A stretch of DNA of 34,428 nucleotides. Source: Prochlorococcus sp. AG-432-D11. GTDB taxonomy: Bacteria; Cyanobacteriota; Cyanobacteriia; PCC-6307; Cyanobiaceae. This document shows, one piece after another, positions 1 through 34,428 of this stretch. The stretch is taken from contig QCOP01000010.1 of the NCBI GenBank assembly GCA_003212885.1, positions 1 through 34,428 on the forward strand, read 5' to 3'. The stretch's first letter is position 1; the number at the start of each line of letters is the position of its first letter. Position numbers and translations under genes: made by a program. The notes beneath the pieces were generated by a model that worked only from the letters and a program-made list of their open reading frames with translations, had not been told where the DNA came from and ran no database searches.

Positions 1-943
1 TAAAAACCACCCCTGCCTTGACCATTGAATTATCGAGGGTTCCATCACCGTAATCATGAGAGCCACCAAAGACAAACGATCCGCCTGCATTCACATCGAT
101 TCGTTGATTGATCTTTTTAGCGCAGCCAAAACCCAATCCAATCCGTCCGCTATAACTTGCAGACCCTAATCCACAACTGGCATTGGAATCATTCGAGCCT
201 ATCTGAGGTAAAGCATTTAAAGCTCCTGATAGAGCAGTTGCACCAGCAACACCTTGTCCAAGATTATTGATGTTATTAGTGTTATTAATAATATTGGCAT
301 TATTGATAGAAATATCTGAAGATATGTTTGCTATATTTGAAGTATTAAGAGCAATATTAGACGCGTTAGTTGAGATATTATTTGTATTATTAGAAATATT
401 ATTTGTATTATTAGAAATATTTACTTCATTGCTTTCAATGCTTGTTTTATTAGTAGAAATATCTGAAGTATTCACTATTATAGTAGAAGAATTAGAAGTT
501 ATATCATAGGAATTATTAGATTGAATAACTCTCAAGTTTAAATCAGTATCTCTTGAATCAGTAGCCACTTCTTGAACGCTCCAAACCCCAGTTGAAATAT
601 CATAGACCCTATAATTATTATTATCGCTTGGCTTATTGCCAATACTATTTAATTCAGCAAAAAACAACTTATTTTCCTTTTTGTCATACCAATAAGTTGC
701 TGGCCCATCCCAGTCTACTAAGTGTACGCCAGCCTCCCTAATCCTACCTCCAGATTTAAATGTTGTTATTTTATTAATTGCGTAATCATTTCCTGTACCA
801 GTAGATTTTAGAATTTCATAAGTACACTCTCCACCGTATGTAGAACATGTATAATTAACAAAGAAATTTTCATCTGCGCTAGAATGAGTAGCGCCTAGCA
901 AAAGAAAGCCAGAAACTATTAAAGAAGAACGGATAATTTTCAT
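1..943 (-). CDS. YadA-like trimeric autotransporter adhesin, 3' end cut by window edge
   Basis: The minus strand is open from an ATG at 943 to the window edge (314 codons, no stop). The protein begins with a signal peptide (MKIIRSSLIVSGFLLLGATH, then SSA-DEN). A globular head of about 130 residues contains cysteines near the start (NYTCS, GGECTYE). A stalk with repeats of the type NISNNTNNIS and ISTNASNIALNT follows, with isoleucines spaced as expected for a right-handed trimeric coiled coil. The C-terminus (NINNLGQGVAGATALSGAL, ALPQIGS, then alternating strands GRIGLGFGC, IDVNAGGSFVFGG, MVKAGVVF) matches the YadA membrane-anchor pattern of one helix and four beta strands that forms the outer-membrane barrel. 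Only the last few residues appear to be missing. The likely role is a surface adhesin; the ligand is unknown. Naming the family is by motif recognition, without a database search. Confidence 0.75.
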   Translation of the reverse strand, partial: MKIIRSSLIVSGFLLLGATHSSADENFFVNYTCSTYGGECTYEILKSTGTGNDYAINKITTFKSGGRIREAGVHLVDWDGPATYWYDKKENKLFFAELNSIGNKPSDNNNYRVYDISTGVWSVQEVATDSRDTDLNLRVIQSNNSYDITSNSSTIIVNTSDISTNKTSIESNEVNISNNTNNISNNTNNISTNASNIALNTSNIANISSDISINNANIINNTNNINNLGQGVAGATALSGALNALPQIGSNDSNASCGLGSASYSGRIGLGFGCAKKINQRIDVNAGGSFVFGGSHDYGDGTLDNSMVKAGVVF

Positions 944-1124
944 TAATTTTAAAAAGTTATTATTTTAATATTTTTGCTATGAATAATTAAACAAACAACT
1001 ACTGATAGACAGATATTATTTTGGTTAAATATATTTCTTGAATCTTATTTTTGAAAAATAAAGCTACTAATCCCTATTAAAGCAATAAGTATATTGAGCA
1101 ACAAATACAAAAAAATGCTTCTAT

Positions 1125-1250
1125 CTACTCATTTTCTTGATCTTCGATCTTTACAATACGAATATTAATACCTATCAATAAGATGATTCCCCCTAGCAGA
1201 GGTATCCAACTCTGGAGGTAATCAAGACTATGCACCTCAAGATATTCCAT
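1125..1250 (-). CDS. 41-residue single-helix membrane peptide
   Basis: The ATG at 1250 overlaps the stop of the preceding 68-residue gene in a TAATG junction, which implies translational coupling. The product, ending at a TAG at 1125-1127, has an acidic/polar N-terminus (MEYLEVHSLDYLQS), one predicted membrane helix (WIPLLGGIILLIGINI) and a charged tail (VKIEDQENE). No family is recognised. It is too short for most gene finders. The coupling to a second membrane protein is the best argument that it is real, and the two may form a complex (inference). Confidence 0.5.
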   Translation of the reverse strand: MEYLEVHSLDYLQSWIPLLGGIILLIGINIRIVKIEDQENE

Positions 1251-1456
1251 TATTTCCACCTTATCCTTTCTGGATAAATCTTTTCAATTTGTTTAAGGAC
1301 AACAAACATCGCAAGAACCAATAAAGGTCCAATGATGAAAGCAATATCAATAAACTTTGTGATTAATGGGTCTAAAACCAAATAATTAGTCACAGGTTTA
1401 ACCCAACAGAAAGTTATGCTTACAAATATTTCTGATATGGATTCAGTAAAAGCCAT
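1250..1456 (-). CDS. 68-residue hypothetical membrane protein
   Basis: The product (MAFTESISEIFVSITFCWVK...) has an amphipathic N-terminal half and a clear membrane helix around residues 36-54 (IDIAFIIGPLLVLAMFVVL), followed by a basic tail (KQIEKIYPERIRWK). It is the first gene of a two-gene unit with the 41-residue peptide whose ATG overlaps its stop. No family is recognised. The topology of a short polar head, one or two helices and a positive cytoplasmic end resembles the tiny accessory membrane proteins common in picocyanobacteria, but no function can be assigned. Confidence 0.55.
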   Translation of the reverse strand: MAFTESISEIFVSITFCWVKPVTNYLVLDPLITKFIDIAFIIGPLLVLAMFVVLKQIEKIYPERIRWK

Positions 1457-1708
1457 TAAACTATTTTATCTTCGATCAAGAAGAAAAGATGAGATTTTCC
1501 CAGCATATTTAAGAAGCGTTGTATCTCTATCAAAAATCACTAAGTTTTTTTGGTAAAGATAGGCATGAATGAATTTAAACTTAGCAGAAGGTTAATGCCT
1601 CAGCGAAACAATTATTCAAAGAACTTACAAGAAACCAATCCATGATTAACCATTTGATCAAGCTTAACCATTCAAAATAGAAAAACTAAAGAAAAATAAA
1701 ATTTGTCT
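1457..1708. other. Gene-poor stretch with no supported gene
   Basis: This stretch separates the minus-strand membrane-peptide pair from the plus-strand unit at 1709-1923. The only short reading frame with some plausibility is a 26-codon ATG frame at 1565-1645 (MNEFKLSRRLMPQRNNYS...). It has no clear ribosome-binding site and is not called. I see no tRNA, strong hairpin or repeat here. Confidence 0.4.
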
Positions 1709-1719
1709 TATGCTATACA
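1709..1719 (+). promoter_or_regulatory. Extended -10 promoter candidate
   Basis: The sequence ATGCTATACAT has the TG-n-TATACT form of an extended -10 element. It lies about 55 nt before the short ORF at 1775 and fits the terminator-bounded transcription unit that ends near 1923. A convincing -35 is not visible. Confidence 0.35.
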
Positions 1720-1774
1720 TCACAAATCAAGATACAGGTTATATTTTTATTAGTTTCATTACGGAGGTGATCCA

Positions 1775-1867
1775 TTGTCGTATCTACCGAGCGGTCATGA
1801 GTCAATGGTAAAGTCAATTGCTAGGGCTCAAGCCTTCAACGGTTTCATAATTAATAGGTTTATATAG
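1775..1867 (+). CDS. 30-residue short ORF with an optimal Shine-Dalgarno, TTG start
   Basis: A TTG start is preceded by GGAGGTGATC (1763-1772), which is complementary to the conserved 3' end of 16S rRNA over its full length, with a usable spacing to TTG. The peptide is MSYLPSGHESMVKSIARAQA followed by FNGFIINRFI and a TAG stop. A strong intrinsic terminator begins 22 nt after the stop, so this is a compact monocistronic unit of roughly 200 nt. No family is recognised. It could be a real small protein, or the SD-like segment could belong to a regulatory RNA. The SD and terminator are seen directly; the coding status is inference. Confidence 0.45.
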   Translation: MSYLPSGHESMVKSIARAQAFNGFIINRFI

Positions 1868-1889
1868 CATTGCAAAAATCTATTAATTA

Positions 1890-1923
1890 AGAGCTAACCT
1901 AAGAAAGGGTTAGCTCTTTTTTT
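1890..1923 (+). terminator. Strong intrinsic terminator
   Basis: A perfect 10-bp stem (AGAGCTAACC at 1890-1899 pairing with GGTTAGCTCT at 1908-1917) encloses an 8-nt loop and runs straight into seven T residues. It closes the short unit that begins near 1720. Confidence 0.85.
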
Positions 1924-2038
1924 ATGAATTCATAAAGATTATTAAGCAATATTTGTAAATCAAATAAAGTAAAAAGCATAAAATATTTATTTTTTGATTA
2001 GAATAAAAAACCAAAAGAATCCTTTGTAAATACTACAT

Positions 2039-2179
2039 ATGAATGGGAACAAAAGCTATAGTATAAAAGACTTGATTTTTGATATAGGTTTTATCATTTC
2101 AGTAATTGCTGTATTAGCAATAATTATTGGTTCTTTTCCAAGTTTTTTCTCTAAATTCCTGCCTTTCATAAATAATTAA
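2039..2179 (+). CDS. 46-residue single-helix membrane peptide
   Basis: The ATG frame encodes MNGNKSYSIKDLIFDIGFII, then SVIAVLAIIIGSFPSFFSKF and LPFINN, ending at a TAA. It has a short polar head and a long hydrophobic segment (about residues 14-35) typical of one membrane helix. The ribosome-binding site is weak, as is common in AT-rich picocyanobacteria. No family is recognised, and it lies alone between the terminator at 1923 and rpsU on the opposite strand. Confidence 0.4.
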   Translation: MNGNKSYSIKDLIFDIGFIISVIAVLAIIIGSFPSFFSKFLPFINN

Positions 2180-2269
2180 TAAATCATATAAACGAAATCT
2201 ACTTAATTTCATAATGCAATTCTGCTAACAAAATTTTATACCTTATTTATGAACACCAAATATTGAAAG

Positions 2270-2446
2270 CTACCTTCTTCTAGTCTTTCGTCGCTGCTGA
2301 AGTTTCCTTTTGTACTTCATTACTGGAGTTTCATGGCACCTTAAGCGTTTTAGCTCACCAAAAATTCCAGCTTTAGATACCTGCCTCTTAAACCGACGCA
2401 AAGCCGATTCAATACCTTCGTTCTCACCAACTGTTACTTGAGTCAA
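2270..2446 (-). CDS. rpsU: 30S ribosomal protein S21
   Basis: The 58-residue product starts at a TTG (2446) as [20 protein letters not shown] and continues [38 protein letters not shown]. The E[18 protein letters not shown] core, the central ELKRxxxHExP and the very basic C-terminus are diagnostic of bS21, and the length is normal. S21 is a small-subunit protein near the anti-Shine-Dalgarno region of 16S rRNA that helps mRNA start selection. No ATG is available at the expected N-terminus, so TTG is chosen. The gene stands alone here. Confidence 0.93.
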
Positions 2447-2510
2447 TCTTAAATATCAAAGTATCTAATTTAACTTCTTTGACGGTATCTTTGTCAACTA
2501 AGGCACCGTT

Positions 2511-2780
2511 CTAGTTATTTATATGTTTTGATAGGCACTTTTCTGCTGAAGGCTGTATGTCCTTGCCTTCATCAATATTGGCTTTAAGAGCGCAGTCGCA
2601 AAAGGCCTTAATAGACTTCTCTGGGACTGAAGAAACTGCTGGATTAGCTTTGGCAGTTAAAACACATTGATCAAATTCTGATGAAGGATAAGAATGAACA
2701 GGTCCATCCAAAGCAAAAAGCGCTAGAAAAACAATTGGGAATAGACTGGAGGCTCTTGCTATAGCTTGAAAAAAAAACAT
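2511..2780 (-). CDS. Small secreted cysteine-containing protein, unknown function
   Basis: The product starts MFFFQAIARASSLFPIVFLA with a signal peptide ending near PVHS. The mature part of about 60 residues has four cysteines (QCVLTAK, KAFCDC, AEKCLSK) that could form two disulfides in the periplasm. The ATG at 2780 is preferred to a TTG one codon upstream. The gene follows a 54-residue ORF (stop at 2784) almost without a gap, so the two are probably one operon. No named family is recognised; helical Cys-paired small periplasmic proteins of this kind are frequent in picocyanobacteria. Confidence 0.6.
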   Translation of the reverse strand: MFFFQAIARASSLFPIVFLALFALDGPVHSYPSSEFDQCVLTAKANPAVSSVPEKSIKAFCDCALKANIDEGKDIQPSAEKCLSKHINN

Positions 2781-2783
2781 CAA

Positions 2784-2948
2784 TTAATCAACATAAATTT
2801 TGCAATGGGAATGCGTAGGATGTGCCTTACATTCACGCTCCCAATAGAGACTTTCGAAGTCTAGCGGAAGCTTGTAGGTAAAGTCTTGCATCTCTAATGC
2901 ATCATTCAAATAAGTTCTTATAGGTTTTAAAAATGAAAATACTCTCAT
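2784..2948 (-). CDS. 54-residue hypothetical protein with WEREC and CKIY motifs
   Basis: The ATG frame encodes MRVFSFLKPIRTYLNDALEM, then QDFTYKLPLDFESLYWEREC and KAHPTHSHCKIYVD, with a TAA at 2784-2786. The C-terminal W-E-R-E-C-K-x-x-P ... C-K-I-Y pattern of two cysteines resembles a short motif I associate with small picocyanobacterial proteins, but I cannot name the family. Its stop lies 3 nt before the start of the secreted Cys protein, implying a shared transcript. Confidence 0.55.
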   Translation of the reverse strand: MRVFSFLKPIRTYLNDALEMQDFTYKLPLDFESLYWERECKAHPTHSHCKIYVD

Positions 2949-3091
2949 TCTTTGACTAAGCAACTATCATAGCTTTAAGCTACAACCATTATTTTATCAA
3001 CTGAATATATACCTATTTAAATTGGATTATGGTGCCGATGACATATATTTGTTAAAATATTAAAAGTTCAATGAATTAGTAAAATAGAAAA

Positions 3092-3331
3092 ATGAAAAAA
3101 GTTAAATATGCAGAAATTGCACCTTGGGATGGAGGGCCTGATCAACATCACACAAATGACGATGAATGGTTGATGAGAAAAGGCATAATTGAGGTTGTCT
3201 TTTCTAGAAACAAACTAGATATGAATTATTTCCACATTAGAAGAGGAGAAAAAGAAGAGCAAGTTTTTACTTTTCAAGCAAGATATCTATATCAAGAGCT
3301 TTTAGATAAAGGTTTTGTTTTGGTTGAATAG
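3092..3331 (+). CDS. 79-residue hypothetical protein
   Basis: A clean ATG frame encodes a soluble, mixed-charge protein starting MKKVKYAEIAPWDGGPDQHH. It has a dense Asp/His segment (DQHHTNDDEW), two predicted beta strands (IIEVVFSR, NYFHIRR) and a helical C-terminus (FTFQARYLYQELLDKGFVLVE). It has no signal peptide or membrane helix. Promoter and terminator are not obvious. No family is recognised; codon use looks like that of neighbouring genes, which supports coding. Confidence 0.6.
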   Translation: MKKVKYAEIAPWDGGPDQHHTNDDEWLMRKGIIEVVFSRNKLDMNYFHIRRGEKEEQVFTFQARYLYQELLDKGFVLVE

Positions 3332-3457
3332 TTTTAACGAAGAAAGTTATAATTATTTAATAATGCTAAAGCTTATTCTGCAAAAATTTCTCATTACTAA
3401 GAGAATATTAAAAAAAACACACTAATATTGAATTTCAATCTTAACAAGAAGAGATTA

Positions 3458-3541
3458 ATGACTTTTTTTGGTAATCTTTTCAAGATAATTGCCAATGAGT
3501 TTTCTAATTACATCAGAAAAAACAAAAATATCTTAGAGTAA
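3458..3541 (+). CDS. Possible 27-residue peptide
   Basis: An ATG frame (MTFFGNLFKIIANEFSNYIR, then KNKNILE) follows AGAAGAG, a usable ribosome-binding site. The peptide would be an amphipathic helix. Nothing else supports it, and a chance frame of this size is common in AT-rich DNA. Confidence 0.2.
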   Translation: MTFFGNLFKIIANEFSNYIRKNKNILE

Positions 3542-3564
3542 GATTAATCCCATATCGGAACATA

Positions 3565-3870
3565 ATGAGATTTTTAATTAAGTGGGCTGCTCCTGAACAA
3601 GGCTCAGATCCTGATTACGTGCAAGCAATTATTGAATATATCAACAAAGGAAAACCAATGGACTCTTTTGAAGGATTTCAGGTTATTTGCCGTGTAATTG
3701 ACCCACACGAGGGAGGTGGGTGCTGCATAGTTGAAGCAGACAACATTTCTAAGGTTTACAAGCATACCGCTCCATGGATTTTAACATTTGGCTGTGAAGT
3801 AATGGTCACTCCTGTTATGACAGATGAAGAATATCTTGAATCTGCAAAAGAACTTTTAGATGAAAGATAA
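3565..3870 (+). CDS. DUF3303 domain protein
   Basis: The 101-residue product (MRFLIKWAAPEQGSDPDYVQ...) matches the DUF3303 pattern common in cyanobacteria: an N-terminal RFLIKW strand, a helix, a GGGCCIVEADN segment, and a C-terminal part containing HTAPW, a strand with VMVTPVMTDEEY and a final helix. This is a small dimeric alpha/beta-barrel-like fold whose biochemical role is unknown. The length equals the family norm and there is no targeting signal, so it is cytoplasmic. The gene is monocistronic. Confidence 0.8.
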   Translation: MRFLIKWAAPEQGSDPDYVQAIIEYINKGKPMDSFEGFQVICRVIDPHEGGGCCIVEADNISKVYKHTAPWILTFGCEVMVTPVMTDEEYLESAKELLDER

Positions 3871-3932
3871 AAAGAATCGTAATAGTCCATCAATTCATCA
3901 AACAACTATGGCATTAGCTAAAAACTACTGAC

Positions 3933-4115
3933 TCAGGATTCCCCCCATTGCTTGCTAATATCAAAGCCCCATTTTTTGGCAAGTGAAACAACTTCTTCAT
4001 GTGATTCACAACAAATAAATTGATCCTTCTTTCCAGGTGATTCTTCTAGAAAAGCAACTAGATCATTTAAAGCATGAACTTTTCTAATAAACTTATCAAA
4101 ATCCTTCTGTGACAT
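3933..4115 (-). CDS. Nif11-like domain peptide without a core
   Basis: The 60-residue product (MSQKDFDKFIRKVHALNDLV...) has the Nif11 layout: an N-terminal S-x-x-x-F-x-x-F helix, a conserved K-V-x-x-x-x-x-L segment, and the C-terminal EEVVSLAKKWGFDIS motif. In many marine cyanobacteria this domain is the leader of prochlorosin/nitrile-hydratase-type precursor peptides. Here the protein stops 6 residues after GFDIS, with no double-glycine and no Cys/Ser/Thr-rich core, so it is a stand-alone Nif11 domain. No lanthipeptide synthetase gene is in the window. Function unknown. Confidence 0.65.
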   Translation of the reverse strand: MSQKDFDKFIRKVHALNDLVAFLEESPGKKDQFICCESHEEVVSLAKKWGFDISKQWGES

Positions 4116-4221
4116 AAATATTTTAAAAGTTCATATTAGATACAACTACAGCATTATTTCCATTTCTTTGGTCAAATTTTAATGATTACAAGGGCTTGAC
4201 AGACTTCTTTATTAACAATAG

Positions 4222-4242
4222 AGCATGATTCGTCATGCTTTT
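4222..4242. terminator. Small TTCG-loop hairpin
   Basis: AGCATGA (4222-4228) pairs perfectly with TCATGCT (4233-4239) around a TTCG tetraloop and is followed by a short T run on the plus strand. A TTGACA hexamer lies just upstream at about 4197. The hairpin sits between divergent genes, so it may end a small transcript or act in the 5' leader of the gene at 4289; which of these is unclear. Confidence 0.4.
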
Positions 4243-4288
4243 GCGTCATTTAGCTAACCTAATTGAATAAAAGTTATCAATTGAGAAG

Positions 4289-4426
4289 ATGCCAAAGCTA
4301 AGAAAAGAGGAAGAACAAAGTCCTATTGTTCAGAAACTCCTATTAATTCTATTTGGACTAGGGCCAATTTTTATTATGGGATGGTTTTTAACCTCAAAAG
4401 GCTTTTTTAATGCGCCAGGAACTTAG
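4289..4426 (+). CDS. 45-residue single-helix membrane peptide
   Basis: The ATG frame encodes MPKLRKEEEQSPIVQKLLLI, then LFGLGPIFIMGWFLTSKGFF and NAPGT. A charged N-terminal head precedes one hydrophobic helix (LLLILFGLGPIFIMGWFL), followed by a short polar tail. The GAGAAG before the ATG could serve for ribosome binding. The form resembles small photosynthetic-membrane subunits, but no known subunit is recognised. Confidence 0.5.
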   Translation: MPKLRKEEEQSPIVQKLLLILFGLGPIFIMGWFLTSKGFFNAPGT

Positions 4427-4501
4427 AAGGCAATTTAAAAAATTTCTAACCAAGTTACGATATCGCTTTAAAATTATTAATAGGATATTACTTCTTATTG
4501 T

Positions 4502-6322
4502 TTAAAATCGTTCAGGCTTAGGATCCTCCCAATTAGGTTTTACTCCAGAGCCAATTAAATCGTTATATCTACTTTGAAGTTTTTTTCTGTCAATTCTCCA
4601 GACCTTATAAACTCCAAATTCTCCTAAAGTTATAGGATCTAAATCCTTCCAATGCACATAGGAGCTAGTCATCTTATCAATAACTATTAAGACTGATTTA
4701 GAAGAATAACGAGAGCCAATCCCTACACCTTCCCATCCTTGTCGTTGCTCTTTAGACAGCCTTTCAACAAGATTAACCAATGCTACATTATCATTAGATT
4801 CAAATAATATAATCTTATTAGTATAAAAATGCAGCGATGGTTTTTTAATTCCTACCATTGCTATTGATTCGTTTTCAAAGCTTACATTAGTAATTAAAGT
4901 AGCAGCTTGCCTTAAAGGCAACTGTCTTAATTGGTCTGCAAGTTTAACAACTGGAAGCAAGACAAATAATTGAAGTAATATCAACGGAAACTTTAAAAAG
5001 ATAAAACTTTGAAATTTTCTATGATAGAAGATATAAGCGCTAATTATAGAAAATATTGAAAAAATTATTGCCGCTCTCAAGTACAATCTACTTCTAATTA
5101 ATTCTATACCAAACGAAGGCATTTCTGGATCATCAATATATTGAACCCAAATAGGTGTGAATAGAAATAGTATTATTAAAAACAAACCCAGAATTAATGA
5201 AATAAGAATAGCTACTCTCTGAGGCTTATCATTTTGTCGCCGCCTTGTTGCAACTAAACCTATTAACAAAGCAGCTGCCGGGGTTGCTGGCAACCAGTAG
5301 CTTGGAAGTTTAGTAGCTGCTAATGTAAATAATAAAAACACTCCAATAATCCAACTTCCAGCAAAATTAAGTAATGATTGATTATTCTCATTTGAAGTAA
5401 GCTTACGTTGAGTTAAAAATGACATTGATTCGAAAATGCCAACAATTAAAAATGGAGTAAAAGGTAAAGAAGTAATCAGAAGTAATGCAATGAAAAACCA
5501 CCATGGTTCAGAGTGACTATTAACTACAGTAGTTAATCTTTGAAAGTTGTGATAACCAAAAAAACTATCCCAAAAAGGTTTACCTTCTATACTTAATTCA
5601 AGTAAATACCAAGGTAAAGATACTAAAAGGGATATAAAAATACCTTTGATAAAGCTTATTTTCCTTAAGACATTAACCAAGTCTTTTTGAAGGATTCCAA
5701 AGATTGTAAAAATTATTGTAGTCAAAGCAATTGCAACTGGTCCTTTGGTTAAAACTGCAAGTCCTAAGACTATCCATGCGACCCACCATGATTTTGCTCC
5801 TGGATTTACATAGCTTCTCCAATTAAGAATCAAACTTATTCCAAGAGTTGAACACAAGAGAGCATCACTAACAGCTATTCTTGACCAAATAATCACTAAA
5901 GGAGAAAGAGCAAAAACCAAAGATGTTACTAATGCAGTCCTTCTTGGTAATAAAATTTCTTTTGGGGAAGCTCTCATAACAACATCACCCAAGCAAACCA
6001 TCATTGCCAAAGTAGATAAAGCTGATGGAAGTCTTGCAGCCCAAGTACCTAAAGGGTCCCAAATTTGGTTGCCAGGTAGTGCATAAAACATACCCATGAA
6101 CCAATAAACAAGTGGGGGCTTATCAAATCGAGGCAGACCATTAACTCTTGGAGTCAACCAATCGCCAGTTATGGTCATTGCCCTACTAGCAGCAGCAAAA
6201 AGAGGGGGTGTTTCATCGACTAATCCTGTAGTCCCTAGACCAACTAAGCAAATAAGAATTCCAAAAAATAATATTAAATAAATCCCTCTTCTATATTGAT
6301 GCTTTGATATTAATAATTTCAC
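4502..6322 (-). CDS. ArnT/PMT-type membrane glycosyltransferase (GT-C fold)
   Basis: This 606-residue multi-helix membrane protein has the N-terminal features of ArnT/dolichyl-phosphate-mannose transferases. A first membrane helix is followed by V-D-E-T-P-P (catalytic-type Asp36/Glu37), R-A-M-T, G-D-W-L-T-P-R-V-N-G (54-62) and R-F-D-K-P-P-L-V-Y-W (66-74). About ten further helices follow, then a soluble C-terminal domain. These enzymes take a sugar from a polyprenyl-phosphate carrier and attach it to lipid A or another periplasmic acceptor. It heads away from a GT4 glycosyltransferase (39 bp upstream) and an EamA transporter on the same strand, which suggests a cell-envelope glycosylation cluster. 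Donor and acceptor cannot be read from the sequence. Confidence 0.85.
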   Translation of the reverse strand: MKLLISKHQYRRGIYLILFFGILICLVGLGTTGLVDETPPLFAAASRAMTITGDWLTPRVNGLPRFDKPPLVYWFMGMFYALPGNQIWDPLGTWAARLPSALSTLAMMVCLGDVVMRASPKEILLPRRTALVTSLVFALSPLVIIWSRIAVSDALLCSTLGISLILNWRSYVNPGAKSWWVAWIVLGLAVLTKGPVAIALTTIIFTIFGILQKDLVNVLRKISFIKGIFISLLVSLPWYLLELSIEGKPFWDSFFGYHNFQRLTTVVNSHSEPWWFFIALLLITSLPFTPFLIVGIFESMSFLTQRKLTSNENNQSLLNFAGSWIIGVFLLFTLAATKLPSYWLPATPAAALLIGLVATRRRQNDKPQRVAILISLILGLFLIILFLFTPIWVQYIDDPEMPSFGIELIRSRLYLRAAIIFSIFSIISAYIFYHRKFQSFIFLKFPLILLQLFVLLPVVKLADQLRQLPLRQAATLITNVSFENESIAMVGIKKPSLHFYTNKIILFESNDNVALVNLVERLSKEQRQGWEGVGIGSRYSSKSVLIVIDKMTSSYVHWKDLDPITLGEFGVYKVWRIDRKKLQSRYNDLIGSGVKPNWEDPKPERF

Positions 6323-6361
6323 TTTTTGATTGACTTTTTAAAACCATATTGGCAACTTATC

Positions 6362-7441
6362 TTATTTTTCCATAAATATCCAAGATTTAATTTTAGTACC
6401 AAAACTTTCTAAGGAAGCATTTTCTTCCACCCAATTTCTACAATCCCTTCGATTAATTTCATTGATTCTTAGTGTTGCAGAATAAAGAGCTTCTAAATCA
6501 TCTTTTGGAACTAGCCAGCCTGTAGAACCTGAACAAATTAATTCTCCAGGTCCGCCCTTTTGATAGGAAACTACTGGAACACCACAAGCCATCGCTTCAA
6601 CAACCACATTCCCATAAGCCTCATTCCATTTAGGGGTATTAATTAGCATTCGAGCCCCTCCAAGTTCCAATTGAAATTCAGAAGTTTCAAGAAATCCTCG
6701 CCAATGAATAGTTCCTTCAGGAAATAACGATTCAATTTTTTTTGCATATTTCTGGTCTTCGACTAAACCCCATACATACAAAGATTCTCCCAAACGTCTA
6801 GCAACACTTAAGGCATCTTCAAGACCTTTCTCTGGAGAAACTCTGCCAGCCCATCCCAAATAACCAATTGATTGCTCTCTAAAGTGATATTTAGTTAAAT
6901 CAAAGCCATTGCCTAATAAAGTAGGAAAAGAAGACAATGTATAGTCAGAAGACTGCACTTTAGTATGAAAAGCTAATCTTTCGTGATACTGAATAGAAAG
7001 ATCATTTATAACTTTCCTCATTACTGTTGATACTGCACCCATGCTAACTAAATGAAAAATCTTGACGTCAACAAAAGGCGTGATCCAAAAAGGTAACCAA
7101 TCATAACTAAAATTTAAAATTGCATCAGCATCTTTTCCTAGAACTAAAGCATGCTTCCAAAGCCCCTCTAAAACAGAATTAAAAGGAATTTCTACAGGAG
7201 AAAGAAAATCCCTATGCTGCCAACTAACTTGATCAGTGCCTTCAACAAAAACAATCTTTACCCTTTTACAGTCAGGGGGTAATTCTGATCCTTTAGGAGC
7301 TACTAAAGTAATCTCTATTCCTAATTGAAGAAGTCCCCTTATTGCAGAGATTACAGTCAGCTCAACTCCTCCTCCTTTACCACTTCCCAAAAAGCCAATA
7401 GGAGTACTTACTAAAACGAGCTTTAAAACTTTTGGATTCAT
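6362..7441 (-). CDS. Glycosyltransferase family 4 (group 1)
   Basis: The 359-residue protein has a GT-B fold. The N-terminal nucleotide-sugar fold starts LVLVSTPIGFLGSGKGGGVE, with the Gly-rich acceptor-side loop typical of GT4 enzymes. The donor-site signatures follow in the second domain: GRVSPEKGLEDAL (about residues 198-210), the EX7E motif in EAYGNVVVEAMACGVPVV, then G-G-P-G-E-L. It lacks membrane helices and probably works at the inner face of the membrane. Its ATG directly abuts the stop of the upstream EamA gene (TGA-ATG), showing an operon. The sugar is unknown. Confidence 0.85.
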   Translation of the reverse strand: MNPKVLKLVLVSTPIGFLGSGKGGGVELTVISAIRGLLQLGIEITLVAPKGSELPPDCKRVKIVFVEGTDQVSWQHRDFLSPVEIPFNSVLEGLWKHALVLGKDADAILNFSYDWLPFWITPFVDVKIFHLVSMGAVSTVMRKVINDLSIQYHERLAFHTKVQSSDYTLSSFPTLLGNGFDLTKYHFREQSIGYLGWAGRVSPEKGLEDALSVARRLGESLYVWGLVEDQKYAKKIESLFPEGTIHWRGFLETSEFQLELGGARMLINTPKWNEAYGNVVVEAMACGVPVVSYQKGGPGELICSGSTGWLVPKDDLEALYSATLRINEINRRDCRNWVEENASLESFGTKIKSWIFMEK

Positions 7442-8398
7442 TCAACTAGCCTCATCTGGATTAACATTCAACTCATAAGATGGATTCCACAATCTTCTCC
7501 TTTGACTAACAAGGAAAACAGATAACAGCACGAGTAATACGCCAAACCATTGAAAAAGAACTAATCTTTCACCTAACCAATAGCCACCAGACAAAAGAGC
7601 AAAGACAGGAGTTAAGAATGCAAGAGTACTAAATGTTGTAAGTTCCTTGTTATTAGCAAACCAGAAAAACAATCCATAAGCTAAAGCACTTCCAAGTAAA
7701 CTCGTATACGCCATTAGTGACCATTCAATCAGTGACCAATCTGGGACAATAGGCCAAGAGTCGGTAAGAACATGCCACAAAATCAATGGCAAACTACCAA
7801 AAACCATATGCCATCCTGTCACCGCAATTGGATCACTCTCTCTACAAACAAATCTAATTAAAACTGTTCCAAGCGCCATTGTTATTGCTGCTGAAAGCAT
7901 CCAAAGCTCACCATCTTTTAGCAATGCTGCATTAGGGAACTTATCTCCCATTAAAAACCAATTTTGAAGTAATTCTGGCGAGACACCTAAGCATATTATT
8001 CCTCCAAGCCCTATGGATAAACCAATCCACCCTATCGGATTAATAGCATCTTTAAACAAGAACCTCGCTAGAAGAGCAACCAATAAAGGTTGAGAATCTA
8101 TAAATACAGAACCAAGTCCCGCGCCAGTTTTAGCAATCCCATGGGTAAGGCAAAACTGAAATAAAGTCCCGTCGACCAATGTAAATATTGAAAACCAAAA
8201 AAAGTCACTCCTTGCAATTTTCCAAGATCTATTAAGAAAAACAATTGCAAAGAGAATAACTAGACCTGCTGGGAAAAGACGCAAAAAAGCTACTATTTCA
8301 GGACCACCACTTTGAACCAATGGTGACATTGCTGCCATAGCTGTTCCCCAGAGAGCAAATGGCAAGATCATCAATAACCAATTAAAAATTCTCAACAT
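7442..8398 (-). CDS. EamA/DMT-family transporter
   Basis: This 318-residue protein of about ten membrane helices contains two tandem EamA domains. The first carries ALWGTAMAAMSPLVQSGGPE and IAKTGAGLGSVFIDSQPLLVAL; the second AAITMALGTVLIRFVCRE, SLLGSALAYGLFFWFANN and LAFLTPVFALLSGGYWLGE. The repeated hydrophobic blocks and the P-V-F-A-L-L-x-G-x-x-x-x-G-E signature are typical of drug/metabolite exporters. The substrate is unknown. It is the first gene of the minus-strand cluster with the two glycosyltransferases and diverges from sppA, leaving about 50 bp for both promoters. Confidence 0.87.
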   Translation of the reverse strand: MLRIFNWLLMILPFALWGTAMAAMSPLVQSGGPEIVAFLRLFPAGLVILFAIVFLNRSWKIARSDFFWFSIFTLVDGTLFQFCLTHGIAKTGAGLGSVFIDSQPLLVALLARFLFKDAINPIGWIGLSIGLGGIICLGVSPELLQNWFLMGDKFPNAALLKDGELWMLSAAITMALGTVLIRFVCRESDPIAVTGWHMVFGSLPLILWHVLTDSWPIVPDWSLIEWSLMAYTSLLGSALAYGLFFWFANNKELTTFSTLAFLTPVFALLSGGYWLGERLVLFQWFGVLLVLLSVFLVSQRRRLWNPSYELNVNPDEAS

Positions 8399-8449
8399 GG
8401 GTTCAACAGTTAGTCTTATTTTTAAAATTCCTTGAAAGCTTCTAAAACA

Positions 8450-9259
8450 ATGATCTGGCCCTTGCGTCGCAAATCCAAAAAGAGAATGGCAAGAATCATC
8501 ATTGATGGTCCCATCGATGGTGGTACAAGAAAACTTTTCCTAAAAGCTATAAAACAAATAGAAGACAGAGAGTTTCCTGCTCTCCTACTTAGGATAGATA
8601 GCCCTGGCGGAACAGTAGGTGATAGTCAAGAAATTCATGCTGCACTACTTAGATTAAGGGAAAAAGGCTGTCACGTTGTTGCTAGTTTTGGAAACATTTC
8701 GGCTTCAGGCGGAGTTTATGTAGGCGTGGGGGCTGAAAAAATTGTTGCAAATGCTGGGACCATAACCGGTTCCATTGGTGTAATTCTAAGAGGGAACAAC
8801 CTCTCGAAATTGCTTGAGAAGATTGGCATACAATTTGAAACTGTTAAAAGCGGCATCTATAAAGACATCCTCTCCCCTGATAGGTCGTTAACAAAAGAAG
8901 AAAGAACTCTTTTGCAATCATTAATAGATAGTAGTTACAACCAATTTGTTGAAGCAGTAGCGAAAGGTAGAAACCTTAAAGTCGATGAGGTAAAAAAATT
9001 TGCAGATGGTCGAGTTTTCACAGGGCTCCAAGCAAAAGAATTAGGCTTAGTAGATGAAATTGGCGATGAAAATAGTGCAAGACTTCTTGCATCACAGATG
9101 GCTGACCTTGATGAGAAACTTCAACCAATCACTCTAGGTCGCCCTAAAAAAAAGCTACTTGGATTTCTTCCTGGCTCTTCAATTCTCTCAAAAGTTTTTG
9201 GAGCATTAAGCATGGAACTAAATACATCGGGTCAAGTCCTTTGGCTTTACAAACCATAA
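8450..9259 (+). CDS. sppA: Signal peptide peptidase SppA, short bacterial form
   Basis: A serine-lysine membrane protease of the S49 family that degrades cleaved signal peptides. Conserved blocks are LLLRIDSPGGTVGDSQEIH, ISASGGVYVG with the nucleophile Ser before GG, TITGSIGVI, and KSGIYKDILSPDR with the general-base Lys. The C-terminal segment DGRVFTGLQAKELGLVDEIG is also typical. The ATG at 8450 (MIWPLRRKSKKRMARIIIDG) is preferred to an ATG six codons upstream because family members begin near this point. The N-terminus is very basic with no obvious membrane helix. aroH follows after 3 bp in the same transcript. Confidence 0.92.
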   Translation: MIWPLRRKSKKRMARIIIDGPIDGGTRKLFLKAIKQIEDREFPALLLRIDSPGGTVGDSQEIHAALLRLREKGCHVVASFGNISASGGVYVGVGAEKIVANAGTITGSIGVILRGNNLSKLLEKIGIQFETVKSGIYKDILSPDRSLTKEERTLLQSLIDSSYNQFVEAVAKGRNLKVDEVKKFADGRVFTGLQAKELGLVDEIGDENSARLLASQMADLDEKLQPITLGRPKKKLLGFLPGSSILSKVFGALSMELNTSGQVLWLYKP

Positions 9260-9262
9260 ATA

Positions 9263-9640
9263 ATGAATTCAACTAGTAGAGATTTAATTTTGCATGCTCT
9301 AAGAGGTGCAACCACCAGTTCGGACAACTCAGTATCCTCAATCCAGAACGCGGTTGAAGAGTTAATCACTGAGATAATAGATAGAAACAAACTTATTCCC
9401 AGCCAAATTGTTTCAATAATTTTTACGGTAACAAAGGACCTAGATGCTTGCTTTCCTGCTTCGATAGCAAGACATCAAAAAGGATGGAATAATGTAGCTC
9501 TTATAGATTGTCAACAAATGCACGTAGAGGGAGATTTGGATTTTTGCATTAGATCTCTAGCTCATGTTTGGCTTCCTAATGGACAGATACCTAGGCACAC
9601 CTATTTACGCTCTGCAAGCATGCTTCGTCCCGATAGATGA
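9263..9640 (+). CDS. aroH: Monofunctional chorismate mutase, AroH class
   Basis: The 125-residue enzyme converts chorismate to prephenate in Phe/Tyr synthesis. The AroH pattern is clear: L-R-G-A-T-T near the N-terminus, a long helix (NAVEELITEIIDRN), VSIIFTVTKDLDACFPASIAR (the T-x-D-L-x-x-x-F-P-A-x-x-x-R signature), a central strand around VALIDCQQMHVEGDL, and a C-terminal HTYLRSASMLRPDR with the conserved L-R. It starts 3 bp after the sppA stop, so the two are co-transcribed; the functional link is not evident and the pairing is probably a genome-order habit of the group. Confidence 0.92.
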   Translation: MNSTSRDLILHALRGATTSSDNSVSSIQNAVEELITEIIDRNKLIPSQIVSIIFTVTKDLDACFPASIARHQKGWNNVALIDCQQMHVEGDLDFCIRSLAHVWLPNGQIPRHTYLRSASMLRPDR

Positions 9641-9783
9641 AGTAAACTTAAAAAAATCAATCTAATTAAAATATAAGATATTGAGCTTTAGGCACTATTC
9701 CAGATGTTATTACTCTATTTTTTAGTCCAAATAACAAACTCTCATTTATAATGTCCCCTAAAAACCAAGCAAAAGGAGAAAAA

Positions 9784-10332
9784 ATGAAATCATCGCAAAA
9801 TTATTTTTCAAAAGCATTATTGACTTTTAGTATTTTAAGTTCATCGCTATTTCTTTCTCCAATATCAAAGGCGAACCTTGAGTTTCAATGGGATCCAGAT
9901 CCTAACTTTGTTAGATTAAAGTCTTTTCAAACTTCTAGTGAGGTTAATGACAGATCAACTTATTACTTATTCCTTAGGCCAAGAGAAAGGAAAACTGGTA
10001 TCTTAAAACTTTCCATTAAAATACCAGATTACTTTGGCGCAAAAATTAAACCTGAAAAACTCAGTTTCTGTCATGTAAAAATTGGTGGTTTTACAGAAAA
10101 AACTCGATGCATAAAAACAATCCCAGCTATATATGAAATAAATGAAAATCAAACTCAAATTGATATTTTCCCAGACCAACCAATACCTTCCGACAAAAAG
10201 AGCTATGCCTTTGTAATGAAAATCAGAAATCCAAGGCTACCTCATATGTATCAATTTCATGCATATGCTCAGGCGCCTGGCTCAGTTCCTATATCAGGTT
10301 ATATGGGCACATGGAGCTTAGATGTCGATTAA
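9784..10332 (+). CDS. DUF2808 secreted protein
   Basis: The ATG at 9784 follows AAAAGGAGAAAAA, a good ribosome-binding site, and begins a signal peptide (MKSSQNYFSKALLTFSILSS, cleavage near ISKA-NLE). An upstream ATG at 9751 would bury this signal, so it is rejected. The mature domain of about 150 residues matches DUF2808: a strand with RSTYYLFLRP, ILKLSIKIPDYFGAKIKPEK, a Cys pair (SFCHVK, TRCIKT), IDIFPDQPIPSDKKSYAFVM and a final strand GYMGTWSLDVD. DUF2808 proteins are cyanobacterial periplasmic or surface proteins of unknown role. The gene precedes rpmH with its own spacing. Confidence 0.8.
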   Translation: MKSSQNYFSKALLTFSILSSSLFLSPISKANLEFQWDPDPNFVRLKSFQTSSEVNDRSTYYLFLRPRERKTGILKLSIKIPDYFGAKIKPEKLSFCHVKIGGFTEKTRCIKTIPAIYEINENQTQIDIFPDQPIPSDKKSYAFVMKIRNPRLPHMYQFHAYAQAPGSVPISGYMGTWSLDVD

Positions 10333-10383
10333 ACTGATAAATTACTATTATTATCAACTAATTCAAATTCCAAGGAAAGACTG

Positions 10384-10521
10384 ATGACAAAAAGAACTTT
10401 TGGCGGCACTAGCAGAAAGAGGAAGAGAGTCTCAGGTTTTAGAGTGCGAATGAGGTCGCATACAGGCAGGCGTGTCATTAGAAGCAGAAGAAAAAAAGGG
10501 AGGTCTCAAATCTCCGTTTAG
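10384..10521 (+). CDS. rpmH: 50S ribosomal protein L34
   Basis: The 45-residue product reads [20 protein letters not shown], then [20 protein letters not shown] and SQISV. The T-K-R-T-F-x-G-T-x-R-K-R, S-G-F-R-x-R-M and G-R-x-V-I-x-x-R-R-x-K-G-R signatures identify bL34, one of the smallest and most basic large-subunit proteins. It starts the classic bacterial rpmH-rnpA-yidC order, here separated from rnpA by about 110 bp. Confidence 0.96.
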
Positions 10522-10630
10522 TCTTCAACTATTAAAAAATATAGCCCCATTATCTAGTCCCTCATAAGAAAATTTAAATTTTCACCTTAATTAATAGAAA
10601 TTTAGTTTCCTCTTACCTCAAAAATACTTA

Positions 10631-11017
10631 ATGGTACTTCCTAAATATATGCGTCTTAGAGGATATAAATGTTTTAACTATATTCACAAGTTTGCACGAA
10701 GATACAACAGTCATTCACTGTTGTTAAAAGTAGTTAAAGCCAATACCAAACTAGCAAGTACAAGAGATAAACCTTATGAAAAAAAATCTTTCAGGTGGGC
10801 AATCTCTATTAGCACCAAAGTTAGTAAGAAAGCAGTAGAGAGAAACAGATTGAGAAGACTACTCCATTGCCATTTAAGAAAACGTATAAACAAAACTAAT
10901 TCATTAAATGGGTATTGGGCCCTTTTAAGCCTAAGACCAAATTCTCTCAACAAAAATCAAGAAATTTTGTTAGAAGAGTGCGACAATTTGCTGCATAACG
11001 CAGGAATTTTAAAATGA
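10631..11017 (+). CDS. rnpA: Ribonuclease P protein component
   Basis: The 128-residue basic protein carries the RNase P protein signature ISTKVSKKAVERNRLRRLLH (the K-x-x-K-x-A-V-x-R-N-R-x-x-R helix that contacts P RNA and the pre-tRNA leader). The N-terminal half contains MRLRGYKCFNYIHKFARRYN, the typical substrate-contact strand region. It assists the RNA subunit in 5' maturation of tRNA. The first ATG (10631) is kept; an internal ATG six codons later is an alternative start. The next gene overlaps its stop by four bases (ATGA). Confidence 0.94.
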   Translation: MVLPKYMRLRGYKCFNYIHKFARRYNSHSLLLKVVKANTKLASTRDKPYEKKSFRWAISISTKVSKKAVERNRLRRLLHCHLRKRINKTNSLNGYWALLSLRPNSLNKNQEILLEECDNLLHNAGILK

Positions 11018-11421
11018 TCAAATCTCCAGAAGAAATTTTTTTTGAAGGACCTCCTGCAAAAGAAGATCTGATTTTCAACCTTTTAGCTGGTGTAACAATA
11101 ATTGGTTTGCCTTTTACCTTTGGAGCACTTGTAAGAGCTCTTTGGTTAAGATTTAAAATTACTAGCAAAAGGGTTTCAGTAACTGGTGGCTGGCTAGGTA
11201 GAGACAAAACTCAAGTGGTTTACACTCAAATTAAAGAAATAAGATCGATTCCTAGAGGACTTGGTTCATATGGAGATATGGTGATAGTCCTAAAGGATGG
11301 ATCAAAACTTGAAATGCGCTCTTTACCAAATTTCAGAGAGACAGAAAAATATATTAAAGAACGAATACAAGGTTCTGATTCCAAAAAATTATCTGATGAA
11401 ATTGTCGGATTTGCACCCTAA
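11014..11421 (+). CDS. Bacterial PH domain membrane protein (YdbS/DUF304-like)
   Basis: The 135-residue protein has an N-terminal EEIFFEGPPAKEDLIF segment, one hydrophobic hairpin (LLAGVTIIGLPFTFGALVRAL), and a PH-like beta fold with FKITSKRVSVTGGWLGR, VVYTQIKEIRSI and GDMVIVLKDGSKLEMRSLP, then a helix (FRETEKYIKERIQ). This is the bacterial PH domain pattern. The gene overlaps rnpA by ATGA and lies before yidC, so it is probably made with the membrane insertase. Its role is unknown; an accessory part in membrane protein biogenesis is inference from position. Confidence 0.8.
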   Translation: MIKSPEEIFFEGPPAKEDLIFNLLAGVTIIGLPFTFGALVRALWLRFKITSKRVSVTGGWLGRDKTQVVYTQIKEIRSIPRGLGSYGDMVIVLKDGSKLEMRSLPNFRETEKYIKERIQGSDSKKLSDEIVGFAP

Positions 11422-11500
11422 AATAAAAATAAGGTCTTAAAGAACTTATTATCGTCTTTATAAACAGGCGAAAGTCTCAACTCCTCTCTCATTTATAACC

Positions 11501-12643
11501 GTGATCGGGTACATCTCTGACCATCTTCTTATCCCGATTCTAGATTTCTTCTACGGATTAGTTCCTAGTTATGGACTAGCAATCGTTGGTTTAACTATTC
11601 TCATTAGGCTTGCATTGTTCCCCTTGAGTGCAGGCTCTATTAGAAGTGCTCGTCGAATGCGTATCGCTCAACCAGTTATGCAAAAACGTCAAGCAGAAAT
11701 AAAAAGCCGTTACGCTAATGATCCCTCCAAACAGCAAGAGGAACTAGGAAAACTAATGGGGGAATTTGGAAGTCCTCTATCTGGATGTCTTCCCCTTTTG
11801 GTTCAAATGCCAATTTTGTTTGCTTTATTTGCAACTCTAAGAGGATCACCATTTGCAGATGTCCCATACTTAGTAAATTTAAAAGTATTACCACCTGAAC
11901 AAATTGCAACTGTTGAGCCGAAACCTTTTACAAGTCCTAGGCATTCAATCTTTGTTACAGAAAAAGATCATTTCCCAGTAATTGCTTCACTTCCAGGAGG
12001 AACTAAAATTGCAGCAGGAGAATCAGTAAATATAAAGTTACAAACTCTCTCTGGCGATAATTATGGGAAAGTACTTTCTAACTATAAAGATGGCTCAAAA
12101 TTTGTTCCTACTTGGAAAGTAACAAAAGGAGAAGGCTTAGTTAATGTTTCATCAGATGGAACCGTTACAGCCAAATATCCTGGAGATGCCACTGTAGAAG
12201 GAAGAATACCTGGATTAGCTGCTAAAAGTGGTTTCCTTTTTATAAAGGCACTTGGCCAAGTTGGTTTCTACGTTGATGGGGCTATCAATTGGGATATAGC
12301 AATTCTTGTAGGAAGTTTTGGCCTCACTCTTCTCTTATCCCAAATCCTTTCTGGACAGGGGATGCCTGTAAACCCCCAGCAATCTACTGCAAATAAAATT
12401 ACTCCAATAATGATTACTGGTATGTTTTTGTTTTTTCCATTACCAGCAGGAGTACTTCTATACATGGTTATTGCAAACATTTTCCAAGCTGGACAGACGT
12501 TTCTATTAAGTAGAGAAGCTCTTCCTGAGAATTTGCAGAAAATACTTGATGATCAATTAACTAATCAATCCTCTGCAAAAACAGTTACAGTAGTTGCCGA
12601 AACTGAAAGATTACCTTTCGAACCAAAAAGCAATAAAGAATAA
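11501..12643 (+). CDS. yidC: Membrane protein insertase YidC/Alb3/Oxa1 with Ig-like insert
   Basis: The 380-residue insertase starts at GTG. The Oxa1 core is complete: [20 protein letters not shown] with the conserved hydrophilic-groove Arg36, a cytoplasmic hairpin ([20 protein letters not shown]), [20 protein letters not shown], then [19 protein letters not shown] and [20 protein letters not shown] followed by [13 protein letters not shown]. Between the second and third conserved helices there is a large extracytoplasmic insert (about residues 115-258). Its second half ([20 protein letters not shown] then [11 protein letters not shown]) resembles a bacterial Ig-like (Big2) domain. It inserts thylakoid and plasma-membrane proteins. 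Confidence 0.94.
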
Positions 12644-12707
12644 TAATTGAATAGCAAAGCAATTTATAAATCTTCAATTTATATATGAAGCATACCTCCT
12701 TTAAATT

Positions 12708-15481
<2,774 letters not shown>

Positions 15482-15495
15482 ATATATTCTTTATC

Positions 15496-16566
15496 ATGAA
15501 TGTTTTAGTCTCAATAGCAATTCTTGGCCTTTTGATTTTCTTCCATGAATCAGGCCACTTTCTAGCCGCTACTGCTCAAGGAATAAAAGTTAGTGGTTTT
15601 TCAATAGGGTTTGGCCCTGCAATTATCAAAAAACAATATCGAGATGTTGTCTATTCCATAAGGAGTCTTCCACTTGGAGGATTTGTCTCATTCCCTGACG
15701 ATGAAGATGACAATAATTATGCAAAAGATGATCCTAACCTCTTAAGTAACAGACCAGTACCCCAAAGATTATTAGTTATATCAGCAGGTGTTTTAGCCAA
15801 TCTATTAATAGCTTGGTTAGTTCTTTTCAGTCAAGCAAGTCTCATTGGTCTCCCAGGCCAAGCTGAGCCAGGTGTTCTTGTGATGGCAGTGCAAAAAGAA
15901 GAAGCTGCTGAAATTGCTGGATTAAAGCCTGGAGACACTATCGTTAGTGTTGATAATATCAAACTAGGCAGTGGTCAAGAAGCAATTCAACTACTTGTTC
16001 AAAAGATCCAGGATTCTGCAGGCAAAATTATTCAACTTGAAACATTTAATGATTCTAAAAAAAATCTAATTCAAATCACACCTACTGATTTCAAAGGAAA
16101 TGGGCGAGTAGGTGCACAACTACAAATAAATATAGAAAATAAATTAACAAAAGCCAAAAGCATATCAGAAGTTTTGAATCATGCAAATAAGCAATTTATA
16201 GATTTATTTAACAGAACAATTGAAGGCTATAAAGGGCTAATTACCAACTTCAATGCAACCTCTAAACAAATAAGTGGTCCCGTTAAGATAATTGAACTTG
16301 GAGCTCAACTATCAAATCAAGGAGCCTCAGGTTTACTTTTTTTTGCATCTTTAGTATCAATTAACTTAGCAATACTAAATTCTTTGCCATTGCCTCTATT
16401 AGATGGGGGGCAATTTACTTTGACAATAATTGAATGGATTAGAGGAAAGCCTATATCCAGAAATATAAAATTAATTTTCATGCAGTCTGGCTTTTTTCTG
16501 TTAATGGGACTTAGCCTTCTTCTCATCATCAGAGATACAACACAATTAAGCTGGTTTCAAAAATAA
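15496..16566 (+). CDS. rseP: Site-2 zinc metalloprotease RseP family (M50)
   Basis: This 356-residue intramembrane protease has the zinc motif H-E-S-G-H at 17-21 inside the first helix and the second metal-binding motif NSLPLPLLDGG in a C-terminal helix. A PDZ domain lies between them (VLVMAVQKEEAAEIAGLKPG, DTIVSVDNIKLGSG). Family members cleave membrane-bound anti-sigma factors or clear signal-peptide remnants. The cyanobacterial form has one PDZ domain, as here. It begins 14 bp after serS, suggesting co-transcription. The substrate is not known from this window. Confidence 0.93.
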   Translation: MNVLVSIAILGLLIFFHESGHFLAATAQGIKVSGFSIGFGPAIIKKQYRDVVYSIRSLPLGGFVSFPDDEDDNNYAKDDPNLLSNRPVPQRLLVISAGVLANLLIAWLVLFSQASLIGLPGQAEPGVLVMAVQKEEAAEIAGLKPGDTIVSVDNIKLGSGQEAIQLLVQKIQDSAGKIIQLETFNDSKKNLIQITPTDFKGNGRVGAQLQINIENKLTKAKSISEVLNHANKQFIDLFNRTIEGYKGLITNFNATSKQISGPVKIIELGAQLSNQGASGLLFFASLVSINLAILNSLPLPLLDGGQFTLTIIEWIRGKPISRNIKLIFMQSGFFLLMGLSLLLIIRDTTQLSWFQK

Positions 16567-16661
16567 GTACATCGCAAGCAACTTAATCAAAGTCTCATAA
16601 AGACAAATAATTGCATCACGATGTAAAATCTTTTTTAGTTCTTTGAGTATGAGCCAAATTC

Positions 16662-16964
16662 ATGGCAAAAAAATCGATGATCGCGCGAGACGTTAAGCGA
16701 AAAAAGCTAGTAGAACGTTATGCAGCTAAACGTAAAAATCTTTTAGATCAATTTAATTCTGCAAAGGATCCTATGGAGCGTCTTGAGATTCATAGAAAAA
16801 TCCAAGCTTTACCAAGGAATAGTGCTCCTAGCAGGGTGAGAAATCGTTGCTGGGCAACTGGCAAGCCAAGAGGTGTTTATAGGGATTTTGGACTTTGCAG
16901 AAACCAATTAAGAGAAAGAGCTCACAAAGGAGACCTCCCCGGGGTAGTCAAATCAAGCTGGTAA
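16662..16964 (+). CDS. rpsN: 30S ribosomal protein S14
   Basis: The 100-residue uS14 starts [20 protein letters not shown] and ends in the typical [41 protein letters not shown]. Only isolated cysteines remain, so it is the zinc-free C-minus long form. It binds 16S rRNA in the small-subunit head. The gene is placed between rseP and pnp, outside the main ribosomal operon, as usual for picocyanobacteria. Confidence 0.97.
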
Positions 16965-17153
16965 ATTCAGATCTTGAAAAATTCATACAATTAAACTGCG
17001 TTTATACATCCTCCCAAAAAGCAATGCCAGAAAGGGTTTAGAGTAAATTTGCTATTTTAATAATCTATTTAAAAAATAATCAAATGCACTTTTCTAGCCA
17101 GTAAGTTCCTATTAAGTGCAAGAATATGGTTAGACAAAAAGACATAAACAAAC

Positions 17154-19319
17154 GTGCAAGGTCAGACAAAGACGGTTTCCTTTGATGGACGCGAAATTCG
17201 GCTAACTACTCAGCTGTATGCCCCCCAAGCCGGAGGGTCAGTAATGATCGAATGCGGAGATACCGCAGTTTTAGTAACAGCAACACTTTCAACAGGCAGA
17301 GAAGGTGGTGACTTCCTCCCATTAATCTGTGATTACGAAGAAAGGCTTTATGCAGCAGGGCGCATCCCAGGAAGTTTTATGAGAAGAGAGGGTAGACCTC
17401 CTGAACGTGCAACATTAATTTCTCGGCTAATTGATAGACCGCTTAGACCACTTTTCCCTCATTGGATGAGGGATGAGATTCAAGTTGTTGCAACATGTTT
17501 ATCTCTTGATGAAAGAGTGCCATCTGATGTTCTTGCCGTAACTGGAGCATCAGTATCCACATTACTTGCAGGTATCCCTTTCAACGGACCCATGGCTGCC
17601 GTGCGTGTTGGCCTCCTTGGAGATGATTTTGTATTAAACCCCAGCTTTAGAGAAATCGAACGAGGGGACCTTGACCTTGTTGTAGCAGGGACTCCTGACG
17701 GCGTCGTCATGGTTGAAGCTGGTGCAAATCAACTGTCAGAACAAGACATTATTGAAGGAATTGATTTTGGCTATGAAGCCGTAGTCGAGCTAATTAAAGC
17801 TCAAGAGGAAATCCTAAAAGAAGCAGGCATTGAGCAAATTAAACCTACCGAACCTGAAAAAGACGAAACCATTCCCAACTATCTAGATAAAAATTGCACA
17901 AAATCCATTAGTGAATTACTCAAGGAATTCGATCTCTCGAAAGAAGAAAGAGACGCTAAGCTTGAAGAGATTAAATCCAATTGTGCTGAAAAGATCGAAG
18001 CACTAAAAGACGATAATTCAGTTAAGAAGTATTTAACAGCTAATCCTAAGTCCCTTGGAAATAGTTTTAAAGCTTTGACCAAAAAGCTTATGAGATCACA
18101 AATTATCAGTGATGGCAAGCGTGTAGATGGAAGATCACTTGATGAAGTAAGGAAGATAGAAGCAGCCGCTGGAATTCTTCCTAAAAGAGTTCATGGGTCA
18201 GGACTATTTCAAAGAGGTTTGACTCAAGTCTTATCTACAGCAACTCTTGGCACTCCTAGTGATGCCCAAGAAATGGATGATCTTAATCCAAGTACAGACA
18301 AAACCTATATTCACCACTACAACTTCCCTCCCTATTCAGTTGGTGAAACAAAGCCAATGAGAACCCCTGGGAGAAGGGAAGTTGGTCATGGAGCGCTTGC
18401 TGAAAGAGCCTTGGTTCCAGTACTCCCTGAAAAGGAATCCTTTCCATATGTCCTTAGAGTTGTTAGCGAAGTACTAAGTTCCAATGGCTCAACTTCTATG
18501 GGATCTGTTTGCGGAAGCACAATTGCTTTACTTGACGCAGGGGTTCCTTTAAAGGCACCGGTAAGTGGAGCAGCAATGGGATTAATCAAAGAAGGAAAAG
18601 AAGTAAAAATTCTTACAGATATTCAAGGAATAGAAGATTTCTTGGGGGATATGGACTTCAAAGTTGCAGGAACAGAAAAAGGAATCACTGCATTACAAAT
18701 GGATATGAAAATTTCTGGATTATCAATTGAATGTATCAGTGATGCAATAAATCAAGCGAAGCCGGCTAGAGCTCACATTTTAGAAAAGATGCTTGAAGCT
18801 ATAGACGAGCCTAGAGAAACACTTTCACCTCATGCGCCTAGACTCTTAAGCTTTAGGATCGATCCTGAGTTAATTGGAACTGTAATTGGTCCCGGTGGAA
18901 GAACAATTAAAGGTATAACAGAAAGAACCAATACTAAAATAGATATAGAAGATGGTGGCATCGTCACTATTGCATCCCATGATGGAGTAGCCGCTGAAGA
19001 AGCTCAAAAAATAATTGAAGGATTAACGAGAAAGGTGCACGAAGGAGAAGTCTTTACAGGTTCAATAACTAGAATTATCCCTATAGGTGCTTTTGTTGAA
19101 ATTCTCCCCGGCAAAGAAGGAATGATTCACATTTCTCAACTTTCTGAGGCAAGAGTTGAAAAAGTAGAAGATGTTGTAAAAGTTGGAGATGAGGTTACTG
19201 TAAGAGTTAGAGAAATAGATAATCGAGGAAGAATAAATTTGACTCTTAGAGGTATCCCACAACATGGAGATATGCATTATCCACAGCCAACTCCAACACC
19301 TGTTGCACCATTGTCTTAA
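17154..19319 (+). CDS. pnp: Polyribonucleotide nucleotidyltransferase
   Basis: The 721-residue PNPase starts at GTG. It has two RNase PH domains (first: [28 protein letters not shown]; second: [55 protein letters not shown] with the phosphate/active-site loop), with an all-helical linker between them. A KH domain ([18 protein letters not shown]) and an S1 domain ([31 protein letters not shown]) follow. It degrades RNA 3' to 5' by phosphorolysis and can add heteropolymeric tails in cyanobacteria. A 14-bp palindrome (GTCTTAATTAAGAC, 19313-19326) covers its stop, facing the convergent cysQ. Confidence 0.97.
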
Positions 19320-19357
19320 TTAAGACTAAAAGAAGTTAGTTAATTTTTTAATATTTT

Positions 19358-20266
19358 CTAGAAATCTAACTTCTCTAGTGAATTAAAAAGAAAGTTGCAT
19401 ATCTCATTATGGTTATTTCCATGACTTGCAACTAAGCATCCATGCTGACTGAAATCATTTCTATTATAAAATAGGGTACTTTTATCAACTCTAGAAAACA
19501 TCCCACCTGCAGCAATCAAAATTGCTTCTGGTGCAGCAATGTCCCAATCCTTTGGAGCAGTAGTACCAGATAAAGAAATATAAAAATCATTCTCGCCTCT
19601 CAAAATAGAAGCAATTTTGCACCCAACACTACCAAAAGAATTTTTTTCTTGAACAGGCAATGAGGAAATTAGCTTTTCCAATCTTTGATTCCTATGACTT
19701 TTACTTGTAACAACATATTGAAGTGAAAGTCTATTACGATCACTAAAACTAACATTCATTCTCTCTCTTTTTCGATTTTCGCACCAAGCTCCATATCCAA
19801 TCAAGCCAAACCAGAGTTCATCTAATTCCGGTATCAATACAACTCCTAAAACAGGACGGTTCTGCTTAATCAAAGCAAGATGAACAGCATAATTATGAGT
19901 GCCTTGAAGGAAATCCTTCGTTCCATCAAGTGGGTCCAAAAGCCAAAACCACTCGCTTTCTATTGGAAACTTTAAATCTAATTGGGACTTTGAAGTTTCT
20001 TCACTTATAACCTCCCATGGAGCCAATGGGAAAGACTTCTCAAATCCATCTATTAGCCATTGATTAACTGCCAAGTCGGCAGCAGAAACAGGTCCATCTA
20101 AACTTTCTTCGATTTTTAACGCTTTAGGAAATCCGAATGGAGGCTTTTCTCCCCTTGCATAAGCCTTCAATATGTCTGAAGAACCCCAACAAATTTCCCT
20201 AAGTTTCTCTAAAAGGAAATTAAATTGAATACCAGAGGGCAGATAATTAAATTTGTCGTCAATCAT
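19358..20266 (-). CDS. cysQ: 3'(2'),5'-bisphosphate nucleotidase CysQ / IMPase superfamily
   Basis: The protein of about 302 residues hydrolyses 3'-phosphoadenosine 5'-phosphate made during sulfate assimilation. Signatures are GPVSAADLAVNQWL (first metal-site helix), VISEET, WLLDPLDGTKDFLQGTHNYA (the D-P-x-D-G-T-x-D/E-F phosphatase motif) and a C-terminal KDWDIAAPEAILIAAGG (the W-D-x-A-A/G-x-x-x-I box). The start is taken as the ATG at 20266 (MIDDKFNYLPSGIQF); an ATG ten codons upstream gives a hydrophobic extension that homologues would not be expected to carry. That start overlaps the divergent rsmI ATG by two bases. Confidence 0.88.
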   Translation of the reverse strand: MIDDKFNYLPSGIQFNFLLEKLREICWGSSDILKAYARGEKPPFGFPKALKIEESLDGPVSAADLAVNQWLIDGFEKSFPLAPWEVISEETSKSQLDLKFPIESEWFWLLDPLDGTKDFLQGTHNYAVHLALIKQNRPVLGVVLIPELDELWFGLIGYGAWCENRKRERMNVSFSDRNRLSLQYVVTSKSHRNQRLEKLISSLPVQEKNSFGSVGCKIASILRGENDFYISLSGTTAPKDWDIAAPEAILIAAGGMFSRVDKSTLFYNRNDFSQHGCLVASHGNNHNEICNFLFNSLEKLDF

Positions 20267-21152
20267 GATTCCTATAAACAAAAACAAAGTTTCCAATTTG
20301 CGAGATGAGCCCGAAATTGGGATTCTTTATCTAGTTGGGACTCCAATTGGAAACATCTCTGATCTTTCACCAAGAGCCCAATCAATTCTTGAAAACGTCT
20401 CAATTATTGCATGTGAAGATACACGTCATAGTGGAATTCTTTTAAATAGGCTGAAGATTAAAGCTTCTCTAATTAGCTTTCACAAATACAACTGCAAGAA
20501 AAGGGTTCCTGAAATCCTTGAGCATCTTGCCAATAATCAAACCATAGCCTTAATAAGTGATGCTGGTCTTCCAACAATTTCTGACCCTGGAGAAGCTCTA
20601 GTTTCAGCAACAAGGGATTCTGGATATGATGTTGTTTGCATCCCTGGACCTTGCGCAGCTTTAACGGCTTTAATTGCTAGTGGTTTACCGGCTGAAAGAT
20701 TTTGCTTTGAAGGATTTCTTCCAAGAAAAACAAGGGCAAGAAAATTAGCGCTAGATCATATTGTAAAAGAAACTAGAACATCCATTTTATATGAATCACC
20801 ACATAGGCTTCTAAAGCTTCTCGAAGAACTTTCTGAAAGATGTGAAGGGACTCGACCCTTGTACGTTGCAAGAGAATTGACAAAAAAGCATGAGCAGCAT
20901 ATTGGTCCAAATCTAAATTCAGTAATTAATCATTTTAGGAAATCTGCACCAAAAGGAGAATTAACACTTGTACTAGGAGGAGCAAAACCAGAAAAAAAGA
21001 TTAAAATAAATAATGATGAATTAATAAAGGAGCTTTCAAATCTAATTTCTCAAGGCATTCCTCCAAGCATGGCAGCAAAACAACTTTCAAAAATCACTGG
21101 TATTTCTAAAAATTTACTTTATTCTCTAATTCACAAAGAACAAAATATATGA
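20265..21152 (+). CDS. rsmI: 16S rRNA (cytidine-1402-2'-O)-methyltransferase RsmI
   Basis: This SAM-dependent tetrapyrrole-methylase-fold enzyme modifies C1402 in the ribosomal P site. Its signatures are LYLVGTPIGNISDLSPRAQS, ACEDTRHSGILLNRL, SLISFHKYN, ISDAGLPTISDPGEALV, CIPGPCAALTALIASGLP and FCFEGFLPRK, followed by ILYESPHRLLKLLEEL. The C-terminal tail (LSKITGISKNLLYSLI) is also normal. The ATG at 20265 (MIPINKNKVSNLRDEP) is chosen; an in-frame TTG four codons upstream is the alternative. The next small membrane gene overlaps its stop by ATGA. Confidence 0.93.
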   Translation: MIPINKNKVSNLRDEPEIGILYLVGTPIGNISDLSPRAQSILENVSIIACEDTRHSGILLNRLKIKASLISFHKYNCKKRVPEILEHLANNQTIALISDAGLPTISDPGEALVSATRDSGYDVVCIPGPCAALTALIASGLPAERFCFEGFLPRKTRARKLALDHIVKETRTSILYESPHRLLKLLEELSERCEGTRPLYVARELTKKHEQHIGPNLNSVINHFRKSAPKGELTLVLGGAKPEKKIKINNDELIKELSNLISQGIPPSMAAKQLSKITGISKNLLYSLIHKEQNI

Positions 21153-21376
21153 TTAAACGTTTTTTACTTTTTGCTTTTACTCTATCTAATGGAATATTTC
21201 TCACATTTCTACTATGCCTGGGATCTCAAAATTTAAGATATAAGCATCAATTAAACTTAGGTTTATCATCATCAGAAAAATATCCAACAGGATTTATTGT
21301 TGGTGTCTCATCAATATTTGGTTTTCTTAGTGGAGGGTTTATATCATCAGTAGTTATTACCAAAGAAAAAGAATAA
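21149..21376 (+). CDS. 75-residue membrane protein coupled to rsmI
   Basis: The ATG overlaps the rsmI stop by four bases (ATGA), implying translational coupling. Two hydrophobic segments are predicted: residues 4-25 (RFLLFAFTLSNGIFLTFLLC) and about 48-70 (FIVGVSSIFGFLSGGFISSV). A polar loop lies between them (QNLRYKHQLNLGLSSSEKYP). The sequence resembles two-helix proteins found beside rsmI in related genomes, but no family name is known to me. It is not obviously related to rRNA modification. Confidence 0.65.
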   Translation: MIKRFLLFAFTLSNGIFLTFLLCLGSQNLRYKHQLNLGLSSSEKYPTGFIVGVSSIFGFLSGGFISSVVITKEKE

Positions 21377-21384
21377 AACAACAA

Positions 21385-22062
21385 TTAATTTTCATCTAGA
21401 GCAATTAAAGAATCATCCAAAACCAACCTTGTTATTCCTTTAGATAATAAATATGAGCTTGACAATCTAAAAACATCTACATTAGGTACTTTAAGAACTC
21501 TCTGGTTTCTGGAACAATCTCTTTTTGCATTCCTTTGATTAGAAAATAACGAGATAGCTAGGCGTCTTTGATCTGACTCTGGAAGAAAACTCCAATCAGG
21601 GAAGTCCTTAAGAGGCTTAGCATCTAATTCCACTTTCTTATCAACAAGCATATAAACCACATCTGGGAAAACATCCTCACTAAGTTTTTTACAGGCAACT
21701 TCTTTTTGCTTTTCCCACTCTTCAGGAGGTGAAATAAGAGGAATTAGTTCTTTAAATACTTGCAATTCATCACTATCATTGATAGTACTTGGATGACCAT
21801 TATAAGAATCACCTTGATTTTGAAGGTCGATATCATTTGCTTTTTGGTCTAAATCAATCTTATTGCTGGAATTTTTTGTAACTCTTCTTGATCTATTCGC
21901 TTTTAATTTTTTATACTCATCAGAAGATAGCAATGACTTAACTATTCTACTTATAGTTGCCTGAGTACAGCCATATGACTTTGACAGAGAAACTGCAGTT
22001 TGACCTGATCTATATGCCTCTACAATCTCTTCTTTTTGAGAATCTGAAAACTTACTTGCCAC
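21385..22062 (-). CDS. Helix-turn-helix protein, putative DNA-binding
   Basis: The 225-residue product begins MASKFSDSQKEEIVEAYRSG followed by QTAVSLSKSYGCTQATISRI, a clear resolvase/Hpr-like (homeodomain-type) HTH near residues 8-45. A charged variable linker (about 50-100) follows, then a conserved-looking C-terminal domain (LIPLISPPEEWEKQKEVACK, FPDVVYMLVDKKVELDAKPL, KDFPDWSFLPESDQRRLAIS). The second part has no family I can name. The linker and the full-length C-terminal domain argue for a sequence-specific regulator rather than a transposase. The gene converges with the rsmI operon. Confidence 0.7.
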   Translation of the reverse strand: MASKFSDSQKEEIVEAYRSGQTAVSLSKSYGCTQATISRIVKSLLSSDEYKKLKANRSRRVTKNSSNKIDLDQKANDIDLQNQGDSYNGHPSTINDSDELQVFKELIPLISPPEEWEKQKEVACKKLSEDVFPDVVYMLVDKKVELDAKPLKDFPDWSFLPESDQRRLAISLFSNQRNAKRDCSRNQRVLKVPNVDVFRLSSSYLLSKGITRLVLDDSLIALDEN

Positions 22063-22273
22063 CTAGAACTCAAAGCTCTAATTATTATGGCATTAAATAT
22101 AGTAATTACATGTTAGGGTTTCCTGCTCTTAACAACTAATTATTATAGAAAATTTTTTAAAGGGTTAAACAATTTTTAAAAGTTAAAATCATAATAATCA
22201 CAATGGATGACTATAAAGATGATCATTATTCATGACTCTTGAGAAGATTGATCAATAAAAAAATTAGCTTTAA

Positions 22274-22408
22274 CTAAGAGTTTCTTTGAAGTATTGGAAT
22301 CATTCTACCTCCTCCTTGGTCATCGTCATCCTCAAAGAAATAGAAAACAAGAACAATTCCAAGAACTGACATAAAAAAAGAATATGTCAAAACAGCAAAT
22401 TGGTTCAT
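22274..22408 (-). CDS. 44-residue membrane peptide with DDDDQGGG motif
   Basis: The minus-strand ATG frame encodes MNQFAVLTYSFFMSVLGIVL, then VFYFFEDDDDQGGGRMIPIL and QRNS. An N-terminal membrane helix is followed by an acidic-Gly turn (EDDDDQGGGRM) that looks selected and not random. I believe small picocyanobacterial proteins with a D-D-D-Q-G-G-G tail exist, but I cannot name a family. It overlaps the weaker plus-strand frame starting at 22384. Confidence 0.6.
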   Translation of the reverse strand: MNQFAVLTYSFFMSVLGIVLVFYFFEDDDDQGGGRMIPILQRNS

Positions 22409-22618
22409 TTCATTTCAAGATTTCGACAAACCCTAGCAGCTTATGGAATATATTATGTATCGATTTTTACTCAGACTTAACAAAAAAGTCATTTAAAAAA
22501 CAATCACTAGAGTCAGTCCCATTACTGCAAAATAATTTTTTTTATAGCGAGAACCAACTCAAAAACAGGATTAGAATCATTTATTGAAAAGGGATTAGAA
22601 GAAATTCGCCTGAAAAAA

Positions 22619-22870
22619 TTAAAATTTTTTTATACTTCTAACGCTAAAATTATTTTTAGTAGTTAAGGTTTTTTCAACGACATCAATTCCTCGTATTGAA
22701 CAAATTTCACCCTTTATACCTTCTAACTGCAATTGCTCAATAATTCCCTTAATAACGGCATCTTCAACTAATTTCTGATCCATCCTGTCAGGGGTCAAAT
22801 TCTCGAGCCATTTCGATGTTTTTAAAGCCACGACCTCTGATGCATTGGTAATTTTTAAATGAATAGACAT
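22619..22870 (-). CDS. 83-residue conserved cyanobacterial hypothetical protein
   Basis: The ATG at 22870 (MSIHLKITNASEVVALKTSK) is chosen over one three codons upstream because the strand SIHLKITNA is the natural domain start. The protein is soluble and alpha/beta: a helix (LVEDAVIKGIIEQLQLEGIK), then strands (GEICSIRGIDVVEKTLTTKN). It resembles a family of small cyanobacterial hypothetical proteins of unknown function. There is no signal or membrane segment. Confidence 0.6.
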   Translation of the reverse strand: MSIHLKITNASEVVALKTSKWLENLTPDRMDQKLVEDAVIKGIIEQLQLEGIKGEICSIRGIDVVEKTLTTKNNFSVRSIKKF

Positions 22871-22923
22871 ACAAAACACAAATTTAAACTAATTTTGTCC
22901 GCAAAAAGAAATTTGTCACGAGG

Positions 22924-23053
22924 TTAGTCATCCTTTTGTTGCGGAATCCATTTAAGAACCCAACGAGCATTTCCTAAAAGGACTGATAATAAGCAGGCTA
23001 AGAAGAAATAGAAAGCATTAACTACAAAGAGAAACTATCAAAATAGACGTCAT
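22924..23053 (-). pseudogene. Possible frameshifted small membrane protein
   Basis: An ATG at 23053 opens MTSILIV in one frame but stops within 12 codons. The +1 frame, from about 23034, continues as a strongly hydrophobic run (FLFVVNAFYFFLACLLSVLL, then GNARWVLKWIPQQKDD) that ends at a TAA at 22924 and has no start codon of its own. Joining the two by skipping one base gives a plausible 42-residue one-helix protein. It could be a mutation, a sequencing error or an unusual start. It lies just upstream of the 83-residue gene on the same strand. Confidence 0.3.
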
Positions 23054-23114
23054 TTCCTGAGAAAATCTAGAAATTCCAAAACCACATCAAGTCCAAAGAG
23101 AGCTGAACACAAAC

Positions 23115-23143
23115 TTGACTCCCTTATGATACATGTGTACTAT
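23115..23143 (+). promoter_or_regulatory. Sigma-70-type promoter
   Basis: TTGACT (23115-23120) and TACTAT (23138-23143) are separated by exactly 17 bp. Transcription would start near 23150, about 55 nt before the ATG at 23206. An ACATGTGTAC segment sits in the spacer and could be an operator, possibly LexA-like; that is speculative. Confidence 0.6.
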
Positions 23144-23205
23144 AGGTTTTGCCCTTATGAAAAGCATTTGGAGTTCCTTCTTAGCCAGTTCAGATTCTTT
23201 TGGCA

Positions 23206-23337
23206 ATGACTAGACAGGCAGTTCCTTTTTTCGCCCATCTAGCTAATAAAAAAACCATTTCAATCAATGGTCAAACATGTACTAGCTCTAGACCTCTTAA
23301 CATCATCATCACCATGTTATGGAAACCCCAATCTTAG
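23206..23337 (+). CDS. Possible 43-residue small protein
   Basis: The first ATG frame after the promoter at 23115-23143 encodes MTRQAVPFFAHLANKKTISI, then NGQTCTSSRPLNIIITMLWK and PQS. It overlaps the start of the DUF1651 gene (23319) in another frame, which would permit translational coupling. There are no recognisable motifs. It may instead be untranslated leader. Confidence 0.3.
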   Translation: MTRQAVPFFAHLANKKTISINGQTCTSSRPLNIIITMLWKPQS

Positions 23338-23597
23338 TGATAAAAACTTTGCCAATAATTCCCACAGGTTGGTTGCTCGAACCACATGGCAAATGCATGT
23401 TACTTTTCCAAAAAGATAAGAAATCACTTAACTATCTACCTATGGTCTTTACCGAGAAATGGTCTGTTTCTCCCTGTAATACGCCTTTAGACTTTATCAA
23501 TCGTAGACAGGTTTCAATAGATGCAGCTGTTGAGACTTGGAATGAATTGAATGGAAAAGGATGGATAATGCTTGACTTTAAAAATACTTCGCAATGA
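23319..23597 (+). CDS. DUF1651 protein
   Basis: The 92-residue product (METPILVIKTLPIIPTGWLL...) fits the DUF1651 pattern of marine picocyanobacteria: G-W-L-L near the N-terminus, LLFQKDKKSLNYLPMVFTEK, then a conserved FINRRQVSIDAAVETWNELN followed by GKGWIMLDF. The R-R-Q-V-x-x-x-x-A-x-x-x-W-x-x-L-x-x-x-G-W signature is the deciding feature. The function is unknown and the protein is cytoplasmic. It probably shares the promoter at 23115-23143. Confidence 0.7.
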   Translation: METPILVIKTLPIIPTGWLLEPHGKCMLLFQKDKKSLNYLPMVFTEKWSVSPCNTPLDFINRRQVSIDAAVETWNELNGKGWIMLDFKNTSQ

Positions 23598-23852
23598 AAA
23601 CATAAAACTAAATATCGCAGACTTCTTCTTAAATAAAATCTTAAAAAGAATTTTGATTACTTTCTAGAAGAGGGCGATTTTTATTAACTGAAAGTTGAAA
23701 TTTATTTGTAAAGAAATTAAAGATTAAAGATTCTATTTTAGTAGATGTTTTTTAAATCTTATTACTAAAGTGTTTTATATATTGCCTTTCATGTATGAAA
23801 AGCAATAAAAAGTATTTAAAAAACTTCTTCAAATCTCAAAAAAACTAATTAA

Positions 23853-23996
23853 TTACATGAAGTCCTTTTTATTATGTAACTTCTTTTTTATTGAACGTGC
23901 CTGTTTATAAAGCTCCATGGTTTCTCTTCTACCTACAGCCTCAGCAGCCTTAGTCATCATTTGAGAATACTCCCTATTTAATTGTGATTGAGTCAT
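23853..23996 (-). CDS. 47-residue basic helical protein
   Basis: The ATG frame encodes MTQSQLNREYSQMMTKAAEA, then VGRRETMELYKQARSIKKKL and HNKKDFM. It is an all-alpha, basic protein with the look of two amphipathic helices (EYSQMMTKAAEAVGRRE, TMELYKQARSIKKKL). It has no membrane segment. The composition is non-random and typical of conserved small picocyanobacterial proteins, but no family is named. Confidence 0.55.
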   Translation of the reverse strand: MTQSQLNREYSQMMTKAAEAVGRRETMELYKQARSIKKKLHNKKDFM

Positions 23997-24216
23997 AAAA
24001 AAGCTTTCCTTAATCTGGACTTAACGTAAATAATGAATTGGACCATCCAAAATCACTTCTGCTAAGAGGTTTATCCCTAGCCAGATCTCATTAGATATCT
24101 AGCGACTTTAACACAACTAAACTCTTATACAAAGTAGTTGATATCTCAAGCATCAAAAAGATGTTCTTTTAGCATCGTAAAAGTCTAGTGCTACTATATA
24201 TTTCGGTCGTATTATT

Positions 24217-24290
<74 letters not shown>

Positions 24291-24350
24291 TACTCAAACT
24301 CAAGTAATACGAATGGTTTAGAGGAAAATACGGAAGACCTACTGCTTAGC

Positions 24351-24447
24351 CTGCTATGGCCTGATATGGCTGATTATTGCTATTCTGCGAACAGTTCTGC
24401 GAACGCAAAAGCAAGATGGCTACTGATTGGGAAGCAAATCTGCGAAC
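24351..24447 (+). repeat. Direct repeats between tRNA and recombinase start (left arm candidate)
   Basis: Two 10-bp repeats CTGCTATGGC/CTGATATGGC lie at 24351-24370. They are followed by the nonamer TCTGCGAAC at 24384-24392 and 24396-24404 (12-bp period) and again at 24439-24447 inside the recombinase gene. The motif recurs inverted in the primase 5' end. Placement beside a likely attachment site suggests recombinase or excisionase binding sites. Confidence 0.6.
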
Positions 24448-25702
24448 ACTTATAAAAAATACTGAAAAAGATGCTGATTTTTTACGGCGTGGAAGTTCGT
24501 GGAAAGTTCGTGGGGTAAGGGGTAAAACTCAAGTCACTATGAGACTTCAAGAGGGGCTTGGTGAAAGTAATCCGCGATCAAGCAGCATGCTGGATATTGA
24601 GTGGAAAAAAGGAAATACTATGCAAATTTTGAACGCTATTGAGGACTTAAAACGGCTCGTAAATGAGAGAAATTTATCTCTATCTGAGGCTAAAAATTTA
24701 CTATTTGCACCCGTAAATCAGGTCGATTCAAGCGGTGAAAATTGGGAAGCTTTGAAGGCTTCATACCTTGAAAGCAAGTCCGACCGCAGAAGCACGACCC
24801 TTAAAGATATCAGCACCAGACTAAATAATTTGCTCATCACTCTGGAAAAGAATCCAAAGCCTCGAACTGGTCGCGATGCCATGAGAGCTTATTCAAAACA
24901 TTGGTTGAAGAAAGCTCCACAAGGAGGTCAAGGCCGCAAGAGGTCATTGCAAGACGTTGCCAGTTTCCTTCGTTTCGCTGTCACCAGATGCGGTAAGGAA
25001 GAGCGTTGGTTGCCTCTTAATGCAGAAGAACTTAGAGAGCTAGTTGGAGTCAGACAAACAACTTCAGAGTCACATTTAACGGCTGCTGTTTTACCAAAAG
25101 ACCTTGCTAATTTGCTCGATCAAATGAAAGCAGATGGAAGAGAAGATTTATATTTAGCGACCGCACTAATTAGTTTGTATGGTCTTCGACTTGGAGAATT
25201 AGCCAAGTTAAATATTATTGATGGAGATTTATTTGTAGGTCATATAAAACAAAATAGCCAAACACTTATCCAAGAAGAAAAACCACCAAGAGAAGTTTTG
25301 GGTGTCGATATCGCAGGAAGAGAAGGTGAAGCTGTAAAGGTTCTGCAGCTCTACCAGTCGGGTCTGGTGAAACTACCAATAGCTGTTTTGAACCAAATCA
25401 AAATGGTTGAGCAGAAAGGTCATTTTAAAGATGTAGGGACTTCTTTCTCTGGGATTTTAAAAAGATATAAACCTTGGATTTCTCTGGTCCAAAGGAATAA
25501 AGGAGTTAGCCCTTATTCACTGAGGCACTCATGGGCTTACCGGGTGCATAAGGCAACCGAGGCCCCGGTGGATTCAAGTATCGCGGCTTCGCTTATGGGT
25601 CACAGTATCGAAGTCCATAATCGGGTTTATTCAACTTGGATCGACAAAAAAATCAAAAAAGCAGCAATCGCTAGAGCAAACAAAGCACTAATAAAAGCAT
25701 GA
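24416..25702 (+). CDS. Tyrosine recombinase/integrase
   Basis: The ATG at 24416 (MATDWEANLRTLIKNTEKDA) is chosen; a TTG at 24377 would add 13 residues that run through the repeats. An arm/core-binding region covers about residues 1-225, including a SAM-like helix bundle. The C-terminal catalytic domain shows the first Arg in LYGLRLGELAKLN (R258), SPYSLRHSWAYR (R370, with Tyr instead of His in the HxxR position), LMGHSIEVHNRVYSTW (H396 and nucleophile Tyr405). Length (428) and position beside a tRNA 3' end fit site-specific integration into tRNA-Arg. Confidence 0.9.
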   Translation: MATDWEANLRTLIKNTEKDADFLRRGSSWKVRGVRGKTQVTMRLQEGLGESNPRSSSMLDIEWKKGNTMQILNAIEDLKRLVNERNLSLSEAKNLLFAPVNQVDSSGENWEALKASYLESKSDRRSTTLKDISTRLNNLLITLEKNPKPRTGRDAMRAYSKHWLKKAPQGGQGRKRSLQDVASFLRFAVTRCGKEERWLPLNAEELRELVGVRQTTSESHLTAAVLPKDLANLLDQMKADGREDLYLATALISLYGLRLGELAKLNIIDGDLFVGHIKQNSQTLIQEEKPPREVLGVDIAGREGEAVKVLQLYQSGLVKLPIAVLNQIKMVEQKGHFKDVGTSFSGILKRYKPWISLVQRNKGVSPYSLRHSWAYRVHKATEAPVDSSIAASLMGHSIEVHNRVYSTWIDKKIKKAAIARANKALIKA

Positions 25703-25908
25703 ATATCAAAGAACATCTGGTAGTAGAAAGCTTGCAAAAGTTTTTGAAATAATGCGACAAGAGTTCAAGCCAGAATGTTTAAAGCTCGCTAAAAAACAAA
25801 GATTTCACTGATTTATTTGTGGTAATCGATTGAGAACTACTTTACGAAAAGACGTTAAACTTGCCAAGAAACCTACCGAAGCTTTTTAAAAATAAGATTG
25901 TCTTTAAA
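25703..25908. other. Intergenic stretch between recombinase and HNH gene
   Basis: These 206 bases lie between two converging genes. I see no convincing reading frame, tRNA or strong terminator. It could hold weak bidirectional termination. Confidence 0.4.
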
Positions 25909-26982
25909 TTAATTTTTTAGATAACTTTTTTCATAGTTTTTCTGTAATTTCTCAAACCAATTCAAAAGATGTTGATACCTTTTCTTTGAGGCTGCTGAAT
26001 TGTCTGGATCTATTAAATCAAATCTTACGTCCAATAGAAACTTTAAAAAATCTTTTGGCTCACAACTTTCTCCACCTTTCCATGCATGAAATTGTATATG
26101 TATTTGATTTTCGACAACTAAGATATTTTCTTGAAGATCAGCAAGGTCTGGGCGTGTATGTCTATCAAAAAGATGGTGTCCAATTAATTGCACAGAATTA
26201 ACATTGCTTTTTTTCTTCCCACTTACTTGGCATGTGTAATTCGCGGCTTTCTTTGCATTACTAATTATCTTGTCAACTCTATTTGAAGCTGCATTCAATC
26301 TTTTGATCTCTTGCTTAAAACAATCCTCTACGACATCGCCAACTGTCTCTACCCAAACTTTACGAGATTTCTTTATCTTTGAATTTTGAGACATATCAAT
26401 TGCAAGGCGAGCAATGCCTCTTTGACTCCACATCCTTTCTTCTGTTTCTTCTGAACGAATAAAATCTTTATCAATTTCAAGCCCTTCTTGACCATCTAAT
26501 GAACCAGAATTAATTAAACGTTGTTCGCTATTGTTAAAACCTTTTCCATTTGTCTCAAGAATATTTATAGTAGTTTTCTTGGTAACGAATGCGAACGCTC
26601 CTCTTATTTCTAGAGGTACTTCAGACGAAACAAACTGCTTCACAATTTTTCTTGAGACAAGCATTTTCTTTCTTTTAAGGCGCCTTCTTAATAAGGCATC
26701 TAAAACAAGATTAACAAAATTTATTTCACCTTTTTCTTCATAATAACGGGCCAAAATAGCAACAGCTTCTTCAGTAAATCGTCGTGGGCGAAGATGAAGC
26801 GGACCACTTTTAATTAGAAACTCAAAATGTTCTCCTTCTAGCAATTCCCATTCGTCATCATCATATGCATCAAAAAATTTAATTGTATTCGTTAATTGCG
26901 TAGTAGTTTTGTTGAGAATTTTGGCCACTTCATGATGACTTAATAACGCTGGACCAAGTTTTTTTGAAATTTTATCAGTCAT
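25909..26982 (-). CDS. HTH plus HNH nuclease-like protein
   Basis: The 357-residue protein starts at the ATG at 26982, which overlaps the stop of the J-domain gene (TGATG). The N-terminus (LLSHHEVAKILNKTTTQLTN) resembles an HTH, followed by a second conserved block LRPRRFTEEAVAILARYYEE. The middle (about 90-240) is helical and charged. The C-terminal part has an HNH-like signature: TCQVSGK, VQLIGHHLFDRHTRPDLADL with a His pair, QENILVV with the Asn, and HIQFHAW with two His. It probably cuts or nicks DNA. Only one Cys is seen, so a zinc-stabilised variant is unlikely. The role in the element is unknown; defence, mobilisation and regulation are all possible. Confidence 0.65.
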   Translation of the reverse strand: MTDKISKKLGPALLSHHEVAKILNKTTTQLTNTIKFFDAYDDDEWELLEGEHFEFLIKSGPLHLRPRRFTEEAVAILARYYEEKGEINFVNLVLDALLRRRLKRKKMLVSRKIVKQFVSSEVPLEIRGAFAFVTKKTTINILETNGKGFNNSEQRLINSGSLDGQEGLEIDKDFIRSEETEERMWSQRGIARLAIDMSQNSKIKKSRKVWVETVGDVVEDCFKQEIKRLNAASNRVDKIISNAKKAANYTCQVSGKKKSNVNSVQLIGHHLFDRHTRPDLADLQENILVVENQIHIQFHAWKGGESCEPKDFLKFLLDVRFDLIDPDNSAASKKRYQHLLNWFEKLQKNYEKSYLKN

Positions 26983-27536
26983 CACATCAACCCTAAAATT
27001 GAATCTTTCATTTTTGTTAGCCGTTCCATGACTCTTGGATCTCCGCCATAGTCTGGGTGATGTACCTTTGCAAGAGAGTTATACGCTTTTTTTACATCTT
27101 CTTTTGTTGCGGTTGAGCTATCTAATCCAAAGACATGCCATGGACGAAAATTTTCTAGAACATCGATTCCATTAATACAAGTTGCACCTTCCTTCGTTCT
27201 CTCCTCTGCAGGTACTCCAACCCATCTTCTATATAGTTTCATCCAGTCATCTTTTGACTTGAATGAAATCTTTTCTCCAGTCATCGCCATACTGAAAGTT
27301 TTATTCTTTCTTAATTCAGGAACTGTTGTACAACTAAATTGAGACAAAACTGCCTTCCTTGCTGCAGCCATGGTCATTGATTTTGGCTTCTTAGGTTTAG
27401 GAGTAGTAAAAGGCCCACCATTAATTTTCTCTGCGAACCCATATAACAATTCTTCTGAAATATCTCCTTGTGAAGTTAAGTCGCTTATCAATGCAATAAC
27501 TTCAGGCTTAGTAAGTCGCTTGCGCCTTGCTGGCAT
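26982..27536 (-). CDS. J-domain (DnaJ-like) protein of the element
   Basis: The 184-residue protein has a basic N-terminus (MPARRKRLTKPEVIALISDL), a Lys/Pro-rich linker (PKPKKPKSM) and a middle domain with KDDWMKLYRRWVGVPAEER. The C-terminal J domain has WHVFGLD, KEDVKKAYNSLAKVHHPDYG with the H-P-D motif at 160-162, and GDPRVMERLTKM. J domains stimulate the ATPase of DnaK. There is no Gly/Phe or zinc-finger region, so it is a type III J protein, probably specialised to recruit host DnaK for element functions. It is co-translated with the HNH-like gene. Confidence 0.75.
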   Translation of the reverse strand: MPARRKRLTKPEVIALISDLTSQGDISEELLYGFAEKINGGPFTTPKPKKPKSMTMAAARKAVLSQFSCTTVPELRKNKTFSMAMTGEKISFKSKDDWMKLYRRWVGVPAEERTKEGATCINGIDVLENFRPWHVFGLDSSTATKEDVKKAYNSLAKVHHPDYGGDPRVMERLTKMKDSILGLM

Positions 27537-27689
27537 AACAATTGATGGAGGAAAGATACTTACGTTTTAAATCTCAACTTAGATCAATCAATACCCAAAA
27601 CCTTTTGATTGAACAATATTCGAAAAACTTTCTAATAGTTGTATTGATTATGCGCTTGGTGGATGTATTGAGAATAAGCAGCTAATCCA
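27537..27689. promoter_or_regulatory. Divergent control region with inverted repeats
   Basis: This is the only space between the minus-strand J/HNH pair and the plus-strand replication operon, so promoters for both should lie here. AATCAATAC (27586-27594) and its exact inverse GTATTGATT (27641-27649) flank a 46-bp AT-rich segment, with a related TTGATTGA copy at about 27605. These may be operator sites for an element-encoded regulator. Confidence 0.45.
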
Positions 27690-27905
27690 TTGAAAAGGCT
27701 GGAAAGAAAGTTACTCATCATTCAAGGGAACCTCCCAAATCTTCTTAGGGCAAACCATTACTTGCCACTGAGAGCAGAAGTAGTTAACTTGTTTTCAAAG
27801 CTGAGAGGGGCTTCGGGCTTAGTAACCGACTGCACAGTCTCTGAAGGTCATAAGGGAAACCAAGTGACGGCTAAATATCCACCCCTAAGTAGAGAGGTTG
27901 ATTGA
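27690..27905 (+). CDS. 71-residue hypothetical protein, TTG start
   Basis: The frame opens at TTG (27690) and encodes a basic soluble protein (MKRLERKLLIIQGNLPNLLR... SEGHKGNQVTAKYPPLSREV). There is no recognisable domain. It is supported by its TGATG overlap with the next gene (stop 27903-27905, ATG 27905), the pattern of a translationally coupled operon. It is the first gene after the divergent control region, where phage-like elements often place small regulators; no HTH is evident. Confidence 0.45.
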   Translation: MKRLERKLLIIQGNLPNLLRANHYLPLRAEVVNLFSKLRGASGLVTDCTVSEGHKGNQVTAKYPPLSREVD

Positions 27906-28135
27906 TGGCCGTCCGTAAATCACCACAAGCTAGAAAGGGCAAAAACCCTGATTCAATTCCAGCGAACGTTGAGTTCATAAGGAATGTAATTGCTAGTGGT
28001 CAAACTGGCGTAATAGAAAGATGGAAGCAAAAGTATTCCACTTTTCCCAAGTCATTAAAAGAAGCCTTGAAGCAAGCGGGATTATCTAAGCTGTTATCAA
28101 ATGGAAAAGAAGAGGACTTGGTGGAGGACACCTGA
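27905..28135 (+). CDS. 76-residue hypothetical basic protein
   Basis: The ATG at 27905 shares a base with the upstream stop. The product is MAVRKSPQARKGKNPDSIPA, then NVEFIRNVIASGQTGVIERW, KQKYSTFPKSLKEALKQAGL and SKLLSNGKEEDLVEDT. A basic disordered N-terminus leads into a helical domain. It overlaps the next reading frame (ATG at 28101) by 35 bases. No family is recognised; the size and place between a regulator region and a replication gene fit a small DNA-binding accessory protein. Confidence 0.5.
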   Translation: MAVRKSPQARKGKNPDSIPANVEFIRNVIASGQTGVIERWKQKYSTFPKSLKEALKQAGLSKLLSNGKEEDLVEDT

Positions 28136-28344
28136 GGCTGCAGATCATCTTCGTTGTTCTACAGATCACTTGAAACGAAGTCGGGACATCTATGGGGGGG
28201 CCACTCGAATCTGGGAAACATTACCGACTTGGGCGATCATCAAATTCTGCAATCCTGTGGGATGTTGCAGCCATAGAAGAGACATTTCACTATCACGGTG
28301 AGTTGGGTCGAAGGGCTGTAAAAGTACTCCAAGAGGCCAAATAA
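28101..28344 (+). pseudogene. Excisionase/MerR-like HTH protein, +1 frameshift at a G7 run
   Basis: From the ATG at 28101 the first frame gives MEKKRTWWRTPEAADHLRCS, TDHLKRSRDIYGG, a typical AlpA/excisionase-like winged HTH opening. At a run of seven G (28194-28200) sense passes to the +1 frame, which continues PLESGKHYRLGRSSNSAILW, DVAAIEETFHYHGELGRRAV, KVLQEAK and stops at 28342-28344, two bases before the primase ATG. With six G the two parts form one 80-residue protein. The first frame otherwise ends in unrelated sequence at 28301. The cause could be mutation, a sequencing error, slippage or programmed frameshifting. Confidence 0.7.
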
Positions 28345-28345
28345 A

Positions 28346-30817
28346 ATGGCCTCCAAAACTGAAGGCCAAGGGGGATCTCACATTCCTAGCTTAGCCGCCC
28401 CACTGCCTGATGTGCAGTCGATTCATACACTTAAAAATCCAGTCAAACCAGGAAAGATTAAAGAAGGTGTCCTAAGAAATTCGCAGAAGTGTTCGCAGTT
28501 ACGTCAAGAACTGCTTAATTCGGCAATTCCAGAGCACTTGCACGACCAACTCGGCTACAAACCAGTAACAGAAAAAGAAGCTTTTGAGCTTGTGGGACAC
28601 AACCGTTCAGGTTGGGTAGTTTCATTTAAAGATCCTGAAGGGAAGCCTTACCTCACTAGCAAAGGGCAACCTTTTTATCGACTAAAGCCAAGCAAAGGGG
28701 AAAAAAAATATTTATCACCATCAGGGGAAGGTTGTAGGCCATATTTTTCACCTCTTTTAGATCCAAAACACTTTGCACCAGAAAGACCTGTTTTCCTCCC
28801 CGAAGGGGAAAAGAAGTGCGATTGTTTAGCTGCTCATGGGTTCACAGCGATTGGACTTTCAGGGGTGTGGTGCTGGAAAGATCATAGGTCTGGAGAAAGT
28901 AAAATGCTTCCAGAACTTACTAAGTTCAATTGGAATAGAAGACCTGTTTTTGTCGTTTTTGACTCAGATATTCTTCAAAAGCAAGGAGTAAAAGATGCTT
29001 TCAAAAGTCTCAAAGCTGCACTTAAAGAACTTGGTGCAATAGTAAAAATAATTCCATTACCTCCTGAACTTAATGGCGAGAAAAACGGAATAGATGATTT
29101 TATTCTTCGACACGGTAAAGAGGCATTTGAGTTATTAATTAAAGCTGCATCCGACGATATAGAAGAGCCAAAGCTGACCCACTTCAAAACATTAATAGCC
29201 TTACCGATTCTTAAAACTTGTTATTCCCATAGGCCAGACATCGGACTATATGAAAATGTTGGAACGCATTGGGAACTCAATAAGGAGAGAAAAGCAAGTG
29301 CAATAGAACTGCCTCTCCATGAATTTATGGATCAAATGGGGTGGAATAAAAGGGAAACTAATCATTTCAACTCTGTCAGAAGTGAGTTACTAGCTCGCTT
29401 GAAAAACACTCAATGGGATCAGCAGCCTCTTATGAGTTTCAAGAATGGGACGTTAAATATAAAAACAAATAGGTTCACTCCAGAGCATCAAAGATACGAC
29501 TACTTAACCCATAGTTTTGACTTCGCTTATGATCCGAAATCTACTTGTCCCAATTGGTTGAATTTCCTAGATGAGACATTTAAAAAGGATCAGCAAGTAA
29601 TAAATATATTACGAGCGGCATTTAAGTGGACAGTCCTACCAAAAGATAATTCTCAGCCTTTTAAATTAGAATGTTTCTTTGATCTATTTGGCGGAAAAGG
29701 CTGTGGAAAAGGAACTATTCAAGAAGTACTAACTTCAGTCTGTGGGGGTGATAAAGCACGAGGATTACTTAGAAGTACCAACATTAATAACCCTGAAGCA
29801 AGAGCATCTTTACTTGGCAAAAAGTTGGCAATTGATCCAGATGCTTCTGGACTCATGACAGATGCTGGCGTCTTCAATTCCATAGTTAGCAATGAACCAG
29901 TGCCAATAAAAATCCTCTACGAAAATAGTAGTTTTGCAAGATTAGGCGTTGTAATTTGGAGGAATTTCAACGACCAACCCTCCGTATCTGGAGGAGGTGC
30001 GGAAGGGCTTGGTAGACGTATGGTTACTTTTAGGATTAAGAATCAACCAGCAAGACCTGACACCGAACTTAAAAGAAAACTTCTAAAGGAAGTTTCAGGA
30101 ATCTTTTACTGGTGTTGGAGTATGTCCGAGACGGAAATGACAGAAACTTTAGAAAGACGAGGGGACATAACAGCTATTGCAGATGCTTCAATTGAGAACC
30201 AACTAGAACACCAACCAATTCTCAAATTTTTGAAGGACAAGTTTCAAAATGGCGAATCTTACATGAGAGCTTCAAATCTTTATGAGAGATATAAAAAATG
30301 GTGTGAGGAAGAAGGTTGCGGGGTTTGCAAAAATGCCAAGTTTGGAAAAGAAATAAAAAAAGTGCAGGGTTTGGTTTCTTTTAGCCGAGATAGTGCAGGC
30401 TGTTACTACGAAATCAAGCCCACAAAAGATTTTGATTGGGCTGTTCATTTTGGAATCAAACAAAATGCAGGGTTGAACCCTACACAAAAACAAACCCTAC
30501 ACTCGAAGCCTACATCCCCAGACCCTTTGGAGGTCAAGGATTCTCAGGGAGTGGTGCAGGGTATGTATGGTTTATCTAATAACTTTAATTTTAAAAAAGA
30601 AAAAGATATTACTAATAAAGAAAAAGAATCCACTTCAACCCAACAGACCCTACATACCAAGCATCAACCAATAATGACCATCACCGATCAGGTTGATGAG
30701 GCGAGGGCGGCGGGGCATCAAACAGTAAATGAAATAGTTAAATATGCAGCCAACAAAAATAGATGTTTAGGTAAGAGCGAAGTCGAAAGATGCTTAAAAA
30801 GGCTAGGCGAAATCTAG
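28346..30817 (+). CDS. DUF3854 / P4-D5-type primase-helicase
   Basis: The 823-residue protein joins two modules. Residues about 100-270 are a DUF3854 (TOPRIM-like) primase part: VFLPEGEKKCDCLAAHGFTA, IGLSGVWCW, VFVVFDSDI, GIDDFILRHG. Residues about 350-620 are an SF3-like helicase of the D5/P4 group: MSFKNGTLNI, WLNFLDETFKKD, Walker A GGKGCGKGT (449-457, Lys455), GKKLAIDPDASGL (Walker B/sensor region), GLGRRMVTFRI. A C-terminal winged-helix-like part and a Lys/Glu/Thr-rich linker follow. Such enzymes start and unwind replication of satellites, plasmids and phages. The 3' part of the gene carries iteron-like repeats. It is translated right after the HTH frame. Confidence 0.88.
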   Translation: MASKTEGQGGSHIPSLAAPLPDVQSIHTLKNPVKPGKIKEGVLRNSQKCSQLRQELLNSAIPEHLHDQLGYKPVTEKEAFELVGHNRSGWVVSFKDPEGKPYLTSKGQPFYRLKPSKGEKKYLSPSGEGCRPYFSPLLDPKHFAPERPVFLPEGEKKCDCLAAHGFTAIGLSGVWCWKDHRSGESKMLPELTKFNWNRRPVFVVFDSDILQKQGVKDAFKSLKAALKELGAIVKIIPLPPELNGEKNGIDDFILRHGKEAFELLIKAASDDIEEPKLTHFKTLIALPILKTCYSHRPDIGLYENVGTHWELNKERKASAIELPLHEFMDQMGWNKRETNHFNSVRSELLARLKNTQWDQQPLMSFKNGTLNIKTNRFTPEHQRYDYLTHSFDFAYDPKSTCPNWLNFLDETFKKDQQVINILRAAFKWTVLPKDNSQPFKLECFFDLFGGKGCGKGTIQEVLTSVCGGDKARGLLRSTNINNPEARASLLGKKLAIDPDASGLMTDAGVFNSIVSNEPVPIKILYENSSFARLGVVIWRNFNDQPSVSGGGAEGLGRRMVTFRIKNQPARPDTELKRKLLKEVSGIFYWCWSMSETEMTETLERRGDITAIADASIENQLEHQPILKFLKDKFQNGESYMRASNLYERYKKWCEEEGCGVCKNAKFGKEIKKVQGLVSFSRDSAGCYYEIKPTKDFDWAVHFGIKQNAGLNPTQKQTLHSKPTSPDPLEVKDSQGVVQGMYGLSNNFNFKKEKDITNKEKESTSTQQTLHTKHQPIMTITDQVDEARAAGHQTVNEIVKYAANKNRCLGKSEVERCLKRLGEI
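28480..28498 (-). repeat. Inverted copy of the CTGCGAAC 12-bp-period repeat
   Basis: On the minus strand the sequence reads CTGCGAACACTTCTGCGAA, two CTGCGAA units 12 bp apart. This is the same unit and spacing as the pair at 24385-24404 (CTGCGAACAGTTCTGCGAAC) and it shares the 12-mer CTGCGAACACTT with the single copy at 24440-24451. A further TCTGCGAAC lies at 27430-27438. It falls inside the primase coding sequence. Confidence 0.6.
30363..30654. repeat. Six iteron-like TGYAGGGT repeats (candidate replication origin)
   Basis: TGCAGGGT occurs at 30363-30370, 30466-30473 and 30555-30562. Its variant TGTAGGGT is on the minus strand (as ACCCTACA) at 30477-30484, 30494-30501 and 30647-30654. The copies at 30466 and 30477 form an inverted pair with a 3-bp spacer. 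The motifs use different reading frames of the primase gene, so they are not explained by repeated amino acids. Iterons next to or within the initiator/primase gene are known for P4-like and plasmid replicons. Confidence 0.55.
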
Positions 30818-31074
30818 TCCTAAAACTCAAGAGGAAGGAGAACTTTTGGCTAGCTGATCCAGCCTAAGCTTTGATCTTGCTAGATTGTTTAATACTGAAC
30901 TAAAGAACCTGAGTAGAATGCTTGAAGTTGATTTAATTAAAAGTACTTTTCAACAAGCAACTAGCACTAAGCTACTACGATTAATTACATTGCCTCTTTT
31001 CTTCATTGGCTTTTAGGGAATGGGCTTGTAAATAGCCTAGTAAGAATATATTCAGCGTTATCTATACCAAAAGA
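30818..31074. other. Intergenic stretch after the primase gene
   Basis: These 257 bases lie between converging genes. I see no gene, tRNA or clear second attachment site. A 9-bp match to sequence just after the tRNA (AAACTCAAG, near 30823) is too short to be used as evidence. Confidence 0.4.
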
Positions 31075-31878
31075 TTAATTATCTTCTTTTTCACACTGCG
31101 CTTCTCTGAGCAAATTAAAAACAAAAGGATAGTTATAAGACGCTGATTTCCTCCAATCAGAGCAGGCACCTTCCATATCTCCAATCAATTTCTTTGATAA
31201 TCCACTATTGTAATACGCTTTTGCCATCAAGGGTACATAATTTAAACCTAGCACTGCACTGTAATCAGAAATTGCTCCGGTATGATCGTCTAACTGTTTC
31301 TTTGAAAGTCCACGGTTGTAATACGCCTTTGCATACCTTGGATTAATCTCAATCGCCTTGTTGTAATCAGAAATTGCTCCGGTATGATCGCCTAATTGTT
31401 TCTTTGAAAGTCCACGGTTGTAATACGCTTCTGCATACCCTGGATTAATCTCAATCGCCTTGCTGTAATCAGAAATTGCTCCGGTATGATCTCCTAATTC
31501 AGCTTTTGTCCATCCACGGTTGTAATACGCTTCTGCATACCTTGGATTGATCTCAATCGCCTTGTTGTAATCAGAAATTGCTCCGGCAAGATATCCTAAT
31601 TCATTTTGTGCAAGTGCACGATTGTAATAGGCATCTACATCCTTTGGATTAAGTCTTATTGCTTTACTGTAATCAGAGATTGCTCCTGTATGATCACCAG
31701 CATTATATTTATCATTTGCTCGGTTGTAGTAGAAAACAGCACTCTCTGCCCTTGCTATTTCAGGGGCAGTAAGCATCACCGCAGCACTCGTTAAAACAGT
31801 CCCTGTTCCTATCGCCAACGGTTGTCCCATCGGCATTAAAGAGACTAATGCTCCAATAATTGCAGTTCGTTTCTTCAT
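31075..31878 (-). CDS. Secreted tetratricopeptide repeat protein
   Basis: The ATG at 31878 (MKKRTAIIGALVSLMPMGQP) starts a signal peptide-like region (cleavage probably near ARA-ES); an upstream frame from 31917 only adds residues encoded by a DNA repeat. The mature protein consists of six or seven TPR units of 34 residues (unit form: AYYNRGLSKKQLGDHTGAIS followed by DYNKAIEINPRYAK). Three central units are nearly identical in DNA as well as protein, pointing to recent tandem duplication. A final unit ends in GDMEGACSDWRKSASYNYPF and a Cys. It is probably a periplasmic protein-interaction scaffold; partners unknown. Confidence 0.8.
   Translation of the reverse strand: MKKRTAIIGALVSLMPMGQPLAIGTGTVLTSAAVMLTAPEIARAESAVFYYNRANDKYNAGDHTGAISDYSKAIRLNPKDVDAYYNRALAQNELGYLAGAISDYNKAIEINPRYAEAYYNRGWTKAELGDHTGAISDYSKAIEINPGYAEAYYNRGLSKKQLGDHTGAISDYNKAIEINPRYAKAYYNRGLSKKQLDDHTGAISDYSAVLGLNYVPLMAKAYYNSGLSKKLIGDMEGACSDWRKSASYNYPFVFNLLREAQCEKEDN
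31325..31600 (-). repeat. Near-identical 102-bp tandem repeats encoding TPR units
   Basis: Successive 102-bp blocks share long stretches such as TCAGAAATTGCTCCGG and CCACGGTTGTAATACGC (plus-strand reading) with only a few differences. The period equals the 34-residue TPR, so the array can gain or lose units without a frame change. Confidence 0.75.
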
Positions 31879-31882
31879 CTCG

Positions 31883-31914
31883 ATCCGCCAACAACTACAT
31901 TCTATCCGCCAACA
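31883..31914 (-). promoter_or_regulatory. Pair of TGTTGGCGGAT direct repeats upstream of the TPR gene
   Basis: TGTTGGCGGAT (minus strand) occurs at 31883-31893 and 31904-31914, a spacing of exactly 21 bp or two helical turns, a few bases before the chosen start codon. A half-similar TTGGCGGGAT lies in the opposite direction at 31940-31949. This layout resembles an operator. Confidence 0.35.
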
Positions 31915-31970
31915 CAAAAAACCTTATGGGGACAAATTTTTGGCGGGATTTTTTCTCTAAAATTGATTAT

Positions 31971-32030
31971 TTATTTTAAGCATCCATATTCTCTCATATC
32001 TTTTAAAAGCCCTTCTGTTGTTATACGCTA
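31971..32030 (-). pseudogene. In-frame remnant of a REYGCLK-domain copy behind the TAG stop
   Basis: After the TAG of the TPR gene, 18 codons in the same frame (RITTEGLLKDMREYGCLK) precede a TAA. The last 26 bases are an exact copy of 32390-32415. This looks like the end of a duplicated gene segment or the real C-terminus lost through a nonsense mutation. Confidence 0.45.
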
Positions 32031-32693
32031 TTGCATCCCGATCCCTTGGCGAAGGATCTCAACCGCCTTGTTGTAATCAACTGTTGCTCCCTTCTTATCT
32101 CCTAATTTATCTTTTGCAAGCCCACGGTTTGTATACGCATCTCCATACCGTGGATTGATCTCAATCGCTTTACTAAAATCAGAGATTGCTCCGTCATAAT
32201 CTTTTAATTTATGTTTTGCTAATCCACGGTTGTTATACGCTTCTGCATACCTTGGATTGATCTCAATTGCTTTGTTGTAATCAGCAATTGCTCCCGAATA
32301 ATCTCTTGTCTTTGCATTTCCATTTCCACGGGAGTAATAGAAAAGAGCATTCTCTGTCTTACTCTCTGGCTTTGCTTTTTCAGGGGCAGATTTTAAGCAT
32401 CCATATTCTCTCATAGCTTCTAAAATCCCTTTTATGTCCGGATCACCAGAAGCTATTTTTTCATTAAGATCATCAACTGTCCCTTGAACATCAAAACCTC
32501 CACCAATAAGCAAACAATAACTATGCGCTTCTACCTTATCCTGCTCAGGAACACCTAAATCATACATATTCTCTATAGTAAAATGGGAAACATCATCTAT
32601 TGAAATTAAATCCATAGCAATCACTGAACTTGTACCAAATAAAGTAGAGAAAACTATTAGAGGGATTGCTATTCTTTTTCTGAACATTTTCAT
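32028..32693 (-). CDS. Secreted TPR protein, paralogous to its neighbour
   Basis: The ATG at 32693 begins a signal peptide (RKRIAIPLIVFSTLFGTSSV then IAMD). An N-terminal domain (about residues 30-105) contains DKVEAHSYCLLIGGGF and GILEAMREYGCLK, with two Cys. After a Lys/Glu linker three TPR units follow (FYYSRGNGNAKTRDYSGAIA, AYNNRGLAKHKLKDYDGAIS, AYTNRGLAKDKLGDKKGATV). The frame stops at a TAG (32028-32030), but the same frame stays open for 18 more codons and encodes GLLKDMREYGCLK, a second copy of the N-terminal motif. So the protein may be shortened, or a duplicated piece was fused behind it. Function unknown. Confidence 0.75.
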   Translation of the reverse strand: MKMFRKRIAIPLIVFSTLFGTSSVIAMDLISIDDVSHFTIENMYDLGVPEQDKVEAHSYCLLIGGGFDVQGTVDDLNEKIASGDPDIKGILEAMREYGCLKSAPEKAKPESKTENALFYYSRGNGNAKTRDYSGAIADYNKAIEINPRYAEAYNNRGLAKHKLKDYDGAISDFSKAIEINPRYGDAYTNRGLAKDKLGDKKGATVDYNKAVEILRQGIGMQ

Positions 32694-32818
32694 CACAAAT
32701 AAAACATTAAAACTATATTTAAAGTAATTATTTTTTCACTTAAAAAATAATTAATTAGTAAATCTATACAATCTAGATACAAAATCTCCCGTATCTTATT
32801 TCAGTCCATCTCAAGGGG

Positions 32819-33292
32819 GTACGAACTATTTTAATTTTTGGACCTCAAGCACTTCTACTTCTAAGTTCAGTTCCAGTTAATGCTCACGAATTGCAGAGAG
32901 GATATACAACTCAACGATCTTGTTATAAGGAAATTTATAAGGAGGAATATGTACCAGGAACTAGAGATTCACAAGGATAAGTGAAATCGTTTTTAGACAA
33001 AGTAGAAGTTCCTTGCAGTCCATTGGCAAAGGTTCACCGTCACCATCATCACCATCACCATCACCGCCCAGTCACTTCATACAACTATTCCAGAACTCGC
33101 TACTACCAACCAACAACCACTTACAGAGTTTCTAGATCTAATCCTTCATCTAGCGCTTGCAGATCATCAAGAGCGACAGGTGGTGTTTTAGGTGGTGGTC
33201 TTGCCGCTGCTGTATCTAAAAAAGATGCGTGGGGTTGGACTATTCCATTAGGCGCAGTTATTGGTTTAGGCGTTGGTGATGCGAATTGCTAA
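32819..33292 (+). pseudogene. His-rich secreted protein with glycine-zipper end, broken by an in-frame TAA
   Basis: One frame runs from about 32828 to 33292: a signal-like start (ILIFGPQALLLLSSVPVNA), HELQRGYTTQRSCYKEIYKE, EYVPGTRDSQG, then TAA (32978-32980), then VKSFLDKVEVPCSPLAKVHR, eight His, a Tyr/Arg/Thr-rich part and a Gly-rich end (TGGVLGGGLAAAVSKKD, WTIPLGAVIGLGVGDANC). Both sides of the stop match what I expect of one protein (a one-base change from TAT or TAC would restore Tyr). There is no ATG or GTG at the N-terminus; GTA or ATT follows a good AAGGGGG. An alternative is translation only from GTG at 32981 (103 residues), which would lack the signal peptide. A metal-binding envelope role is inferred from the His run. 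Confidence 0.65.
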
Positions 33293-33452
33293 TTAGGATC
33301 CCAAATCCAACTTTCAATACTCTCTAATAAATCAATTCTCTCTACAGTAATTTAATGAAAACACCTGAATTAGGCACTACTTAATTTATAGTGAATGAAG
33401 GTTTTACCGTACAGTGCTTAACACATTATTTTTGATGAATCTAAACTTTTCG

Positions 33453-33473
33453 ACTTAATACTAAGTATTAAGT
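33453..33473. repeat. 21-bp perfect palindrome, operator candidate
   Basis: ACTTAATAC (33453-33461) and GTATTAAGT (33465-33473) form an exact inverted repeat around TAA. It lies about 75 bp before the start of the gene at 33548 and has no T run directly after it, so regulation is more likely than termination. Confidence 0.45.
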
Positions 33474-33547
33474 TACAATTTTTAGACGATCTAGATTTGC
33501 TCTAACTAAGCGAGATCTGATAAAGTCTAAAAAGAATTAATAAAATT

Positions 33548-34428
33548 TTGGATTTTTTAAATAATGCTTTTCTTCTTTGCAAAGAAAAACTTGATAACTT
33601 GGAGAAGAATAAATATATCAAAAAAAACAAAAAAGTTATCTACTCTCTTGCCTCTTTATTTACTCTTCTTTTAGTTTTTAACTCATACTGGAGTGAAACA
33701 AATACATCAAGAGTTGCAGCAGAATCTTCGGCAAGTCTTAAGGATAGATTCAATCAAAAGTCTGGAACCAAGGATCAAGCTAGAAAAGAAAGATTAGCTA
33801 TTTGTAAGGAAATAGATGCTAAAGCAGTCAAGAAATGGGGCCATTATTACAATTACATCGAATATGAACCAGAAGCCACATTATACCCCCAATACACTGG
33901 AGAATATACTTATGTAGTACCTCTAGAAACAGGGTACGGTGTTCAGCAAATAATTTGGGATACTACATTGCCTGAACTTGATTATGATCCAAACACAGGT
34001 GAGTTGCTAACTGAAGGTGTCCTAATTAGAGATAATCAATTAGTAGGTAAGGGTTTCGTTTACGATGGCAATTACTCAAGGTTTATTTATTTTTCACCTA
34101 AAGCCTCTAAAGATTGTAAGATATCAACTTACCAACTTAAATATTGGGAAGGTCTTTATGGTTTCTCAGGTTCGAGGATTGAACCTGAGAAAAGATTTAC
34201 ACAGAACGTTAAAGGCAGGGGCAAACTTATTTACTATACTGATAACTCACCCATGGTTATCGGAAAGAAATATGAAAGTCTAACCCATGAGATAAATTCA
34301 GAATTTAATGACAAGACTAAAGAATTAACTTTTTATTTAAAACGTACAATTGATACTCCTTTATCACTTGAGCCGGTAGGAGATCACTTTTATAGTTGTA
34401 CAGTAACGGAGCCTGCATGGACGCATGA
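33548..34428 (+). CDS. Membrane-anchored protein of unknown function, 3' end beyond window
   Basis: A continuous plus-strand frame runs from a TTG at 33548 (a second in-frame TTG is at 33599) to the window edge, about 293 codons without a stop. The N-terminus is basic and then has one hydrophobic helix (KKVIYSLASLFTLLLVFNSY), a signal anchor. The outside domain has KDRFNQKSGTKDQARKERLA, WGHYYNYIEYEPEATLYPQY, YVVPLETGYGVQQIIWDTTL, SRFIYFSPKASKDC and a C-terminal TFYLKRTIDTPLSLEPVGDH. It is rich in Tyr and beta-prone. No family is recognised. The missing ATG may mean the start is not TTG but lost. Confidence 0.6.
   Translation, partial: MDFLNNAFLLCKEKLDNLEKNKYIKKNKKVIYSLASLFTLLLVFNSYWSETNTSRVAAESSASLKDRFNQKSGTKDQARKERLAICKEIDAKAVKKWGHYYNYIEYEPEATLYPQYTGEYTYVVPLETGYGVQQIIWDTTLPELDYDPNTGELLTEGVLIRDNQLVGKGFVYDGNYSRFIYFSPKASKDCKISTYQLKYWEGLYGFSGSRIEPEKRFTQNVKGRGKLIYYTDNSPMVIGKKYESLTHEINSEFNDKTKELTFYLKRTIDTPLSLEPVGDHFYSCTVTEPAWTH
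34162..34192. repeat. 12-bp inverted repeat matching the tRNA-Arg T-arm
   Basis: TTTCTCAGGTTC (34162-34173) and GAACCTGAGAAA (34181-34192) are exact inverses around a 7-base spacer. TCTCAGGTTCGA (34164-34175) is identical to tRNA-Arg 24264-24275. The minus strand continues to match the tRNA through AATCCT with one-base gaps. It lies in the coding sequence of the unknown membrane protein. Confidence 0.5.

Follow-up and report, generated by a model that had tools for sequence, protein, structure and literature searches.

The origins of PICI are located directly 3′ of rep, where two sets of iterons flank an AT-rich region (PMC6092414), and in SaPI the C-terminal domain of Rep reads the origin (PMC7581432). 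An origin within the gene of its initiator also has an established precedent in phage lambda, the ori of which lies inside gene O (PMC4488673; PMC5043065). Here we analysed a window, meaning the whole stretch of 34,428 nucleotides from Prochlorococcus sp. AG-432-D11, in which the 3′ part of a P4-family/D5 primase-helicase gene carries a cluster of the octamer TGYAGGGT. We consider it very probable (about 0.9) that this cluster belongs to an origin of the PICI/SaPI/A2 type, overprinted by the C-terminal extension of its own initiator gene. A preliminary description of the locus had already proposed an origin embedded in its initiator gene, and at the level of sequence comparison this proposal gained support, as the geometry matched that of Lactobacillus phage A2 within an annotated rep_origin.

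With SaPI and PICI the locus shared the helicase fold (best match 7ola), a C-terminal DNA-binding domain, iterons starting right after the codons of that domain, and two iteron sets around an AT-rich region, which here were S3-S8 and S9-S10 around a 66-bp spacer (Table 1). It differed in that the PICI origin is downstream of the gene, whereas here the cluster was translated, inside the gene and directly after the winged-helix codons; SaPI5 moreover has an AEP-type primase (PMC7581432), in place of which DUF3854, a domain related to Toprim/primase (PMC10079941), was found here. For the element as a whole, the comparison with PICI covered the integrase and primase region, and a PICI gene set in the window was not demonstrated. 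Phage A2, phage JNU_P5, Listeria phage PSA and E. hirae p2ZJ02 resembled the locus in the positions of the inner sites and in the AT-rich spacer, but their cluster is untranslated, and they are set apart by the host phylum and by the primase domain. Like the locus, phage lambda ori has iterons and an AT-rich segment within the coding sequence of the initiator; however, its iterons number four, are 19 bp long and all stand to one side of the AT-rich part, and lambda O recruits the host helicase through P, whereas the initiator here is itself a helicase. Since O belongs to a separate protein family, lambda ori is a parallel and not a relative. The CyRepA proteins (pSYSA Slr7037, pCC5.2 ORFb) are cyanobacterial plasmid replication proteins that also have DUF3854, but with a DEXDc helicase part where the initiator here has D5, and no repeat cluster was found in or near slr7037 (CyRepA1, pSYSA). 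With the tycheposons of Prochlorococcus (the term is used as in PMC10872708) the locus had in common a tRNA adjoining a tyrosine recombinase in a marine picocyanobacterium. A partial literature search found no published account of a D5 primase gene with an origin in it.

The initiator gene and its protein

The preliminary description had called the gene product a P4/D5-type initiator, in agreement with which the protein passed the P4-family primase model (TIGR01613, 121.3 bits against a cut-off of 108.7) and every family match of it was either to P4/D5 primase-helicases or to DUF3854. An AlphaFold2 model of the initiator (mean pLDDT 79) was compared by Foldseek, and the SaPI5 primase-helicase 7ola was the best match, followed by the African swine fever virus PrimPol (AsfvPrimPol) and poxvirus D5/E5. 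The family profile also matched 7ola by sequence (E 2.1e-12), while the single initiator sequence gave no match in a sequence search against solved structures. The winged-helix domain is presumed to be the reader of the iterons. Just after it, the linker predicted to be disordered contained eight of the ten sites (S3-S10) together with the AT-rich spacer. The C-terminal end of the protein was alike in the close relatives L010 and L011, and other ends were present instead in L012, L019 and L022. Downstream of the primase gene, two adjoining TPR-repeat genes with repeated units alike occupied 31075-32696 on the minus strand.

Table 1. Features of the initiator gene, the candidate origin and the adjoining mobile-element genes (positions in the window; iterons are numbered S1 to S10)
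Feature	Position	Strand	Remark
tRNA-Arg(TCT)	24216..24291	+	probable integration target
tyrosine recombinase/integrase of element	24377..25702	+	phrog_1 integrase E 7.6e-13
initiator gene, 823-aa P4-family/D5 primase-helicase	28346..30817	+	DUF3854, D5_N, RFX/Pox_D5 winged helix; TIGR01613
DUF3854 domain	28781..29125	+	Pfam E 1.1e-21
D5-type helicase core, P4-family primase C-terminal model	29435..30343	+	TIGR01613, residues 364-666
winged-helix DNA-binding domain, residues about 624-705	30215..30460	+	RFX/Pox_D5 Pfam matches; well folded in AlphaFold2 model
iteron S1 TGCAGGGT	30363..30370	+	within winged-helix codons
iteron S2 TGCAGGCT, 1 mismatch	30394..30401	+	within winged-helix codons
linker, codons 707-776 (70 residues), predicted disordered, pLDDT about 25	30464..30673	+	AlphaFold2
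iteron S3 TGCAGGGT	30466..30473	+	
iteron S4 TGTAGGGT	30477..30484	-	forms inverted pair with S3
iteron S5 TGTAGGGT	30494..30501	-	
iteron S6 TGTAGGCT, 1 mismatch	30507..30514	-	
iteron S7 TGCAGGGT	30555..30562	+	
iteron S8 TGTATGGT, 1 mismatch	30564..30571	+	left inner site, faces AT-rich spacer
AT-rich spacer, 66 bp, 83% AT	30572..30637	.	presumed melting element
iteron S9 TGTTGGGT, 1 mismatch	30638..30645	-	right inner site, faces AT-rich spacer
iteron S10 TGTAGGGT	30647..30654	-	
small helical C-terminal domain, residues 779-823	30680..30814	+	AlphaFold2 model; lies beyond candidate origin

The repeat cluster and its recurrence in relatives

Six exact copies of TGYAGGGT, three per strand, were confirmed within the 292 bp of 30363-30654 (S1, S3, S4, S5, S7 and S10), and none was present elsewhere in the 34-kb window. 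When one mismatch was allowed, four further sites (S2, S6, S8 and S9) brought the cluster to ten, and the rest of the window had 22 such sites. The near-palindromic pair that had been noticed before was found at 30466-30484 (TGCAGGGTtgaACCCTACA). The preliminary description had to be corrected in two respects: the sites, said to use two reading frames, use three, as do the six exact ones alone; and the placement in the linker held for eight of the ten sites but not for the first two, which lie in the winged-helix codons. In the 60-bp interval 30560-30619, the GC content dropped to 17%.

Shuffled windows contained on average 0.98 copies of TGYAGGGT, with a maximum of 5. The 981-kb assembly had 35 copies in total, and the 29 outside the window, in about 947 kb, gave an expectation of about 0.009 per 292 bp; the word was rare elsewhere in the genome rather than equally frequent, and the earlier statement that the cluster exceeds chance was upheld by this count and by the codon resampling described below. 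As TGYAGGGT was picked after the cluster had been seen, the recurrent clusters of relatives provided the independent test.

Homologues were taken from 28 further genomes in the sample of this family, from other cyanobacteria, from named Prochlorococcus, Synechococcus and Symploca contigs, and from plasmids and phages; scans of viral and genome contigs with the single protein returned no relatives, and those with the alignment returned 1 and 19. At the corresponding place, L010 and L011, two close relatives with a protein identity of about 50%, had six and five copies of TGCAGGGT. Twenty-four close homologues that have the C-terminal part were scanned over 600 bp around the winged-helix end: an octamer occurred at least three times in 22 of them and at least four times in 14, against at least four times in 2 of 97 upstream windows of the same homologue genes; these homologue counts are partly non-independent because near-duplicates are present (L071/L074, L010/L011, L019/L063/L077), and word counts are biased upward by taking the commonest octamer of each region, a choice that the shuffles repeat, so that they allow for the bias. 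Three homologues (L016, L022 and L072) had three exact copies each, individually within chance. No cluster was found at the winged-helix end in the disrupted homologue L018 and in L060 from a viral contig, nor in the distant D5 genes of Rowa, TG1 and Artemius and of the Thermaerobacter and Bacillus badius plasmids.

Among rep genes of the D5 kind on cyanobacterial plasmids, six of seven had a word repeated 5-12 times after the winged-helix end, the repeats of one of the six starting 66 nt before it; the seventh, of Nostoc HK-01, was weak with 4 copies. The densest cluster found was that in the rep gene of the Oscillatoria plasmid pOSC7112.01 (L100, 4699-5100), in which AAGTGGTG occurs 12 times. 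Primase genes of several picocyanobacterial genomes (L018, L029-L031 and L038) were broken or incomplete, with internal stops, and probably represent the same type of element in decay.

Origin geometry, concerted words and alternative explanations

Measured from the winged-helix end, the inner sites of the window, at +109(+) and +183(-), face each other over 66 bp of 83% AT. In phage A2, the inner sites were at +92(+) and +168(-) with a spacer of 68 bp and 84% AT, inside the annotated rep_origin (32208-32717), of which, according to the record, the first 28 bp are the end of the primase gene and the other 482 bp lie past it. Phage JNU_P5 had inner sites at +92/+164, a 64-bp spacer of 84% AT and the same word as the window, TGTAGGGT; E. 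hirae p2ZJ02 had them at +93/+186 with the word TGGAGGGT, and Listeria phage PSA at +85/+167. Across these four, the left inner site ranged from +85 to +93 and the right one from +164 to +186, with spacers of 64-85 bp and 73-84% AT. In the Firmicutes cases the gene ended 2-8 nt past the winged-helix end (86 nt in phi105), leaving the cluster untranslated, while the cyanobacterial plasmid genes ran on for 578-953 nt and covered it. The simple spacer geometry was absent in four higher-GC members (L014, L015, L016 and L020). The most economical interpretation is that of a single type of origin whose distance from the winged-helix codons hardly varies, with no translation of it in Firmicutes phages and overprinting of it in cyanobacterial elements and plasmids.

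On the same scale, the sites occupied slots at about -92(+), -61(+), +11(+), +22(-), +39(-), +52(-), +100(+) and +109(+), followed by the AT-rich stretch and then by +183(-) and +192(-). Slots and strands agreed across relatives, with small shifts that follow gaps of the protein alignment. The word itself varied by gene (TGYAGGGT, TGCAGGGT, TGCATGGT, TGGAGGGT, TGRWGRGT, TGGTGAGT, TGTAGGGT). Whether repeats are kept while the linker varies had been raised beforehand as a check, and in the relatives they are: the geometry stays, and the encoded peptides, even the repeat word, change. Slot identity within genes was 0.744 against 0.680 ± 0.008 under a null in which slot words were shuffled between genes (0 of 5000 permutations; six slots, 12 genes), and 0.763 against 0.678 with close relatives collapsed (0 of 5000), phylogeny being otherwise outside the model; because the slots were read from the same genes and the shifts from the protein alignment, this test addresses concerted wording and not independent discovery of the slots. 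Shifting the lattice along the sequence lowered the score. When a tree was built from the helicase and winged-helix part, clades with good support shared a word, the deeper branching being poorly resolved. Such concerted change is the pattern that co-evolution of initiator and sites would give; it is not expected from selection on peptides, since one word is read in more than one frame.

The leading alternative, which we nevertheless regard as improbable, is that the initiator binds the repeats in the service of copy control, autoregulation or incompatibility, the true origin being elsewhere in the element. Iteron clusters of plasmids also have control roles, and S1 and S2 are placed further upstream, within codons of the winged helix; against this, the AT-rich spacer with inward-facing inner sites matches the origin layout of PICI and phage A2, and a scan for exact and one-mismatch sites found no second TGYAGGGT-type cluster in the window. 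Selection at the protein level, for peptide motifs (VQG, TLH, NPT) in a low-complexity linker, is highly unlikely even though several relatives share short peptides of this sort, MQGMQG and TLH among them. All three frames and both strands are used by the word, which therefore encodes different peptides; the linker is predicted to be disordered, and the same kind of cluster is untranslated in Firmicutes relatives. When synonymous codons were resampled with the protein kept, the linker region had on average 0.26 exact sites and at most four, and none of 20,000 trials reached six; on this resampling and on the use of frames and strands, protein-level repeats were rejected as the cause.

We give equally little credence to sites that serve another DNA transaction, such as helper-phage packaging, excision or transfer. 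The element is probably mobile and mobile elements need cis sites, but the words adjoin winged-helix codons in the gene of a replicative helicase, with which they change from one clade to the next, and rep genes of circular plasmids have similar clusters. A chance or compositional effect, picked after the fact, would be compatible with a single exact word in the window giving n=3, which 23 of 300 shuffles reached, but is extremely unlikely given that relatives independently show the same slots, strands and concerted word changes.

Proposed mechanism and mobile-element context

The overprinted-origin reading starts from what was computed here (sites, lattice, concerted word change, spacer, domain order, predicted fold and A2 match), and from there we infer binding, melting, helicase loading, excision and replication of the element. 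The replication origin of a tRNA-associated mobile element would sit in the 3′ part of its own initiator gene. The initiator, a P4/D5 primase-helicase resembling SaPI5 Rep, would use its winged-helix domain to recognise the octamer TGYAGGGT, with tolerance for some variation. Copies of the protein would bind both site sets, S1-S8 on the left and S9-S10 on the right, which face each other across the 66-bp AT-rich spacer, and the spacer would then melt; a helicase hexamer would be loaded on each strand, the primase part would begin DNA synthesis, and the excised element could thereby multiply. In cyanobacterial elements and plasmids, the frame would run through the origin, translated there as a disordered linker and followed by an extra C-terminal segment, while in Firmicutes phages the gene stops at the winged helix, with the origin just downstream.

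A wider generalisation is tentative and rather doubtful at present, namely that across phyla the origin of D5-type initiators stays almost equally far from the winged-helix codons, overprinted in cyanobacteria, with initiator, binding specificity and origin forming one indivisible unit. If it were true, concerted word changes would mark off incompatibility groups from one another, and the initiator may work mostly in cis, on its own gene. For tRNA-associated elements in cyanobacteria that abound in the ocean, the locus offers a concrete, testable candidate origin, and it would link these elements to the replication of SaPI/PICI and phage A2. It also suggests a rule for finding origins of D5-type replicons, which is to search the DNA that follows immediately on the winged-helix codons, whether or not it is translated. 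The concerted changes of iteron word may serve as a natural data set on how this winged helix reads DNA, and the loci are candidate minimal replicons for cyanobacterial vectors.

The tRNA and the recombinase fit a tRNA-integrated mobile element of the tycheposon kind. RNA families other than tRNA were not found. Integrases related to that of the element were present on several contigs with related primases, and tRNAs on 8 of 13 related loci searched. The 3′ end of the tRNA had no repeat elsewhere on the contig that could mark the right attachment site, and the element may run past the contig end. The only match to the tRNA, of 12 bp at 34164, was rejected as this site, as it belongs to an inverted repeat and not to the tRNA 3′ end; the inverted repeat itself (34162-34192, TTTCTCAGGTTCgaggattGAACCTGAGAAA) has 12 bp in common with the T-arm region of tRNA-Arg and is no obvious attachment site. 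Eight related contigs had no terminal overlaps indicating a circular form, and an empty integration site was not found. With neither a right end nor a circular form detected, autonomous replication is something that we infer.

On the minus strand at 25909-26985, a 358-aa ORF without Pfam match was present, the last 71 residues of which were 90% identical to a segment of L062 (Prochlorococcus AG-311-D23). The primases of the two elements were only about 50% identical, and this difference suggests a recent exchange between elements. On another Prochlorococcus contig of 10.9 kb (L063, 4226-7160), two different integrase genes were located beside a related primase.
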